Assembly: GCA_015231615.1 (NCBI GenBank)
Contig: JADGBE010000003.1
Span: 62,001 to 126,000, forward strand
From: Desulfamplus sp.
Lineage (GTDB): Bacteria > Desulfobacterota > Desulfobacteria > Desulfobacterales > Desulfobacteraceae
Reading direction: 5' to 3'
Length of the DNA stretch: 64,000 nucleotides
Positions 1-64,000 of this stretch are shown one piece after another (the first letter of the stretch is position 1; each line of letters opens with the position of its first letter). A program made the position numbers and the translations under genes. The notes beneath the pieces are model-generated. The model was given only the letters and a program-made list of their open reading frames with translations, did no database searches and was not told where the DNA came from.

Positions 1-1480
1 ACAGATCAGATTTTTGCTCTTCTATTGGTATTTCCTCTTCACTATCAAGTGTTCTGGAAGGAATTGCGATAGTTGCGTCTTTTATGATTCCTTGAGCAGC
101 ATTAACATTTTGAATATATTGAGAAATTATATCTTTATCAGCAGGTTTTGATATAAATTCAGATGCTTTGTTAATATAAAGGTTAATCATATTAAAGTTA
201 AATGGAGAACCTTCCTTTATAAAGGCGTCTGCCTTATCAAGATAGTAATTAAAAGGTATTGGAAATATCTCCTCTTGATTGTATGAAGATTTAATAGCAT
301 CAGAAATATCAAGCCCTTCGAGAAAGGCAAGTTTGCTTCTGCTCGTTGGGGTAAAATCTCCCTGCCAGATTTCCAAACCTTGTCTTGTGTCGCATAGATA
401 ATATTTTTTATTATTATCAAAACTTGATTTGACAATAATGGCTGCAAAGATAATAAAGCATATTATGGCGGCTTTTATTGGAGATGGAATTTTATTATTA
501 TAGTCATCGCAACAGCAATTATTGCTTATATTTTGCCTATTTTTTAAATCTTTGAGTTCGGCTTTTACAGATTCAGCAGCCTCTTTTGCGGCGATTGCTC
601 TTATTTTATTATGAATCTCTTTAGTTCGCTGTTCAGCTAATCGTTTCTCTTCTGCAATGCGTTTTTCCTCAGCAACTCTTGCCTCTTCAGCTAACCTTTT
701 TTCCTCTGCAATACGCTTTTCTTCAGCAATTCTTGCCTCTTCTTCTAACCTTTTTTCTTCTGCAATACGTTTTTCTTCTGCAATTCTTGCCTCTTCGGCT
801 AACCTTTTTTCTTCTGCAATACGTTTCTCTTCAGCAATGCGTTTTTCCTCAGCGATTCTTGCCTCTTCGGCTAAACGTTTCTCTTCTGCAATTCTTGCCT
901 CTTCAGCTAACCTTTTTTCTTCTGCAATACGTTTTTCTTCAGCAATTTTTGCCTCTTCAGCTAATTTTTTTTCTTCTGCAATACGCTTTTCCTCTGCAAT
1001 TCTTGCCTCTTCGGCTAATCGTTTTTCCTCAGCAATTCTTGCCTCTTCAGCTAACCGTTTCTCTTCAGCAATACGCTTTTCCTCAGCGATTATTCTTGCC
1101 TCTTCGGCTAATCGTTTTTCTTCAGCAATTCTTGCCTCTTCGGCTAACCTCTTCTCTTCTGCAATGCGGTTTTCTTCAGCAATTCTTGCCTCTTCAGCTA
1201 ACCGTTTCTCTTCTGCAATACGCTTTTCCTCAGCGATTATTCTTGCCTCTTCGGCTAAACGTTTCTCTTCTGCAATGCGTTTTTCCTCAGCGATTTTTGC
1301 TGCATCATCTTCATGAACTAAAGAAGGGGCGGGTTCTGCTACAAAAAGTATTTCTGACGTTTTTTCAATATGTTGTCCACCTTTAGATTTAGATTGTGGT
1401 GTTTTGTTTGTATTTGTTTTTTGGTCATCTTGCCCAGTTGTATTTTTTTTCTTGGTATTCTTTCTCTTTGTTGTTGCCAT
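1..1480 (-). CDS. Membrane protein with long AEEKR-type hexapeptide repeats (partial, C-terminus off the left edge)
   Basis: The frame is open from an ATG at 1480 (preceded by AAGAGGAAAT, a good ribosome site) to the window edge, so the C-terminus is missing. A Lys/Thr-rich head of about 55 residues is followed by some 220 residues of six-residue units of the form (I/L)AEE(K/A)R, encoded by 18-bp repeats at about 620-1310. This predicts a long charged single helix or coiled coil. Next come a Cys-Cys-Cys cluster, one hydrophobic segment (AAIICFIIFAAIIV, near 440-480) and a folded-looking C-terminal part beginning near YYLCDTRQG. The layout recalls TolA-like proteins, but the membrane segment lies after the repeats and I do not recognise the C-terminal domain. 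The opposite strand is also open across the repeats; its Ser/Ala/Phe-rich translation is a shadow of the repeat. Function unknown. Confidence 0.8.
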   Translation of the reverse strand, partial: MATTKRKNTKKKNTTGQDDQKTNTNKTPQSKSKGGQHIEKTSEILFVAEPAPSLVHEDDAAKIAEEKRIAEEKRLAEEARIIAEEKRIAEEKRLAEEARIAEENRIAEEKRLAEEARIAEEKRLAEEARIIAEEKRIAEEKRLAEEARIAEEKRLAEEARIAEEKRIAEEKKLAEEAKIAEEKRIAEEKRLAEEARIAEEKRLAEEARIAEEKRIAEEKRIAEEKRLAEEARIAEEKRIAEEKRLEEEARIAEEKRIAEEKRLAEEARVAEEKRIAEEKRLAEQRTKEIHNKIRAIAAKEAAESVKAELKDLKNRQNISNNCCCDDYNNKIPSPIKAAIICFIIFAAIIVKSSFDNNKKYYLCDTRQGLEIWQGDFTPTSRSKLAFLEGLDISDAIKSSYNQEEIFPIPFNYYLDKADAFIKEGSPFNFNMINLYINKASEFISKPADKDIISQYIQNVNAAQGIIKDATIAIPSRTLDSEEEIPIEEQKSDL

Positions 1481-1621
1481 ATTTCCTCTTTATATGTAGA
1501 GTTTGATAGTTTATTTTACATAAATCATTATTCATATATTTAAAATTCGCAAAACATATATACAATAATTGTTTTCTTGTAAAACACTTTGTTAATTCAG
1601 CTTTTAAGGGAATTTCTAATT

Positions 1622-2413
1622 GTGCAAAGATTAAGCGAAATAATCAGAAAACGTAAGGAATTTGCCATTGCATTTTCAGGTGGAGTGGACAGCACATTTC
1701 TTGCTGCATTAGCCAAAAATGTGTGTAACGATGAGGTAGTTGCTATAACTGCAGATTCAAATTTTTATCCACGAGAAGAGCTAAAGAGTGCTATTAAAAT
1801 TGCGGAGCTTATTGGTATTAAACATTTTATAGTTAAAGTAGATTTGATGGCGGACTCAAACATTATTATCAACTCTAAAGATAGATGCTATTTTTGCAAA
1901 AAAAGGGTTTTTAATGCTATAAAACACAAAGCAATGGAGCTTGGATTTGAAACACTTGCCCATGGTGCCAATATAGATGATTTTCAAGATTATCGACCGG
2001 GTCTTAAGGCTGCAAAAGAGATGGATATTTTTTCTCCTTTAGTTGAAGCTAAAATGACCAAAAATCAAATTAGGCTTGCATCAAAAGAGATGGGACTCTC
2101 TACATGGGATATGCCAACTCAATCCTGCCTTGCAACTCGGATTCCATATAACCAAAAAATAACTGTTGAAAAACTTGCTAAAATTGAAGCCTGTGAACAT
2201 TTTCTTAATCAACTTGGATTTTTTGGTATCCGTGTTCGCTGTCATAGTGATATGTCGAATAACGATATTGCAAGAATCGAATCTCCACAGCAATCAATTC
2301 ATATAATGGCTGAAAAAAATCTAAGAGATAGTATTAACTCATTTTTTAAAGCTAATGGATTTCAATTTGTATCTCTTGATCTGGCAGGATATATTTCAGG
2401 GAGCATGAATTGA
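1622..2413 (+). CDS. larE: LarE-type ATP-dependent sacrificial sulfur transferase
   Basis: LarE belongs to the PP-loop ATP pyrophosphatase superfamily and donates sulfur for the nickel-pincer nucleotide cofactor of lactate racemase and related enzymes. Seen: the PP-loop SGGVDST near the N-terminus, a CYFCK cysteine pair, and the conserved QSCLATR(I/P) segment whose cysteine gives up its sulfur in family members. The frame extends upstream to a TTG at 1589, but that codon has no ribosome site. I chose the GTG at 1622 because AAGGGAA precedes it by about ten bases and because it places the PP-loop about 25 residues from the start, as in homologues. No larB, larC or larA gene is visible in the window, so the client enzyme must lie elsewhere, or the protein serves another sulfur-transfer role. 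Confidence 0.88.
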   Translation: MQRLSEIIRKRKEFAIAFSGGVDSTFLAALAKNVCNDEVVAITADSNFYPREELKSAIKIAELIGIKHFIVKVDLMADSNIIINSKDRCYFCKKRVFNAIKHKAMELGFETLAHGANIDDFQDYRPGLKAAKEMDIFSPLVEAKMTKNQIRLASKEMGLSTWDMPTQSCLATRIPYNQKITVEKLAKIEACEHFLNQLGFFGIRVRCHSDMSNNDIARIESPQQSIHIMAEKNLRDSINSFFKANGFQFVSLDLAGYISGSMN

Positions 2414-2546
2414 CAAGTATCAACATCAATCTAATCTTATCTCTTGATAATTGCCCTTGGCAATAGAAGTGCTGAGCTTAAACTAATATTAGATATAACA
2501 AATCAAACAACAGGCGAATATTTAGAATAAGGATTTTATTTACCAA

Positions 2547-3230
2547 ATGAGACCAGAAGAAAAAATACGCAATCAGGAGACAATAGAGACTATTACAGAG
2601 CTAATTGATAGTGGTGTTGAGAAGATGTGTGTAATAATGCGTCATTCAGACCGTTTTTTTCACAAAGATAGCTCAATGGAGCCATTTATGGGGCTTACTG
2701 AAAAGGGCAAAGATTTTGCCATAAAGCTTGGGACAGAGCTTCCTAAAAATCCTAAGCCACGCCTTTTTTCAAGCCCTTTTGGCAGGTGTATTGAGACCGC
2801 ATATCTAATTGATAAAGGTTATATAAAAAAACATGGTATTTTTAATACCCATAATTGTATGGCAATTGAGCTCTCACCCTTTTATATAACAGATATTCAT
2901 AAGGCAATTGCTATGGTTAATGAGCTTGGCAATGTCAATTTTTTGAGAAAATGGTTTAATAACGAGATTCCTGAAAATATAATGCTAAACCCTGAAATAG
3001 CTGCAAATAGAATAGCAGAGTTTATGATAAAGCAGATGAGCGAGCTTAAAAGCGGTGAGATTGCAATGTGCGTCTCGCATGATTGGAATCTTTTTCCATT
3101 AAAAGAGTATAAACTTGGATTACCTCACGAAGAGTATGGGACTGTTGGTTATCTTGAAAGTGTTGTTGTTTTTGAGAAAGAAGAAAAAAGCTATATCGTA
3201 AATTATCAAAAAGAGGCTTCTCTTTTGTAA
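2547..3230 (+). CDS. Histidine phosphatase (phosphoglycerate mutase-like) family protein
   Basis: The sequence has the branch-2-like signature M-R-H-S-D-R near residue 32, in which the histidine would carry the phosphate. A Ser-Ser-Pro-Phe-G-R-C motif near residue 74 matches the second conserved arginine region (SSPLxRC), and CVSHDW near residue 175 supplies the second catalytic histidine. At 227 residues it has the usual size of the superfamily. The substrate cannot be read from sequence; members act on sugar phosphates, phosphoproteins or cofactor precursors. It sits alone on the plus strand and faces hisG across a strong hairpin. The call is firm at superfamily level only. Confidence 0.75.
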   Translation: MRPEEKIRNQETIETITELIDSGVEKMCVIMRHSDRFFHKDSSMEPFMGLTEKGKDFAIKLGTELPKNPKPRLFSSPFGRCIETAYLIDKGYIKKHGIFNTHNCMAIELSPFYITDIHKAIAMVNELGNVNFLRKWFNNEIPENIMLNPEIAANRIAEFMIKQMSELKSGEIAMCVSHDWNLFPLKEYKLGLPHEEYGTVGYLESVVVFEKEEKSYIVNYQKEASLL

Positions 3231-3300
3231 TAATATACATATTAAACTCTTTAATTGTGAAATCACGATTAGATAATGTTATAGATATTTTTGATTTTGA

Positions 3301-3331
3301 GTAATCCCCATATTAATAATATGGGGATTAC
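3301..3331. terminator. Bidirectional stem-loop between convergent genes
   Basis: A perfect 14-bp inverted repeat (arm GTAATCCCCATATT) with a 3-nt loop lies between the histidine phosphatase gene (plus) and hisG (minus), 70 bases past the first stop and 15 bases past the second. Position and symmetry suit a shared transcription terminator. Confidence 0.65.
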
Positions 3332-3345
3332 AGTATAAAAAACTA

Positions 3346-4221
3346 CTAAATAACCTTATTTAAAGAGTATTCAATTATCCCTTCCGCACCAGCACTGATA
3401 AGTTCAGGAATCAAATCTCTTACAACATTATTGTCAACAACGGTTTCAATTGCAAACCAATCTGATTTATATAATGGCGAAACTGTTGGTCCGTTGAGAC
3501 TTGGAAGCAAGGCGACAACTTTTTCCATCTTTGATTGAGGGACATTCATCTTAAGTCCTACTAACCTTTCAGCTACAAGGGCACTTTGTAAGAGAAGTGC
3601 AATTTGTTCAATTTTCTTTCTTTTTGTAGGATCATTCCATGCAGATTTATTTGCAATAAGCTGAGTATTAGTCTGCATTATCTCATGGATAACTTTAAGA
3701 TTATGGGCACGAATAGTACTTTCAGTCTCTGTTATTTCAACAATTGCATCGGCAAGTCCAGATACAATTTTTGCCTCCGTAGCTCCCCAAGAAAATTTCA
3801 CATTTACATTAATATTTCTCTCTTGAAAATATCTCTTTGTAAACTGAACGATCTCGGTCGAAATGGTCTTACCCTCAAGGTCTTCAAGACAATTTATTGG
3901 AGAGTCCCCTGCAACTGCAAGCACCCATCTTGCTGGTCTTGCACTCATCTTTGAGTAGATAAGGTCTGCTACTACATGAACATCTGATTCATGTTCTGCA
4001 ATCCAATCTTTTCCTGTAAGTCCAGCGTCAATAATACCACTCTCTACGTTAATTGACATCTCCTGTGCCCTACATAATGCACATTCAATATCATCATCGT
4101 TAATATCTGGAAAATAACTTCTGCCATTTACGTTTATTTTCCATCCAGAGCGTTTAAAAAGTGCAACTGTAGCATCTTGAAGGCTTCCCTTTGGAATGCC
4201 AAGTTTTAGTAATTTTTTCAT
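3346..4221 (-). CDS. hisG: ATP phosphoribosyltransferase, long form
   Basis: HisG condenses ATP with PRPP in the first step of histidine biosynthesis and is the feedback-controlled enzyme of the pathway. The 291-residue length marks the long form, with a C-terminal regulatory domain and no need for HisZ. Seen: N-terminal LGIPKGSLQ, GLTGKDW, and the PRPP-binding loop around DAIVEITETESTIRAHNL (about residues 158-176). The C-terminal region from about residue 210 fits the HisG_C domain, including GLKMNVP and LPSLNGPTVSPL. It lies 44 bases downstream of hisI in the same direction, so the two are likely cotranscribed; the rest of the pathway is not in the window. Confidence 0.95.
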   Translation of the reverse strand: MKKLLKLGIPKGSLQDATVALFKRSGWKINVNGRSYFPDINDDDIECALCRAQEMSINVESGIIDAGLTGKDWIAEHESDVHVVADLIYSKMSARPARWVLAVAGDSPINCLEDLEGKTISTEIVQFTKRYFQERNINVNVKFSWGATEAKIVSGLADAIVEITETESTIRAHNLKVIHEIMQTNTQLIANKSAWNDPTKRKKIEQIALLLQSALVAERLVGLKMNVPQSKMEKVVALLPSLNGPTVSPLYKSDWFAIETVVDNNVVRDLIPELISAGAEGIIEYSLNKVI

Positions 4222-4264
4222 ATAAAGTTCAATTCCTTAAATATAAATCATAGATTAGCTATTT

Positions 4265-4654
4265 TTATTTAAAATATACCTTTTTAGGATCAAATATTTT
4301 TTCTCCGACAATTTCAAAAGTACTATCACAATTTACTTTTCTGAAAAAGCAGCTTTTATAACCAAGATGACAGGCAGCATTGCCAATCTGTTCTACTTTA
4401 ATTAAAATTGTATCTTCATCGCAATCAAGCCTTATCTCCTTAATGACTTGAATATTTCCAGATGTTTCCCCTTTTTTCCAAAGTTGTTTTCTTGATCTGC
4501 TGTAATATGTTGCCATTCCAGAAGTTAGTGTCTCTTTCCAAGACTCTTCGTTCATATATGCAAGCATTAAAACTTCTCCTGTCTCATTATCTTGAACAAC
4601 TGCGGGAACAAGTCCCCCGTTTTTAGTAAAATCAGGCTTTATAATGTTTTCCAT
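4265..4654 (-). CDS. hisI: Phosphoribosyl-AMP cyclohydrolase
   Basis: HisI opens the adenine ring of phosphoribosyl-AMP, the third step of histidine biosynthesis; it is a Zn/Mg-dependent dimer. Seen: [18 protein letters not shown], the LDCDEDT metal motif and [11 protein letters not shown], with the conserved cysteines. The frame is open upstream to an ATG at 4687, but the ATG at 4654 (MENIIKPDF) has AAGGAAA in front of it and gives a normal N-terminus, so I placed the start there. There is no HisE pyrophosphohydrolase domain, so this is the monofunctional form. It is followed by hisG in the same direction. Confidence 0.93.
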
Positions 4655-4879
4655 TATTAATAAATTTCCTTTTTTTATACAAATCAAATTTTCTCAAATG
4701 ATTATTCCACTGATTATTAAAAATCTGTTCTTTTGAATATCAAAAAAATAGATATATTAAGTAATGATTATTGGTGTGAGTTTAATAAAAATGAATATTG
4801 TAGAAGAGAAGGATTAGTAGAGTTTTTAAAGAAGGTTTTGGAGGTTTTCTTATGGATTTCATAGTAGAATTAATTAACT

Positions 4880-4966
4880 TGGTGCCGGAGGCGAGACTTG
4901 AACTCGCACACCCTTGCGGGCGGAGGATTTTGAGTCCTCTGCGTCTACCAGTTCCACCACTCCGGC
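4880..4966 (-). tRNA. tRNA-Leu (CAA anticodon)
   Basis: The minus strand reads as an 87-nt type II tRNA including an encoded CCA end (4880-4882). The acceptor stem is GCCGGAG paired with CTCCGGC, the anticodon stem GAGGA/TCCTC encloses the loop CTCAAAA (anticodon CAA, reading UUG codons), a long variable arm is present (CGCCCGCAAGGGTG), and the T arm carries GTTCAAGTC. The long variable arm and anticodon identify leucine. Confidence 0.95.
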
Positions 4967-5067
4967 TTACCACGTTATTACTGTTGCGTTCTTTTAAGAT
5001 AAACAAAAATTATTGTCAATTAAAATTCTGACTACCATCAAAAATTAGTTGCCAATAAAAATTGCAT

Positions 5068-6345
5068 TTATATATGAAAAATAGGCATTCTTCGGTTAAA
5101 AGAGCATACAACTTCATAATTAATGGTATTAATATGACAAGCAATCTCGTCTGCTAAAATCTCTTGATTACCTTGTCTGCCCATAACAACTACATCATCA
5201 TAAACTTCTGCATCAGGAATATGACCTACATCAATCATAGTGTAGTCCATACAGACACGCCCTACAACTTTACACCTTACGCCTTTTACCAACATCTCAC
5301 CTTTTGAAGATAACAAGCGGCTATACCCATCAGCATAACCGATTGGAACGGTTGCAATTTTTGTGGGTGATGATGTTATATAAGTGCTTCCATAGCTTAC
5401 CTTAAATCCTGAAGGAACATCTTTTAAGTGAATAATTTTTGATACAACCGACATAACAGGCTCAAGTTCAATAACCTCACGATTAATCTCATCCGAAGGA
5501 TAGAGACCATACATTGCAATACCTGCACGCACCATATTGAAATGACCTTCTGGAATATCTATAGTTGCAGCACTATTTGAGGCATGGCAAATTCTCGGTT
5601 TAAAACCACGCTTTTCAAGAGCATTGATAAGAACATTAAATTTTTCAATTTGCTCATTAACATGGCTTTTATCTTTTATATCGGCATTTGCAAAATGGGT
5701 ATAAATGCCATCAACCTCAATATTATCAAGGTTAGTTATCTCTATTATTTCATTTACAACTTTATCAAATAACTCTTGATTTAATTGCTCTATCTTAGAC
5801 GAATCAGAAAAAGACAGAGGTGGAATAACAAAACCAATACGCCCCATACCTGTATCTACCTTAATGTGAACTTTAACTAAAGACGATAATCTATTATGAC
5901 CTTTTGTCTTAGCTAAATTATCCAAAGGTAAATACTTCATCGTTACACACGCTGAATCAGCAATCTCTTTTACAGCTTTAGAAATATCTTTAGCACTACT
6001 TAGAGAACCAATTGTTATACTGACATCATTTAAAGCAACCCACTCTACCTGACAAGGTAACACATCTCCAAAGAGTAAAATAGGGGCTTCAATGCCAGCT
6101 TTACGCAGTTCAACAGCCTCATGGATACGGGCAACAGCAAGAGATGAAGCTCCATTTTCAAGAGCAGTTTTAGCAACAATAACAGCACCATGACCATAAC
6201 CATTTGCCTTTACTACTGCCATAAGAGCCACATCAGGAGAACATCTTGCCTTAATTCTTTTGACATTGTTGGCAAGGGCATTGAGGTCTATATGAATTTT
6301 GCTTTGTGGTAGCAAATTATCACTAATATTTATAGGGTATTGCAT
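5068..6345 (-). CDS. alr: Alanine racemase
   Basis: This PLP enzyme interconverts L- and D-alanine for peptidoglycan. Seen: VVKANGYGHGA, whose lysine (about residue 46) forms the Schiff base with PLP; VKVDTGMGRIGF; HASNSAA; and the second-domain segment VSYGSTY carrying the catalytic tyrosine. The protein is 425 residues, about 50 longer than typical. The extra length includes a stretch near residues 125-150 (ITMKYLPLDNLAKTKG region) and a short leader before IHIDLNAL. It is transcribed in the same direction as the penicillin-binding protein and SPOR gene upstream of it, so cell-wall functions cluster here. Confidence 0.93.
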   Translation of the reverse strand: MQYPINISDNLLPQSKIHIDLNALANNVKRIKARCSPDVALMAVVKANGYGHGAVIVAKTALENGASSLAVARIHEAVELRKAGIEAPILLFGDVLPCQVEWVALNDVSITIGSLSSAKDISKAVKEIADSACVTMKYLPLDNLAKTKGHNRLSSLVKVHIKVDTGMGRIGFVIPPLSFSDSSKIEQLNQELFDKVVNEIIEITNLDNIEVDGIYTHFANADIKDKSHVNEQIEKFNVLINALEKRGFKPRICHASNSAATIDIPEGHFNMVRAGIAMYGLYPSDEINREVIELEPVMSVVSKIIHLKDVPSGFKVSYGSTYITSSPTKIATVPIGYADGYSRLLSSKGEMLVKGVRCKVVGRVCMDYTMIDVGHIPDAEVYDDVVVMGRQGNQEILADEIACHINTINYEVVCSFNRRMPIFHI

Positions 6346-6426
6346 AGATAATTGTTAAAGTTCCTATATTTTTTGTATTTTAACATAGTTTTTGATTTAT
6401 GAAATCAGCTTTAAAAAATTACCGAA

Positions 6427-7749
6427 TCATTGACTCTTATTATCTACAAAAAAATCCTTTATAATACCTTGTGATTTGAGTTTATTGCCATGTTCTGCTG
6501 CCCTCTCTTTTGTTTCATATTTCCCAACTCTTATTAGATACCATATTTTTCCACCACCTTCTACTTCAGTGATATACCCGCCTTCCCCACCTTTTTTTTC
6601 AAAGTTACTTAAATATTTTTCAGCATGAGATTTTACAAGATATGCTGCTATTTGAATTGTAAATTTTTTCTGCGGAACTACCTGAATTTCATCATCTTCA
6701 GCTACTGTTTTTGGAGGTGGTGATGTTGGCGGTGGAGGTGTTTTGAGTAGATGAGATATAGTGTTTATAGAAAGTATAATAAGTCCTGTTATCAAAATAG
6801 TTATGGCAAATCTTTTCAGATTATTTCCAAAGGCAGGATGAAGTGCAACAGTACGGTAAATACGCTTAAAAGGTATTGCTAATAAGTTGTGAACAATCCA
6901 CTCTACTATCTCAATGATAAACGAGATAAGGTGCATTGGTATGGAGAATATCCATATAACTCCCTCTTTAATTGCTAAATCTTTAATTGCTAACCGCCTA
7001 AATAGTGCAACATTATCAACTCTTTTGGGTATTTTACGCCCGTCAGATATTTTTATATTATCTAACTCTTTAGGAGTTTCAAAACATTCAACATTGCTAT
7101 CCATAAACGAAAAGACTCTCTTTGCTGCAAAGTCAGAACGTTGAGTTTTTGTAAATATTTCAGATAAAAGAGGAACTAATTGTTGGTTTAAAGGCTCTCT
7201 TTCTGCAAGAAGAGTTAGTAAATTCTCTTCCTCTTCCTTAAACAGATTCTCTTTTACTCTATTTTTATTTTTCTGTTTTATAAACTTTTTGAGCCACAGA
7301 TATGCAACTTCACCCTCTTGTGGATTTTTAAGAAGGAAAAAAGTTGTAGCTCTATCAAAATTGTCATTGTGCCAACTCGCAGTTAGAGAAAATTTGGCAA
7401 TAGCACCTGTTAAGATTGGAGATACTTTTTTAGAATTCAGCATGGTAAGTAAGTAAGAGTCAAATAGCTCAAGAGCCTTTAAATAACAAGCTTCGCTTTT
7501 ATGAAAAATCCCATCTCTTTCCCAACTTTTTGCCTCATTGATGTATTTGTAAATAGACCTTTGACCTATAATATTCATAATATAACCCGTAATTATCAAT
7601 ATGAATACGATAATAGTGATAGAGAAAATGGTTATATTTAGATTTGGAATAAACTCTTTAATGGTTGGAAAGCAAATAAATGTCGTTGGTATAGAGATTA
7701 GAACTGATATACACAACCTTATTGAGATATTCCTTAAAAAATAGATCAT
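6427..7749 (-). CDS. Multi-pass membrane protein with C-terminal SPOR domain
   Basis: Two hydrophobic segments near the N-terminus (about residues 8-28 and 40-60) are followed by a helical, TPR-like soluble region (SWERDGIFHKSEACYLKALE). Another hydrophobic stretch lies around 265-290 and a final membrane helix near 312-335. A proline-rich linker (PPPPTSPPPK) then leads to a C-terminal SPOR domain (about 365-438: FTIQIAAYLVKSHAEKYL ... WYLIRVGKY). SPOR domains bind denuded glycan strands at division sites. The start lies 16 bases past the stop of the penicillin-binding protein gene, so the two are likely cotranscribed, consistent with a role in wall synthesis or division. Confidence 0.75.
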   Translation of the reverse strand: MIYFLRNISIRLCISVLISIPTTFICFPTIKEFIPNLNITIFSITIIVFILIITGYIMNIIGQRSIYKYINEAKSWERDGIFHKSEACYLKALELFDSYLLTMLNSKKVSPILTGAIAKFSLTASWHNDNFDRATTFFLLKNPQEGEVAYLWLKKFIKQKNKNRVKENLFKEEEENLLTLLAEREPLNQQLVPLLSEIFTKTQRSDFAAKRVFSFMDSNVECFETPKELDNIKISDGRKIPKRVDNVALFRRLAIKDLAIKEGVIWIFSIPMHLISFIIEIVEWIVHNLLAIPFKRIYRTVALHPAFGNNLKRFAITILITGLIILSINTISHLLKTPPPPTSPPPKTVAEDDEIQVVPQKKFTIQIAAYLVKSHAEKYLSNFEKKGGEGGYITEVEGGGKIWYLIRVGKYETKERAAEHGNKLKSQGIIKDFFVDNKSQ

Positions 7750-7765
7750 GGTTTAAGCTCCTTAT

Positions 7766-9787
7766 CTAAGGTGTCTCACAAAGATTTTGATCTTTTTTAA
7801 GTGGAATAGTAATGGATTTATTGCTAACAGATGTTCTATTGTTATTTTGATCTAAAACTTTATTGACCTTACAACCTGATAGAAGATCAGCATTCTCAAA
7901 ATGTATTCCATCAGGAATTGAAAAATCTCTTAAAGGTTCATTTTTAGTAGCTTCATTCATAAATTCTGCCCATATAGTTGCTGGAACTTTTCCGCCTGTT
8001 ATACCGGGTTGATTCGCAACTTTTAGTGTTCTTTTTCTGTCAAAACCTGTCCAGACAGCAGCACAAAGAGTTGGTGTAAATCCCGTAAACCACGCATCAT
8101 TATAAGAATCGGTAGTTCCAGTTTTTCCAGCCGCAGGTCTTGTAAAACCCATCTCTCGTATAGTTCTGCCAGACCCTCTATCAATTACAGATTTCATCAT
8201 ATCTACAACTTGATATGTAATTTCAGGATCAAGAACTTTTCTACCCCTTAATAAATGTTCATAAATAACTCTTCCAAAGGCATCTTCAACACGCCAGATC
8301 ATAAAAGGCTCGTGTCTAACACCGCCTGACGCAAATGTAGAATATGCAGATGCCATCTCAAAAGGGGTAACTACTGATGTCCCAAGTGCTACTGAATAGA
8401 CATCTTCTAAAGTGCTTTTGATTCCGCACAACTTTGCTGTATCAATAACCGCCTTTGGACCTGTTTTTTCGACAAGGCGGGCGGCAATGGTGTTGACTGA
8501 ATCAGTAAGAGCCTGCTTAAGAAGAACTCGTCCTCGATAACTCTTTTCAAAATTTCGTGGTTGCCACGTTGTTGAGCCGATAACTGGAATTGAGATGGGG
8601 CTATCAACCAGAACTGTAGCACCATTGAAATTTAATTTTTCAAATGCTGCATAATATAGGAATGGCTTAAAGCCTGAACCTGGCTGGCGTCTGCTATTTA
8701 TAGCTCGATTATATTCGCTGTTGTAGTAATCTCTTCCACCTATCATTGCCTTAACAGCTCCTGATGCTGGATCAATAGCTAATAATGCCCCTTGAGGACG
8801 AGGTTCTGAGTCAGGTTTTAGTCCCATTAAATTATCAAGATTAGTTAGACCATTTTTTAATGCTTGCTCTCCAGCATATTGTAAGTTTGAATCAACCGTA
8901 GCTGTAACTTTAATTCCCCCATGAAACACAACATCAACTCCATACTGCTCTATAAGTTGACCTATCAAAGCGTCTAAAAAATAGCTACCAGTCCTTCCGT
9001 CAGCGTGTTCTGAATATAGGGCAGGACGAGTTTTTAATACCGCTTCTTCCTCATCTTCTGTTATGTATCCAGCCTCTTTCATTCTGGCAATAACAACTTC
9101 ACGCCTTTTTATGGCTTTATCATAGTGTCTGTATGGATTGTAGTTTGTTGGAGATTTTGGCAATCCCGCTAAGAGTGTTGACTCCCCAAGAGTTAAATCT
9201 ACCGCTGATTTTCCAAAAAAGACTTGGGCTGCCTTTTCAACACCTTGTGCACCTGCACCAAATGAAATTTGATTTATATAAGCGTGGAGAATCTCCTCTT
9301 TTGTGCAACTGTATTCAATCTGAAAAGCAACGAGCAGCTCTTTAAATTTTCTCAAGTATGTGCGTTCAAAACTGAAAAATAGATTTTTCGCAAGTTGCTG
9401 AGTAATTGTGGAGGCTCCTTCAACCCGCTTGCCTTTACGTGTTAAGGTTACATAGAGTGCTTTTAAAGTTCTAAGTTTATTGATCCCTCGATGTTCCCAA
9501 AACATATGATCTTCAACTGCAAGAACAGCATTTATAAAATCAGGTGAAACACGAGAGAGCGGAACTGGTTCTTTGCCACCAATTGTAATGAGCCTCTCAC
9601 CAGTTGAAGCATAAATCTCTGTCTTTGGAGTTTCAATGATTTTGCTTAAAGGTTCTGGAACTTTTGGCAAATCTTTTGCAGCAGAAAATATAATAATAGA
9701 GAGCAATATCAAAGATAAAGCCCCAAGCCCTAAAGCCGTGTAGAAGATAAATCTTGAGAAACGGATAAAAAATATTAAGAATCGCAC
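7766..9787 (-). CDS. mrcA: Class A penicillin-binding protein (PBP1A-type, transglycosylase-transpeptidase)
   Basis: A bifunctional peptidoglycan synthase anchored by an N-terminal membrane helix (about residues 13-35). The GT51 glycosyltransferase domain carries AVEDHMFWEHRG (catalytic Glu in ED), the second motif GASTITQQLAKNLF and the RKFKELL region. The transpeptidase domain carries the serine motif SGFKP (S-x-x-K), the SVN motif and KTGTT. A Cys near the C-terminus and a polar tail end the 673-residue protein. The stop of the upstream 297-residue membrane-protein gene is only 5 bases away. The gene symbol is by family resemblance; the exact paralogue class is uncertain. Confidence 0.92.
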   Translation of the reverse strand: MRFLIFFIRFSRFIFYTALGLGALSLILLSIIIFSAAKDLPKVPEPLSKIIETPKTEIYASTGERLITIGGKEPVPLSRVSPDFINAVLAVEDHMFWEHRGINKLRTLKALYVTLTRKGKRVEGASTITQQLAKNLFFSFERTYLRKFKELLVAFQIEYSCTKEEILHAYINQISFGAGAQGVEKAAQVFFGKSAVDLTLGESTLLAGLPKSPTNYNPYRHYDKAIKRREVVIARMKEAGYITEDEEEAVLKTRPALYSEHADGRTGSYFLDALIGQLIEQYGVDVVFHGGIKVTATVDSNLQYAGEQALKNGLTNLDNLMGLKPDSEPRPQGALLAIDPASGAVKAMIGGRDYYNSEYNRAINSRRQPGSGFKPFLYYAAFEKLNFNGATVLVDSPISIPVIGSTTWQPRNFEKSYRGRVLLKQALTDSVNTIAARLVEKTGPKAVIDTAKLCGIKSTLEDVYSVALGTSVVTPFEMASAYSTFASGGVRHEPFMIWRVEDAFGRVIYEHLLRGRKVLDPEITYQVVDMMKSVIDRGSGRTIREMGFTRPAAGKTGTTDSYNDAWFTGFTPTLCAAVWTGFDRKRTLKVANQPGITGGKVPATIWAEFMNEATKNEPLRDFSIPDGIHFENADLLSGCKVNKVLDQNNNRTSVSNKSITIPLKKDQNLCETP

Positions 9788-9792
9788 TTAAA

Positions 9793-10686
9793 CTAATCTC
9801 CCTTACTTTGTTGATTTTGACCATTAGTAAGGTTGCTACTTAACCGCCATACAGCCCACTCCCTTGCCCTTATGAATATAACGGTGTTTTTTCCACTATC
9901 TTTAAATTCAAACCCAAGTTTAATATATCCAGATGTAGCTTCATTCCAAATACCAGCTTTTGTAAGAATTCCACCCTGTTCAATAAGTTTATGAGGAGTT
10001 GTAATTAAATCTGAAATTATATCTTGTGGAAGCTCAAGCAATGCTTTGAAGAATTGTTCAGCAGGATATATACGCCCCTGAAACTCTGGAATCTGTTCAA
10101 GTGAACCTTTAAATATATCGTCATTTTTCTCAATCTTCTCCATTTTTGCCTTGTTCAAAGTTATCTGACGCAATGCTCTATTTTCTGCATTTAAGAAAAA
10201 TATCTCAAGTCCATAGGGCTTTCCTTCACAAAATAGCCGTGTAACAGAGCCTCCGCTAAAGAGCCATATCAACTCTGCTTGTGGTATCAGTTCTGATGCT
10301 GCTTGTGATGGAAGTGCAAGGTAAAGACGTTTAAAGTGAGCTTTGTCTATATTTGACCACTGACCGGGCAAAACACCAGATGCAAGTTCAGCAAATGATG
10401 TAGCCTCTTTAGCGTATCGAGCCGCATTCTGCCTCTCTTGAATTATGTTTTTAAGAAATGTATTTGCACGAGAACTCTGCTCTCCCGCTTGCCAGATAGC
10501 ACCAGTTTCGGGACGATAATCATTTAAAGATGCAAGGTAACGCCCAATCATCAATTCGCACCAGTTAACTCTTAATTCAGATATTAACAAAATAGAGGCT
10601 ATGAAGAGCATTAAGATATTTGCAAAAGAGACTATTCGTCTTAGCCATTCAGAAAATTTTGTGGGTTCATACCAATTACCAGTCAA
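9793..10686 (-). CDS. Membrane-anchored protein of unknown function
   Basis: A short cytoplasmic start is followed by one hydrophobic helix (about residues 22-42, [16 protein letters not shown]). The remaining ~250 residues are probably periplasmic, with a helical region (residues 70-120) and a mixed alpha/beta region ending [15 protein letters not shown] recognise no domain. The gene overlaps the upstream SDR gene by 11 bases and precedes the penicillin-binding protein by 5 bases, so all are likely translated from one message. A role in envelope assembly is inferred from position only. Confidence 0.6.
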
Positions 10687-12289
10687 TGGGTTTATAATCC
10701 TTTAAAAATTTTCCGCCCAAATGTTTACCTGTTAAAATACCGTTAAAAAATGGGTCGCAAACTCTGGCAGCACCATCAACAATATCAAGAGGTGGCTTAA
10801 AATCATGCACATCTTCTTTATGCTTCACAAGTGCTGCTGGGTCTTCATCAGTTACCCAACCTGTATCTACAGCGTTAATATAAATACCATATTTAGCAAG
10901 ATCAGCAGCAGCAGTGTGAGTCATCATATTTAATGCAGCCTTTGCCATGTTTGTGTGTGGGTGGCGTGATGCTTGCTTAAAACGGTGAAATTTACCTTCC
11001 ATTGCAGTAACATTGACAATATGTTTTTGTCCTGTGTAGTCTTTTTTCATAAGATCAATAAGCCGATTACAGAGAACAAAAGGGGCTACAGCATTGACCA
11101 ACTGAACCTCCACCATTTCAGATGTGTGAATTTCGCCAAGTTTTAAACGCCAACTGTTTGTGTTTCGCAAATCAACCTGCTGGAGATCCATATCAAGTTT
11201 CCCTCTTGGAAAAATATCATCTGCTTTATCAAAGTCATCAATACTGTAGGGTATTTGGGATAACTTTGCAGATTCTCTAATTCCAATTGCTGGCAAACCA
11301 TCGTTGCATGGAATAATAGTGTTGTGGCGACTTTGTATTGGAATAATTTTATTCACACTATTAGTAAAACCAGATTGTGAGCTTAAACATATATCATCTA
11401 ATTTCTCTTTACAGATAATATCGTCTAATCTCTCTTTACAGATAGAGTAATCTTTAAGAAGTCCAACAGCAGATTTGCCATATTCACCATAAGATTTTAT
11501 CAGTTGATCAGAAGTTAGATTCTCATTATCCATAAGATGAGCATAAAATTTTGGTGGTCTTCTGACTGTTTGGGCAGCGTTGTTAATTAAAATATCAAGT
11601 CTGTGGTAGTTATGTTCAACATAGCCTGCAAATATCTCAACGCTTGGTATATGTCTTAGATCAAGCCCATAGATGTGCAATCTATCTTTCCAATCTTTAA
11701 AATCTCTCTCTTTTGCATAGCGAAGTGCTGAGTCAACTGGAAATCGTGTAGTTGCAATTACTCTTGCCCCAGCACGAAGCATCATAAGTGTTGCTTGATA
11801 ACCTATTTTAAGACGTGATCCTGTAATTAGAGCTACTTGACCGTTAAGAGATGCACTTTGAAACCTTTTTTGATAGTTGAACTCAGCACATTCAGGACAC
11901 ATTGCATCATAAAAATGGTGAAGATTTCTATATTCTGTCTTGCAGACATAGCAGTTACGAGGCGAGCTAAGTTCCTGCCAAATAGTTGAGGGAATTGCTG
12001 TAATTTTTGCTGGAGCCTCAAATATATCAGTTTCTCTTGCACTTCTAATTCCAGTAGATGCTCTTGCCTGACGCTCTTTTATAATAACGGGCTGACGCTC
12101 AATTTTGTTTAACTCTTTGCGTCTCTGTTTAAGATATTTTCTATATGGTCTTGAGACTCTTCCTGCGGCTGATAGCAACGCTATCCTTTGAATCTCTGGG
12201 ATATTGGCAATAATTTCACTTTTTTGAGCCATACTCTCAAGCATGGCAATACATTTATCTATTTCTTCAGGAGAGTAATATTGTTTCAT
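10676..12289 (-). CDS. SDR-family oxidoreductase with N-terminal zinc-ribbon-like segment
   Basis: A basic helical N-terminus (1-90) precedes a Cys4-like segment (CYVCKTEY ... CPEC, about residues 113-138). A Rossmann fold then follows, with TGSRLKIGY for nucleotide binding and NNAAQT. A ~110-residue insertion follows the NNAA motif. The usual SDR Tyr-x-x-x-Lys reads T-N-M-A-K in [14 protein letters not shown], and the Ser position reads T/A in NVTAMEGKF, so Lys is kept but catalytic Tyr and Ser are not. I recall the [11 protein letters not shown] motif from a distinct SDR group, so the change is probably family-wide rather than decay. At 537 residues it is about twice a classical SDR. Substrate unknown. 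Confidence 0.7.
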
Positions 12290-12362
12290 ATATTTATTGT
12301 AAAAATATAAACAGTTTAGGTGCGATTAACAAAATCCATGACATTTGGAAATATATAATTAA

Positions 12363-12390
12363 GTAGAGACGCACGGCCGTGCGTCTCTAC
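12363..12390. repeat. 28-bp perfect palindrome (REP-like dispersed repeat)
   Basis: A 14-bp arm (GTAGAGACGCACGG) is immediately followed by its exact complement, with no loop. A degenerate copy (23 of 28 positions) lies at 39284-39311, and a different palindrome of the same style lies at 57069-57102. All are intergenic, as expected for REP-type dispersed repeats. Confidence 0.8.
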
Positions 12391-12454
12391 AGTGTAGACA
12401 AAACTCAATTTATGAGCTTGAACAGTATAATCTCCAAACAGACAATAAAATATA

Positions 12455-12501
12455 AAAACTCCTTTGTAATGAACCACTAAGGTTCAATAGAAAGGAGTTT
12501 T
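12455..12501 (-). terminator. Long hairpin downstream of the Fe-ADH/SCP2 gene
   Basis: An 11-bp arm (AAAACTCCTTT) pairs with AAAGGAGTTTT, and a second inner stem pairs TGAACC with GGTTCA, separated by a 4-nt internal loop on each side. The outer stem ends in an A/T run. It lies 81 bases past the stop of the gene at 12582-14426 in its reading direction, so it is a likely terminator. Confidence 0.6.
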
Positions 12502-12581
12502 ATAGAACATTGGTTGCCTTTTAACGATATTGAATATGGTTAAAAAATATCAAATTTGAATACCATATCATAATCTGGATA

Positions 12582-14426
12582 CTATGCCATAATAAGATCT
12601 GCAAGACCTTTATCTTTTAGATACTGTGGATAGAGTCTGTAAGCGGGTTTGAGAATCGGCAAAAGTTTCAATGTTTTGGGAACATTGCCCTTTGCCACAA
12701 CAAGCCTACGAGTCAAGGCACTGACAAGGTTTGCTTTGCCATGCCAGAACTTATGTGCAAAATCAGCGTCCATAGTCATAGTAACTTCTGGTGAACCGCT
12801 AAAATCTCCTGCGATAATTTTGAGTTCATCTCCAGAAGCATCAATGGTAATGGTTGCTGATGGATTTTTATAGACAAACTGAACGCAAAGCCCTGTTTTT
12901 GATAAAGCTGGTCCAAGCTCTGCATCACCTTTTAACAACTCATAAAATCCTACTAAAATATCATAAAGTTGCTCACCATCTTTAAAGACAGATTTCATTG
13001 CCTTTTCGCCTGCTGATTTTTCAGCAGCAGATTTGAGATCATCTTCAGATACCTTAAGAGGCGTATCTTTACGGTAATAGGCAGCTTTTACAATCTCAAT
13101 AACATCTTCTCTTTTAGGCTCAACAGGATTATAGAGCATTGAACCATCTTCCATTGCAGTATCTGCAACTTGATCTATTTTTGCAAGATCGTCTTTTATA
13201 CCCGCATCTTTCAAGTTAAGCGGAATACCAGTTAAAAAGGCAAGTTGGCGATTTAGTGTTCTTATTCTGTCAATGCCTGCGTAGGCTGCATTTTTTCTAA
13301 CCCATTGATCTACAAACCCAAGACTATCAAGTTTTTTAACTGCAAACTCTCTGACTGCACTTGAGCTATTTTCAACGACCTGTTGAAGAGACTTTAACTC
13401 TGTCTTTTTCACAATTTTGGACAAAATATCAAGTTTACCTGTTTTAATAATGCTCTGACTATCTGTTATAATCTCTGGAAATGATATTCCCATAGTGATC
13501 GCAATATCTGCAAATCTATCTAATCTTGCATCAAGATTGTATTCCATAACTTCAGGCAAAATAAGTGCATTAGCAAGACCATGAGGGATATGATAAACCC
13601 CGCCAAGTGCGTGAGAAATTGCATGAACCATTCCAACCATTGAGTGAGAAAATGCAACTCCAGCAAGAAAACTGCCAACAAGCATTGCCCCTCTTGCCTC
13701 AATATCATTGGGTTTTGCACAGGCAATTAAAATATTATCTGAGATAAGTTTAATTGCGTGTAAAGCAAGGGCGTCTGAAGCTGGCGACCACTCTTTATCA
13801 ACATAAGCCTCAATTGCATGAACCAAAGCATCCATGCCAGTTGAAGCAGTAAGTTTTCCGGGCAAAGAGAGTGTAAGCTCTGGGTCTAAGATAGCAAGTT
13901 GTGGCAAAAACTGCTCTTCAGCAAATGGAAGTTTTACATCATTATCAGGGTCAGCAATCACAGCTACCTTAGTAACCTCTGAACCTGTGCCAGCAGTAGT
14001 TGGAATAATAATTGATGGGAAAAGAGATTCATTGCTATCAAGAAGATATGCACCCATGTGGTCCTGAACCTTGCCACCTTTTTTCATAATAAGATTTGCA
14101 ACTTTTGCCGTGTCAATGACACTTCCGCCACCAACGGCAATAACCATGTCGCAGTTATTTGCAACACCTTGAGCCGCACACTCTTGAACAGTTTTGAGGG
14201 TGGAGTTTGGAGGAACATTATCAAATATTGATACAATCTCAATGCCAGTGTTTTTAAACCCGTTCTTAACTTTTTCTACGGGTCCTGCCTCAGCAAGAAT
14301 AGCGTCAGTTACAAGCAATGCTCTTTTTTTACCAAATTTAGCTACTGCTTTTTCAATATTGCCGACAATTCCAGCACCATAAACTAACTTTGTTGGGAGC
14401 GAAAATTCAAAATACTCAGGAAGCAT
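12582..14426 (-). CDS. Iron-containing alcohol dehydrogenase fused to an SCP2 sterol-carrier domain
   Basis: Residues 1-440 are a group III iron alcohol dehydrogenase: the GGGSVIDTAK nucleotide motif, PTTAGTGSEVT, and the iron ligands Asp in GMDALVHAIEAY and His residues in HAISHALGGVYHIPHG. Residues about 480-610 fit the SCP2 fold (FVYKNPSATITIDASGDEL, MDADFAHKFWHGKANLVSAL), a hydrophobic tunnel that binds fatty acyl chains or sterols. The fusion suggests a dehydrogenase acting on a long-chain alcohol or aldehyde delivered by its own lipid-binding domain. In this neighbourhood (wax ester synthase, acyl reductases) it is a candidate for fatty aldehyde to alcohol conversion; that role is inferred. 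Confidence 0.85.
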   Translation of the reverse strand: MLPEYFEFSLPTKLVYGAGIVGNIEKAVAKFGKKRALLVTDAILAEAGPVEKVKNGFKNTGIEIVSIFDNVPPNSTLKTVQECAAQGVANNCDMVIAVGGGSVIDTAKVANLIMKKGGKVQDHMGAYLLDSNESLFPSIIIPTTAGTGSEVTKVAVIADPDNDVKLPFAEEQFLPQLAILDPELTLSLPGKLTASTGMDALVHAIEAYVDKEWSPASDALALHAIKLISDNILIACAKPNDIEARGAMLVGSFLAGVAFSHSMVGMVHAISHALGGVYHIPHGLANALILPEVMEYNLDARLDRFADIAITMGISFPEIITDSQSIIKTGKLDILSKIVKKTELKSLQQVVENSSSAVREFAVKKLDSLGFVDQWVRKNAAYAGIDRIRTLNRQLAFLTGIPLNLKDAGIKDDLAKIDQVADTAMEDGSMLYNPVEPKREDVIEIVKAAYYRKDTPLKVSEDDLKSAAEKSAGEKAMKSVFKDGEQLYDILVGFYELLKGDAELGPALSKTGLCVQFVYKNPSATITIDASGDELKIIAGDFSGSPEVTMTMDADFAHKFWHGKANLVSALTRRLVVAKGNVPKTLKLLPILKPAYRLYPQYLKDKGLADLIMA

Positions 14427-14477
14427 AAGGTTTCTCCTTAAATTTATCTATATTTGGGGGTTAATTTGGTTATGTGT

Positions 14478-15419
14478 TTATAAAATATTATTCAATTTTT
14501 GACGGGCGTTATTATACCCATCAGCCATGAGTGCATTTGCCTGTTTAAGGCTAAAATTTAACAAAGATGGGAGACCAAGCATTTTAGATGGGGCAATGGT
14601 TATGATTCGCGGCATTTTTTGTGTCTTATTCTGTGATGCTGCCTCTACTGGATTCTCTAAAAATTTCTGTGCATTTTTTTTTCTTAAATATGAAGAGCCA
14701 GGCATCAGGTTATTCATTCCGACGAGTCTATTACCCATGATTGTGCTTTGTTGAAGTATGCTATAATAGGAAGAGGCAAGAGATTGCTCCAGCAGATGTT
14801 CTCCAGCATCCATAATCCGTCTTGGTTCAGGCAGCCTTGATAAATGTCCTACAGGCGAAAGAAGTGCCACAATAATCTCATCTATTCCTCGTGCAAGTGC
14901 TGGCAGCAGGGGGACATTTGCCATGATACCGCCATCCCAGTAAGGGATACCGTCAATCTTGTGATGGGGAAAAATAATGGGCATGGCACTTGATGCCATA
15001 ATATGGTCAATTGTGATTTCATTCTGGGTGAAAAATTCGGGTATAGCTGTGTGAAGGTTTACAGCAGATATTATGATTTCAGTTGTGCTTTTTTTGAGTT
15101 TGCCAAAGTCAATATTGGATTCGAGCATGGATTTAAGAGGCGTTGTATCCATCAATGGAACCCATCGTTGCCGTAACAGGACATTGGCAATAAAGTGAAT
15201 AGGTTGAAATCTATATATTTTCCTTCGTCCTGATTTTGTCCAAATATGAGTAAGTTGTTCAGTAGTAAGACCAGAACCTATTGCAACAGCATTGATTGCA
15301 CCAATTGAGGTGCCGCAGATCATGTCAGGAATCCAGTTTTTTTCCTGAAGATACTTCCACACCCCAACTTGAAATGAACCTCTTGAGCCGCCGCCAGATA
15401 AAATCAATGCTCTTTTCAT
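14478..15419 (-). CDS. Patatin-like phospholipase / lipid acyl hydrolase
   Basis: All patatin landmarks are visible: the oxyanion-hole motif GGGSRG (residues 9-14), the nucleophile elbow GTSIGA (about 38-43) with the catalytic serine, and the Asp-Gly-Gly motif of the Ser-Asp dyad in WDGGIMANVPL (about 157-167). At 313 residues it has the normal size for bacterial family members. No signal peptide is evident, so it probably acts in the cytoplasm. Placed between the lipid-binding dehydrogenase and PhaR-type genes, it may mobilise granule lipid; patatin-domain enzymes are also known as intracellular PHA depolymerases. Substrate not determinable from sequence. Confidence 0.88.
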   Translation of the reverse strand: MKRALILSGGGSRGSFQVGVWKYLQEKNWIPDMICGTSIGAINAVAIGSGLTTEQLTHIWTKSGRRKIYRFQPIHFIANVLLRQRWVPLMDTTPLKSMLESNIDFGKLKKSTTEIIISAVNLHTAIPEFFTQNEITIDHIMASSAMPIIFPHHKIDGIPYWDGGIMANVPLLPALARGIDEIIVALLSPVGHLSRLPEPRRIMDAGEHLLEQSLASSYYSILQQSTIMGNRLVGMNNLMPGSSYLRKKNAQKFLENPVEAASQNKTQKMPRIITIAPSKMLGLPSLLNFSLKQANALMADGYNNARQKLNNIL

Positions 15420-15502
15420 ATCAAAGCTCTTTTCATCATAATAAGCCTTTTTTAGATTGACTTATTGCATTTATGGTTAATCAAACCAACTTTTATCAAT
15501 TA

Positions 15503-16195
15503 TCAATTTAACGTTCCACCATTCCAAATTTCATTATGCCAAGCAGTTTCACGCTCATGGATGGTATTTACAAAGTAGTCAATATTTTTTATCTGCCTAA
15601 ATGCTGTGTATCCTTGATAAATAAAATCAACAACAGGCTTTATTTTGAAAAAATATGCAGCACTCTTAACAGTATTTAAAGATACTGCCACAATCCACTT
15701 TTGACTTAATCTATGGAATGTCCGTGTAACTTCAGTGCTAAGATTTATCTGATATATTCTCTTGTCATAGTTATCAAGGCTTCTGTAAGTCTGCTGATAT
15801 TGATCCATATTCATATCAGTTCCAATATCAACATCGATCATCTTGTGAACCATTAAATTATCAAGAGCATCACTGAGTTCATGGAGTTCGATAACCTTTG
15901 AGACTGCTGAGACCATTCCAGAATAAACCTTGCCATCCAATGCACTGTGGAGTTTTTTTATCCCCTGATCCCGAAAACTAAAATCTTCGGGGGCATAGAG
16001 TCTATTAAAGAAAAAATCGCCCATTAGATCATATTCTGGATTGCTCTTTATATCTTTATATGTGCTATTCAAACGGTTGGACTGAAACTTTTGAAGTGCT
16101 CGTTTGAGAGTCAGAAAAATATCACCGTCAACGGCATGATTGGTATTATAGATGTTAGTAGCATGGGCATCATTATAAGCTGTTTGTGTTTCCAT
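15503..16195 (-). CDS. FFLEELY-motif family protein (function unknown)
   Basis: This 230-residue soluble protein carries D-F-F-F-N-R-L-Y-A-P-E-D-F near residue 60 followed by RDQGIKKL, which matches the signature of the family named after its FFLEELY motif. The rest is predicted helical, with a conserved-looking ISLSTEVTRTFHRL-type helix. No catalytic motif is visible. It lies directly downstream of a PhaR-type gene (50 bases) in the same direction, so a link with polymer or lipid granules is plausible but inferred from position. Confidence 0.6.
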   Translation of the reverse strand: METQTAYNDAHATNIYNTNHAVDGDIFLTLKRALQKFQSNRLNSTYKDIKSNPEYDLMGDFFFNRLYAPEDFSFRDQGIKKLHSALDGKVYSGMVSAVSKVIELHELSDALDNLMVHKMIDVDIGTDMNMDQYQQTYRSLDNYDKRIYQINLSTEVTRTFHRLSQKWIVAVSLNTVKSAAYFFKIKPVVDFIYQGYTAFRQIKNIDYFVNTIHERETAWHNEIWNGGTLN

Positions 16196-16245
16196 TAGAT
16201 TCTCTTTTATTATTTCTTTATGTATAATTACGCTTTTCTCTCTTA

Positions 16246-16818
16246 TTATTTGTTGTTCTGCTGTTTTTCAGATTCAAGCTCCTCAATCTTCTTCTCAAGA
16301 TAGTTAATTCTATCTGTCAGATTTGCAAATTGATCTCTTGTAGCAAGATTCATAACGCTTAAAACCTCATTAATACGCTTATCAACCATTTCTGCAATCC
16401 AGCTTTTAAGAGATGTTGTAAATCCCATTATCTCATGTTTTAAGCGACTGCCCTCTGTTTTAGAGATTTCATTGTTTTTAACAAGACTTTTGAGCATATT
16501 ATCAAGTTCATCTTCAGCAAGTGTAAAGGCATTTTGCCATATAGAAAAATATTTTTTGGCATAATCTGTAATAGCACCACTACCTTTGCGAAAGAGCTGA
16601 ATAAGAAGACCTGAAGAGAGAGATTCATCAGTTTCGCAAGAATCTTTACCCATTAAACTGGATACAATCGAAGATGTCAAATCTTCACCAGTCTCATTAT
16701 CAATAATAGAGACATCTTTACCTGCTTTAATCATTCCAGAAATATGCTTCATTGTAACATATTTCTTATCTGTTGTATCGTAGAGCTTACGGTTTGCATA
16801 TTTTTTTATCAGGTGCAT
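16246..16818 (-). CDS. phaR: PhaR-type polyhydroxyalkanoate synthesis regulator / granule protein (first copy)
   Basis: The N-terminus IKKYANRKLYDTTDKKYVT is the hallmark of the PHA accumulation regulator DNA-binding domain, which in characterised proteins binds both DNA and polymer granules. A helical middle (residues 65-125) is followed by a C-terminal motif LATRDQFANL then a coiled-coil end. That motif recurs in the next two genes (LPTRDQIAEL, LPSKKEVEDL) and resembles the C-terminal segment of phasin-like and PhaE-like proteins. Twenty-eight bases separate it from the second PhaR-type gene. The protein likely links regulation and granule binding; whether it still represses genes cannot be seen. 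Confidence 0.8.
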   Translation of the reverse strand: MHLIKKYANRKLYDTTDKKYVTMKHISGMIKAGKDVSIIDNETGEDLTSSIVSSLMGKDSCETDESLSSGLLIQLFRKGSGAITDYAKKYFSIWQNAFTLAEDELDNMLKSLVKNNEISKTEGSRLKHEIMGFTTSLKSWIAEMVDKRINEVLSVMNLATRDQFANLTDRINYLEKKIEELESEKQQNNK

Positions 16819-16846
16819 CTTTTTCTCCGAATGTTTTGCTGCTTAG

Positions 16847-17644
16847 TTAGGCTTTTTTTCTTGCCCGTTTTTTTACATTTTTAACTGTTTTTGTTGTAGT
16901 GTTCTGTGTTGCAGGATTTAGTTTTTCAGCAAACTCTTCAAAAGGATTTTTTTTAAGGGGTGGCGAATCTAAGATAGGTTCTGAAAACTCTTCAAATAAC
17001 TCTTGGCTCTGTGGAGATACCTCTTGATTCTGTGGAGAAGATAGCTCTTGGCTCTGTGGGGAAGACACCTCTTGGCTCTGAGTAGATAATGCTGAAACTT
17101 CTTGAGATAGTTCTGTTATTTTTACTGTTGCTAACTCCTGATTAGATGCTGCATCTGAATAGAGTTGTGACTCTTTGGCAGAAGTTTTCAAAGCATCAAT
17201 TTTTTGGCCAATAACTTTTATATTATCATTAAGTTCAGCAATCTGATCTCTTGTAGGAAGATTGACTATTTCAAGAATTTGATTAATACGCTTATCAATA
17301 ACGTCAGATACCCAATTTTTCATGGAGTCTGTATTTAAAAAACGTTCTATTCTCCATGACTCTGATTCAACATCTTTTTTGTCTGAGGATTTTTTGTCAA
17401 AACCTGTAGTCTCTGAAGATGTTTTTGTATCAGAATCTGAAGGTCTTGACCCTATAGTTTTACCTTTAATCTTGCTTGAATATTGGGAAATAATAGACTC
17501 AGTAATCTCCTCTCCTGTTGTGGTTAAAGTAACTTTGATCTGCTCCCCTTTTTTAATCAACTCCTTAATTCGATCTGCTTTTATAAACTTTCTGTTGACT
17601 GCGTCAAAAAACCTACCATTAGAATATTTTTTGATGTCAAGCAT
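16847..17644 (-). CDS. PhaR-type granule/regulatory protein (second copy) with QSQE repeats
   Basis: The N-terminus MLDIKKYSNGRFFDAVNRKF matches the PhaR DNA-binding domain in divergent form. I set the start at the ATG at 17644, which has AAGGAG in front; the frame runs further up to 17728 but without a ribosome site. A polar linker leads to the motif LPTRDQIAELNDNI followed by a coiled coil, then a Ser/Gln/Glu-rich region with about four units of the form SPQSQE(V/L), and a lysine-rich tail. It sits between the other PhaR-type gene and the phasin-like gene, all in one direction, so the three proteins probably share a granule surface. Confidence 0.72.
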   Translation of the reverse strand: MLDIKKYSNGRFFDAVNRKFIKADRIKELIKKGEQIKVTLTTTGEEITESIISQYSSKIKGKTIGSRPSDSDTKTSSETTGFDKKSSDKKDVESESWRIERFLNTDSMKNWVSDVIDKRINQILEIVNLPTRDQIAELNDNIKVIGQKIDALKTSAKESQLYSDAASNQELATVKITELSQEVSALSTQSQEVSSPQSQELSSPQNQEVSPQSQELFEEFSEPILDSPPLKKNPFEEFAEKLNPATQNTTTKTVKNVKKRARKKA

Positions 17645-17757
17645 AATAGACTCCTTAAATAAAAAGTTAAAGCACCAAAGATTTAACATAACTACTCTGG
17701 TGCTATAACTAATAAAAATTAATACCACAATTAGAAATTTTGACTATTAAATTTAAT

Positions 17758-18534
17758 TTATGCAGCAATAGGCTGATTTTGATTTGCCAAAGAATCAACT
17801 TTTCTATTAACGCTGTCAATACCTTTTATTAAATCCTCAACCTCTTTTTTGCTTGGAAGATTAAGCATTGATGGAAATTTCTCAACAGTTCTTGTAAGTT
17901 TCTCTTCAAGAACTTTTTTAAGCTCTATTTTATCAAGCACTTTTTTGCTGGCATCAATAATATCTTGTTTAGCGTTTTCAGCGTCTTTTTCAATCTTCTC
18001 AAAAATTACTTTGCTATTTTTTTTATACTCTTCTTTGTATTCTTCAAACTTTTTTGTTGCATCCACTTTTGCATCTTTTACGATCTCTTCCATAGTTTTA
18101 ACAGGGCTGTTTTTGATCTTTTCTTTAAACTCTTTTGTTTTATCCTTTAGCTCATTTGCCCTATCTTTAAGCTCTTCATATTTTTTAAGAGAATCTTCTT
18201 TAAATGTTTTAGCTGCCTTTGTGCTGTTATCAATAATAGCATCAATCTTTTTAAGAGGGTCTTTATTCAACTCCTTCATAAATTCACGGCTAACCTCAAC
18301 GGTTTTCTTTACATATTTTTCATTGTAAACATCTAAGCGTTGTTTGACTGACTCACGAGCATCTTGAACAGCTTTGAGTGTGTAATATTTTGACTCACAT
18401 TTTGTTGAGTTGCAATTTGATGTTGTATTATCATCTGATTTAGTGTTAATAGATTCATTGACCATAGTTGTATCCTCTGAATTTGTGTTATAATTTTCTG
18501 CTGTAGTATTTGTTGTTGCATTCATTTTGTCCAT
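17758..18534 (-). CDS. Phasin-like, lysine/glutamate-rich helical protein
   Basis: The N-terminal 55 residues are Asn/Thr-rich and probably disordered. From residue 60 on the protein is an almost unbroken amphipathic helix rich in Lys and Glu (KKYEELKDRANELKDKTKEF region), ending in LNLPSKKEVEDLIKGIDSVN and a short coiled coil. That end matches the two PhaR-type proteins downstream. Helical content, size (258) and the shared motif fit a phasin, a structural protein coating polymer or lipid inclusions. No membrane segment or signal peptide is present. It is the first gene of the minus-strand granule set and is divergent from the wax ester synthase gene. Confidence 0.65.
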   Translation of the reverse strand: MDKMNATTNTTAENYNTNSEDTTMVNESINTKSDDNTTSNCNSTKCESKYYTLKAVQDARESVKQRLDVYNEKYVKKTVEVSREFMKELNKDPLKKIDAIIDNSTKAAKTFKEDSLKKYEELKDRANELKDKTKEFKEKIKNSPVKTMEEIVKDAKVDATKKFEEYKEEYKKNSKVIFEKIEKDAENAKQDIIDASKKVLDKIELKKVLEEKLTRTVEKFPSMLNLPSKKEVEDLIKGIDSVNRKVDSLANQNQPIAA

Positions 18535-18850
18535 TTTTAATTCTCCTTTTTTAATAAAATATTATTTAAATAAATAAAAAATTGTTGCTCTATCTATGAT
18601 TATTTTTTATAACAGATTATATCTCATAACGCATTGTGTCATTTGGACGTAATATGATGCACTGCGTTATGAATGTCAAGAGAAAATTTTATTTTTTTAT
18701 TTTATTTTTTTAATGCTTGAACAGTGCGTCAATCTTTTATATACAATTGGTAGTTTACGGAAAATTTATATAAATTCCATTTCAACTTTACCGCATTATA
18801 TTCAAACGTAATTCTTAACCACAATTTAACATCTTATCAGGAGGAAAAGT
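18535..18850. promoter_or_regulatory. Divergent promoter region with an 18-bp imperfect inverted repeat
   Basis: This 316-base gap separates the phasin-like gene (minus) from the wax ester synthase gene (plus). At 18625-18671 an inverted repeat has arms starting CATAACGCA (15 of 18 positions match) around an 11-nt spacer, a possible operator for a PhaR-like or other dimeric regulator. The right end holds a strong ribosome site (AGGAGG) eight bases before the ATG at 18851. Nothing else is recognisable. Confidence 0.5.
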
Positions 18851-20575
18851 ATGCCCGAAACCATGACAAATGCTGACAATTTCTGGCTCTGCATGGATGA
18901 CCCAGTCAATCTAATGGTAATCACCTCAATAATGGAATTTGAAGAGCCTCTTGATTACAACAGGCTCTATGCCACCATTGACAACCGTCTTGCCTGCTTC
19001 CCACGATTCAAGAAAAAGGTTGAAAAGCCACTTACAGGTATTGGTGCTGGAAAATGGGTTACAGATAGAAATTTTGACCTTCGTTCTCATATTCACCGTA
19101 TAGGACTTCCTGCGTCAGGTGAAAAAGCTGATCTACAAGAGGTTATAAGTGCTTTACAGACCAAATCCCTTGATTATAACAAACCTCTTTGGGATATCCA
19201 TCTTATTGAAAACTACGGCAAAGGTTGTGCTTTATTTTTTAGAATTCACCACTGTATAGCTGATGGAATCTCTTTAGTGCATGTTCTTTTATCCACTGCA
19301 GACAGTGATCCCAATGCTCCTTGGCCAGATACAAAACCTCTGCCTTCAAAAAGACCTTCTGATTTTGCACCGTTTTTTGTTTTTAACTCCATGATGGACA
19401 GTGCTAAAGATATGATAAACACTGGTCAAAAAATTGGTAAAACTGTAATGAAAGAGTTGGAAAAGATCGTTACTAACCCAAGCTCTCTAAAAGATTGGGG
19501 GGCATTATCGGCAACCATATCATCAGATACAGCCAAAGTGCTGTCCAAACTTACTATCATGCCAGCTGATCCAAAAACGGCATTTAAAGGCAAACTTGGA
19601 GTTCAGAAACGTATGATCTGGACTAAGCCAATGCCTTTAGATAAGATCAAAAAAGTTGGTAAAGCCATTAGTACAACTACTCTTAATGATGTTCTCGTTG
19701 CCACTGTAACTGGAGCAATGCGTAGATATTTAAAAACCAGAAATACACCTGTAAATAAACTTGATCTTCATGTTGCAGTACCTGTTAACGTAAGAAAACC
19801 CGGCACTGAATTTGAGCTTGGCAACAAATTTAGTTTAGTTTTTTTAAGACTTCCAGTCTATCTTGAAGACCCAGTATTGAGATTAAAAGAGGTTAAAAGG
19901 CGTATGGATCAACTCAAAACCTCTCCTGATCCATATATTAATTTTGGACTTTTAACCACTATTGGTGCCCTTCCAGCAACACTTGCACAAAAAGCTGCCC
20001 AAGTCTTTGGAGACAAGGCATCAGGAGTTCTAACTAATGTGCCAGGTCCAAGAGAACCCCTCTATTTTGGAGGAAAGAGAATTTCAAATTTCATGTTCTG
20101 GGTTCCAAGATCAGGTATGATTGGTCTGGGTATAAGCATCATGAGTTATAATGGTAATGTTACTATAGGGATTGCATGTGATGATAAATTGATGCCAGAC
20201 CCTGAAACAATGCTTGAAGGGTTTGAGCAAGAGTTCAATGAGCTTATTGAGCTTGTTCAATCTGGTAAAATCTATGATGAGCCTTTAGTTATAAATGATA
20301 GGTATGAAGAGGCAAAACTTCTTGCAAAAAAAGTTGATTCTCAAGAGAACGATTCAGAGTCGTTACAGGCAGATTCTTCTAATGATAGTAACGATATAGA
20401 TGCCACAAAAGATAATGATGAACCTACTCAATGTCAGGCTGTTACAAAAACTGGAAAACGGTGTTTAAAAACAGCAGCAGAGAACTCTAAGTATTGTCAT
20501 CTACATCAGGAGTATCAAGAACAAGATACTCTTCTAAATGATGTTGCTCAAATTATGAGGGAGCTTGCAAGTTAA
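18851..20575 (+). CDS. Wax ester synthase / diacylglycerol acyltransferase (WS/DGAT)
   Basis: WS/DGAT enzymes transfer an acyl group from acyl-CoA to a fatty alcohol (wax ester) or diacylglycerol (triacylglycerol). Seen: the catalytic HHxxxDG motif as HHCIADG (about residue 135), the N-terminal PxxWP-like region, the ND motif in TLNDVL, and the C-terminal NVPGP region. After about residue 490 an acidic linker leads to an extra segment with CQAVTKTGKRC ... YCHLHQ, a small Cys3His-type zinc-binding module not normally present in this enzyme. The start is well supported by AGGAGG. The ferredoxin start overlaps its stop (TAATG). Context with acyl reductases points to wax esters. Confidence 0.92.
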   Translation: MPETMTNADNFWLCMDDPVNLMVITSIMEFEEPLDYNRLYATIDNRLACFPRFKKKVEKPLTGIGAGKWVTDRNFDLRSHIHRIGLPASGEKADLQEVISALQTKSLDYNKPLWDIHLIENYGKGCALFFRIHHCIADGISLVHVLLSTADSDPNAPWPDTKPLPSKRPSDFAPFFVFNSMMDSAKDMINTGQKIGKTVMKELEKIVTNPSSLKDWGALSATISSDTAKVLSKLTIMPADPKTAFKGKLGVQKRMIWTKPMPLDKIKKVGKAISTTTLNDVLVATVTGAMRRYLKTRNTPVNKLDLHVAVPVNVRKPGTEFELGNKFSLVFLRLPVYLEDPVLRLKEVKRRMDQLKTSPDPYINFGLLTTIGALPATLAQKAAQVFGDKASGVLTNVPGPREPLYFGGKRISNFMFWVPRSGMIGLGISIMSYNGNVTIGIACDDKLMPDPETMLEGFEQEFNELIELVQSGKIYDEPLVINDRYEEAKLLAKKVDSQENDSESLQADSSNDSNDIDATKDNDEPTQCQAVTKTGKRCLKTAAENSKYCHLHQEYQEQDTLLNDVAQIMRELAS

Positions 20576-20853
20576 TGAGCCTTACAGGCAACAAACAAAG
20601 CGATGATATAGAAAATAAAAGTAATGGGGCATCTTGTTATGCTATTATTACAGAAAATGTGTCAGGCATGTTTTATGTGGACATAAGATGTATCGGTTGC
20701 TCTGTATGTGCAGAGATTGCACCATCTCATTTTGCGACTAATCATGATGAAGGCTATGAATATGTTTACAGTCAGCCAGTAAGCGACTCTGAGATAAATT
20801 TATGCAAAGAGGCGATGGAGATATGTCCTGTAAACGCAATTGGAATAAGGTAA
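20575..20853 (+). CDS. Single-cluster [4Fe-4S] ferredoxin
   Basis: A 92-residue protein with one cluster motif, CIGCSVC plus a distal CPVNAI cysteine, as in monocluster ferredoxins of the Desulfovibrio/Thermotoga type. The start codon overlaps the wax ester synthase stop, so translation is coupled. It may supply electrons to the neighbouring reductases, but those carry a nucleotide-binding motif and should use NAD(P)H, so its partner is unclear. The first ~20 residues are polar and unusual. Confidence 0.85.
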   Translation: MSLTGNKQSDDIENKSNGASCYAIITENVSGMFYVDIRCIGCSVCAEIAPSHFATNHDEGYEYVYSQPVSDSEINLCKEAMEICPVNAIGIR

Positions 20854-20895
20854 TTAAATAGTCAAAACTAAAATCTGGGAGCAAATCGTATCAAT

Positions 20896-20935
20896 ACCCA
20901 AAAAAATATAGAATAAACCACTATATATTTTGGGT
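20896..20935 (+). terminator. Stem-loop after the ferredoxin gene
   Basis: A 15-16 base arm starting ACCCAAAA pairs with TATATATTTTGGGT around a 9-nt loop, about 40 bases past the ferredoxin stop. It could terminate or attenuate transcription before the acyl-reductase genes. Confidence 0.5.
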
Positions 20936-21014
20936 AATTGGTGTTAGAGGTGGCTAAAGATTAAAGATAAAAAAAATTAAACATGGGATTTTATAAAAAC
21001 ATGGGGAGGATATA

Positions 21015-23426
21015 TTGAAACAGATCGTCAGTATCAATCTTGGATCAAGCAAAGGTAATTATGAATTTGAAACCGAGTTTCTTGGGCAGGAGTTCACAAT
21101 CAAACGCTTTGGCGTTGATGGTGATATGGATAAAGCCGCAAGTATGATTTTACAGTGGGATAAAGAGGCAGACGCAATTGGCATTGGCGGTGTTAAATTT
21201 CCCTATGGTATGGGTCCTCGATATCTCAAAAAAAAGCACCATGATAAACTCAATGAACTTGCAGATAGAATAAGCACCCCAGTTACTACTGGGCTTTCAT
21301 TAAGAAATGTCTCAATGGAGTGGTGTTTAAGATTTGTAAACCACAAATTCCCAAACTATTTTAAAAATGCAAGGGTATTTTTCATGTCAGGCATGACAAG
21401 CTACAGAATTGCTAAAGTTATGTCTGAATATACAGATAACCTAACATTTGCTGACCCTGTTTTAGAAAATGGTATCTCAAAATTTATTAACTCATTTACT
21501 GGTCTTGAAAAGTATGCCCAAGGAAGCCATGAACTTTTGCAGTGGGTGCCAAGCAAAAAACTTGCGACTTCAGTTATTCCCACAAGAGCATGGAATGAAT
21601 ATATAATACGAAGAGCTTTACAAAAAGCTGATGTTATTGTTATCCCATCTTATGATTTTGATAACTACATTGGCAAGGCGACACTTGAAGAACTTGGTGG
21701 AAAAACTATTATAACATCGTCAGTTACAGATGAAAAAGTAGAGTTTTTTAAAGAGAGAGGTGTCAATGTCATCATTGACACCACACCCAAAATATTGGAG
21801 AAAGTAGTAGGACCAAATGTGCTGGAGGCTCTTATTATTGCATCGCTTGGCAAAAAACGTAATCAAATAAGAGATGATGATCTGCTTGAAATCATAAGCA
21901 CTCAAAGAATGGATCCACGTATTGTCTATCCATCTGGAAAAGAGAAGAGAGTAAACAGATTTGCGTTTGTTATCCATCCTCTTTCAAAAGAGTTCCTTAA
22001 AAAAGACAAACTCGTTGATGCAATTTCAGGGTTTGCTCCACCTGTATTTCTTGATGCAGTTGAAAAAGTTGTGGCTTATGCCCCGCCTTGGATATATTCC
22101 CGTGTAACGGGCATCAAATCACCAACAGGTTCAGAGACTGAAGGGTGGCTTATCACGGTTGGTGGCACTCCAAAACAGATGCTTGCCCATGACCCTGAAT
22201 TTACCTACAAACGCCTTCTTCAGGCTGCCAGAATGGCAAAGCGTCTTGGTGCCCAGATAATGGGGCTTGGTGCATTTACCAAAGTTGTTGGAGATGCTGG
22301 AGTTACAGTTGCAAAAAAAGCAGAGCTTCCAATTACCACAGGTAACAGCTACAGTGCTTCTGGTGCGTTGTGGGCTGCTGCTGATGCTGTTCGGCGTATG
22401 GGTTTAATTCATGTTGAAAAGGGCAAAAAGATTAAAGCAAAGACAATGGTGCTGGGTGCTTCTGGAGCTATTGGTTCGGTCTGTTCAAGACTTTTGGCAA
22501 AAGCATTTGATGAGGTCTATCTTGGTGGAAGAAACACAGCAAAACTTATGTCCCTTCAGCAGTCAATATTAGATGAGACACCTGACGTAAAAATAAAGAT
22601 CACCACCAATCCTGATAAATATCTCCATGATATGGATGTTCTTGTAACAGCTACATCTGGGGCTGGAAAAAAGATTCTTGATATTATGAAGGTAAAACCT
22701 GGCTGTGTAATTACTGATGTTGCCCGTCCTTTAGATTTACCTGCTAAAGAGGTGGCGAAGCGTCCTGATGTTCTTGTTATTGAGTCAGGAGAAATTGAGC
22801 TTCCGGGCAATCCTGAGATGAAAAGTATAGGACTTCCTCCAAAAGTTGTTTATGCGTGCCTTGCTGAAACCGTTGTTCTTGCTCTTGAGGGACGTTATGA
22901 GATTTTTACTATTGGACGTGATATTGAGTGGGAAAAGGTAAAAGAGATTTATAAACTTGGTTTAAAACATGGTATGAAACTTGCCGCTATTTCTGGTGTT
23001 AATGGTGTCTTTACTGATGAAGATATTTTAAGGGTAAAAGAGCTTGCATTGGAAGCCAGAAAAACTTGGTCGCCTGACGGAGTTGCGGTTGGCTCTGATG
23101 GGGCAAAGAAAAAAGCAAAATCATACACAGATACTAAAGACGGCAGCTTTATAGATGAGCCATTATCAGATGAGTCAACAGTGTCTGAGAGTGAAGATGA
23201 AGATATAGCTGCTAATAATGCTATTACAACTACTGTCAGCACAGTTGAAACGGTTAATGCTACTGATGATATAACTGAAAATGTTGAAGATAATATTGCT
23301 AAAGTTAATGACGATGGTTTAGATGGTGCTGGAAATATCAGTGAAACTGCAACTGATGACAATGAGGCTGAAATTACTGATAGTGACGACTCAACTAATG
23401 ACAACACAGTTGAAAAGACTATTTAA
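21015..23426 (+). CDS. Acyl-ACP/acyl-CoA reductase-like protein (AAR-type C-terminal half), first copy
   Basis: Residues about 400-690 match cyanobacterial long-chain acyl-ACP reductase in order: LGAFTKVV, PITTGNSYSA (FTTGNTHTA in AAR), the NADPH loop GASGAIGS, GRNTAKL, and VYACLAETVVLALEG, where the cysteine aligns with the acyl-carrying cysteine of AAR (FACFAEAMLLEFEG). The first ~380 residues form an additional domain I do not recognise, and the last ~100 are an acidic low-complexity tail. The start is TTG at 21015, after GGGGAGG. Product would be fatty aldehyde or alcohol feeding the wax ester synthase upstream. Family assignment is from motif order; substrate is inferred. Confidence 0.75.
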   Translation: MKQIVSINLGSSKGNYEFETEFLGQEFTIKRFGVDGDMDKAASMILQWDKEADAIGIGGVKFPYGMGPRYLKKKHHDKLNELADRISTPVTTGLSLRNVSMEWCLRFVNHKFPNYFKNARVFFMSGMTSYRIAKVMSEYTDNLTFADPVLENGISKFINSFTGLEKYAQGSHELLQWVPSKKLATSVIPTRAWNEYIIRRALQKADVIVIPSYDFDNYIGKATLEELGGKTIITSSVTDEKVEFFKERGVNVIIDTTPKILEKVVGPNVLEALIIASLGKKRNQIRDDDLLEIISTQRMDPRIVYPSGKEKRVNRFAFVIHPLSKEFLKKDKLVDAISGFAPPVFLDAVEKVVAYAPPWIYSRVTGIKSPTGSETEGWLITVGGTPKQMLAHDPEFTYKRLLQAARMAKRLGAQIMGLGAFTKVVGDAGVTVAKKAELPITTGNSYSASGALWAAADAVRRMGLIHVEKGKKIKAKTMVLGASGAIGSVCSRLLAKAFDEVYLGGRNTAKLMSLQQSILDETPDVKIKITTNPDKYLHDMDVLVTATSGAGKKILDIMKVKPGCVITDVARPLDLPAKEVAKRPDVLVIESGEIELPGNPEMKSIGLPPKVVYACLAETVVLALEGRYEIFTIGRDIEWEKVKEIYKLGLKHGMKLAAISGVNGVFTDEDILRVKELALEARKTWSPDGVAVGSDGAKKKAKSYTDTKDGSFIDEPLSDESTVSESEDEDIAANNAITTTVSTVETVNATDDITENVEDNIAKVNDDGLDGAGNISETATDDNEAEITDSDDSTNDNTVEKTI

Positions 23427-23471
23427 CATGAATCATAATTTTCATATCAATATATCAGGGGGAGTTGAACT

Positions 23472-25553
23472 TTGAAACACATTACAAATATAAGTCTTGG
23501 ATCAGCAAGCGATAACTACACTATAGAGACAGAGTTTTTGGGACAGCAATTTACAATTAAGCGGTTTGGAACTGATAGAGATTTAAAAAAAGCAGAAGAT
23601 TTGCTTTTAATGTGGAATAAAAAAGCAGATGTAATCGCATTAAGTGCAATAAAATATCTTTATGGTCAAGGTTCAAAAACCATTATGAGTAAAGATATTA
23701 AAAAAATTCTTAAAGCTGCAAATACGCTTACAACACCAGTAACAACTGGAGAAACTTTAAGAAGGGTTAGCCATGAGTGGTGTGTTCGTCATGCCCAATT
23801 TCAGCTTGGCAATAATTTTTTTACAAATGCAAGGGTGTTTTTCTGCTCTGGTATGGCAAGTGAAAAAATTGTTAATGTTATGAGTGAATATACTGAAAAT
23901 TTAAGCTTTGCTGACCCTATTTTTGAGAATGCTATTCCTAAAGTTTTAAATTCAATCGGCTCTTTAAACCAATATGCCAATCGTATTCACCGCCCTTTGA
24001 GCTTTGTTCCGGGAGTTCTTTCAAAGGGAAAAGATATTTTCTCTGAACAAAAACAAATAAACAAAGCAACCTCTTATGTTCTTAAACGTGCAATTAAAAA
24101 TTCCACTGTTATTGTAATTCCTTACAATGATTTCCATGAATATGTGAACTATTTTGATGAAGGAGCACTTAAAGATAAAGTTGTAATAACTACAACTGCT
24201 TATGAGGATAGGATTGAGATATTAAAATCAAAAGGTGCTGCAATGATTATTGACACCACACCAAAACTAATTGACAGGGTGGTTGGTGTATCAACTCTGG
24301 AAGCTCTTATGGTTTCAGCCCTTAATATTCCTAAAACCTCTGGACTTAAAGACGATCTGCTTGAAGTCATAAGTGAGCAACATTTAGAGCCAAGAATAAT
24401 CTATCCTCAAGATGAAGAGAGGCGTATAAATAGGTTTGCTTATCTTATTCACCCTCTTTCACAAGAAGATTTAAAAAAGTTCAAACCTCTTGATGTAATT
24501 ACAGAAATGGTACCACAAACAATGGGTGTATTTGAAAAATTGATGGCTTTTTCACCCCCATTTATTTACTCTAAAGTAACTGGAATAAAATCTCCTGCTG
24601 GTGTTGAGGCTGAGGGTTGGCTTATTGCACTTGGGGAGACCCCAGAGCAGATGCAATCTAAAAGCTCTGAATTTACAACCAAAAAAATTCTTCAAGCAGC
24701 AGAGAAGGCAAAATCTTTGGGTGCCCAAGTTATGGGTATAAGCATGTTACCCAAAACACTTGAAGGGACAAGTATTGATATTGGTAAATATGCAGCATTG
24801 CCTGTAACAACAGGTAATAGCTACACAGCATCAACTGCTCTTTGGGCATCTGCTGAGGCAGTTCGTCAGATGGGACTTGTGAAGCTCAAACACAACAAGA
24901 TACTTAGGGCAAAAACAATGGTTATTGGGGCAACTGGTGATGTTGGCTCAATTTGTGCAAGACTTCTTGCTACAGCATTTGAAGAGATTTATCTTGTAAG
25001 TCGCAACATGGCAAAGCTCTTAGCAATTCAGGAGACTATCCAAAAAGAGAATCCAGAAGTTATTGTTAATGTCTCAACAATGGCTGATACAAATATTGAT
25101 AAGATGGACGTTATTGTTGCTGCAAGTTCAAGTGCTGAAAAACCTCTTGATATTATGAGGGTAAAATCCGGGTGTGTAATCACCGACATTACCCGTCCAA
25201 TGATTTTTTCAAAAGAAGAGGCTGCTAAACGTCAAGATGTGCTTATAATAACAGGTGGTGAGATTCTTCTTCCAGGGGATAACGTTGAGATGAAAGATAT
25301 AGGGTTGCCTCCAAAAGCTGTCTATGCAGGTCTTGCTGAGACAATCATTCTTGCCCTTGAGGGACGTTTTGAAGATTTTACCACAGGTAGCAATACTGAG
25401 TGGAAAAAGGTAAAAGAGATTTATAAACTTGGTCTTAAACATGGAATGCAGCTTTCAACCATATCTGGCGTGAATGGCATTTTAACTAAAGACGATATTT
25501 CAAGGGTAAAAGATTTTGCTCTTAAAAAAATTAAAACAAATGAAGATAATTGA
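23472..25553 (+). CDS. Acyl reductase-like paralogue lacking the catalytic cysteine
   Basis: This 693-residue protein aligns with its upstream neighbour over its whole length (N-terminal ITNISLGSASDNYTIETEFL; TTGNSYTAST; NADPH loop GATGDVGS), so the pair arose by tandem duplication. In the segment corresponding to VYACLAET it reads VYAGLAET, so the cysteine expected to hold the acyl group is glycine. It also lacks the acidic tail. It may be a non-catalytic partner of the first copy or have a different activity. The start is TTG at 23472 after a GGGGGAG ribosome site, 45 bases after the first copy. Confidence 0.75.
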   Translation: MKHITNISLGSASDNYTIETEFLGQQFTIKRFGTDRDLKKAEDLLLMWNKKADVIALSAIKYLYGQGSKTIMSKDIKKILKAANTLTTPVTTGETLRRVSHEWCVRHAQFQLGNNFFTNARVFFCSGMASEKIVNVMSEYTENLSFADPIFENAIPKVLNSIGSLNQYANRIHRPLSFVPGVLSKGKDIFSEQKQINKATSYVLKRAIKNSTVIVIPYNDFHEYVNYFDEGALKDKVVITTTAYEDRIEILKSKGAAMIIDTTPKLIDRVVGVSTLEALMVSALNIPKTSGLKDDLLEVISEQHLEPRIIYPQDEERRINRFAYLIHPLSQEDLKKFKPLDVITEMVPQTMGVFEKLMAFSPPFIYSKVTGIKSPAGVEAEGWLIALGETPEQMQSKSSEFTTKKILQAAEKAKSLGAQVMGISMLPKTLEGTSIDIGKYAALPVTTGNSYTASTALWASAEAVRQMGLVKLKHNKILRAKTMVIGATGDVGSICARLLATAFEEIYLVSRNMAKLLAIQETIQKENPEVIVNVSTMADTNIDKMDVIVAASSSAEKPLDIMRVKSGCVITDITRPMIFSKEEAAKRQDVLIITGGEILLPGDNVEMKDIGLPPKAVYAGLAETIILALEGRFEDFTTGSNTEWKKVKEIYKLGLKHGMQLSTISGVNGILTKDDISRVKDFALKKIKTNEDN

Positions 25554-27618
25554 AAATGCTATAAAGCTCAAAGAGTCTGCTGTCCGAATGCTTATAAATG
25601 ATATACCTGCAAGAGTTATAAATGCAGGCTATAACTCTTACAGCAGGCTCTATAAGGGGCAATTAAGCCTTGGATTACCAGTATCTCGCGAGCTTATTCA
25701 TAATCAGCGTGAAGTTAGAATTCACGCTGTGGGCAAGCTCGCCCTTATTCTATACCATATTTTCAAATATGCAGCAAAAACAACAGTACCACGAGATGAG
25801 ATCAAAGCTGCTATTGCTCAAGAGCTTGAGAGGGGTAAACTTAAATTAACTGAAAATGTAATTTTGCTAAATTCAAGAACCCTTACCCATCTTGCATTGA
25901 AGCATTTTAACATTAATCCTGTCTTTATTCAGCCAATCTTAGATGAGGCAAACCGTAGGTTTATTTTAAGAGAGTCCTTAAAACAGGATAAACAGCCTAT
26001 CTACTTTGAAACTGAGATAAATGAGCGGGAAAATAATGGACGTGGAGATTACGCTACTGTCTTTTACCGTGAATTTACCGCAGAGGGAAAAGAGATACGG
26101 TTTCAGCGTTTTGTAAGTATGGAAGATGTTACTGCTGGTGATAATAGACCATCTGTAATACTTGTGCCTGGTTTTGCCAACAATAGCAGGTGTTTTCATT
26201 TGAGTAACCGCTATTCAATGTCAATGGATCTTGCTGATGCTGGTATGTGGGTCTATCTGTTTGACCCTCGTGGAATGGGGGTAAATACAGGACGCTTTGA
26301 TCCCTATTACACTGTAGATACCCTGATTGACTATGACTTACCTGCTGTATTGAAATTTACCTATTCAAGGAGCTGTGGGAAACCCTCTATTTTGATGGGG
26401 CATAGTATGGGTGGAATGGTATCTGAAAGTATGGTCCTTAACTGGGCTTTACGCCTTAATTATGACAAATTAAGGTTTTTATCTAAAGAGGAGAAAAAAG
26501 TTCTAAACAAGGTTCTTCCTTCAAAAGCTGATGCTAAAAATAACATGAACATGGTTAAGGGGATAATATCTCTTGGTTCTCCGAAATTTTTCAACAAAAC
26601 ATCACATATTTTGTTTCCAACAAGTCTCTGGCTTAACCATCTGACCAGAATTTTCAATTTGTCTCACATTCCGATTCAGGAGTTTTCAAGAGTAGTAACA
26701 GATTTGCCAATTCTCAAGGATATTACTCGTATTATCTATAACCACAATGTAGGTGATATTAATTTTTTGATTTCGTTTGAAAACCATAAAGACGACAAAT
26801 TTTTTATTGAGCGTTATCTTAAAACAGCTACAGAGTCCATTCCTCTTGGTATTGGATTTCAGCTTTTGCGATCAATATATGATGGTACAGGATTCAAGCG
26901 AATGGACAACAGTAATCTTAACTATTCAGATTGCTTTCAATTTTTTCCTGCTGATATTCCTCTTTTCCATTTTTGGGGAAGCAAAGACCCTCTTGCCCCA
27001 GTTGCTAACATGAAATACTCAGAATTTTATCCTCATAAAGTTAAAAAAGTTTATAGAATTGAGAGTGTAGATGATCTTAACAAGGTTGAAATCACTGATG
27101 AAAAAAGTCAGTTGATCGATTTTATAATTGAGGGGGCAAACCATATTGATCTGCTTTATGGTAAGGCTGCAAATGAGCTTATATATCCTCTTTATGAACA
27201 GATTATTGAAACCATTTGGGGAGATTGGACATATAAAGATAGTTTACTTAAATCGTGCGATAACAGTATGTTTGAATCACCAAGTAATAGTCTGCCTAAG
27301 CTATTGAATACTAACTTGATCCACTCATCAAATAAAATTGGATTACAAGATAAGCAAAAGTTATCAGATAATTTCAACTTCCCACCATCTGACAACTTTT
27401 CGTATCTATCTAATGATAATGACTTTGGTGAGACCGACCAATTTCAACGAGAGAGCATTCAGCACGATTACCTTAGCACGTTAAGCCATCATTTTGATTT
27501 TAAATCTAATTCTGCAGAAAATGACGATCAAAACGAGTTAGATACAGATGTCCACCAGTTACCTGAAGGACTTATGCCAGCACCATGTGATTCTAATAGC
27601 TTATTGAAATCATGCTAA
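25540..27618 (+). CDS. Alpha/beta-hydrolase fold lipase/esterase-like protein
   Basis: The central region carries the nucleophile elbow GHSMGG (about residue 290), an oxyanion-region segment LVPGFANNSR and FDPRGMGVNTGR. A late Asp in FWGSKDPLAP and His in GANHIDLLYG complete a catalytic triad. The N-terminal ~150 residues are helical and the C-terminal ~110 are Ser/Asn/Asp-rich and probably disordered. I placed the start at ATG 25540, overlapping the previous gene by 14 bases; a TTG at 25516 with AAGGGT ahead is an alternative. It likely hydrolyses or transfers acyl groups; a polyester synthase-like role (PhaC shares this fold) is possible but the elbow is Ser, not Cys. Confidence 0.75.
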   Translation: MKIIENAIKLKESAVRMLINDIPARVINAGYNSYSRLYKGQLSLGLPVSRELIHNQREVRIHAVGKLALILYHIFKYAAKTTVPRDEIKAAIAQELERGKLKLTENVILLNSRTLTHLALKHFNINPVFIQPILDEANRRFILRESLKQDKQPIYFETEINERENNGRGDYATVFYREFTAEGKEIRFQRFVSMEDVTAGDNRPSVILVPGFANNSRCFHLSNRYSMSMDLADAGMWVYLFDPRGMGVNTGRFDPYYTVDTLIDYDLPAVLKFTYSRSCGKPSILMGHSMGGMVSESMVLNWALRLNYDKLRFLSKEEKKVLNKVLPSKADAKNNMNMVKGIISLGSPKFFNKTSHILFPTSLWLNHLTRIFNLSHIPIQEFSRVVTDLPILKDITRIIYNHNVGDINFLISFENHKDDKFFIERYLKTATESIPLGIGFQLLRSIYDGTGFKRMDNSNLNYSDCFQFFPADIPLFHFWGSKDPLAPVANMKYSEFYPHKVKKVYRIESVDDLNKVEITDEKSQLIDFIIEGANHIDLLYGKAANELIYPLYEQIIETIWGDWTYKDSLLKSCDNSMFESPSNSLPKLLNTNLIHSSNKIGLQDKQKLSDNFNFPPSDNFSYLSNDNDFGETDQFQRESIQHDYLSTLSHHFDFKSNSAENDDQNELDTDVHQLPEGLMPAPCDSNSLLKSC

Positions 27619-29468
27619 ATTTTAGAAGTATCGGTATTATCGGAAGAACATATAGGCATGTAAATCGATATCGCCAAATACTTACAATTTTATTCAAATA
27701 CGGATTTGATAATATTATCGATATTCTGAAGATCGACCAATATCTTGAGGTTGGTCTTCAGATGATTTCGAGAAAAAAACGGGAAAAAGTTGAAAGACTC
27801 ACTCCACAGGAGAGGGTGAGACTTATTTTTGAAGAGCTTGGACCTACCTTTATCAAATTTGGACAGATTCTATCCACAAGACCTGATCTTATTCCTCTTC
27901 CTTTTATCCACGAACTTGAAAAACTACAAGATAATGTTCCAGCGTTTAGCTTTTCAGAAGTAAAATCAATACTTTCATCAGAATTTAAGTCAAGAGGTAG
28001 CTGGAGTTTAGGTAGTGTATCAGAGAAAATAGGGCAAAATAGTGTAAACTTTATCTCCCAATTGTCAGGTAAACTTGATAATCCATTTGAATCTATAGAA
28101 GAGACTCCATTTGCCTCTGCTTCAATTGGTCAGGTTCATCGAGCTGTTTTAAAAACTGGTGAAAAAGTCGCAGTTAAGATTCAAAGACCGGGTATAAAAA
28201 AGCTAATCGAAGTTGATTTAGAGATTCTCTTACATCTTGCAACATTAATGGAGCGACATATTGAAGACCTCTCTTTTTTCAAGCCAGTTAAGATTGTTCA
28301 AGAATTTGCAGCAACACTTGAAAGAGAGCTTGATTACACTCTTGAGGCTTCAAATATAATAAGAGTTGAAAGGCAGTTCCCATCTAACAATACATCTACT
28401 AATATTTCCCATAACGCTGACAATACTAACACTACGAATAGCCATAATAACTCTAACCACAGTTCTAAAAATATTCATGGAATTTATATCCCAAAAGTCT
28501 ATCTTGAACATACAACTTCATCAATATTGACAATGGAGTATGTTGATGGAATAAAAATTTCAGAAATTGAAACTCTTGATGCTAAAGGTTATGATAGAAA
28601 ACTTTTAACAAAAAGAGGGGCGGATTTTATTCTGACTCAAGTTCTTGAATATGGTTTTTTTCATGCTGATCTGCACCCTGGAAATATCTTTGTTTTGCCT
28701 GACAATGTGCTTTGCCCTATTGATTTTGGTATTATGGGGTATGTGGATCAATATACTCGTGAGGTCTTTGTTGACATCATTGCAAGCACAGTTATGCAAA
28801 ATATTTCACAGGTTAGCCGTCTTTTACTTGAACTGACAGATTATGATGAAGAGCCAAATTTACGAGCATTAGAAAGAGATGTTGCAGGATTTACAGGACA
28901 CTACTTTGCGGGCAGTATGCTAAAAGAGATAAATATTGGTAAAATGCTTCAAGATATTGTTCAAATTGCCTTAAATCACAGACTCAGAATTTTGCCTGAA
29001 ACCTTTTTGATGCTCAAGGCGTTTACTGCTGTAGAGGGCGTTGCAACTATGATTTATCCTGAATTTAATATGATAAGTCATGCGGCTCCGTATATCAAAA
29101 AAGCAAAGATGGCACGTTTTTCTCCAGCAAGAATATCTGATGATATGAGTCGAGTTACCTCTGAATCTATAAAACTTCTTCAGAGTCTGCCAAGAGAATC
29201 CCTTGCTATTATTCGCCAACTTAGAAAGGGCAAATTGACTATTGGCTTTGATATTCAGCGTCTTGAAAAGATTCTTTCTGCTAACCATCAGGCAAATAAC
29301 AGAATATCAATTTCTATAATCATTGCGGCACTTATTCTTGCATCTTCACTACTTCTCTGTTTTGCTGTACCTCCGCTGATTCTTGGACTTTCGCTACTTG
29401 GCGTTGCAGGGTTAGCTTGTGCAATTTTTATTGGATTTATGCTTGTTATTTCAATATTTAAGCAGTAA
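27612..29468 (+). CDS. ABC1/UbiB-family atypical kinase
   Basis: Seen: the KxGQ-type motif (FIKFGQILSTRPDLIP), the Ala-rich loop ASIGQVHRA, VAVKIQRPG with the lysine that contacts nucleotide, HADLHPGN, and the metal motif DFGIMG. Two hydrophobic helices close the C-terminus (about 565-615), anchoring it to the membrane. Family members assist ubiquinone or lipid biosynthesis and behave as ATPases or kinases. An Asn/Thr/His-rich insert lies around residues 265-290. The start overlaps the hydrolase stop, so translation is coupled. In this setting it may support isoprenoid or lipid storage, which is inferred. Confidence 0.88.
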   Translation: MLNFRSIGIIGRTYRHVNRYRQILTILFKYGFDNIIDILKIDQYLEVGLQMISRKKREKVERLTPQERVRLIFEELGPTFIKFGQILSTRPDLIPLPFIHELEKLQDNVPAFSFSEVKSILSSEFKSRGSWSLGSVSEKIGQNSVNFISQLSGKLDNPFESIEETPFASASIGQVHRAVLKTGEKVAVKIQRPGIKKLIEVDLEILLHLATLMERHIEDLSFFKPVKIVQEFAATLERELDYTLEASNIIRVERQFPSNNTSTNISHNADNTNTTNSHNNSNHSSKNIHGIYIPKVYLEHTTSSILTMEYVDGIKISEIETLDAKGYDRKLLTKRGADFILTQVLEYGFFHADLHPGNIFVLPDNVLCPIDFGIMGYVDQYTREVFVDIIASTVMQNISQVSRLLLELTDYDEEPNLRALERDVAGFTGHYFAGSMLKEINIGKMLQDIVQIALNHRLRILPETFLMLKAFTAVEGVATMIYPEFNMISHAAPYIKKAKMARFSPARISDDMSRVTSESIKLLQSLPRESLAIIRQLRKGKLTIGFDIQRLEKILSANHQANNRISISIIIAALILASSLLLCFAVPPLILGLSLLGVAGLACAIFIGFMLVISIFKQ

Positions 29469-29481
29469 TGGATAAAAAAAT

Positions 29482-30048
29482 ATGGATAAAAATAGAGAGA
29501 AAAACTTGCAATTGCCTTTAAATATTACTTCTAAAGATATTGGTTATGATGTAATTACACGTTCTAATGTGAATTATAACACCTGTTATCATTGCAGATG
29601 TTGTGCTTCAGGTTGTCCATTTGTTCACGCAATGGATTATGCTCCTCATGGAATTATAAGGCTTTTACAGTTACGCTTATATGAACAGGCTTTAAAATCA
29701 TCAACAATATGGCTATGCGTTGGCTGTAATACTTGCTCAAGCGTATGCCCAATGTCAATTGATATGTCTGCTATAATGGACGCTTTGCGTCAAATTGCTC
29801 TTGAACAAAATATAAAGGTTGCCCAACCTTCAACTTTGAAATTCCATACAGAGGTTCTAAATTCAATTCAGCGATATGGAAGAACCCATAAACTTGAGAT
29901 TATGCTCAGGTATAAGGTTAAAACAATGGATTTCTTCTCTGATATGGACGTTGGCATAAAAATGCTTACAAAACGAAAACTTGATTTAATGCCATCTAAA
30001 ATAAACGATATGGAAGCAATAAAAAAGATATTCAAACCAGAGGAGTAA
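29482..30048 (+). CDS. HdrC-like iron-sulfur protein
   Basis: Two [4Fe-4S] motifs are clear: C35-x2-C38-x2-C41-x3-C45-P and C79-x2-C82-x2-C85-x3-C89-P, with the HGIIRLLQL segment between them that is typical of the heterodisulfide reductase C subunit. Length 188 fits. No HdrA or HdrB gene is adjacent, so its redox partner is unknown. It lies 13 bases after the UbiB-like gene and 8 bases before the receiver gene, in one operon. Confidence 0.85.
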   Translation: MDKNREKNLQLPLNITSKDIGYDVITRSNVNYNTCYHCRCCASGCPFVHAMDYAPHGIIRLLQLRLYEQALKSSTIWLCVGCNTCSSVCPMSIDMSAIMDALRQIALEQNIKVAQPSTLKFHTEVLNSIQRYGRTHKLEIMLRYKVKTMDFFSDMDVGIKMLTKRKLDLMPSKINDMEAIKKIFKPEE

Positions 30049-30055
30049 AGGAAGT

Positions 30056-31075
30056 ATGAATATTTTACTTGTTGATGATGATACAGCTATTCTAAAACTT
30101 ATAGCAAAAGTTATACAAAACTTTGGGCATAATGTTGTAACTGCTGAAGATGGTCAAATAGGATTAGAGATTTTTCTAAAAGAGCCAACATTTTTTCATC
30201 TGATTATCAGCGATGTAATGATGCCCATAATTGACGGTCTTGAACTCCTCAGAAAAGTTCGTCAATATAGTAGTGAAATACCATTTATAGTTACAACAGG
30301 GTACAACGAAATAGGAATTGTTATAAAGGCTTTAAAACAAGGGGCAACTGATTTCATGTCAAAGCCCTATAGTTCAAAAGAACTTTCTACGGCACTAAAT
30401 AAAATAGAGTCTATGTTAGATACCAAATCTTCTATTGAGAAGACTTTGCCTTTTATTAACACTACATTTCAGACATCAATGCCAAGCCGAACCAATCTTA
30501 TTCCGGGTCTTGTGGGAATTCTTAAGGAAGTTGCAAAACCTTACTGCCAGTTATATGGAATTAACTCTGCTGATATTACAACCTCACTTACCGAAGCACT
30601 TACAAATGCAGTTGTTCACGGCAATCTTGATATTCCCTCAGAGCTTAAAACTATATCATGGGAGTCATTTCAAGATATGTTAGAGCAGCGGGAATCAATG
30701 CCTGAGTATGTTGATAGAGCTGTTAATGTGTCTTTTGAAGTTTTTAATTTGAATCTTGAAACTTATGATAAAGAGCAAAACAGAACATTGCTCAATGTTG
30801 ATAACAGAACATCGCCCAATGTTGATAACAGAACATCACCCCATGTTGATAATGAAAAATGGGATTTTAAAAGTGGTGGAAAAGTTATGCAGATGCAGTG
30901 GAGTATTATGGATAGTGGTAAAGGATTTGACTACAATAGCCTTCCAGATAGACTTGACCCTACAAAATTTCTTTTGTCAGGCAGGGGAATGTTTTTGATT
31001 CGCTCTTTTATGGACAAAGTATCATGGAATAGTAAAGGAAATGCTATTCAGATGGTTAAATATCTTAAAAAGTAG
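30056..31075 (+). CDS. Response regulator receiver fused to an RsbW-like HATPase domain
   Basis: Residues 1-120 form a receiver (DDD acidic cluster, phospho-acceptor D53 in IISDVMMP, Lys in MSKPYS). Residues about 150-338 fit an anti-sigma-factor-type serine kinase fold: N-box EALTNAVVHGN and G-box GRGMFLI. An eight-residue unit of the type NRTSPNVD is repeated three times (24-bp repeat at 30779-30850) inside the second domain. It converges on a receiver-PP2C phosphatase gene, with only four bases between the stops. Such kinase/phosphatase pairs work in partner-switching control of sigma factors or other outputs. Confidence 0.82.
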   Translation: MNILLVDDDTAILKLIAKVIQNFGHNVVTAEDGQIGLEIFLKEPTFFHLIISDVMMPIIDGLELLRKVRQYSSEIPFIVTTGYNEIGIVIKALKQGATDFMSKPYSSKELSTALNKIESMLDTKSSIEKTLPFINTTFQTSMPSRTNLIPGLVGILKEVAKPYCQLYGINSADITTSLTEALTNAVVHGNLDIPSELKTISWESFQDMLEQRESMPEYVDRAVNVSFEVFNLNLETYDKEQNRTLLNVDNRTSPNVDNRTSPHVDNEKWDFKSGGKVMQMQWSIMDSGKGFDYNSLPDRLDPTKFLLSGRGMFLIRSFMDKVSWNSKGNAIQMVKYLKK

Positions 31076-31079
31076 AATT

Positions 31080-32357
31080 TTAGTCAAAATAACAGACAGT
31101 AGCAGAATCAACTCCACACCTTATCTGAACTATTGTAATATCGTCCCTTTGGGTTAAGTTGCCACGAAAATCATCAAGGCTTTTTTTGATTTTATCAAGT
31201 ATTGTGTTTGGATCATATTTTTCATCATAACTATCTAATAAGCTGCCTTTTCTATCTACCAAGCTACCTTTGTCTATTTCTTTACTAACATCAGGTTCAG
31301 CATCTACTTTTATAAAATGCTCTTCCAAACGCTTCTGACCATACATTTCATTTTGCTCGTTAAATGTCTCTGTAACACCGTCTGAAAATATATAAATACA
31401 ATCTTCATGGTCAAATTTTAAGGTTTCTGTTTCACATTTAAGTCTCTCATTTTTAAGGACTCCCAGAGGCAGATTACTTGATTTTATCCTATTTTTTATC
31501 CCTCCATTTTTCCCAACAACAAAAATATCAGGCATACCTCCGCTCCATACCGTCATCAGTTGTTCAGAAAGATTTATCTCCAAAATAGAGGCACACAAAA
31601 AAACAGAAGGGGGAAGTAGCTCTTTTAGCCTTTTATTTATCTGAAAAACAAAACCACATACTGGCTGATCTGTATCCGCCATATTGTTAAAGACCTCTGA
31701 AACAGGAAGAGTTCCAATTGCAGCAAGTAATCCATGACCTGCAAAATCTCCAACAAGAAGATACTGCCCACCAGAACTTTTTGCCCTTGAAAATACGATG
31801 TCCCCAGAAAAAGTCTCCATTGGAAGGAGAATTTGTTTAACATTTGTGCATTTCTGTTCGTTTATTTTAAGCACCTTTTGGAAAAGATTTCCAGCAGCAT
31901 CCTGTTCTTGACGCATTTTATTATTTAGAAGCTCAAGCTCTGTGTTTGTGCGTTCAAGCTCTATTTTTTGGAGATTTAGGTTGTTGTATAAAAGTCTTAA
32001 CCTCTCCATAGCAACCATTTTAGCTTTTAGAATCATGCTATTAACTGGTTTGCTTATAAAATCATCTGCCCCACATTCAATGGCTTTAGCAATATCCTCA
32101 GGATCGTTTAGTGCTGTCAATACAATTACTGGGACAAAATGCTCACCAGCATGAGCTTTAATTGCTCGTGTAGCTTCATATCCGTCCATTAATGGCATCA
32201 TAACGTCCATTAGGATAATATCGGGATTGATACTTTTAAACATCTCAACCCCTTCAATTCCGTTTTGTGCGGTATATACAACGCAGCCATCTTGCTCCAG
32301 TAATATCTTGAACAAGAGACGGTTTGACATATCATCATCAACAATAAGTGCTTTCAT
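31080..32357 (-). CDS. Response regulator receiver with PP2C-type (RsbU/SpoIIE-like) phosphatase domain
   Basis: The N-terminal receiver has the acidic pair in VDDD, the acceptor Asp in ILMDVMMP and Lys in ISKPVN. A coiled-coil linker (residues 125-165) leads to a SpoIIE-type phosphatase: SGDIVF, LLVGDFAGHG with metal-binding Asp, FSDGVTE and RDDITIV near the end. I start it at ATG 32357 (MKALIVDDD) because GAGG lies nine bases upstream; an in-frame ATG six bases earlier is too close to it. The protein likely dephosphorylates an anti-sigma antagonist when the receiver is phosphorylated; the opposing gene encodes the matching kinase type. Confidence 0.87.
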   Translation of the reverse strand: MKALIVDDDMSNRLLFKILLEQDGCVVYTAQNGIEGVEMFKSINPDIILMDVMMPLMDGYEATRAIKAHAGEHFVPVIVLTALNDPEDIAKAIECGADDFISKPVNSMILKAKMVAMERLRLLYNNLNLQKIELERTNTELELLNNKMRQEQDAAGNLFQKVLKINEQKCTNVKQILLPMETFSGDIVFSRAKSSGGQYLLVGDFAGHGLLAAIGTLPVSEVFNNMADTDQPVCGFVFQINKRLKELLPPSVFLCASILEINLSEQLMTVWSGGMPDIFVVGKNGGIKNRIKSSNLPLGVLKNERLKCETETLKFDHEDCIYIFSDGVTETFNEQNEMYGQKRLEEHFIKVDAEPDVSKEIDKGSLVDRKGSLLDSYDEKYDPNTILDKIKKSLDDFRGNLTQRDDITIVQIRCGVDSATVCYFD

Positions 32358-32681
32358 GGGCATTATCCTCTTTTCTATGTATTGGATTTATTTATTTATT
32401 ATCTTAACCCAAATGTTAAAGTCAAAGTCTTTTCTCTTCTAAAGATGTTTACTTATTTGAAATCTAATAAAAACTTGAGAATATTCCATAGGATTGGCTT
32501 TTTTGTTTAAGTTTGATTCTATAGTAGTAATTCAAACTTTTTCTTGCAAAATCATCTCTCTCTTATTACATTGCACACATTAAGAAGAACGCACAAAAAA
32601 ACAGATAAGTTCTAATTAAAGAGCTTGAAAAACAGATTAAATATAAAAATTAACTATTTGGTATTATAAAGAATTTTTAAG
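32358..32681. other. Intergenic region between divergent genes
   Basis: About 320 AT-rich bases between the PP2C gene (minus) and the first coiled-coil gene of the magnetosome flank (plus). It should hold promoters for both. I see no convincing operator, repeat or RNA gene in it. Confidence 0.4.
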
Positions 32682-34325
32682 ATGGATATGAATGTAAAGC
32701 ATAGATGTCTAATATGCAGAAATAGTGTCAGTGATTTTCCTGAGAACTTTGGCAATAATGATAATATTGATTACCGCTACAACTGCCCTTGTTGCGGAAA
32801 TGTTGCTCTTTCTGATGAGGCTGCAAATTATATCTCTACAGATGGGTTTATCTCTGCAAAGGACAAATCTATCATAAGTATCTGTTTACGGCAGCAATTT
32901 GAAAGAGAGAAAGTTAAAAGCAAAAATAGTGATTCAAATACAAATAATATTTCAGACGAAAAACTTACAGTTGAATCCATTAACAAACTAATCGCAACAT
33001 ATCAGCCTCTTTCACCACTACGTAAAATTGAGAATTTTCTTCTAATTGTTGAGGCAAAAACCAAATCTCCCGGACATTTTACTGATATTAAAATCCAGAC
33101 AGACTACCCGCTCTTTTACTGCCTCTCTTCTTATGAACTTGTCTCTTTAATTACTTTTCTCCATAAAGAGGAGCTTCTTGAATTTAAAACATCTGAACGA
33201 ATAATTAATTCAGATGAAAGTGCGATTAATTCAAGTGAAAGCACAATTAATTCAACTGCCTCAACTGATGTAACGAGGATAGCTGGTTCATCAAAATATT
33301 CTTCTCAACTCTTTGGTGATGAATGTTCTGTCATGCTAACAACAAAGGGGTTGCAACGATTAAAGGAGTTGACTCACGGAGATAAGACAGACCTTTTCAT
33401 GGAAAATGCCATGACTCTTGCCCAAAAGGCTGATGAGGAAAAAGCAGCAGCATTTGAAATGGTCAAAATCGCAAATGTTCAGAAAGTAAAAGCAGAATCT
33501 GAGCTAAAGAAGGCTGTTGAACTGCTTGAAAAAGCAAATGAAGATAAAGAGTTAGAAAAACAGGCAGTAAAAGATTCTGTCCTTGAAATGGTAAAATCTG
33601 CAAATATAGAGAAAGATAAGGCTTTAGAAAAGGTCAAGAAATATCAGGCTTTGATTAAAAAAACTACTGCCGTATCAGAGATTACGCTCAACAGACTCAA
33701 AAATGAAGAAAAGGCAAAAGATGAGGTTCTCAAAGAGATCACAAAACTTAAAGCTGAAATTGAAATATTAAAAACTCAAAATAGGGATTTATCATCAAGC
33801 CTTGATAGTGCTATAAGGGCAAAAGATAGAGCAGAAAATAAAGCAAAAGATGCGGTTAAAAGAGCAGAAGAAGGTAAGCAAAAAGCTCTTGATGAGGCAC
33901 TTATGGCAATTGAGGAGAAGAGAACCTCAATTTTGATTGCTCAAAAGGCAAAACAAGAAAAACAGGTTGCTTTGCAAGAAAAACAGATTGCTTTGGAGAG
34001 AATGAACGCTGCTATTGATTCAGCTGAAAAAGAGAAAGTTGAAAAACAAAGAGCCATTGATTTAGCCATTGAAGCTAAAAAGGCAGCTTTGAAAGAGAAT
34101 GAGCGTCTAAGCTCTCAATTAAAAGCAGCTAAACAGGTGGCTGACAATGCTCTTTTAGCTGTAAAAAAAGCTGAATCTGAAAAAAAAGAGGCTGAGACAG
34201 TTGCAAGAGTTGCTTTAGGCAAAGTTATGGACTCAGAATATAAGATGGAAAAAGCATTAAAAGCACTGCATAAAGCAGAAGAAGAAAAACGAGATGCTCT
34301 TAAGGTAGCTTATGGATTATTTTAA
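32682..34325 (+). CDS. Zinc-ribbon plus long coiled-coil protein (magnetosome flank)
   Basis: The N-terminus has CLIC ... CPCCG (residues 9-40), a probable zinc ribbon. A soluble region of about 200 residues follows, with a short repeat (INSDESA/INSSEST/INSTAS near residue 180). From about residue 240 to the end is an uninterrupted coiled coil rich in Ala, Lys and Glu (AEKEK, KAESEKKEAE). The coiled-coil style closely resembles the protein at 61121-62629 near mamK. Coiled-coil Mad proteins are known in magnetosome regions of Desulfobacterota, but I cannot name the orthologue. Its stop overlaps the start of the AAA+ gene by 14 bases, so the two are coupled. Confidence 0.6.
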   Translation: MDMNVKHRCLICRNSVSDFPENFGNNDNIDYRYNCPCCGNVALSDEAANYISTDGFISAKDKSIISICLRQQFEREKVKSKNSDSNTNNISDEKLTVESINKLIATYQPLSPLRKIENFLLIVEAKTKSPGHFTDIKIQTDYPLFYCLSSYELVSLITFLHKEELLEFKTSERIINSDESAINSSESTINSTASTDVTRIAGSSKYSSQLFGDECSVMLTTKGLQRLKELTHGDKTDLFMENAMTLAQKADEEKAAAFEMVKIANVQKVKAESELKKAVELLEKANEDKELEKQAVKDSVLEMVKSANIEKDKALEKVKKYQALIKKTTAVSEITLNRLKNEEKAKDEVLKEITKLKAEIEILKTQNRDLSSSLDSAIRAKDRAENKAKDAVKRAEEGKQKALDEALMAIEEKRTSILIAQKAKQEKQVALQEKQIALERMNAAIDSAEKEKVEKQRAIDLAIEAKKAALKENERLSSQLKAAKQVADNALLAVKKAESEKKEAETVARVALGKVMDSEYKMEKALKALHKAEEEKRDALKVAYGLF

Positions 34326-35976
34326 AGATGATTCTGTTATTTTTTCAAAACAAGATATTTTGGATTTAAGAAAACGGGCTGGAAATAATCCTGTTACACC
34401 CCTTATTGTTCAGAATATGATTAAAGTTTCAGAAGAACATTACAAAAATATTAATATTGAAAAAAGTAAGTTATACAAACTTGCAAGTGAGATATTGATT
34501 AATGGTTCGGGGAAGCTCTCTTTATCTTCTGACTCTTATCAATTATCTTCTAAAACTCTATCTCAAGATCACAAATATCAAACATCTTCTAAAACGCCGT
34601 TTCAAGATCATAAATATCAGATGTCTTCTAAAGAGTCAGAGCAAGATCATAAATCATTAAACAATCAAAATGACAAATCATCAAACAAGAAGGTAGTCGC
34701 ATCAACATCAACGCCTATCTCTCTTGTGAAATACAATGATCCTATGGAAGAGATGGAAGAGCTTGTTGCTGAACTTATAACAAAAGGTAAGATTCCTCTT
34801 CTTTGGAGTAAGGCAAGAGGTCTTGTTTTGAATAATCTTTCAAAGCAATATCCACTTTTTTCTGATGCAAATATATCGTCAACATCAGATCCAAAGGAGA
34901 TTTTAAAGTTTATAATAGGAAAACCACAGGGGCGTATAGCCTATATTTTAGAGGATTTTCACCATTATATCGGTGAAAGAGATATTGTAAATCCTGCTGT
35001 TGGTGAAATCCGCTCCCTTATAAAAGAGCTTAACAGGAGTCTTGAAAGCAGGGAAGATGAAGTTTATCTCTTTGTTCCAGCATCTTATGATATGCCGCCT
35101 GAACTTTCTCTTTTCTTTTCAAGGTCTCCCAAACAACCAAGAAAGGCTGTAGGCTATCTTGAAAGATATGGTCAGCTACTTACAGATGCAAGATATATTA
35201 AAACAGCAAAACCTCTTATTGGAGCTGAAGCAACAATTGATCGTCTAATACAGGTATTAACTCAGATGGAGATCAATAATCCTCTGTTGGTAGGGTATCC
35301 GGGAGTTGGAAAGAGTGCTGTTGTTGAGGGACTTGCAATGGCTATTGTAAGAAGCTCTCTTGTAAACAACAAGTCAACGATTGATAGATGCACGATTTCG
35401 GATAAACTAAAGGGAAAAAAGCTCTACTCTTTGTCCCTTAACAGCCTTATTGCAGGGACAAAATATAGAGGCGACCTTGAGATAAGACTTCAGGGTTTGA
35501 TGGACGAAGTTTTAAGTCAAAAGGATCGCATCATCATATTTATTGATGAAATTCATACTCTTCTTGATGCTGGTTCAACTGAAGGCTCAATGAGTGCTGG
35601 CGAGTTTTTAAAGCCTCTGCTTGCAAGGGGAGAGTTTCCTTGTATTGGTGCAACAACATTTGAGGGCGAGAGATTTCTTTCAAAAGATACAGCATTCTCA
35701 AGAAGATTTAAAAAGATCATTGTGAATGAGCCTTCAACAGAAGAGGCAATAGAGATATTAAGGGGGGTCGCCCGAAGTTTTGAGAGTCATCATGGCGTAT
35801 CCATTGATGATGGTGCGTTAATTGCAGCGGTCAAATTGAGTGGAACATACCTTAAAAAAGAATATCTGCCGGGTAAAGCTATATCTCTTATTGATGGGGC
35901 CGCAGCTTACTGTAATATGCAAAATAGATTTCAAGTTACAAAGGAAGATATAAAACTTGAAATTGAGAGACTTTGA
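34312..35976 (+). CDS. Single-domain ClpA/ClpB-like AAA+ ATPase
   Basis: The C-terminal half is one AAA+ module of the ClpA/B D1 type: Walker A GYPGVGKS (about 328-335), Walker B IFIDEIHTLLDAGS (about 408), sensor-1 region CIGATTFEGE and the arginine-finger segment DTAFSRRF, followed by the helical lid. The N-terminal half has a Ser/Gln/Lys-rich stretch with a ten-residue repeat (QDHKYQ(T/M)SSK, residues 75-115) and a helical domain with no Clp N-domain signature. There is no second AAA+ domain and no ClpP-binding loop that I can see. Coupled to the coiled-coil gene upstream, it may remodel that protein or filaments of the magnetosome chain; inferred. Confidence 0.75.
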   Translation: MDYFKDDSVIFSKQDILDLRKRAGNNPVTPLIVQNMIKVSEEHYKNINIEKSKLYKLASEILINGSGKLSLSSDSYQLSSKTLSQDHKYQTSSKTPFQDHKYQMSSKESEQDHKSLNNQNDKSSNKKVVASTSTPISLVKYNDPMEEMEELVAELITKGKIPLLWSKARGLVLNNLSKQYPLFSDANISSTSDPKEILKFIIGKPQGRIAYILEDFHHYIGERDIVNPAVGEIRSLIKELNRSLESREDEVYLFVPASYDMPPELSLFFSRSPKQPRKAVGYLERYGQLLTDARYIKTAKPLIGAEATIDRLIQVLTQMEINNPLLVGYPGVGKSAVVEGLAMAIVRSSLVNNKSTIDRCTISDKLKGKKLYSLSLNSLIAGTKYRGDLEIRLQGLMDEVLSQKDRIIIFIDEIHTLLDAGSTEGSMSAGEFLKPLLARGEFPCIGATTFEGERFLSKDTAFSRRFKKIIVNEPSTEEAIEILRGVARSFESHHGVSIDDGALIAAVKLSGTYLKKEYLPGKAISLIDGAAAYCNMQNRFQVTKEDIKLEIERL

Positions 35977-36054
35977 GCTAAATAGTATTATTTTGTAGAT
36001 ATAAATTTCTCCATCATTTTTAGAAAAAATCTTAAAAAAGGGGGAACTCTTGAA

Positions 36055-36294
36055 ATGGAAATGACAATAACTTTACCGAATGACTTTAAAAATCTTCCCG
36101 AAACAGACAGAGTAAAAATAATATTGAGCGAGATTGAAAATTCAGAAAAACAGAATATTTTTCAATATCCTAAATGGGTTGGAATTGCCAATAAGATGAG
36201 GAAAAAAAAATTACTGAGTGGAACAAGCGATTATATTCTAAGGCAATCTGAGGAATTCAGGGAACATTTCTCTTTTAGACATGATAACGAATAA
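36055..36294 (+). CDS. Probable antitoxin of a VapBC-like module
   Basis: A 79-residue protein beginning MEMTITLPNDFKNLP, with a charged helical remainder (KWVGIANKMRKKK). AAGGGGGAA precedes the ATG by about ten bases. It lies three bases before a PIN-domain gene, which is the usual arrangement for antitoxin and toxin. I cannot assign a DNA-binding fold from sequence alone. Confidence 0.6.
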   Translation: MEMTITLPNDFKNLPETDRVKIILSEIENSEKQNIFQYPKWVGIANKMRKKKLLSGTSDYILRQSEEFREHFSFRHDNE

Positions 36295-36297
36295 TTT

Positions 36298-36750
36298 ATG
36301 AAATATCTTTTAGACACTGATGCTATTGCGTTTTTATATGACGATCAAAGAGAAGAAAACTCGAAAATAATAGCAAAATTAGAGACCTTAAAAGATGATG
36401 ATATATTGTTTATATCTATTTTATCTTTGTTTGAGTTGGAATACAGTTTTGCAAATACTAATGATAATCTAAAGAAGAGCCAAATACGCACTACAATAAA
36501 TGATATAAAATATGATTCTTTTTTTAATATTTTATCTATAAACACTGAAACAAGCCGTATCTACGGTGAAGTTAAAAGTACACTAAAAAATAGAGAAAAT
36601 ATAAGCCGTAGCAATATAAAAAAGCACAATATTGACATTATTCTTGCATCTACTGCTCTGCAAGAAGGATGCACTCTTGTTAGTGGAGATTCAATTTATC
36701 TTACAATGGTTAAGCATAAGCCAGAGCTATTAATTCAAACGTGGTGGTAA
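36298..36750 (+). CDS. PIN-domain ribonuclease toxin (VapC-like)
   Basis: The 150-residue protein has the PIN acidic set: Asp in LLDTDAIAF near the start, Glu in LSLFELEYSF (about residue 47), Asp in HNIDIILASTAL (about 113) and Asp in VSGDSIY (about 129). These coordinate the metal ions for RNA cleavage. It directly follows the small antitoxin candidate. A toxin-antitoxin pair at the edge of a magnetosome region fits an island-stabilising role, but this is inferred. Confidence 0.82.
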   Translation: MKYLLDTDAIAFLYDDQREENSKIIAKLETLKDDDILFISILSLFELEYSFANTNDNLKKSQIRTTINDIKYDSFFNILSINTETSRIYGEVKSTLKNRENISRSNIKKHNIDIILASTALQEGCTLVSGDSIYLTMVKHKPELLIQTWW

Positions 36751-36800
36751 ATTAAAGTTAATAAACGCTATTTTCGATAGAAAACGAGGATTTATATAAA

Positions 36801-37703
36801 TTGGAGCTTGAAAAACAGATTGCCGAAAATCATAGATTAAGAGAGCAGATTGAACAACTTACCAAAAGAGTTGAACAATCAGAAAAAGCATTAGAAATAT
36901 GCAAAAAAGATCACAATAACGTATCTTCACGAATCATTGCTGCACAAGAAGAAGAGAGAAAACGTATGGCTCTTGAACTCCATGATGTTCTTGGAAAATC
37001 TCTTACAGCAATAAAATTTTCAGTTGAAAATGTAATTATGACTATGACCCGTTGGGGAAACAGGGAGAGCAGAATCCAGCTTGAAAATGTTGTATCTATA
37101 ATTCAAGATACAATAAAAGAGACCCGTGATCTTACAGCAGCCCTGTGGCCTCCTGTTCTGGCTGATCTTGGTATTGTTGCAACAATTTCTTGGTATTCAA
37201 GGGAGTTTGAAAAAATTTACCCATGGGTATTTGTAACTCAAAATATAGATGTTCAAGAAAATCAGATTCAAGATGAGATAAAAATTGTTATTTTTAGAAT
37301 TTTGCAAGAAGCAATGAACAACAGCATAAAGCACAGCGGCTGTAAAAATATTACAATAACCCTTCAAAAGATTTGCGATACTAAAAATATCGAAGATAGA
37401 CCACTCTCTTATGGTTATTTGGAAGAATTACCTCTTAAAAATATTAGCAATAGAGGCAATGGAATCATATTTGCTGTTTCAGATGATGGCAAAGGTTTTA
37501 CCCCCCCCCGTAACACTAATGACTCTTATTCGCTATGCAGCATAAAATCATCAAGAGAAGAAAAAGAAGATAACTGTTCTAAATTTGGTCTTTTAAGCAT
37601 GAAAGAGCGGTGCAGACTTTCTGGCGGGACATTGGAAATTGAATCTCTGCCTGATGCTGGAACTACTATCAGGGCTTTTTGGTCAATCGACAACTTATCT
37701 TAA
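36801..37703 (+). CDS. NarX/DegS-type histidine kinase without a sensor domain
   Basis: A 50-residue coiled coil is followed by the HisKA_3 box RMALELHDVLGKSL (His about 61) and LWPPVLADLGI, then an HATPase domain (N-box EAMNNSIKHSG, G1 SDDGKGF, G2 FGLLSMKERC). There is no membrane segment or input domain, so the signal must come through a partner or the coiled coil. The start is TTG at 36801 with GAGG ahead. It converges with a NarL-type regulator gene with a 4-base overlap of ends, and the two probably form a two-component pair. Confidence 0.87.
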   Translation: MELEKQIAENHRLREQIEQLTKRVEQSEKALEICKKDHNNVSSRIIAAQEEERKRMALELHDVLGKSLTAIKFSVENVIMTMTRWGNRESRIQLENVVSIIQDTIKETRDLTAALWPPVLADLGIVATISWYSREFEKIYPWVFVTQNIDVQENQIQDEIKIVIFRILQEAMNNSIKHSGCKNITITLQKICDTKNIEDRPLSYGYLEELPLKNISNRGNGIIFAVSDDGKGFTPPRNTNDSYSLCSIKSSREEKEDNCSKFGLLSMKERCRLSGGTLEIESLPDAGTTIRAFWSIDNLS

Positions 37704-38404
37704 ATTTCATCATTATTTGAATAAATCAATGGAGTAAGGCTGTCAGGTGAAATGAGTTTGTTTTGGATTGCATAGGATGTCAGGGCAGAGGAGTTGTGAA
37801 TATCAAGTTTTTTCATAAGGTTGGCTCTGTGTCTCTCAACAGTTTTTAAACTGATAAACAGCGTATCTGCGATCTCTTTGTTTTTATACCCTTCAGCAAC
37901 AAGTATTAAAACTTCCTTCTCACGTTTTGTAAGAGTGCTTAACCTTGTTGAGTTGCACTCTTTTTTTTTCCCATCAAGATAACCGTCAATTACTTTTGAT
38001 GAAACATCTGGGCTTATGAAGGTCTTGCCATTTACAACGCTCTTTATTGCCATCTCTATCTCGTTAAAAGATGCAGATTTTGAAACAAATCCGCTTGCCC
38101 CAGCATGAAAACAGGCGTGGACATGCTCGTCTGTATTGTGAGCTGTAAGAACAATGAACTTGGTGAATGGGTTGCTTTTTCTTATCTCTTCAATAACACA
38201 TATTCCATTTCTTTTTGGAAGTGAGAGATCAAGAAAAACAAGATCAGGTTTTAGTTCAGCAATACATCTTACAGCTTGAATCCCATTGTCAGCTTCGCCG
38301 ATAATCTCCATATCTGGCACTGAACTTAGCAATGCTCTAAAACCTTGTCTTACTATTTCGTGATCTTCAACCAAAACTATTTGAGTTTTCTTTTTGATAA
38401 CCAT
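37700..38404 (-). CDS. NarL/FixJ-family response regulator
   Basis: The receiver has VEDHEIVRQG, acceptor Asp59 in LVFLDLSLP and a Lys in VSKSAS. The C-terminal LuxR-type helix-turn-helix reads LTKREKEVLILVAEGYKNKEIA and continues with SLKTVERHRANLMKKL (about residues 165-210). At 234 residues it is slightly longer than usual owing to its tail. It probably receives phosphate from the convergent HisKA_3 kinase. Its own promoter region contains three copies of a 22-bp direct repeat. Confidence 0.9.
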   Translation of the reverse strand: MVIKKKTQIVLVEDHEIVRQGFRALLSSVPDMEIIGEADNGIQAVRCIAELKPDLVFLDLSLPKRNGICVIEEIRKSNPFTKFIVLTAHNTDEHVHACFHAGASGFVSKSASFNEIEMAIKSVVNGKTFISPDVSSKVIDGYLDGKKKECNSTRLSTLTKREKEVLILVAEGYKNKEIADTLFISLKTVERHRANLMKKLDIHNSSALTSYAIQNKLISPDSLTPLIYSNNDEI

Positions 38405-38414
38405 TACACCCCAT

Positions 38415-38473
38415 AAAAAAATACATAGTTGCTATTATAAAAATACATAGTTGCTATTATAAAAATACATAGT
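38415..38473. repeat. 22-bp direct repeat, nearly three copies, in a divergent promoter region
   Basis: The unit contains ATACATAGTTGCTATTATAA and recurs with a 22-bp period (ATACATAG at 38421, 38443, 38465). It lies between the NarL-type regulator gene (minus) and the pseudo-receiver gene (plus). Helical phasing of two turns would suit a regulator-binding array, though simple slippage is equally possible. Confidence 0.6.
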
Positions 38474-38614
38474 TTGCCCTATTTATCATTATCTTTTTGT
38501 TTAGTAAATCTATACCTATATAAATATAAGCAAATTCCAATTTTGCAAATTACCATTACCGAGTTGATGAATGTTAAAAATTATCAACTTTATCAACTAT
38601 GGAGACTCTTACCA

Positions 38615-39229
38615 ATGATTAACCTTCTACTTTTAGAAAATAATCTGAATTTAAGAAATACATTTAGGAGTATATTCAGTAAAAAGGTTTCTGGTTTAAA
38701 AATTAGTGAGTCTTCAAATTTTACAGAGGCATGTAGCAAGATAGTAGAGGAAGAACCAGATTTAGTAATTACAAACAGCCGCATTGCTGGTAAAAGTGTG
38801 TATTCATTTGTAAAATATTTGATAATGCACTACCCAAATATTCATATTATTATAATTTCTGAAAGAAATATCTTTGAATACCAAAAGTTTGAGGGAAATA
38901 TCAAAAAAGGAGTGGTGGGATTTGCAGATGAGTTAAATATATCTCAAATAATTAATAAAATTAATATTTTCAAAAAATTAAAATCATCAAAAAGTTTAAT
39001 AATTAGGAGAGAATTATCAAAACAAGGGCGTGAATCTCAAGGACGTGAACTTGAAAAAAGAGTTGTTTTGCCAGTTAGTCTTAAAAAAGAGAATAAAGTA
39101 TCTTTTGCTCACTCACTCACTCACTCACTCACTCACTCACTCACTCACTCACTCACTCACTCACTCACTCACTCACTCACTCACTCACCACTACCATTAC
39201 ATTCAATTGAGGTTAATATTTCAGAATAG
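38615..39229 (+). CDS. Pseudo-receiver protein with a (CTCA)n-encoded Thr-His-Ser-Leu tail
   Basis: I start it at ATG 38615 (MINLLLLENN), with GGAG ten bases upstream; the frame is open further up without a ribosome site. Residues 1-120 have the receiver pattern, but the acceptor Asp is Asn (LVITNSRIAG) and the first acidic pair reads E-N, so it should not be phosphorylated in the usual way. After a basic linker, 20 copies of CTCA (39108-39188) encode a THSL repeat, followed by a 13-residue end. A change in copy number would swap this end for other frames. No output domain is visible. Confidence 0.6.
   Translation: MINLLLLENNLNLRNTFRSIFSKKVSGLKISESSNFTEACSKIVEEEPDLVITNSRIAGKSVYSFVKYLIMHYPNIHIIIISERNIFEYQKFEGNIKKGVVGFADELNISQIINKINIFKKLKSSKSLIIRRELSKQGRESQGRELEKRVVLPVSLKKENKVSFAHSLTHSLTHSLTHSLTHSLTHSLTHSPLPLHSIEVNISE
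39108..39188. repeat. Tetranucleotide microsatellite (CTCA), about 20 copies, inside a gene
   Basis: An uninterrupted 81-base run of CTCA lies inside the 3' part of the pseudo-receiver gene. Because the unit is four bases, all three frames encode the same Thr-His-Ser-Leu repeat, and loss or gain of a unit changes only what follows. Runs this long in coding sequence are classic slipped-strand mispairing sites. Confidence 0.95.
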
Positions 39230-39283
39230 TTATATTTGTAATTTTTAAGTTTATGCTCAGGATTTTCAATCAAATTTTAAATT

Positions 39284-39311
39284 TTAGAGAAACACGGCTG
39301 TGTGTCTCTAC
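39284..39311. repeat. Degenerate copy of the 28-bp palindrome
   Basis: It matches the perfect palindrome at 12363-12390 at 23 of 28 positions (core ACACGGCTGTGTGTCTCTAC). It sits about 30 bases upstream of mamI, between the pseudo-receiver gene and the magnetosome operon. Confidence 0.7.
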
Positions 39312-39341
39312 TTATGTTCAATTAGGGTTTAAGGGGGAAAT

Positions 39342-39515
39342 ATGCTCCATATAATTTTAGGGTTGTTTTTAATTGCAGTGGGTATCTGGGGTCTCTATGA
39401 TGAATATTATTATGTTGCTGACATAATAAAAGGGGGATTACCGATATTCTTAATGTTATTGGGTTTGGTGGCAACATTGGCTGGATTCATTCCGCCAAAA
39501 AATGGGAGAATTTGA
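39342..39515 (+). CDS. mamI: MamI-like small magnetosome membrane protein
   Basis: A 57-residue frame starts at ATG 39342 with AAGGGGG ahead. It has two hydrophobic helices: LGLFLIAVGIWGLYDEYYYV, then after a short loop (ADIIKGG) LPIFLMLLGLVATLAGFI. Size, two-helix layout and the G-L-x-G loop pattern fit MamI, which is needed for magnetosome membrane formation in Magnetospirillum. Its stop lies three bases before the mamA start. The second half of the 111-residue protein at 41578 repeats the GLYDEYY core. It appears to be the first gene of the magnetosome core operon. Confidence 0.75.
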   Translation: MLHIILGLFLIAVGIWGLYDEYYYVADIIKGGLPIFLMLLGLVATLAGFIPPKNGRI

Positions 39516-39518
39516 AAA

Positions 39519-40439
39519 ATGGGTAGGAATGAAGAGAAGAGTAACGAGAAAGAACCTGAAGTTGAGATAAACGATCAGGAGACAAAACCAAAAGAGAAAG
39601 TGACTAAGATTAAGGAACAAGAGCCTGTTGCAAAAGAGAAAAAGCTAAAGGCAAAAACAGAGGAAGAGAAGATTGAAGAGCATGAACCAGAAATAAAGGC
39701 AAAAGGAAAACAGAAAGTGAAAGTATCAGATGGCAGGGCAGCTAAGAAAGCATCAAGAGAGGAAGCATCGGCAGCCGACACAGATGGTCAGTATTCATCA
39801 GTATTTTACTGGCATTCGTTTCTTCTTTACTGTGGTCGGATACTCCATAAGGTGCTTGATTTTTACAACCAATTTTTTGATCTAACCCCAAAAGACAAGG
39901 CAAAACTTTATAGTAACATAAGCAAACATTACATAAACAAAGGGTTATATGACAAGGCTCTAAGTTACCTTAAAGAGTGGAGTAAAGTTGACCCGACCAA
40001 TACAGAGCCTCTCTATCAGCTTGGAATTGCTCTTGCTGCATCAGGTAACAGAAAAAGTGCAATGGGTGTATTTTCAAAGGTTCTTAATCTTGATCCACAA
40101 CATTTAGGGGCGATTCACCGCAGAAGCTCAATAATGCTTAAACTCAAAGATTTCAAGGCAGCATCAGATGAACTTGAAAAGGCTCTTGCAATTGACGGAG
40201 AGAATCCAAGATTTTTCTATCTCTATGCAGTTGCCAAAGAGGGTCTTGGAGAGATCGACAAAGCTATTGAGGCTTTAGAAAAAGCAATAGAGCTTGATCC
40301 AGACGAGATAAAATACCATCAACATCTTGGTTTTCTAAATGTTAGCAAAGATGACCACAAAACTGCTGCCAAATCCTTTACAAAGGTTATGGAACTTGAA
40401 CGTGAGATGGAAGAGGAAGATGACGAAGAGTCATATTAA
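39519..40439 (+). CDS. mamA: MamA-like TPR magnetosome protein with a charged N-terminal extension
   Basis: From about residue 128 to the end there are five tetratricopeptide repeats (AKLYSNISKHYINKGLYDKA; PLYQLGIALAASGNRKSAM; AIHRRSSIMLKLKDFKAA; RFFYLYAVAKEGLGEIDKA; KYHQHLGFLNVSKDDHKTA). MamA is a self-assembling scaffold on the outside of the magnetosome membrane. This one carries an extra ~95-residue Lys/Glu-rich region and a short aromatic segment (YSSVFYWHSFLLYCGRIL) that might associate with the membrane. It follows mamI directly, and the next gene overlaps its end. Confidence 0.82.
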   Translation: MGRNEEKSNEKEPEVEINDQETKPKEKVTKIKEQEPVAKEKKLKAKTEEEKIEEHEPEIKAKGKQKVKVSDGRAAKKASREEASAADTDGQYSSVFYWHSFLLYCGRILHKVLDFYNQFFDLTPKDKAKLYSNISKHYINKGLYDKALSYLKEWSKVDPTNTEPLYQLGIALAASGNRKSAMGVFSKVLNLDPQHLGAIHRRSSIMLKLKDFKAASDELEKALAIDGENPRFFYLYAVAKEGLGEIDKAIEALEKAIELDPDEIKYHQHLGFLNVSKDDHKTAAKSFTKVMELEREMEEEDDEESY

Positions 40440-41541
40440 TCAATCGTTCTTCTCAGAAAGCTGTGAGATGTCAACTCAAAGTGAAGAGGCTGCCAAATCT
40501 GAGCTAAACAATAGAAGCCATATCAATGAGTTAAGCAATAGAAGCCATATTAATATTTATCTTAAATGGCTCTGGCTCTCTGTTATGGTATTTGTCTGTT
40601 TATTTTCAAACAAAACCATTGTTAATGCTGCAAATAATTCTATCTATTATGACCCAACAATAAAGAACATAATTATTCAAGATTGCAGCAGATGCCACTC
40701 TGGACCATCTCGCAATCTTATGGATTATGACAATCTTAAAATGTATGCAGACAGCGGAATGCTTGCCGCAATGGTTCAGGGTCCAATGGGTCAGTTTGCA
40801 GGCAATGACGCATCAACCATACTTGACTGGATTAATAACGGTTCACCTGAAAAGCCTGCTGTCGGAACAATGGTCAGATTTCAGTCTGGTGGCAATCATA
40901 TAAATGGCATTCAAAATCAGATGACGGGTAATTCAATTAGAAACCATACAGGGATTAATCCTACTGGAAACCAGATTAGTAATAATCCAATTACTCTTGC
41001 TGCAAGTGCAAAGGTCTATTACGACCCCACAATAAAGGATATTATTAATAAAGATTGTGCAAGATGCCACTCTGGACCATCTCGTAATTTAATGGATTAC
41101 GATAATTTGAAAATGTATGCAGACAGCGGAATGCTTGCTGCAATGGTTCAAGGCAGCATGAGCCGCTTCGCAGGAAATGATATGGGAACAATTTTAGATT
41201 GGATAAATAGCGGATCACCTGAAAAGCCGGGGGCAACACCAGCAGGTTTTTTCTCAACAATGAATCAACCTACAGGCTGTCCTTCTAATCAGATGTTTGT
41301 CCCTGATGTTCCTTTGGATAAGATAACTTATACCAATACAATCCAATATGTATTGTCAAGGGATTGCCTTGGATGCCATTCAGATAAATTCCGTAATCTT
41401 ACCACCTATGAAAATGTAAAGATTTACGTTGATAATGGTTTGTTGAAATCTTTAGTGCAAAGAGGCGGTCCAATGCACAGATTTGCAGGACCTGATGCCA
41501 AGCTCATTATAATGTGGGTTGATAAGGGTTCACCAAGATAA
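40420..41541 (+). CDS. Three-repeat c-type cytochrome of the magnetosome operon
   Basis: After an N-terminal polar region and one hydrophobic signal-anchor (WLWLSVMVFVCLFS), three homologous heme repeats follow: CSRCH, CARCH and CLGCH, each within YDPTIK(N/D)II ... RNLMDYDNLKMYADSG(M)L and ending F-A-G-x-D-x-x-x-I-x-x-W. Repeats 1 and 2 are almost identical, repeat 3 diverged. The spacing differs from short magnetochrome domains. I start it at ATG 40420 (GGAAGAGGAAG ahead), overlapping mamA by 20 bases; ATG 40468 is an alternative. It should lie outside the inner membrane, or in the magnetosome lumen, and handle iron redox state or electron transfer; inferred. Confidence 0.78.
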   Translation: MTKSHINQSFFSESCEMSTQSEEAAKSELNNRSHINELSNRSHINIYLKWLWLSVMVFVCLFSNKTIVNAANNSIYYDPTIKNIIIQDCSRCHSGPSRNLMDYDNLKMYADSGMLAAMVQGPMGQFAGNDASTILDWINNGSPEKPAVGTMVRFQSGGNHINGIQNQMTGNSIRNHTGINPTGNQISNNPITLAASAKVYYDPTIKDIINKDCARCHSGPSRNLMDYDNLKMYADSGMLAAMVQGSMSRFAGNDMGTILDWINSGSPEKPGATPAGFFSTMNQPTGCPSNQMFVPDVPLDKITYTNTIQYVLSRDCLGCHSDKFRNLTTYENVKIYVDNGLLKSLVQRGGPMHRFAGPDAKLIIMWVDKGSPR

Positions 41542-41577
41542 AAATATAAAATTTTAAAAGAGGGGCAGATATTAAAG

Positions 41578-41913
41578 ATGAGAAAGGCTCATATTATTGC
41601 AGGATTGACTATTTTTGCTTTGGGTCTGTTTTTGGCATACATGAACAGTGCCATGGTTGTTGAATTTATTAAGGGGGCAATCCAGCCAATTACAATTATT
41701 CTCGGCTTTGTTGCATTGGCAAGTGCTTTGTTGGGAAAAAAGGCTTATAGAACAATCAATTCTGTTCTTGCGGGTCTGCTGCTGGCAGTTGGTTTTTACG
41801 GGCTTTACGATGAATACTATGCTGTTCTTGACTTCTTTTACGGCTTTTTTCCTATTTTTTTTGTCTGTGCAGGCTCTGTATCGCTTGTCTATGGCATTAT
41901 GAAACTGAAATAG
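41578..41913 (+). CDS. Tandem MamI-like four-helix membrane protein
   Basis: The 111 residues fall into two halves of similar pattern, each with two hydrophobic helices. The first half has HIIAGLTIFALGLFLAYMN and VVEFIKGAIQP; the second has VLAGLLLAVGFYGLYDEYYA and VLDFFYGFFPIFFVCAG. The second half shares GLYDEYY-x-V-x-D with MamI at 39342. This looks like an internal duplication of a MamI unit. It lies 36 bases after the triple-heme cytochrome. A role in membrane remodelling is inferred from MamI. Confidence 0.65.
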   Translation: MRKAHIIAGLTIFALGLFLAYMNSAMVVEFIKGAIQPITIILGFVALASALLGKKAYRTINSVLAGLLLAVGFYGLYDEYYAVLDFFYGFFPIFFVCAGSVSLVYGIMKLK

Positions 41914-41962
41914 ACTTCCCTGATTTCTATTTTGAAAATCTTGATTTTTTGATTTTGATCAA

Positions 41963-41993
41963 GATTTGACAACTTTCTGAAAGTTGTCAAATC
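41963..41993. promoter_or_regulatory. 31-bp palindrome upstream of mamQ
   Basis: A perfect 14-bp inverted repeat (arm GATTTGACAACTTT, 3-nt centre CTG) ends 47 bases before the mamQ start. A second copy with the same arms and centre TTT-like lies at 51536-51566. No T-run follows, so it is more like a binding site or mRNA structure than a terminator. Confidence 0.65.
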
Positions 41994-42040
41994 TGGCACG
42001 TAAAATTATATTAATAAAAACAGAGATAGGTATATAGACA

Positions 42041-42895
42041 ATGTCAACAAAAACAACAATGACACGGATAATCAGAAATGCCTACGGAAGACGATACAAC
42101 CTTGATGCCTATGAATTGCCTCAGCCATCTTTGTATGAATCTTCTTTTAGGGATTACATTTCAAGATTAGCCCCCTTATTTGATTTTTTGAGAAACAAAT
42201 GGATACACATTACTGTTGTTGTTTTGACTGTTGTGCTGGCTATTGGAACCATATATTACTATAACTCAATTATGATATGTCAGCAGAATGTTGAAACAGG
42301 GGCAAGCAAAGTTGAAGCCCTTATGCAAAGACGCAACGATATTTCAATAAATCTTGCAAAGGCTGTTTTTGATTACTCAAAATATGAACGTGATGTGATG
42401 ACTGGAATTGTGGCTTTGAGGACATTGGTATCTGGTGATGAGAAAAAGGCTCAAGCTCTTAAAAATCTTCTTGCCTCCCCAGATATAAAATCTGCCAACT
42501 CTTCAAATATAGCTTCTAATTCAAATACAGCCTCTAATCAGACGCAATCTTTAAATAAATCAATTCCAGAAACACCAGAAAAAGGGATCGTCAATTCCAT
42601 AGAGACATTGAACCCTTTAGGAACACTAAACCCTTTGGGTAAACTTATGGCAGTTGCTGAACAGTATCCTGATCTAAAGCTATCCACAACATTTAACAGT
42701 CTTATGGCTGCACTTATTGAAGTTGAAAAAGACCTTGCATCAGAAAGGCTTAAATACAACGATCAGGTTAATAAATACACAACAATTACAGCAATGTTTC
42801 CCGGCAATTTTTTTGCTTATATGTTTAGTTTTCCTGAAAAACCCTATTTTCAGTCAACAGACGAGGCAAAGAGCCTTGTTCCGATAAGTTATTGA
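42041..42895 (+). CDS. mamQ: MamQ (LemA-family magnetosome protein)
   Basis: A cytoplasmic N-terminus (1-50), one membrane helix (about 54-76, ITVVVLTVVLAIGTIYYY) and then a LemA-type helical domain starting NSIMICQQNVETGASKVEALMQRRNDI, with the NLA-V-YSKYERD segment. A Ser/Asn-rich insert with a short repeat (LNPLGTLNPLGK) interrupts the domain around residues 155-200. MamQ is required for magnetosome membrane formation in Magnetospirillum. Its position in the operon beside mamB fits. A palindrome precedes it. Confidence 0.85.
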   Translation: MSTKTTMTRIIRNAYGRRYNLDAYELPQPSLYESSFRDYISRLAPLFDFLRNKWIHITVVVLTVVLAIGTIYYYNSIMICQQNVETGASKVEALMQRRNDISINLAKAVFDYSKYERDVMTGIVALRTLVSGDEKKAQALKNLLASPDIKSANSSNIASNSNTASNQTQSLNKSIPETPEKGIVNSIETLNPLGTLNPLGKLMAVAEQYPDLKLSTTFNSLMAALIEVEKDLASERLKYNDQVNKYTTITAMFPGNFFAYMFSFPEKPYFQSTDEAKSLVPISY

Positions 42896-42984
42896 TTAAA
42901 CTTAACGGCAAAATGATTAAATTTAAAACTTAAAGTAGTTTTGCTTAAAAAAAACGTATTAAAGCACGATGGAGTCAAAAAGTT

Positions 42985-43485
42985 TTGGACAACAGAATAA
43001 AACAATATGACATAGCACTGTTTGGCAGAGGTCCGATTAAATCAAGGATTATTTTTGTAAGTGTTCTGGTGATTATAGGAATACTGTATGCTGTCCATTC
43101 AGACTATAATCTTGCTACAGGCTCAGGTAATCTTTGCATGATTCTATTTTTAGCCGCAAATGTCTATTTTCCAGCAAAAAGGATTAGATTGAAATATGCC
43201 ATAAAAAATGTCCAATCAGAGTTTAATAGCCTTTTGGTCTGGCATATCTGGCTAAATACATTCTCTTTTCTTGTAGCTTGTATTCATTGTTATGTATCAA
43301 TGTGGTCAAATGACTGGCTTCTTGCAGCTCTTTTTATGATGGGTTGGCTAACGTTCGGAGGATTTTTAATGTGGTTCAAGTTTCAGCCGGGTAAGGTTAA
43401 AAAAGGAATTTATCTCTTGCACACACAGCAGACTATCTTTTTCATTATGATTTTTGCAATGCTTAAAGGTCATTATGTTTTCTAA
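42985..43485 (+). CDS. Four-helix membrane protein, possible b-type heme carrier
   Basis: The 166-residue protein has four hydrophobic helices (about 21-38, 48-62, 84-104, 111-131) plus a fifth near 148-160. Histidines H87 and H101 lie 14 apart on one helix, and H146 and H163 sit at the ends of the last helix, a spacing reminiscent of bis-His heme ligation in cytochrome b561 and ferric-reductase-type proteins. I do not recognise the family. The TTG start has GGAG about 13 bases ahead, which is weak. It sits between mamQ and mamB, so a membrane electron-transfer step for iron is a reasonable but unproven idea. Confidence 0.6.
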   Translation: MDNRIKQYDIALFGRGPIKSRIIFVSVLVIIGILYAVHSDYNLATGSGNLCMILFLAANVYFPAKRIRLKYAIKNVQSEFNSLLVWHIWLNTFSFLVACIHCYVSMWSNDWLLAALFMMGWLTFGGFLMWFKFQPGKVKKGIYLLHTQQTIFFIMIFAMLKGHYVF

Positions 43486-43557
43486 TATTTATACCCCAGA
43501 GATGTTATCTGATACCACGAACACTATTATTATTTTCAGATATGGAAGATTCCCAAT

Positions 43558-44577
43558 ATGATGATGATTAAATTCTTTGCAGTAGTGCTTATTGCAGTGA
43601 TTATAATATTTGCAGCCTTTCTTTACAGGGGGGCAACAAAACTTGAAGAAGAGAGCAAGGCTGAAAATAAGGATTGCGGTAACTATAAAGAAGGTGGCAA
43701 GTGTAGTGGTAAAGCATGTGAAAAATGTGCCCAGCGGGTTGGGGTGGTAAATATTATCGGAAATATATTGATGATATGTATTAAGGGATATCTCGGTGTG
43801 GCAGGTAGAAGCAAGGGTTTGATTGCAGATGCAATACACTCAAGTGCCGACCTTCTTGCTACAATTATAATGATTATAGGGCTGCGAATTTCAGATAAAG
43901 AGATTGATAATAAATATCCTTATGGTTATGGTAAAGCCGAATACATTGTATCAATATGTATTTACTTATTCCTGTTCGGTATAGGCTCTTTCATAATATA
44001 CAACGGAGTATGGACAATTGTAGAGGGCAGAATTGTAAATCCATGCCTTTCAGCAGCTTGGGGTGCTATTTTCTCTATTGTCATAAATGAGCTTATGTTC
44101 CGCCAGAGTATTTGTGCAGGCAAGCATATCAATAGCCCTTCAATGCAGGCAAAAGCGTGGGAATCACGCTCCGATGTTTACTCTTCAGTTGCTGTGCTAA
44201 TTGGAATTATTGGTGCTAAACTTGGTTTTCACTGGATGGATCCGCTTGCTGCCGTAATAGTTGGAGTAATTATTCTTAAAATCTGTATTGAACAGGTAAA
44301 AGATGCTGTTTTTAACCTTATGGATAAAGCATATGACGAAGATTACATTGACGATATAAACCAATCTCTTAACAATATGGAAAATATAGCTGGAATAAAG
44401 AAGGTTGTTGCAAGAGAACTTGGACCTATACTTGAATTTGAGATAAACCTCTATGTTATGCCAGACACAACCGTTGCAATTGGAGAATCAATAAAGAGAG
44501 AAGCACATAATATTATAAAAGCCATTGTAGATAGAAAATCAACAGTAAAAGTCAGACTCTTTGCAAAACAGGGCTAA
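43558..44577 (+). CDS. mamB: MamB-like cation diffusion facilitator with extra N-terminal helix
   Basis: From residue 54 on it is a CDF transporter: CEKCAQRVGVV, then TM2 ADAIHSSAD (His94, Asp98), YPYGYGKAEYI, INELMFRQSICAG and TM5 WESRSDVYSS (Glu and Asp), followed by a cytoplasmic domain. The ELMFRxxICxG and WxxRSDxxSS segments agree better with MamB than MamM. Residues 1-53 are additional: a membrane helix (4-22) and a Cys-bearing linker (C40, C49, C54, C57) that could bind metal. Known MamB imports iron and recruits proteins. All four site-A positions carry possible metal ligands. Confidence 0.8.
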   Translation: MMMIKFFAVVLIAVIIIFAAFLYRGATKLEEESKAENKDCGNYKEGGKCSGKACEKCAQRVGVVNIIGNILMICIKGYLGVAGRSKGLIADAIHSSADLLATIIMIIGLRISDKEIDNKYPYGYGKAEYIVSICIYLFLFGIGSFIIYNGVWTIVEGRIVNPCLSAAWGAIFSIVINELMFRQSICAGKHINSPSMQAKAWESRSDVYSSVAVLIGIIGAKLGFHWMDPLAAVIVGVIILKICIEQVKDAVFNLMDKAYDEDYIDDINQSLNNMENIAGIKKVVARELGPILEFEINLYVMPDTTVAIGESIKREAHNIIKAIVDRKSTVKVRLFAKQG

Positions 44578-44674
44578 AGATATATTGAAACAGGAGTCAA
44601 GTAGATCGAAACGGTTTTGAAAACTTTAAACGACCTACCTTATGAAAGAGATATGGAGTTCCTTGAGGTAATTT

Positions 44675-46309
44675 ATGAAAAACAATATTGAATATGAATT
44701 TTGCATGAGCCAGTTCAAAATGGCAATTGTTGGCATTACAGTTCTTTTAGTGATTGTCCTTGGATGGACAGGATACCACTGCACAAAAAATCCGCACATG
44801 AGAGATTTCAGAATGGCAGCGGCAAATCAACCTATGGGACCACCAATTAATGTGAATGATAAAATGCTTCATCCTTATTGGGGTAACTGCAATAAATGTC
44901 ATATAACTACAGGTGCCGGCAAGCCAGTTTCTCAAGTAATGGCGGGTCCTCCAATATCAATAAATGACAAGATGCTGCATGATTATTGGGGTAACTGTAT
45001 GTTGTGTCATAAAGTTACAGATGGATTTCAGCCCCCTGCAAATGGAGGGGCAAATAATAACGGTGCTAATGCAAACAATGCTGCCCAGCCAGCAGCTTTT
45101 AACCAGTTTTCTCCAAAAAGTCTTGGTTTAACATTGCAGCCAGTAACAGCAGCATTGATGAGAAGCATGGGGCTTGCAAATGAAGATGGGCTTTTAATTA
45201 CAGCAGTTGACCCAAATTCTCCTGCAAGTGCGGCAGGTCTTAAAAAAGGTGATGAGATTATAAGAATTGATAAAGTCCGTCAGGAGACCCTAAACGATTT
45301 TGACAGGGCTTTAAGTGCTGCAAAAGCTGGCAGTGAAATTAAGATGACAATTTACACAGGTAAAAAACAGAGAAGTGTTTTTCTTAAACTTCCGTCTCTT
45401 AATTCAAATGGAGCAATGGCAGCAGCAGCTACAGCCCCAATGACCCAGAATCAAATTGAGACATTAGCCGAACAGTTAGGAGTCCCAAAGACAGAGCAGG
45501 CTGTTACACAGGCTCTTCAAGCACAAAAACAGGCTCAAGGTCAAAATACTCAAATTGTGGCAGCAGTTGCCCCAATGACCCAGAATCAGATAGAGACTTT
45601 AGCTGAACAGCTTGGAGTTCCAAAGACAGAGCAGGCGGTTACACAGGCTCTTCAAGCTCAAAAACAGGCTCAAGGTCAAAATACTCAAGTTGTGGCAGCA
45701 GTTGCCCCGATGACCCAGAATCAGATAGAGACTTTAGCCGAACAGCTTGGAGTTCCAAAGACAGAGCAGGCGGTTACACAAGCTCTTCAGGCACAGCAGC
45801 AGGGACAGACTCAACAGGGGCAGGGGCAACAAACTCGGGTTGTGGCAAACCTGAATTTTGGCAAAGTTGCTGTAGCCTCAACAGGACCGGGTATTGTTTA
45901 CCAGATTTCAGGACAATTTGAAAACAGCCCATATTTTGTGGTCTTTGATCCAACACAAAACAGCTATGGTGTGGTAACAAACCCAAATGTAAACGATCTT
46001 TTTGCTCAAGGGGTTCAAACCGCACAATATATGGTTGATCTGCGTGTAAGCAATGTGATTGCAGGAAGTTTTACCCAAGATGCTCTTAACGCGTTTCATG
46101 TTTTAATGGTGAATGTATATCCGGGTCTTACAGGTTCTGTAAAAGATGTCCTAAACTCTTATACGGCTGGATACTTAATACCTTTAAACGTTGCACCATA
46201 TTCAACTATGCAGCCAGCAACAATGCCATCAACACAGATTGTAAACCCCTCCCCATATCCATATTCAGGGGGAGTTAACGGAAGTGTTCAACCTCAAGTA
46301 TTATACTGA
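44675..46309 (+). CDS. mamP: MamP-like protein: membrane anchor, two magnetochromes, PDZ, triple repeat, NifX-like C-terminal domain
   Basis: Residues 15-34 form a membrane helix. Two magnetochrome motifs follow (CNKCH at 72-76, CMLCH at 108-112), each preceded by GPPI-x-x-NDKMLH-x-YWGN. A PDZ domain spans about 148-240 (LLITAVDPNSPASAAGLKKG). A 45-residue unit starting APMTQNQIETLAEQLGVPKT is repeated three times (45434-45838). Residues 389-505 resemble the NifX/NifB-type FeMo-cofactor-binding fold: GQFENSPYFVVFDP, GVQTAQYMVDLRVSNVIAG and a terminal L-x-x-Y-x-A-G-Y-L. MamP oxidises ferrous iron; here domain order is heme first, PDZ second, unlike Magnetospirillum MamP, and the last domain is additional. 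Confidence 0.78.
   Translation: MKNNIEYEFCMSQFKMAIVGITVLLVIVLGWTGYHCTKNPHMRDFRMAAANQPMGPPINVNDKMLHPYWGNCNKCHITTGAGKPVSQVMAGPPISINDKMLHDYWGNCMLCHKVTDGFQPPANGGANNNGANANNAAQPAAFNQFSPKSLGLTLQPVTAALMRSMGLANEDGLLITAVDPNSPASAAGLKKGDEIIRIDKVRQETLNDFDRALSAAKAGSEIKMTIYTGKKQRSVFLKLPSLNSNGAMAAAATAPMTQNQIETLAEQLGVPKTEQAVTQALQAQKQAQGQNTQIVAAVAPMTQNQIETLAEQLGVPKTEQAVTQALQAQKQAQGQNTQVVAAVAPMTQNQIETLAEQLGVPKTEQAVTQALQAQQQGQTQQGQGQQTRVVANLNFGKVAVASTGPGIVYQISGQFENSPYFVVFDPTQNSYGVVTNPNVNDLFAQGVQTAQYMVDLRVSNVIAGSFTQDALNAFHVLMVNVYPGLTGSVKDVLNSYTAGYLIPLNVAPYSTMQPATMPSTQIVNPSPYPYSGGVNGSVQPQVLY
45434..45838 (+). repeat. Three tandem 135-bp coding repeats
   Basis: Units begin at 45434, 45569 and 45704 and encode APMTQNQIETLAEQLGVPKT plus a Gln/Ala-rich stretch. 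They are nearly identical at DNA level, implying recent expansion or gene conversion, and form a linker between the PDZ and the NifX-like domain. Confidence 0.9.
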
Positions 46310-46339
46310 TGAATCAAGATATTAAAGGACTTTAGGCTT

Positions 46340-48307
46340 ATGAATAAGACATTAACTATTCTTGCTCCAATATCAGTGCTTGTATTTATAGTGATACTTG
46401 CAGTCATGTATGGGTGGGTTGGCACTATGGATACAACTATGGGAGGAGAGACACCTGAAAGACCAGAGTTAAACACTGCTGCCAACCAGACACAACTTAT
46501 CAATAATCCAACCTTTCCAGCAGGAGTTGGCAATGGTCAGATTCAGCTTATAAACAAACCAACTTTTCCAGCAGGAGTTGGCAATGGTCAGATTCAGCTT
46601 ATAAACAAGCCAACCTTTCCAGCAGGAGTTGGGAACGGTCAGATTCAACTTATAAACAAGCCAACATTTCCAGCAGGAGTTGGCAACGGTCAGATTCAGC
46701 TCATTAACCAGATAGTTCAGGGTTCGCCATATCTTGGAATGGGATTGGCTGACGTTCCAGCAGCTTTATCACAGGAGTTGAATCTAAAGGCTGGGGTTGG
46801 CGTTTATGTGAAAAGCGTTACAGTCGCTTCACCTGCAGAAAAGGCAGGAGTAAAGAGTGGTGATGTAATATTAAAATTTGATGGTAAAAATGCCGCAACC
46901 CACCAACAGATTGGTGAAATCTTAAAAACAAAAAAAGCAGGGAGTGTTATTAAGATCGTTATAAACAGGAATGGAAAGAAAAAATCATTTCATATAAAAC
47001 TTGAAAATGCCCCAAATCTTCCAAATACAGCATTTTCATCTCCAAATAATAGTCAAGCCCAACAGAGCGGTAGGCAACAAAATAATGTTCAAGCTCAACA
47101 AAATGGTTCAACACAACAAAACAGCCCTAAAAATCCTTTTGAACCACCACCTGCAACTTCTAAAATATGGATGGGGGCTGATATTCAAGATATTGATGCG
47201 GTTATGCAGCTTCAATTTTCCCTTCCTGACACAAGAGGCGTTATTGTAAGCCATGTGAGTGCAAACTCTCCAGCCATGACATCAGGTCTTGAAACTGGTG
47301 ATGTTATAAGAAGATTTAATGACACCAGAATCAGAGACGTTAATCAATTTCAATCTCTGATTTTAAAAAGCCAGCCCGGCAATCAGATACAGCTTACGGT
47401 TTTGAGAAAAGGCTCACAAATAACACTTCCTCTTCTGCTTGGAGAACAGACTCCAACACCTGAAAAGCCCCCTTTTCTTGGTCCGGCTGATATTGCAATT
47501 GAAGGAACATGGATTGGCATGGATGTTGGTGAGTTGACAGGCAATGGGGCAGCAGACCTTGGACTGCCTGCTGGAACAAAAGGAATATTGGTTAATGATG
47601 TTGAAAGCCCGCCTGCAACTATGCTTGGATTTACAACAGGCGATGTTATTGTTGCTGTGAACGGTCAGCCAACTCCTGATATGAAAAATTTTGAGACAGC
47701 TACCCAAAAACAGACCAGTGCGGTTGTTGATGTTATCAGAGGGAACAAGCATCTTTTTATAAGTGTTCCACCTCCGGGTTTTACACAGCAAGGAACAAAA
47801 ATAAATCAAGCTATTGATAATAAGATAAAACAGGTTGCAATGACACAGCAAGTTCCACAGCCTCAGCAGACTATTCAGCCTTGCCCATCTGTGCAGACAC
47901 AAAACCAGCAGACTTTTCAGCCATGTCCGATTCAGCAACCTCAGACACAACAGGGAGTTCAACAACAGCCAAACATAAAGTCAGCGACTCAGCGTTTTGG
48001 AATATTTGCATCAAATCCAGATTTGAACAGCACTGTCTATGGAAACAGATTCCAGACTCCATATTTGATTATGGTGGATTTGAGCAATAATTCTTTTGCA
48101 GTAATTGATCCTTCAAATATTGGGAATATAGCTGATACATTCAGCAGCAACAACCTGTCAGCTCTTGTTTGCAGTGATATTTCCCAGCAGGCAGCGTCAG
48201 ACCTTTCAGCAAAAGGGGTAACCATTTACGCTGGTGTTGTTGGAACTCCAAACAGGGCAATTGACTCATATCAGTCAGGATCGCTAACACCAGTGAAAGG
48301 TTTATAG
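46340..48307 (+). CDS. Triple-PDZ magnetosome protein (MamE C-terminal-like) with NifX-like end domain
   Basis: A membrane helix (9-29) is followed by a 17-residue unit (QLINKPTFPAGVGNGQI) repeated four times (46493-46696). Three PDZ domains come next, at about 130-222, 270-370 and 385-480 (VASPAEKAGVKSGDVI; NSPAMTSGLETGDVI; a diverged third with LGFTTGDVIVAVNG). A Gln/Pro linker leads to a C-terminal domain (about 551-655: FGIFASNPDLNSTVYG, YLIMVDLSNNSFAVID, LVCSDISQQAASDL, GVTIYAGV) with the same NifX-like pattern as its upstream neighbour. There is no protease domain and no CxxCH. The layout matches a MamE split into protease and PDZ genes; PDZ arrays there recruit partners. Confidence 0.72.
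   Translation: MNKTLTILAPISVLVFIVILAVMYGWVGTMDTTMGGETPERPELNTAANQTQLINNPTFPAGVGNGQIQLINKPTFPAGVGNGQIQLINKPTFPAGVGNGQIQLINKPTFPAGVGNGQIQLINQIVQGSPYLGMGLADVPAALSQELNLKAGVGVYVKSVTVASPAEKAGVKSGDVILKFDGKNAATHQQIGEILKTKKAGSVIKIVINRNGKKKSFHIKLENAPNLPNTAFSSPNNSQAQQSGRQQNNVQAQQNGSTQQNSPKNPFEPPPATSKIWMGADIQDIDAVMQLQFSLPDTRGVIVSHVSANSPAMTSGLETGDVIRRFNDTRIRDVNQFQSLILKSQPGNQIQLTVLRKGSQITLPLLLGEQTPTPEKPPFLGPADIAIEGTWIGMDVGELTGNGAADLGLPAGTKGILVNDVESPPATMLGFTTGDVIVAVNGQPTPDMKNFETATQKQTSAVVDVIRGNKHLFISVPPPGFTQQGTKINQAIDNKIKQVAMTQQVPQPQQTIQPCPSVQTQNQQTFQPCPIQQPQTQQGVQQQPNIKSATQRFGIFASNPDLNSTVYGNRFQTPYLIMVDLSNNSFAVIDPSNIGNIADTFSSNNLSALVCSDISQQAASDLSAKGVTIYAGVVGTPNRAIDSYQSGSLTPVKGL
46493..46696 (+). repeat. Four tandem 51-bp coding repeats
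   Basis: Units start at 46493, 46544, 46595 and 46646, with a partial fifth, each encoding QLIN(N/K)PTFPAGVGNGQI. Sequence identity between copies is very high. They form a spacer between the membrane anchor and the first PDZ domain. Confidence 0.9.
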
Positions 48308-48319
48308 AGTAGCTAAATA

Positions 48320-50338
48320 ATGAAAAAACTGATAATCATCACACTAACAATAATCTCAGCCTTTTTTGCACAGATGCTTGAAGGCAGCCTAAGCAAGAGT
48401 TGGGCTTACACAGGCGATGCCATGCTTCTCAATCTTCAAGAGAGCATAAGTCAGGCAGTTGCAAAGATTCGTCCATCTGTTGTAAGCGTAAGGGCACAGA
48501 AAAAACAGCAGGCATCAGGGGGAGGTCAGAACGATTTTGTCTGGTTTGAGAGTATCGGTTCAGGATTTATTGTTGACAGCAGAGGATATATTTTAACCAA
48601 CCGCCACGTTGTAAACGATTCTCAAAATATTGAAATATCTTTATGGCGTTCTAACAATAATATATTTCCTGCAAAAATAGTTGATGAGGATCACGCTCTT
48701 GATCTTGCTCTTTTAAAAATAGAGATCAATCAGAGTTTGCAAGCTGCCCAAGTTCTTTCAGCACCTCAAAGTTTTCCAGCAGCAGAGCTTGGAAATTCCG
48801 AGTCAGTAAAAACTGGTAACTATCTGATATGTATTGGAAGTCCGTTCGGGTTCAGCCACACAGTAACTATGGGTATTGTCAGCGACCTTCACAGAGAGAT
48901 GGTGATTGATGGTGTTACATACAAGGATATGATTCAGACAGATGCTGTTATAAATGAAGGAAACAGCGGAGGTCCTATAATTGATATTTATGGCAGAGTT
49001 GTTGGCGTTGGAACAGCAATATACGCACCAGAGGGAACTTACAGGGGTATTGGGTTTGCAATTCCCATAAACAGAACCAAACATTTTTTCTCAAGGGTAA
49101 CAGGGGCGATAATCACAGCAGCAGCAACAACACAGACTACAGCCAATCCACAGCCGACCCAGCCTAAAGAGCCTGTGAATCTTAACAAAAAGATGCCAAA
49201 TGACGCAATTCATCAAAAATTTTCAGACTGCACAACATGCCACACCATAACCCAAAAGATGGTGGTAAGCATGAAGACCCCTATGCCTCACCCGCCTGTT
49301 GGCTCTTGTGATGTTTGCCATATTCTCACAAACGATCCTGTTACACAGGGACCTGTGCCTGTGGCATCAACGTTTCCAATTACTGGTGTAGATACACCGT
49401 TGGTCTCCCCTCTTGTTCCGATAGCTGGCGGCGGCTTGATGAATCAATCTTTTAACAACTCTATCAATCAATCTGTTAATCAATTAGCTGATGTGCCAAA
49501 GGCTGCTTTTTCAACTCTTAACGAAACATTTTCAGTTCTGTTTACCACAATTATTCTTAAATTGGGGCTTATGACCTTTGTTGCCTCAATTATCTTTTCA
49601 ATGTTAGGACTTGGGGGCGGTTTTGTATATGTTCCACTTTTATTATCATGCGGCATTGATTTTTATACAGCAGCCTCAACAAGTTTAATGATGATAACTC
49701 TATCACAAATGTCAGCACTTTACACTTTTTCTAAATCAGGTCTTGTTGATTTAAAGCTTGCATTGGTGCTTGAACCACCAACTATGGTTGGGGCGTTTAT
49801 AGGTGGTATGGTTGCCCACCACTTTAATGTTGATGCCCTTTCAATTATGTTTTCATGCACCTTGTTTATTGCAAGTTATACAATGATGCAAGAATCCTAT
49901 ATAAAAAACAGAGATGGAAGCAGTATATCAATAAGCCCTTTTAAATGGCAGCATGATTTTAAAGGACGTAGTGTAAACATTGACCTTGGTTTCACTATTC
50001 CAGTTACTCTTATCACAGGTTTTTTTGGTGGTTTGCTTGGTCTTGCAGCAAGCTGGATAAAGATACCAATTATGGTTTTAATGTTAAATATTCCAATGAA
50101 AATTGCAATTGCAACCGCATCTTTGATGGTTCCGCTTACCGCCTTATCAGGCTTTTTAGGTCATAGCCTTGCTGGAAACTTTGACATCAGACTTGCAATA
50201 ACTCTCTCTGCAATAACTGTTGTGGGTGCCCAGATTGGTTCAAGAATATCCAGCGGCACACAAAGCCATCTTCTCAGGTTTATATTTGCATTTGTTCTAA
50301 GTGTAGTTGGGGTATGGATGATTTTAAGGGTTTTTTAA
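48320..50338 (+). CDS. mamEO: MamEO-like protein: HtrA-type protease, two magnetochromes and a TauE-like transporter domain
   Basis: After a signal-anchor (1-25), a trypsin-like HtrA protease (35-260) has an intact triad: His96 in LTNRHVV, Asp128 in ALDLALLK, Ser216 in GNSGGP. Two magnetochrome motifs follow, CTTCH (304-308) and CDVCH (330-334, after PHPPVGS). Residues about 385-672 form a TauE/SafE-like membrane domain (LGLGGGFVYVPLLL; LLGLAASWIKIPIMV). Magnetospirillum MamO has protease plus TauE without hemes and a broken triad, and MamE has protease plus hemes without TauE, so this protein combines both. It should be the active magnetosome protease here. It starts 13 bases after the triple-PDZ gene. 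Confidence 0.85.
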   Translation: MKKLIIITLTIISAFFAQMLEGSLSKSWAYTGDAMLLNLQESISQAVAKIRPSVVSVRAQKKQQASGGGQNDFVWFESIGSGFIVDSRGYILTNRHVVNDSQNIEISLWRSNNNIFPAKIVDEDHALDLALLKIEINQSLQAAQVLSAPQSFPAAELGNSESVKTGNYLICIGSPFGFSHTVTMGIVSDLHREMVIDGVTYKDMIQTDAVINEGNSGGPIIDIYGRVVGVGTAIYAPEGTYRGIGFAIPINRTKHFFSRVTGAIITAAATTQTTANPQPTQPKEPVNLNKKMPNDAIHQKFSDCTTCHTITQKMVVSMKTPMPHPPVGSCDVCHILTNDPVTQGPVPVASTFPITGVDTPLVSPLVPIAGGGLMNQSFNNSINQSVNQLADVPKAAFSTLNETFSVLFTTIILKLGLMTFVASIIFSMLGLGGGFVYVPLLLSCGIDFYTAASTSLMMITLSQMSALYTFSKSGLVDLKLALVLEPPTMVGAFIGGMVAHHFNVDALSIMFSCTLFIASYTMMQESYIKNRDGSSISISPFKWQHDFKGRSVNIDLGFTIPVTLITGFFGGLLGLAASWIKIPIMVLMLNIPMKIAIATASLMVPLTALSGFLGHSLAGNFDIRLAITLSAITVVGAQIGSRISSGTQSHLLRFIFAFVLSVVGVWMILRVF

Positions 50339-50359
50339 TTTGAAGGTAATCTAAAAGCC

Positions 50360-51322
50360 ATGAAAAAAAATAGAAATTTTCAGATAAACAACATGATATG
50401 GGTATCGGCTATTATCGCTATCCTTGTTATTGGAGCTGTATGGACAAATGCTGACTTTATGTTGAATCGATCAGTTGGTGGAAATCAAAATCTGAATCCT
50501 GCTTTGCTGAATCAGAATACAGGGGCATCTCCTATGATCAACAATGGTGCTTTAATGAATTCTCCTAATGCTATGAATAGCACAAACAATCAAATGCAAT
50601 CCATGACATCTTTAGGAAACAGTGGTGCTTCGACAACAACGGCACTTATGGTTCAGGAGGGAATCAGCCATGTAGTCTCCATGATTAAACCATCAGTTGT
50701 TGGAGTCTCTCGTCCAAGAGCTTCCCAGCAGAGTAATGCAACCCAAGCACCAGCATATAATGGCGGACTCTCTTATATTCCATCTTTTAAATCTGGTTCA
50801 CGTTCAGAGGGTTCTGGTGTAATTATTGATCCACGAGGATATATTTTGACCACATTTCAGACCGTAGGCACAGATACAGTGGTCAATGTAAAGCTCTTTT
50901 CAGGAAAAGAGCAGAGTTATCAGGCTGATGTTGTTGCTTTGGATAAAGCAACTGATCTTGTGGTTTTAAAATTGAGGGCACAGGGCGTATTTCCTGCGGT
51001 TGTGCTTGGAAACTCAAATCTTGTTGAGGTTGGTGATATTGTTTTTGCAATTGGCAGTCCATTTGGATTCTCTCAAACCGTAACAATGGGGATTGTGAGC
51101 AGCCACAACAGAAATCTAAGTATTAACGGTGTAAGATACCCTGATATGATCCAGACCGATGCCGCCATAAATCAGGGCAATGATGGCGGTCCTCTTGTGA
51201 ATATTAAGGGTGAAGTTATTGGAATAAACATGGCAACTTTTATGCCTGACAATCAGTATGCGGGCATTGGTTTTGCCATTCCGATTAACGATATTGTAAA
51301 TTTTATCAACAGCAATATATAG
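50360..51322 (+). CDS. MamE/MamO-type HtrA pseudoprotease
   Basis: A membrane helix (13-29), an Asn/Met/Ser-rich linker (35-95) and then an HtrA-type domain to the end. It aligns closely with the protease of the preceding gene, for instance IGSPFGFSQTVTMGIVS and DMIQTDAAIN. Two triad residues are lost: the His position is Gln167 (ILTTFQTVG) and the Ser position is Asp275 (GNDGGP); Asp199 (ATDLVVLK) remains. It therefore cannot act as a serine protease. In Magnetospirillum the MamO protease is likewise inactive and works through metal binding and by activating MamE; the pair here repeats that logic with a different set of lost residues. Confidence 0.82.
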   Translation: MKKNRNFQINNMIWVSAIIAILVIGAVWTNADFMLNRSVGGNQNLNPALLNQNTGASPMINNGALMNSPNAMNSTNNQMQSMTSLGNSGASTTTALMVQEGISHVVSMIKPSVVGVSRPRASQQSNATQAPAYNGGLSYIPSFKSGSRSEGSGVIIDPRGYILTTFQTVGTDTVVNVKLFSGKEQSYQADVVALDKATDLVVLKLRAQGVFPAVVLGNSNLVEVGDIVFAIGSPFGFSQTVTMGIVSSHNRNLSINGVRYPDMIQTDAAINQGNDGGPLVNIKGEVIGINMATFMPDNQYAGIGFAIPINDIVNFINSNI

Positions 51323-51344
51323 TTTTTTAAAGGGATAATTGACA

Positions 51345-51455
51345 ATGGAGATTTCACTTAAAATGGTTGTTGCAGCCCTGTTTTTGGCAATGCTTGTTTT
51401 TGGAGCAGTTACAGGGGAATTTGTTGAGACATGGCAAAATGGGGCCACCCTTTGA
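51345..51455 (+). CDS. Small single-helix membrane peptide
   Basis: A 36-residue frame starts at ATG 51345, 23 bases after the pseudoprotease stop, with AAAGGGAT ahead. It reads MEISLKMVVAALFLAMLVFG, then a polar end (GEFVETWQNGATL). One membrane helix fills most of it. Small peptides of this type are common in magnetosome operons, but I cannot name it. Confidence 0.5.
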   Translation: MEISLKMVVAALFLAMLVFGAVTGEFVETWQNGATL

Positions 51456-51535
51456 ACGTCATGTATTGGGTTAGGGTAACCCTTAAATTAAAAGAATAAA
51501 ATAAAGTGTATCACTTCAACTTAAAAAATAGCATA

Positions 51536-51566
51536 GATTTGACAACTTTTTAAAAGTTGTCAAATC
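51536..51566. promoter_or_regulatory. 31-bp palindrome, second copy, upstream of the candidate selenoprotein gene
   Basis: A perfect 15-bp inverted repeat around one base (arm GATTTGACAACTTTT) ends 24 bases before the ATG at 51591. It shares its 14-base arms with the palindrome upstream of mamQ (41963-41993). Confidence 0.65.
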
Positions 51567-51590
51567 CTAAACTGTAAGGAGAGATCTCAA

Positions 51591-52193
51591 ATGCTTGAAG
51601 ATTATTTGGATATTAATTTTAAGAAATTTGCATGGTTTGCAGGTTTGGTTATGGTGGTTGCGGTTTTGACCACGATGCTCTACTGGCTGATTTTTGGATT
51701 TGACTCATGGAATAAAAATGTTCAGATTGCATCAGATTTGATGCTTGCAGCAGTTGGTTGACCGCCCCCAGCAGGCCAGACCGGAGGTCAGGCAGGAGGA
51801 ACAGGAGTAGTAGATGCAGCAACAGTTATGCCATATCAACAACCAATGCAATTTCAGCAACAAACACAACCGTATCAGCAAATGCAGATGCAGCCCTACC
51901 AGCAGATGCAGACACAACCTTATCAGCAACAGGTTGTTCAGCCTCAACTGTTCTCAAATGGTATATCAGCACAAACTAACGGGACATCAGGGCAGTATGT
52001 ATGCCCTGTTCATGGAGCTGTTGGACTTCCACAGTTTAACGCTGCTGGCTCGCCTGTTTGTCCTTTAGGAGATCAGATTATGCAGTTTCACAGCACAGGG
52101 GCAAATAGTAATTTGGCACTTGCTGCCGGTGGCTGACCGCCTCCTGGAGGCCAAGCTGGAGGCATGGCAGGAAACAATAGAACATTTTTTTAA
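51591..52193 (+). CDS. Candidate selenoprotein with two in-frame UGA codons, magnetosome operon
   Basis: From ATG 51591 (TAAGGAGAG ahead) the frame runs 200 codons to TAA 52191-52193, interrupted only by UGA at codons 57 (51759-51761) and 182 (52134-52136). Residues 1-56 hold one membrane helix (about 15-36). Both UGAs have the same surroundings: LAAVG-UGA-PPPAGQTGG and LAAGG-UGA-PPPGGQAGG. Between them lie a Pro/Tyr/Gln/Met repeat (PYQQMQ) and a CPVHGAVGLPQFN ... PVCPLGD segment that could bind metal. If UGA were stop, the gene would end at residue 56 and the conserved context would be unexplained. Reading UGA as selenocysteine gives one periplasmic or lumenal protein. Sec insertion is inferred, not shown. 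Confidence 0.65.
51759..51790 (+). other. Possible SECIS-like hairpin at the first UGA
   Basis: TGACCGCC (51759-51766, starting with the UGA itself) can pair with GGAGGTCA (51783-51790), with one mismatch and a 16-nt loop. Bacterial SECIS hairpins lie immediately downstream of the Sec codon. The structure is by eye only. Confidence 0.35.
52134..52167 (+). other. Possible SECIS-like hairpin at the second UGA
   Basis: Just after the UGA, GCCTCC (52139-52144) pairs with GGAGGC (52158-52163) around a 13-nt loop, and the flanking CC can pair with GG after a 2-nt bulge. An alternative tighter hairpin uses GGAGGC at 52146. Predicted by eye only. Confidence 0.35.
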
Positions 52194-52284
52194 CCTGATC
52201 TTACTTTATTTTTAAGAACTTATATCAGGGCAACTTAGCATTTTAATTTTTATAAGAGCAATTATTTAAGGAAGAGTGTTTGAT

Positions 52285-53136
52285 ATGATTCTTTCTAAAA
52301 CCAGACAACTGATGCAGCTTGCAAGCACAATACTCTCAAATAGCTATGTGAGTGTATTAGGCACAAAAAACATAGCCACAGGTCCACTTAAAGGTATATG
52401 TGTCCCTTTTCTGAACTGTTACGCATGTCCTTCAGCAATCTTTTCATGCCCTATTGGGACATTGCAGCATTTTATGACCATTCGTGTAATCCCCTATTAC
52501 CTGATTGGATTTATTGCTCTTGTGGGACTTAGCGTAGGCAGAATGGCTTGTGGGTGGCTATGTCCGTTTGGGTTTATTCAGGATATTATCTACAAAATCC
52601 CTTCACCTAAACTTAAAATACCAAGATACTTCAAATATTTTAAATATGTGGTGCTATTGTTGCTGGTTATAATTCTTCCCTACTTAACAGCAGAAACTGT
52701 ATTTTCAAAAGTTTGTCCCGCAGGCACACTTACTGCTGGAATTCCATGGGCATTGTGGAATCCTATAAATCCACAAACTGGACAGCATGTTTTTCCAACT
52801 GGTATAGGGATTATGTTTTTTGTCTCTTTAACGGTTATGATCGTGTTTCTAATATTTTTTGTCTTAACAAAAAGACCTTTTTGCAGAGTTGCCTGTCCAA
52901 TGGGGGCTATTCTTGCCCTTTTTAACAAATACAGTATGGTTCGGCTTGAAGTGAGTAAAGGGTGTGATGGCTGCAATATCTGTCAAGATATTTGTCCTGT
53001 TGATATAAATGTTTCCATAGATGGAAATTCAGGAGAGTGTATCCGCTGCCTTGAATGCACAAGGTGCAATCATGTCAAGGTATCCACACCATTTCCATTG
53101 GATAGAAAATGGAGTTATTATAAAAATGATAGATGA
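52285..53136 (+). CDS. NapH/CcoG-like membrane polyferredoxin of the magnetosome operon
   Basis: Four to five membrane helices carry the NapH-type cysteine motifs CGWLCPFGFIQDI and FCRVACPMGAI. An earlier NCYACPSAIFSCPIG motif and KVCPAGT add further cysteines. The C-terminus holds two [4Fe-4S] motifs, CDGCNICQDICPVD and CIRCLECTRC. I start it at ATG 52285, ten bases after AAGGAAG; a GTG at 52276 is too close to that site. It probably passes electrons across the membrane to the periplasmic or lumenal heme proteins encoded around it. Ferredoxin-type Mad proteins (I recall Mad6) fit, but the orthology is not certain. Confidence 0.78.
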   Translation: MILSKTRQLMQLASTILSNSYVSVLGTKNIATGPLKGICVPFLNCYACPSAIFSCPIGTLQHFMTIRVIPYYLIGFIALVGLSVGRMACGWLCPFGFIQDIIYKIPSPKLKIPRYFKYFKYVVLLLLVIILPYLTAETVFSKVCPAGTLTAGIPWALWNPINPQTGQHVFPTGIGIMFFVSLTVMIVFLIFFVLTKRPFCRVACPMGAILALFNKYSMVRLEVSKGCDGCNICQDICPVDINVSIDGNSGECIRCLECTRCNHVKVSTPFPLDRKWSYYKNDR

Positions 53137-53512
53137 TGAAATATTTGACGAGATAGATGAGATAATTCAGCCAAAATCTAAAAAAAAGAAGTCTGAACAA
53201 GATGAACAAGAGATGATGGGTGAGTCTTCAATGTGGGCTATAATCGGTACAGTGTTTCTTTGCGTAGTTATTATACTTATGATTGTATATAACCGCGAAA
53301 AAGAGAAACCTGACAGCCCGCAGGCATACGTTGCAGCAAAGTTCAGTCAGTTGTTTAATATTCAGGAGTGGAAGCCGGGAATGGGTACTCAACCTCTTCT
53401 TTATCACCCGGCAGCATTTAATGCACCTGTTCAGAATAACTCTACTGTATGGAAACCTCTGCCAAATCGAGGCTCTTATAATACCCTTGCAGCATTTGGT
53501 TGACCGCCATAA
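53126..53512 (+). CDS. Candidate selenoprotein with a penultimate-region UGA, magnetosome operon
   Basis: The start ATG 53126 overlaps the polyferredoxin stop and has GGAG 11 bases ahead. An acidic/lysine-rich N-terminus (1-32) precedes one membrane helix (about 36-53) and a likely lumenal or periplasmic domain (AYVAAKFSQLFNIQEWKPGM ...). Codon 126 is UGA (53501-53503), in the context LAAFG-UGA-P-P, followed by TAA at 53510-53512. The last 13 bases through the UGA element (TTGGTTGACCGCC) are identical to those at the first UGA of the gene at 51591. With UGA as stop the product has 125 residues; with Sec it ends G-U-P-P. No family is recognised. Confidence 0.62.
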
Positions 53513-53531
53513 ATAACTTGACCGTTGGTCA
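53501..53531 (+). other. Possible SECIS-like hairpin at the third UGA
   Basis: The UGA-containing TGACC (53501-53505) can pair with GGTCA (53527-53531), or a compact hairpin TGACC-GTT-GGTCA can form at 53519-53531. The short stem is weak; this might instead be a terminator-like element. Confidence 0.3.
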
Positions 53532-53664
53532 GGTAGTTATAGTAAACAAAATAAAAAATAAAAAAAACATAAGCAGCTTCGCTGCACAATTATTGTTGGA
53601 TTGAAATTCCTGAACAATAAAATAATAAACAGATTAAACAATAATATTCAGGTGGTGGTGAAAA

Positions 53665-53982
53665 ATGTTTAAAACAATTATGACCATAATTGTTACTATA
53701 CTTGTTGTGCTTTTCTCCATAGAGAATTTTGAACATGTGCCTGTATCCTTTATTGCGGGAAAACCTGTAAATATGCGGTTGATATTTGTCATCACCATTT
53801 CAGGAATTATCGGCTATCTTATCCGCCATTTTTCAGCAATAGCAACAGAAGATAGGCTCAAACGCCAGCTTCAACATCTGCTTAAACGCAGAAACAGCGT
53901 AAAAAACGGTGCAAAAAGAGTAGGCAATAACAGAAAAGAGATGTTGGTTGATGACAACTTTGAGCATGATGAAGAGCTTTAG
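53665..53982 (+). CDS. mamL: MamL-like (LapA/DUF1049-type) membrane protein
   Basis: Two hydrophobic helices (MTIIVTILVVLFSIENFEHV; MRLIFVITISGIIGYLI) with the short loop HVPVSFIAGKPVN are followed by a basic, polar tail (KRQLQHLLKRRNSVKN ... RVGNNRK). This is the layout of MamL and of LapA-domain proteins, whose basic tail may bind and bend membranes. MamL is essential for magnetosome membrane formation in Magnetospirillum. The acidic last residues (DDNFEHDEEL) are additional. The gene lies between the candidate selenoprotein and the mamM-like gene. Confidence 0.75.
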   Translation: MFKTIMTIIVTILVVLFSIENFEHVPVSFIAGKPVNMRLIFVITISGIIGYLIRHFSAIATEDRLKRQLQHLLKRRNSVKNGAKRVGNNRKEMLVDDNFEHDEEL

Positions 53983-54017
53983 TTATAAAACTTGTAATTT
54001 TAAAATGAGAATATTGT

Positions 54018-54908
54018 ATGACAAATATACCAATTGATCGTGCAAAATGTGAGAAGTGTGGAGAAAGAGTTGCTACCATAGGTATTGTAACTAATATTAT
54101 CCTTGTTGTTATGAAGTTGGTAGTTGGAGTTACAAGCGGCAGCAAGGCTTGCCTTGCTGATGGTCTTCACTCTACATCAAATATCATTGCTGCTTTTGCA
54201 ATTACGATAAGCCAAAAACTTACAAAGAAGAGTAAAAACGAAAGATTCCCATTTGGATTTGGAAAGATTGAGTTTATTGCTGCTGGATTTACATCTCTGT
54301 TTATAATTGCAGCAGCAATTATGCTGATTTATACCTCTATTGATCATCTTATGCAAGAGCCGGCTGCTCCTCCTCATCTTTCAGCATTTTTAGCTGCAGT
54401 CATATCAATTTTAGTAAACGAAATGCTGTTCCGTTATATGAGATGTGTTGGGACACGCCTGAAAAGCCAGACCATGATGGCAAATGCTTGGGCAAACAGG
54501 GCTGATGCTTTTTCTTCTCTTGCAGTTATAATTGGGGTAATAGGATCAAGGCTTGGGTTTCATCATCTTGATCCTATTTGTGCAATTGTTGTTGTGGCTA
54601 TAATCATTAAAGTTAGCGTAAGCATTCTTATTGAATCTATAAAATCGCTTATGGATTCATCTGTAAACCACCTTTATGGTGATGAGATAACTGAGATTGT
54701 TTCAAAAATAGAGGGTGTTCAAGGGTTAGCAGAGCTAAAGACAAGACACATTGGACAAAAGATTTGGGCTGAAGTTGATATATTTGTAGATTCTGAATGC
54801 ACAATGAAGCAGGGGGAAGATATTGCTGGTAGAGTGAGAGTTATTCTTCTCCAGCAGGTAAGAGACCTTGAACGTGCAATGGTTCACTTTAAACCACTTG
54901 AAGAGTAA
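54018..54908 (+). CDS. mamM: MamM-like cation diffusion facilitator with an altered transport site
   Basis: A CDF protein with [13 protein letters not shown] at the start, six helices, and a cytoplasmic domain whose [16 protein letters not shown] matches MamM (GQDIWAD) better than MamB. In TM2 the usual H/Y-x-x-x-D reads HSTSN, so Asp is Asn55. In TM5 the first ligand position (W-x-N-R-x-D) is Ala159, with Asp163 kept. Only two of four site-A ligands remain, so iron transport by this subunit looks impaired unless other residues substitute. MamM and MamB interact in Magnetospirillum, and MamM stabilises MamB, which may be the retained role. Confidence 0.78.
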
Positions 54909-54997
54909 ATATAAAAGTAAGACTGTTTTTTGCTTTAACATAGGATTTATTGCATTGTTAAAAAAATATAGATACACAATTGGAGAATATTAAATAA

Positions 54998-57025
54998 ATG
55001 CCCTTGATTGCCATAAACAGTCGAGCAAAAAGCGGTCGCGTAAAGCCTATAAGTAGGGACTTTATAATTGAACGGAACGAATTACCAAAGGGCAAACACA
55101 GCCTAACAAGAAGTTCTTGGAAAGTTGTTTTATTTATTTTGTTCCTGCTTTTTCTGATTGGGTGGTCATTCTGGGGAGATAATCTTGAGAGAAAGATTTA
55201 CGGAGAACAACCAAACATTGGAAAAATTGGTGCTGAGATCATTTTCTCATACTCAAACGGAGTTATTGCAAACTCAAGTCAACCATCTTCTAATGTGGGC
55301 GTAAATACTTCTAACTCTGGTGTTTCATCTCATCTTGTAATTGGTCAGGTGATGCAAAACTCTCCAGCAGAGCGTTCGGGTCTTAAAACTGGAGATATTA
55401 TAGTTGGGCTTGATGGAAAGCTAATATCCTCACCTGATATGGCAGCACAGATTTTAAGTAGCAAAAACATCGGAGATACCTTAATTATAACGGTTCTAAG
55501 AAATAACCAGAAAAAAGATATTCATCTTCATTTAACCACTGTTAATCCAAGGGACCAGGCTTTAAAGAGTAAATCCAAATCAAGTGGTATCCACTTTCTT
55601 GCCATGCTGCTTTTTCTTAAATTTACTGTTGTCTTGTTTATTTTTATCTACAGAAATATTGAAATCAGAATGCACGCTGTTCTGGTTTGTGCTTGTTTTG
55701 TTGTTGCTGCTGGTTCATTTCTTGGAGTCTATTATCCTGTTGATGCTTTTTTTTCCATCAAGTTTAATACAATAGCCCTTTTGCTTGGAATGTATATCAT
55801 CTCAACCACATTAGATCAGGCTGGATTTTTTGATTATGTTGCGTATCGTATCCATCTTTTTGCAGGCAATGACAGATTAAAAATTTTGATTGTTTTTTGT
55901 ATTATCACCTATATTTTTTCTCTTCTTGTAAACAACCTGACAACCATAATGGTTATGATTCCAATGACGCTCAATTTAGCAGCAAGAACAGGTTTTGATC
56001 CAAGACCAATAGTAATTGGAGAGATAATATCTTCAAATATTGGCGGGGCATCAACCATGATTGGCGATTTTCCAAATATGCTGATAGCTTCAGAGGCTGG
56101 AGTTGGTTTCAACCAATTTATTATATTTATGATGCCAATATGTATGATACTTTTTGGAATTATGTTGTTCTATTTAAGATACAGGTTAGATTATTTTAAT
56201 AATATTGATAAGAAGCTAAAGGAAAAAGATAGAAAAAAAGATATAGATAATGGCTATGATGATGAGTTTGCAGATGAATGTGCAGATATAGATGATATAA
56301 ATGAAAATAGTAGTCGTAATATTTTAATACATGGATTGCATTCTCACACTAACAGGTTGACCATGCCAAAATTGACTTTAAAAGAGAAGAGAACAATCAA
56401 GAGAGCGTTATTTATACTTGTCCACATGCTGATACTCTTTAGTCTATCAGATATTCTTTCTCTAAATCCTTCTGCAATTGCACTGGCTGGGGGGCTTTCA
56501 GTTTTCCTATTTTCAGGCATGAATAAAAATGCTTTGCTAAATCAAATATCTTTTAATGATGTTCTATTCTTCACAGGTCTTTTTATAATTGTAGGAGGAC
56601 TTGAGACATCTGGTCTTCTTCAGTACGTTACACAGTTTATAACAAAAATATCAATGGGAAAACCTTGGCTATGTTGCCTGATACTCATGTGGATAGCGGC
56701 TTTTTTCACAGCGTTTTTAAGTGCGGGACCAACAACAGCACTATTTTTTCCTGTTGTTGCGGGAATTGGCATTATGCCTGCTGATCATATTATGTGGTGG
56801 TCGCTCTCTCTTGGCGTGTTAGCAGGGTCATCTGCAACTTTGACAGGGGCAACTGCTGGTCCTGTTGCAACAACCCTTGTTGAAAATTTTAATATAAAAT
56901 ATAGGGTTGATATTGGCCAGAGGATAAGATTTACTTTTCATCAGTTTGCAGGAATAGGGATTCCTATGGCAATTATTTTTCTTACAGTTTCAAGTTTTTA
57001 TATTTTTTGGCTTAATATGCCTTAG
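54998..57025 (+). CDS. mamN: PDZ-MamN fusion: ion transporter of the ArsB/NhaD type with an N-terminal PDZ domain
   Basis: A membrane helix (about 42-62) is followed by a PDZ domain (about 110-185: IGQVMQNSPAERSGLKTGDI) and then a transporter of the ArsB/CitM/NhaD fold to the end. That domain has about ten helices, SLLVNNLTTIMVMIPMT and SNIGGASTMIGDFPNMLI, and a second repeat with FLSAGPTTALFFPV and SSATLTGATAGPVATT. An acidic Asp/Asn-rich loop (about 405-440) joins the halves. MamN is thought to export protons released by magnetite formation. PDZ fused to MamN is not how the Magnetospirillum gene is built. It ends the core operon, 90 bases after mamM. Confidence 0.82.
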   Translation: MPLIAINSRAKSGRVKPISRDFIIERNELPKGKHSLTRSSWKVVLFILFLLFLIGWSFWGDNLERKIYGEQPNIGKIGAEIIFSYSNGVIANSSQPSSNVGVNTSNSGVSSHLVIGQVMQNSPAERSGLKTGDIIVGLDGKLISSPDMAAQILSSKNIGDTLIITVLRNNQKKDIHLHLTTVNPRDQALKSKSKSSGIHFLAMLLFLKFTVVLFIFIYRNIEIRMHAVLVCACFVVAAGSFLGVYYPVDAFFSIKFNTIALLLGMYIISTTLDQAGFFDYVAYRIHLFAGNDRLKILIVFCIITYIFSLLVNNLTTIMVMIPMTLNLAARTGFDPRPIVIGEIISSNIGGASTMIGDFPNMLIASEAGVGFNQFIIFMMPICMILFGIMLFYLRYRLDYFNNIDKKLKEKDRKKDIDNGYDDEFADECADIDDINENSSRNILIHGLHSHTNRLTMPKLTLKEKRTIKRALFILVHMLILFSLSDILSLNPSAIALAGGLSVFLFSGMNKNALLNQISFNDVLFFTGLFIIVGGLETSGLLQYVTQFITKISMGKPWLCCLILMWIAAFFTAFLSAGPTTALFFPVVAGIGIMPADHIMWWSLSLGVLAGSSATLTGATAGPVATTLVENFNIKYRVDIGQRIRFTFHQFAGIGIPMAIIFLTVSSFYIFWLNMP

Positions 57026-57068
57026 GAATCAAAATTTAATAATGTCAAAATTATACCCCAATGTCATA

Positions 57069-57102
57069 GTAGTAGGGAACAACGATCGTTGTTCCCTACT
57101 AC
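57069..57102. repeat. 34-bp perfect palindrome (REP-like)
   Basis: A 17-bp arm starting GTAGTAGGGAACAACGA meets its exact complement without a loop. It lies 44 bases past the mamN stop. It is a different sequence from the 28-bp palindrome at 12363, but of the same architecture. Confidence 0.8.
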
Positions 57103-57213
57103 TTGTGTTATTAAATTCCCATTCCTTAGGTTCTGTTGATATTTCAACGTATAAAATATCTTCATTTTTATTTTGTATTACAGCAGTTGAATTAAGAGGT
57201 AGGAGGTTTTTTT

Positions 57214-57669
57214 ATGAATGTAAAATCAAAATGCGATGCATGTGAGTTAAAAGGGTATAGCCCTGAGCTATGCAAATTTCACATCAGGAATATGGCAAAA
57301 TCACACCATGATAATCTTTTAGACCATAATCGCCAAAATAAGATGGATTGCTCTCATTACAGAGAATCTTCGATATTAAAATATGGAAAAACAGCAGCAG
57401 TGGGGGCAGGTGTTGGTTTAGTGGCTGTTTGTGGTAGTATGGCTGTAATACCTTCTGTAGCTTTGAAAGCTCTTTTTGGACATGTGGCAGCAGTTAAGGT
57501 TAGCGGCTGTGCAGGCGGAGGAGTTGCTGGAGCTGGAATCAATATTTTTAGAAAGACAAAAACAGAACACGATATTTCAATAAAAAAGGAACTCAAGAAA
57601 AAGAGCAGCAAAAGGAGAAAGCACTTTTACTTTCCTTTGCCTATAACAGGAGGCGACTTAAATGGTTGA
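57214..57669 (+). CDS. Small Cys/His-rich N-terminus plus glycine-rich membrane hairpin protein
   Basis: It starts at ATG 57214, nine bases after AGGAGG. Residues 1-50 hold CDAC, CKFH, and two more Cys/His clusters (MDCSHY), a possible metal-binding head. Residues about 60-112 are hydrophobic and rich in Gly, Ala and Val (AVGAGVGLVAVCGSMAVI; GCAGGGVAGAGIN), forming a hairpin. A strongly basic tail follows (KKELKKKSSKRRKH). Gly-rich hairpins are typical of small magnetosome membrane proteins such as MamC and MamD, but the sequence match is only compositional. Its stop overlaps the next start. Confidence 0.55.
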   Translation: MNVKSKCDACELKGYSPELCKFHIRNMAKSHHDNLLDHNRQNKMDCSHYRESSILKYGKTAAVGAGVGLVAVCGSMAVIPSVALKALFGHVAAVKVSGCAGGGVAGAGINIFRKTKTEHDISIKKELKKKSSKRRKHFYFPLPITGGDLNG

Positions 57670-58021
57670 ACATTTCAGAAATTACGAAGATAAAAAAAGA
57701 GATATATACACAAAAAAAGAGAACTTGAAAAAGATGCGTCCTAAAGGTTACTCCTACGATGATTACGTGTATGACGAAAATATGTGGGAAGATGGTAATA
57801 GAGTAGGCTTGACAGATGTTATGCAGGTTGGCAGCAAAGTTCTTATTGGTGGCGGCATTGGGCTTCTTGGTGGTGTTGCTGCAATAGCAGTTGCTGCAAG
57901 TGCAGCAGAAGTAGTTGTTACAGGTGTAATTACCAAGATTGCAGGAGTTGTTGGTGGTGCTTTAGGACTTAGCTGGGGACTTAATAATATCAAGAAAAAG
58001 AAGAGCAAAGAGGTTGTATAA
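57662..58021 (+). CDS. Small glycine-rich membrane hairpin protein
   Basis: An acidic/basic tyrosine-rich N-terminus (1-45, including YSYDDYVYDENMWED) is followed by a hydrophobic Gly/Ala/Val region (about 57-103: VLIGGGIGLLGGVAAIAVAA; ITKIAGVVGGALGLSWGL) with two helices, and a KKKKSKEVV tail. It begins 8 bases before the previous stop, with GGAGG ahead, so translation is coupled. Layout resembles MamC-like magnetosome membrane proteins that present an acidic segment to the crystal; this is a compositional argument only. Confidence 0.55.
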   Translation: MVEHFRNYEDKKRDIYTKKENLKKMRPKGYSYDDYVYDENMWEDGNRVGLTDVMQVGSKVLIGGGIGLLGGVAAIAVAASAAEVVVTGVITKIAGVVGGALGLSWGLNNIKKKKSKEVV

Positions 58022-58288
58022 ATGACGGTTACAACAAACAAATTTATAGAGTGCCGCCAATGCGGTGATAAAATGGATTTAGTAACAGTTAAAAAACATA
58101 CAGGTAAGTGGCCTGCTACTTTTATAGCTCTTGGAGCAACATTCACTCTTTTTATAGGCGGACCTATACTTGGCGTGCCTTTTATTCTTCTTGGAGTGTA
58201 TCAATACACTGCTAAAGAGATGATAAATTACTGTCCATCATGCGGGTATCATTATAGTGTGTTTTTGAGTGATAAATGGCAGGAATGA
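58022..58288 (+). CDS. Small membrane protein with split zinc ribbon
   Basis: The 88 residues have CRQC near the N-terminus and CPSC near the C-terminus, flanking two hydrophobic helices (ATFIALGATFTLFIGGPILG; VPFILLGVYQY). Both cysteine pairs would lie on the same side, allowing one metal site. The ATG directly follows the TAA of the preceding gene. It is the last of three coupled small genes after mamN. Function unknown. Confidence 0.6.
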   Translation: MTVTTNKFIECRQCGDKMDLVTVKKHTGKWPATFIALGATFTLFIGGPILGVPFILLGVYQYTAKEMINYCPSCGYHYSVFLSDKWQE

Positions 58289-58330
58289 AAAATTTAAGGC
58301 AAATTGATCTGTGCTTGATTCACCAATAAA

Positions 58331-58735
58331 CTATTCAACAATCGCAGCACCAGTTATGCAATTTCTGGCACAGTTGCCGCATCCTGAACATAACTCAGAA
58401 TTGATACGGCAGTAAGTGCTTGCAAAAAAGCCCTTTTTTACTATGGTTATTGCATCCATAGGGCAATTTAGATAACAATTTTTGCAGCCAGCACAGGTTT
58501 CAGGGTCAATTCTTGATTTTGATTCACTCTGTTTTTTGCTCTTTTTGGGTGATGTATTACCAAATGGATCGGTAACTGCCCCCATTTTGCAGGTATTAAA
58601 GCAGTTACCGCACTCTGAACAGATAAATTCATCAATTTCAAAACGAACTCTAACCTGACCCTCAATAGCGTTTTCAGGGCATTTTTTGGCACAATTACCA
58701 CAGCCAATACAGTTATCATTTATTTTATAAGCCAT
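58331..58735 (-). CDS. Four-cluster [4Fe-4S] ferredoxin
   Basis: Four cysteine motifs in 134 residues: CIGCGNCAKKCP, CSECGNCFNTC, CAGCKNCYLNCP and CSGCGNCARNC, separated by a Ser/Lys-rich linker (SPKKSKKQSESKS) into two pairs. The second and fourth motifs lack the usual Pro after the last Cys. It lies on the opposite strand from the magnetosome genes, convergent with the small zinc-ribbon gene and divergent from the mamK group. An electron carrier for the heme and Fe-S proteins of the region is plausible but not shown. Confidence 0.85.
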   Translation of the reverse strand: MAYKINDNCIGCGNCAKKCPENAIEGQVRVRFEIDEFICSECGNCFNTCKMGAVTDPFGNTSPKKSKKQSESKSRIDPETCAGCKNCYLNCPMDAITIVKKGFFASTYCRINSELCSGCGNCARNCITGAAIVE

Positions 58736-59052
58736 GGACGTTTTACCTGTCTGACTTGATTTGAAAAAACATTGCTTGTGTTATTAGCTCTGAACTCACC
58801 GATACAACCATAAATTCTACATATTTAACTATTAATTTAGACGAAAACTTTATAGCAGAGCCATTATATGGTCAAGGTAATTTTGTAAATGGAGCATAGT
58901 GAAGTCAATTGAGCCATAACTCATATTATTAATTTGATATTCTGTTATTGAAAAAAAAAGATTTTAAATATAATGTTCTTTTTGTGTTATCTCAACTTTC
59001 TGTAAATCAATTATGAATAGAGTCTGGTCTTGCTTAAAAAGGTAAATATAAA
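58736..59052. other. Divergent intergenic region before the mamK group
   Basis: About 317 AT-rich bases that should carry promoters for the ferredoxin (minus) and the mamK group (plus). A stretch of about 42 codons ending near 58900 reads protein-like (LDENFIAEPLYGQGNFVNGA) but has no start and may be a gene remnant. Nothing else is recognisable. Confidence 0.35.
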
Positions 59053-59574
59053 ATGACAGGCATATCAACAGCAGGAAAATACAGTGCAGCAACATTTGAA
59101 TATGCTGGAAGGCTTTCATTAAGCTATGTAAAACGAAGCGGTTATGCAGCAAAACGTGGAGGGTGTGCAGTTATTGCGGGCGTTAAAAAGATAACCACAC
59201 CTGTAATAAACACTGTTGCAAAGCCATTTGTATATTTTAAAGATAAACGGGCAAAATCTTTTCAAGAAAAAGAGCTTAAAGCAATAGATAGACATGCTTG
59301 GGAACATGATAAACTTGTTCAAGAGACGACTTTTAAGGATAGTATTGTAAGCGAAACAACTCTTCATAACGAAAAGATAAGGGCGTTAGAAGAGAAAATT
59401 TCCCATATTGAACAGCAACTTGAAGCTCTTGAAAAAAATGGCTTGAGAGTTTTCTCAGCAGGTAATACGGTTGAGAAGCAAAATATCGTAAAACAGCAAA
59501 AAAGACTGACCGAACAAAAAAGTGCATTCTTGCAGGCTCTTGTCAATGAAAACAAGGCATTAAGAGATTCCTAA
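59053..59574 (+). CDS. Coiled-coil protein upstream of mamK
   Basis: The 173-residue protein has a basic, small-residue-rich N-terminus with weakly hydrophobic stretches (GGCAVIAGVKKITTPVINTV, about 36-58), then a charged helical region and a coiled coil (KIRALEEKISHIEQQLEALE, about 110-130). AAAAAGGT precedes the ATG. It lies 42 bases before mamK and may be a filament- or membrane-associated partner. I do not recognise the family. Confidence 0.6.
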   Translation: MTGISTAGKYSAATFEYAGRLSLSYVKRSGYAAKRGGCAVIAGVKKITTPVINTVAKPFVYFKDKRAKSFQEKELKAIDRHAWEHDKLVQETTFKDSIVSETTLHNEKIRALEEKISHIEQQLEALEKNGLRVFSAGNTVEKQNIVKQQKRLTEQKSAFLQALVNENKALRDS

Positions 59575-59616
59575 CCAACAAATGCAGATCATAGCAACGG
59601 GGAAATTTTATAAAAA

Positions 59617-60672
59617 ATGAGTGAGCAAAAAATACTTAATATCGGCATTGACCTTGGAACATCAAGAAGCGTTATTGCCTGTGATAATGGAATAAGAACC
59701 TTTATGTCAAGCTATGTGGGTTATCCAAAAGATGCTGTCTCACAGAAGATGCTCGGAAAAGGGATTATCTTTGGCGATGATGCCTTAAAAAACAGGCTTG
59801 CATTAAATTTATACCGCCCTTTTGACAGAGGTGTTCTTCTTCACTCTGATTCTCCTGAAAAAAATATAGAGGAATATAATAAGGCAAAAAGCGTTGCCAG
59901 AGAGCTTTTACGGCAATTACTATCTCAGGTTACAAAGGAAGAGTCTGATAAAGTGCTTCTCAGAGGCGTTATTGGTGCCCCATCTCTTGCAACCCAGAAC
60001 AATAAAAAAGACCTTCTTGATATTGCAGATGGTATTCTTGATGATGTTCTTATAGCTTCTGAGCCTTTTACAGTTGCTTATGGACTCAATCTTTTTTCAA
60101 ACGCACTAATAATTGATATAGGGGCTGGAACAACCGATCTTTGCAGAATGCACGGCACAATCCCAACACAAGATGACCAGATAACAACATTTAAGGCAGG
60201 AGATCATATTGATAGGATATTTCTTGAGCTTATAAAGAAGAAATATGCTGACGCAAATCTGACACTCAACATGGTTAAAAGGTTTAAGGAAGAGAATGCA
60301 ATACTCTCTTCTCAAAGCGAAACAGTATTTATTGAACTTCCTGTCAATGGAAAACCTACCCAGTGTGATGTTACTGATGAAATAAAGGCAGCGTGTCGTT
60401 CAATTGTCCCTGAAATCGTGGAGGGAATCAGAAAACTTGTGGCAACTTTTGACCCTGAATTTCAGGATGGTCTTAAACAAAATGTTATCCTTGCAGGCGG
60501 AGGAAGTCAGATTGTAGGGCTTCAAAGAGAGATAGAAAAATATATGAAAAAGACTTTAGGGTATGGCAAGGTAAATAAAGTTGAAGAGCCACTGTATGCT
60601 GGTGCAAGCGGTGCTTTAATGCTTTGCAAAGATATGCCTGATGAATATTGGGATCAATTAAAAAAACAATAA
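59617..60672 (+). CDS. mamK: MamK actin-like filament protein
   Basis: MamK forms cytoplasmic filaments that organise the magnetosome chain. The match is strong along the whole length: phosphate-1 loop GIDLGTSRS (9-17), SYVGYPKDAV, YRPFDRGVL, SEPFTVAYGL, phosphate-2 loop IIDIGAGTTDLC with MHGTIPTQDDQ, and the adenosine motif ILAGGGSQIVGL, ending GALMLCKDMPDEYW. Length 351 is normal. Catalytic residues of the actin ATPase core appear intact. Neighbouring genes encode coiled-coil proteins and a short helical protein, which fits a chain-assembly module separate from the biomineralisation operon. Confidence 0.92.
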   Translation: MSEQKILNIGIDLGTSRSVIACDNGIRTFMSSYVGYPKDAVSQKMLGKGIIFGDDALKNRLALNLYRPFDRGVLLHSDSPEKNIEEYNKAKSVARELLRQLLSQVTKEESDKVLLRGVIGAPSLATQNNKKDLLDIADGILDDVLIASEPFTVAYGLNLFSNALIIDIGAGTTDLCRMHGTIPTQDDQITTFKAGDHIDRIFLELIKKKYADANLTLNMVKRFKEENAILSSQSETVFIELPVNGKPTQCDVTDEIKAACRSIVPEIVEGIRKLVATFDPEFQDGLKQNVILAGGGSQIVGLQREIEKYMKKTLGYGKVNKVEEPLYAGASGALMLCKDMPDEYWDQLKKQ

Positions 60673-60684
60673 GGATGGTGAACA

Positions 60685-61098
60685 ATGCAAAACTTTGAAG
60701 AAGGCGATAATGTTGAAACAGGTTATAGCGAAGAACAAACCAGAAATGAAAAAGAGTGTGCTTCAAAAGGTGTCAGATACACAATGACCCATCTTGGAGA
60801 TATTGTGGTTAATGCCTTGGATAAATTCTGGAAAGCTGCATTAACTTCAACCAAAGGCATCACCCTTACATACAATATCCATGAGCTTAAGCACAAAAAA
60901 ACCAAACTTCAAAGAGAGATTGGCGAAAGGGTTGCTGAAATTAAAGAAAAGTCTCCTGAGCTTGAAATATTTGATGATGATAAGCTATCAAAACTATTCA
61001 CAGAGCTTGGAATCATAGAGGATAATATCAATGCAAGTATCTATGAAAGAGAAGAGAGACTTTATCCCAACAAATCAATGAAAGAGCAGTGTGCTTAA
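60685..61098 (+). CDS. Helical protein downstream of mamK
   Basis: A 137-residue mostly helical protein that starts 12 bases after the mamK stop with GGATGG ahead. The first 25 residues are acidic; a central segment (GDIVVNALDKFWKAALTSTKGI) is amphipathic, and a charged helix (LKHKKTKLQREIGERVAEIK) follows. It contains no recognisable motif. Operon position between mamK and a giant coiled-coil gene suggests a chain-organising role, by inference. Confidence 0.6.
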   Translation: MQNFEEGDNVETGYSEEQTRNEKECASKGVRYTMTHLGDIVVNALDKFWKAALTSTKGITLTYNIHELKHKKTKLQREIGERVAEIKEKSPELEIFDDDKLSKLFTELGIIEDNINASIYEREERLYPNKSMKEQCA

Positions 61099-61120
61099 AT
61101 CTTTAAAGGAGTGATGGAAC

Positions 61121-62629
61121 ATGTCCGAAGATAACACAACTATAATGATTTCAGCAGAAAAGATGGTTGCCCAAGAAAAGGCAAACATGGTTGCAAAACT
61201 CCATCAGATGGTCAAATCTCTTAAAATTGACTTAACAGCTAAACTGCCAATAAATGAAAAGCTGATAAAAGAGTCAAAGAGGCAGCATGAGACTATTATA
61301 TCTATTTTAAATGACCAGATGGCAGAGATACAAAATAGAGCTGTTGAGCAGAGTCAAGAGATTGAAAGACTTGGAAAAGAGCTTGAAAAATCTCTTAAAG
61401 ATACAGAGACAGCTTTAAATCACGCTGAAAAAGCAGAGTCAGAAAAAAATAAGGCAATCTCAAGGGCAAAGGAAGCAGAATCAGAAAAAGAAAAAGCTGT
61501 GAAAAATGCCTTGTTAGAAAAGGACGAGGCTGTCAGAACAGCTATGTCTGAGAAGGACGAGGCTATCAGAAAAGCTATGTCAGAAAAAGAAGTGGCTGTC
61601 AGAACAGCTATGACAGAAAAGGAAGATGCTGTCAAAATTGCAAAATCACAAAAAGATGAGGCTCTAAACAAAGCTCAAAAAGCTGACGAAGAAAAAGAGA
61701 AGGCTCTGGAAGCTGCTCGCAAATCTCTTGCTGAAAAAGAGGAGGCTCTCAGAAGTGCAGAAAAAGCTCAATCTGAAAAAGAAGATGCTCTGAAAAAAGC
61801 TGCAAAGGCAGAAGAAGAAAAGGAAAAAGCTATTGAATCTGCAATAAAGGCTCTTGCTGAAAAAGAGGAGGCTCTCAGAAGTGCAGAAAAAGCTCAATCT
61901 GAAAAAGAAGATGCATTGAAAAAAGCTGACAAAGCAAAAGATGAGAAAGAGACTGCCATCGAATCTTCAAGAAAGGCTCTTGCTGAAAAAGAGGAGGCTT
62001 TAAGAAGTGCAGAAAAAGCTCAATCTGAAAAGGAAGAGGCTCTAAGAAAAGCTGACAAAGCTGAAGAGGAAAAAGAAAAAGCCTTTAAAGCAGCTAAAAA
62101 CGCTGAATCAGACAGGGACGAGGCTGTCAGAAAAGCTATGTCAGAAAAGGAAGAGGCTGTCAAAAAAGCTATGTCAGACAAGGAAGAGGCTCTTAAAAAA
62201 GCCGAAAAAGCAGAAGAAGATAAGGAAAAGGCGTTAAAAACAGCCAAAAAAATAGAATCTGAAAAAGATGATGCTCTCACCTTGAACGAACAGATTAAAA
62301 TGGAGAGAGACAAGGCATTAAGTGCTTTGAAAAAAGCTGAATCACAAAAAGAAGAGGTTCTTTCTTCATTAGCACAGGCAGAAAAAGAGCGGGATCAAGC
62401 TCTATCTGTAGCTGAAAAAGAGGGGGCAGAGAAGAAAAAAGCTCTTGCCAAAGTTCAAGAGAGTGAAAACAACGCAAAAGAGCAGCTTGAAAGTCTTAAA
62501 AAACAGATAAAATCTTTAGAGAACCAGTTGAATGAGTCATTGGAAGTTGGGGAAAAAGTTGCCAAAGAAAAAGCAAAAGTTGACCAGAAATACGAAAAAC
62601 TTTTGGAACAGTGGCAGAATACGCTTTAA
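61121..62629 (+). CDS. Long coiled-coil protein with 42-residue repeats, magnetosome chain region
   Basis: Residues 1-100 form a helical head; from about 95 to the end the protein is a continuous coiled coil of Ala, Glu and Lys (AEKAESEK, AMSEKDEA). A 126-bp unit encoding LAEKEEALRSAEKAQSEKED and its flank occurs three times, from about 61730, 61856 and 61982. Eleven- and fourteen-residue subperiods are visible. The start has AAAGGAGTGAT ahead. Coiled-coil Mad proteins help position magnetosomes in other bacteria, and this one, next to mamK and resembling the C-terminus of the protein at 32682-34325, is a good candidate. The exact Mad number cannot be assigned. Confidence 0.68.
   Translation: MSEDNTTIMISAEKMVAQEKANMVAKLHQMVKSLKIDLTAKLPINEKLIKESKRQHETIISILNDQMAEIQNRAVEQSQEIERLGKELEKSLKDTETALNHAEKAESEKNKAISRAKEAESEKEKAVKNALLEKDEAVRTAMSEKDEAIRKAMSEKEVAVRTAMTEKEDAVKIAKSQKDEALNKAQKADEEKEKALEAARKSLAEKEEALRSAEKAQSEKEDALKKAAKAEEEKEKAIESAIKALAEKEEALRSAEKAQSEKEDALKKADKAKDEKETAIESSRKALAEKEEALRSAEKAQSEKEEALRKADKAEEEKEKAFKAAKNAESDRDEAVRKAMSEKEEAVKKAMSDKEEALKKAEKAEEDKEKALKTAKKIESEKDDALTLNEQIKMERDKALSALKKAESQKEEVLSSLAQAEKERDQALSVAEKEGAEKKKALAKVQESENNAKEQLESLKKQIKSLENQLNESLEVGEKVAKEKAKVDQKYEKLLEQWQNTL
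61730..62107 (+). repeat. Three tandem 126-bp coding repeats
   Basis: The block beginning GCTGAAAAAGAGGAGGC recurs exactly 126 bp apart at 61730, 61856 and 61982 with high identity, inside the coiled-coil gene. The period is 42 residues, six heptads. Confidence 0.85.
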
Positions 62630-62686
62630 AAATATCAACTAAGTTATTGTGTATCAACAATATTGCAAAGACACGGGATAATAAAT

Positions 62687-63040
62687 ATGACTCACGAATA
62701 CACCGCAATTATTAAGCAGACTGGCAAATGGTGGATTGGCTGGATCGAGGAAGTTCCCGGTGTTAATTGTCAAGAGTCAACTCAAGAAGCATTGATGGAA
62801 AGTTTAAAAATTACATTAGAGGAAAATTTTATGACTCAAGTTGAGCTATTAGAAAGAGATATAATGAAATTAGATGATAATTCTTTTTCACAACTGCGAG
62901 ATTGGCTTATAGAATTTGATCGGGCTCGCTGGGATAAAAAACTTGAATCTGATTCTAACGCTGGGAAACTTGATTTTCTTATAAATGCTGCCCTTGCCGA
63001 GCATCACTTCAAATTACCGTGCAGTTGCAACACAGATTGA
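62687..63040 (+). CDS. HicB-like antitoxin domain joined to a second antitoxin-type tail
   Basis: I start it at ATG 62687; the frame is open from 62663. The first ~45 residues (YTAIIKQTGKWWIGWIEEVPG ... ALMESLKITLEENF) fit the HicB fold. The rest (LSQLRDWLIEFDRARWDKKLESD-like, ending GKLDFLINAALAEH) matches a different short antitoxin family that usually precedes a RelE/ParE-type toxin. After AALAEH the frame runs into the remains of such a toxin and ends 11 residues later. The product is probably a chimera or leftover of two toxin-antitoxin loci rather than an intact module. Confidence 0.6.
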   Translation: MTHEYTAIIKQTGKWWIGWIEEVPGVNCQESTQEALMESLKITLEENFMTQVELLERDIMKLDDNSFSQLRDWLIEFDRARWDKKLESDSNAGKLDFLINAALAEHHFKLPCSCNTD

Positions 63041-63100
63041 AGGTGTTTTCTATGGGTTTGGATTGGCACACATGCAGAATATGATAAACTGATTGCCTGA
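63003..63100 (+). pseudogene. RelE/ParE-type toxin remnant, truncated and frameshifted
   Basis: In a second frame, 63003-63050 encodes TSNYRAVATQIEGVF, and 63059-63100 in a shifted frame encodes WIGTHAEYDKLIA then a stop. Adding one T near 63051 would join them as VFYWVWIGTHAEYDKLIA, the usual C-terminus of RelE/ParE-type toxins. The first two thirds of the toxin are missing, apparently by a deletion that fused its end to the antitoxin gene. Confidence 0.65.
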
Positions 63101-63114
63101 TATTGGAGTTCATT

Positions 63115-64000
63115 ATGTCATACAGCTTTGAAGATATATGGTCATTGAGCGTTTCCGAGCTTCAAAGGAGACGTAAACAGACCGCCTACGAATATGGAAC
63201 ATTGTATAATAAATTCATTCGTTTAGATTCTCTTTTGAAAGATAAACGAGAGAAACTATCTAACCTTAACAGCGAAGCCGCTTTGGTTGATAGGCAGCTT
63301 AAAGATAACAGAAACAACAACTTTATTCTGAATAAAAAACGCACTGAAATGGGAGATGCCTTGACTCTTCTCAAAGGTGCGGTTGAGAAAAAAGAGGCTA
63401 TACTCTCTGAATTAAGCAGCAGCAAAAATAAGTTGGAATCAAGAATAAACGAGCTAAACCATAAAATTTTAGAGGCATCAAGAGAGCTTGCAGATAGTGC
63501 CAAAATTAACAATATAAATAAAAAAAAGATTGTAGAGCTTCAAAAAGAGAAAAAAACATTATCAGCAGAAATTTCTAAATTTTTGTCAGAAACAGATATT
63601 GAAAGAGATGAGTTTGAAAGAAAAGCTCAAGAGCTTAACAACACATTTGTTATGAGCCTCACCCTTCGTTCTGGTGTTAAAAATCGTCTATCTGCCATTG
63701 AAAAAGAGATAAAGCAGACCCTTGAAAGTATTGATATGTTTAAAAATCAGATTGAGAATGTCAAAGAGATTCAAAAACTGCGTCAAGAGATTCCAGAAAT
63801 AGCAAAAGAACAACGCTCTCTTGGTGTAAAATATGCTGAACTTCAGATTGAGCTTCTCAATAAAAAGGAGCAGTTTGATTCTATCAACTCAATGGTTGAA
63901 ACCCAGCAAAAACAGCTCTCATCAATATCAGATGACAACCTTATTAAAATTGATAGTGCTTTGTCTGCATTTAATGAGCATAAAATTGCTGTTCAGACAC
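63115..64000 (+). CDS. Coiled-coil protein, partial (C-terminus off the right edge)
   Basis: The frame is open from ATG 63115 (TTGGAG seven bases ahead) to the window end, at least 295 residues. It is a long charged helix with heptad character (ELQRRRKQTAYEYGTLYNKF, ILSELSSSKNKLESRINELN, LQKEKKTLSAEISKFL), richer in Leu, Asn and Ile than the Ala/Lys/Glu coiled coil upstream. No globular domain is visible in the part present. It may belong to the same chain-organising group as mamK, by position. Confidence 0.65.
   Translation, partial: MSYSFEDIWSLSVSELQRRRKQTAYEYGTLYNKFIRLDSLLKDKREKLSNLNSEAALVDRQLKDNRNNNFILNKKRTEMGDALTLLKGAVEKKEAILSELSSSKNKLESRINELNHKILEASRELADSAKINNINKKKIVELQKEKKTLSAEISKFLSETDIERDEFERKAQELNNTFVMSLTLRSGVKNRLSAIEKEIKQTLESIDMFKNQIENVKEIQKLRQEIPEIAKEQRSLGVKYAELQIELLNKKEQFDSINSMVETQQKQLSSISDDNLIKIDSALSAFNEHKIAVQT

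Follow-up and report, generated by a model that had tools for sequence, protein, structure and literature searches.

A small subset of prokaryotic selenoproteins contains two or three selenocysteine (Sec, U) residues, according to the accessible part of a 2026 review (PMC13188914). MbdU, the arsenite methyltransferase/AhpD fusion, and VhuD resemble the predicted product of gene B, a magnetosome-operon gene described here, in having more than one Sec per protein. In contrast to these known multi-Sec prokaryotic selenoproteins, gene B has tandem Sec modules that can be duplicated, with up to four putative Sec. Multiple Sec residues are also present in selenoprotein P of animals (7–15 by species, as far as the accessible part of the source goes). 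However, gene B has bacterial-type hairpins after its UGAs instead of 3′UTR elements, and its product is predicted to be membrane-anchored and is encoded in a magnetosome cluster.

Two further described systems are relevant to the genes around gene B. Mad6 of Desulfovibrio magneticus RS-1 (DMR_41050) is mostly a NapH domain, and its loss by mutation leaves cells with few particles; the accessible portion of that report contains no mention of selenoproteins (Rahn-Lee et al. 2015, PMC4287615). The likeness to gene D of our locus lies in the NapH-like domain and the position close to mamL (DMR_41030 in RS-1; same portion of PMC4287615). The other system is CD1871A (NCBIfam NF040920). Residues 8–44 of gene A align to positions 2–38 of this 38-position model, with U at the first Cys of CxxC, and relatives stand beside NapH-like genes. 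Nevertheless, gene A of the window scored only 18.8 bits (E 0.0011), below the curated cutoff of 32, and is located in a magnetosome gene cluster. A Cys-form relative (L098) exceeded this cutoff with 40.7 bits and a U-form relative (L093) reached 26.8 bits, whereas no match was obtained for gene A of L046.

No report of magnetosome selenoproteins of this kind was found among the titles and abstracts searched; subscription literature was not covered, and a report there is not excluded. The accessible passage of PMC12805115 concerned tRNA-SeC counts only, that of PMC8318568 was confined to the reference list, and the word stem "selen" is absent from an RS-1 paper (PMC12748827). Neither gene A nor gene B appears under a recognisable name in the table of 119 prokaryotic selenoprotein families, as far as the review was accessible (PMC13188914), and neither the name CD1871A nor the accession NF040920 occurs in its main text.

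The window, i.e., the whole 64,000-nt stretch analysed, spans positions 62001–126000 of contig C134 of the MAG G000 (3.86 Mb, 200 contigs, 89.8% complete). The features of its magnetosome operon are listed in Table 1.

Table 1. Positions of the operon features within the window.
Feature	Position	Strand	Description
MamE-like serine protease gene	50360..51322	+	Directly upstream of gene A; MamE model 188 bits, below cutoff 800
Gene A	51345..51479	+	44-aa single-TM protein; UGA 51453-51455; TAA at 51477
Gene A SECIS-like hairpin	51468..51482	+	GGGUUA-GGG-UAACCC; loop 19 nt after UGA; 3′ arm over stop codon
Gene B	51591..52193	+	200-aa, two in-frame UGAs, TAA end
Gene B first in-frame UGA	51759..51761	+	Codon 57; LAAVG-U-PPPAGQ
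Gene B first-UGA SECIS-like hairpin	51775..51793	+	GCCAGACC-GGA-GGUCAGGC, one A.A mismatch; loop 22 nt after UGA
Gene B ribbon-like motif CPVHG...CPLGD	52002..52073	+	CPxxG...CPxCG in relatives outside the genus
Gene B second in-frame UGA	52134..52136	+	Codon 182; LAAGG-U-PPPGGQAGG
Gene B second-UGA weaker SECIS-like hairpin	52150..52168	+	GCCAAGCU-GGA-GGCAUGGC, 7 pairs, one mismatch
Gene D	52276..53136	+	NapH-like polyferredoxin membrane protein; Fer4_5
Gene C	about 53126..53512 (frame open from 53021)	+	Single-TM; ends LAAFG-U-PP*, UGA 53501-53503
Gene C SECIS-like hairpin	53512..53538	+	Loop GUU 21 nt after UGA, beyond TAA stop
MamL-like gene	53665..53982	+	Directly downstream of gene C; by size and position

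The first-pass annotation had described gene B as a single 200-codon frame interrupted only by two UGA codons in matching contexts, with an ordered Cys motif between them, and translation with UGA as a residue agrees with this. The two contexts read LAAVG-U-PPPAGQTGGQAGG and LAAGG-U-PPPGGQAGGMAG. The window contains two occurrences of the pattern GGNTGANCNCCNCC vs 0.04 expected from shuffling. The ATG of gene B is preceded by a AAGGAGAG sequence. The encoded protein consists of an N-terminal TM helix, a Q/P linker, the ribbon-like CPxHG...CP motif, and a Gly/Pro tail. The same annotation had held that the peptide is conserved past the UGAs and that UGA is an ordinary stop elsewhere in the window; both statements were borne out. 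Downstream of the second UGA, pN was 0.128 vs pS 0.398 (sum of five pairs), with a weaker difference for the most diverged pair, L033 (pN 0.399 vs pS 0.603 only). TGA terminates 6 of the 25 reading frames listed for the window, in agreement with a standard code.

AlphaFold2 modelled gene B as a helix (residues 2–54) followed by a remainder of mostly low confidence (mean pLDDT 42), and the tail is predicted to be disordered. Comparison of gene B with Pfam, NCBIfam, and PDB sequences gave nothing convincing, only weak zinc-ribbon matches; no NCBIfam model scored above cutoff for the window protein and four other members scanned. No match was found in the plasmid and phage collections searched. 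The CPxHG...CPxCG motif presumably resembles a heavy-metal-binding domain; the family of that name was absent from a Pfam scan of 11 gene-B members.

Gene B was found at 17 loci in 16 genomes, and every one of the 17 has at least one in-frame UGA. All of them adjoin magnetosome genes, as judged by tblastn of the window's genes. With the own genome counted where included, matches were obtained in 7/58 genomes of relatives, 6/395 of the phylum, 15/389 of the order, and 2/3 of the class of G062. No gene-B match was detected in the close relatives G099, G002, G005, and G008, whose genomes are incomplete (67–74%). Weak matches in G074, G675, G491, and G494 were left out of the 17 loci; they were regarded as unrelated on E-value and frame length alone (the G074 match has TAA). 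In-frame stops within gene B were reported by the profile and protein searches as TGA only. The site patterns sought UGA only, or UGA/Cys, and could not by themselves have revealed TAA or TAG; the profile searches and tblastn are free of this limit.

The number of UGAs in gene B varies from one to four by lineage, often in tandem GGU-xPP modules. Both UGAs of the window protein are kept in its close relatives (L018–L021) and also in the diverged gene B of G001, at 53% identity; in L022 the first module is lost and the second UGA is kept. Outside Desulfamplus, the UGAs are located after the ribbon-like motif, in the tails. The tail of L046 reads AAGGGULPQAGQGG..AGVGUPPQQ, and in L047 the unit FGGGUATANPAAVAAWN is repeated, with three UGAs. 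Three GGGU[VL]PPTxGPGGxQG repeats occur in L087 (genome G485), where the UGAs (5043, 5106, and 5169) are exactly 63 nt apart, and L086 has four UGAs. As to the suggestion that homologues would carry Cys or UGA at these positions, UGA was present at all 17 gene-B loci and Cys/UGA pairing was seen in gene A (below), but none of the 17 loci has a Cys form of gene B.

Two observations were made in G134. This genome has two gene-B loci on different contigs (L049 and L048), one by NapH and the other by MamA/MamP-like genes. In L048 (8202–8255, contig C28), a duplicated gene-B module reads CGA (Arg) at the codon that is UGA in its sister copy, so that this repeat appears to have lost its Sec by a change of one base.

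Gene A, absent from the first-pass annotation, has an in-frame UGA in the same operon. It reads MEISLK...ETWQNGATL-U-TSCIGLG-TAA and lies 111 nt upstream of gene B. A tblastn match to gene A was obtained at 15 of the 17 gene-B loci (none for L048 and L086), and all 15 read UxxCIGLG (UTSC, UTAC, UPSC, UTYC, or UMSC). After the UGA, pN was 0.013 and pS 0.494. A profile built from ten magnetosome-cluster members matched in 68/395 phylum genomes. In the best 30 phylum loci, the Sec column contained UGA in 10 cases and Cys in 20; the column was read for these 30 of the 68 genomes with a match, the rest being known by stop count only. Exchange of Sec and Cys at one column is a standard computational criterion for selenoproteins, as given in the accessible part of the review (PMC13188914). 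The UGA/Cys exchange in gene A is therefore a sign of a selenoprotein. Many of the Cys-form relatives end in UGA. A NapH-like gene (GRxxCGxxCPFG) follows gene A downstream on the same strand in 27 of the best 30 loci. The 10 UGA loci comprise five in magnetosome clusters (the window's included) and five others. These five (L093, L097, L101, L113, and L115) scored far lower than the magnetosome copies and have UGA (ULSCIGVG, ULHCIGVG) and hairpins. They are probable CD1871A/NapH-type selenoproteins outside magnetosome clusters, although their wider surroundings were not read.

Gene C, also missing from the first-pass annotation, adds a further in-frame UGA to the operon. The double-Sec protein that had been proposed is matched by the two UGAs of gene B and is extended to three UGA-containing genes with four UGAs in this operon, and to one to four Sec modules elsewhere. 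The ending LAAFG-UGA-PP-TAA of gene C is shared by the window, L018, L019, and L021. Of the four window sites, the one in this short gene C is the least secure, as its UGA is followed by two residues only. A full tail is present in L020 (LAAGG-U-PPPVGQAGGMAGQRNLFF) and in G001 (TAAGG-U-VPPTGSAGGRTGNSGIFF), whereas gene C of L046, L083, and L050 has no such Sec tail; Sec in gene C was seen in the genus Desulfamplus only.

Gene D matched PF12801 (Fer4_5) with 62.7 bits (cutoff 22), and its score against the NapH subfamily model TIGR02163 (65.9 bits) was below the cutoff of 213. It is probably Mad6, by domain and place near mamL only. Loci that span the region share the order MamE, A, B, NapH-like D, C, MamL, CDF; gene B of L048 and L086 is located elsewhere, next to MamA/MamP-like genes. 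MamL and the other Mam names apart from MamE are tentative labels.

Several further features of the cluster and its genomes were recorded. Internal tandem repeats (APMTQNQIETLAEQLGVPKTEQ..., QLINKPTFPAGVGNGQI) occur in two PDZ proteins of the window's cluster (44675–46309 and 46340–48307), and both proteins match the dinitrogenase cofactor (Nitro_FeMo-Co) family at the C-terminus. G001 contains another magnetosome-like gene set downstream (L034, 9497–16000), which has a weak NapH-like match of its own (26%); gene B was found in the first set only. A short palindrome (about 27–34 nt), mostly matching both strands, is listed at some 36 places, including window positions 12364–12396 and other G000 contigs.

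SECIS-like hairpins follow the UGAs. In gene A, the hairpin GGGUUA-GGN-UAACCC (with small variations) was located 19 nt after the UGA in all copies counted, and its 3′ arm extends across the stop codon into the non-coding region. Other sites have the hairpin wholly or partly past the stop codon, namely UGA 3 of L047, UGA 4 of L086, and the gene-C UGAs of L021 and the window. Codon conservation is thus no explanation for the hairpins at these places. Among gene-A loci, a hairpin score of 11 or more was reached by 10/10 U forms and 1/20 Cys forms (L095, missed by the regex of the first rule described below, was scored separately for this comparison). SelD is an established selenoprotein, and the selD genes of G001, G002, G004, and G005 have the same GGN loop at +21. 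No such hairpin follows three TGA codons of genes B and C that are probably true stops.

Three rules were used to count hairpins. The published bSECIS model demands a 3–9 nt loop with G[G/U] and at least 4 bp, 16–37 nt after the UGA (accessible part of PMC13188914). It was passed by 41 of the 48 sites, compared to a mean of 18.0 in codon shuffles (maximum 26 in 300), but this model is loose because 29% of 2735 other TGA triplets of the window also pass. The first rule of our own (GG loop at +17 to +24, score 11 or more), framed after the gene-A hairpins had been viewed, was met by 38/48 sites (codon-shuffle mean 1.6, maximum 7 in 500) and by 19/2736 other window TGA. When one mismatch was allowed, 48 of 49 sites scored 12 or more vs 2.9 in shuffles (maximum 8), with 105/2736 other window TGA. 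The one-mismatch rule was set after all sites had been seen, and only the published model came from print. L018 (97% identical to the window protein) and the second gene-A copy (L020 4911, next to N) were excluded from the counts. The gene-B site L084 7993 was lost to a filter and is outside both the 48 and the 49, though its stem ggccaGGGtggcc is present; the fourth UGA of L086, first labelled as a possible stop, is in the 49 and not in the 48.

The SECIS elements expected at the window's UGAs were recovered in part. Sites A, B1, and C pass the published model, whereas the second gene-B UGA has only an interrupted stem. Its hairpin does not satisfy the strict published model and is missing from the minimum-energy fold (z +0.08), and the seven failing sites include, besides this one, those of L019, L020, L021, and L022. 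RNAfold z-scores of the four window sites were weak (−0.11, −0.45, +0.08, and −1.96) and, taken alone, did not separate the window hairpins from shuffles.

The machinery searches covered SelB, tRNA-Sec, and SelD in genomes of the genus, but neither selA nor any of the nine other genomes with gene B. Of the Sec machinery that the first-pass annotation had expected in the genome, selB was recovered and selC and selD were not. SelB was found in G000 (C119:5795–7693) with 367 bits (cutoff 242). A tRNA-Sec (selC) over cutoff was not found in this incomplete MAG, and neither was SelD. In G000, the contig that corresponds by synteny to the selD region of G004 stops 132 nt past the last match, before the expected place of selD. 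Unlike the selD place, the place of tRNA-Sec does not coincide with a contig end in G000 and remains unresolved by synteny. The nearest relative, G004, has both selD and tRNA-Sec. A tRNA-Sec over cutoff was present in 7/9 other genomes of the genus, G004 among them, and absent in G005 and G009; gene B of G009 has two UGAs. In the six other same-genus genomes searched for SelD, it was over cutoff and contained UGA in G001, G002, G004, and G005, and no hit over cutoff was obtained in G003 and G006.

Could UGA simply be a stop in these genes? Gene B would then be a 56-aa peptide and an internal 102-aa frame, gene A would be 36 aa long, and the similarity downstream would be a leftover or an independent ORF. 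Such fragments are indeed what standard ORF calling yields (e.g., 51828–52136), and UGA does terminate other listed frames. However, purifying selection persists after the UGAs, the stops inside gene-B matches are reported as TGA only, and Cys occupies the same column in gene-A relatives. Moreover, the UGA-bearing repeats stay in frame, and a UGA-bearing coding unit that grows in tandem is hard to explain if UGA is a stop. We consider this explanation very improbable. Still less credit is given to a general reassignment of UGA (to Trp, Gly, or Cys) or to a nonspecific suppressor. The frames do open when UGA is read as sense, but UGA ends other window genes and many of the Cys-form gene-A relatives, the hairpin accompanies U but hardly ever C, and SelB is present. 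Decay of a pseudogene or assembly error, to which the fragmented assemblies of several genomes would lend some support, is negligible to a similar degree, since the same UGA positions, with hairpins, recur in independent assemblies of several families. All three explanations were rejected on this evidence. Sec insertion at the gene-B UGAs, proposed in the earlier annotation, is instead supported by the UGAs at all 17 loci, the Sec/Cys pairing of gene A, the hairpins, SelB, and the use of UGA as a stop elsewhere. From the sequence evidence, and without expression or selenium data, we infer with high confidence that UGA is decoded as Sec in genes A, B, and C.

The alternative that concerns function is less easily dismissed. 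The Sec tails of B and C might serve metal or mineral binding, or selenium/metal storage in the manner of selenoprotein P, and not electron transfer. The tails are Gly/Pro-rich and expandable, their U is isolated with no UxxC, and the tail of the window protein is predicted to be disordered. On the other hand, the nearby NapH-like redox gene and UxxC partner fit a redox role, and the two roles are not mutually exclusive. We regard binding or storage alone as possible but the less favoured reading. The best overall reading, in our judgement a quite probable one with the biochemical role inferred, is a redox module of magnetosome selenoproteins. The occurrence of a UxxC partner beside a NapH-type electron donor suggests thiol/selenol electron transfer, and on balance we lean towards a redox partnership of A, B, and C with the NapH-like protein, which is likewise inferred.

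In the redox module as proposed, SelB and tRNA-Sec would read UGA as Sec via a short bacterial SECIS hairpin about 17–25 nt after each UGA. Gene A would be the Sec form of a widespread membrane peptide of 40–45 residues with a C-terminal CxxC, encoded beside NapH-type 4Fe-4S proteins. Gene B would encode a protein of the magnetosome cluster in which a single membrane helix and the ribbon-like CPxxG...CP are combined with a flexible Gly/Pro tail bearing one to four Sec in duplicable modules; gene C appears to have gained a gene-B-type tail in the window's genus. Because positive residues precede the single membrane helix, the U-bearing ends of A and B are inferred to face the lumen, and by this positive-inside reasoning the selenols of A, B, and C would most likely be located on the lumenal side of the magnetosome membrane. 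The NapH-like protein (probable Mad6) may donate electrons to the UxxC of A, from where they would reach B and C, and these two would determine the redox or ligand state of iron as the crystal grows. Instead or in addition, the flexible, duplicable tails of B may bind iron. UGA conservation, the Sec/Cys pairing of A, hairpins, synteny, and SelB are read directly from the genomes, whereas topology, electron flow, and iron as the substrate are inferred.

A more far-reaching proposal, which we put forward only tentatively, is that many magnetotactic relatives of Desulfamplus require a dedicated selenoprotein module (A, B, NapH/Mad6, and sometimes C) to form magnetosomes, and that the flexible lumenal tail of this module, with one to four Sec in tandem UGA-SECIS cassettes, acts directly on iron at the mineral surface by redox setting, as a ligand, or in nucleation. 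Magnetosome selenoprotein genes are easily missed because standard ORF calling cuts them at UGA. The UGA modules of gene B form a natural series (one to four) for the study of successive UGA decoding in bacteria, and they also inform how Sec cassettes are duplicated, kept, and lost. Redox control of magnetite and greigite formation would become testable. If true, the reading would mean that biomineralization in an organelle can depend on selenium and that a bacterial protein can evolve by gain and loss of Sec cassettes, and selenium would be linked, through genetically encoded Sec, to how bacteria build an organelle and its magnetic crystal.
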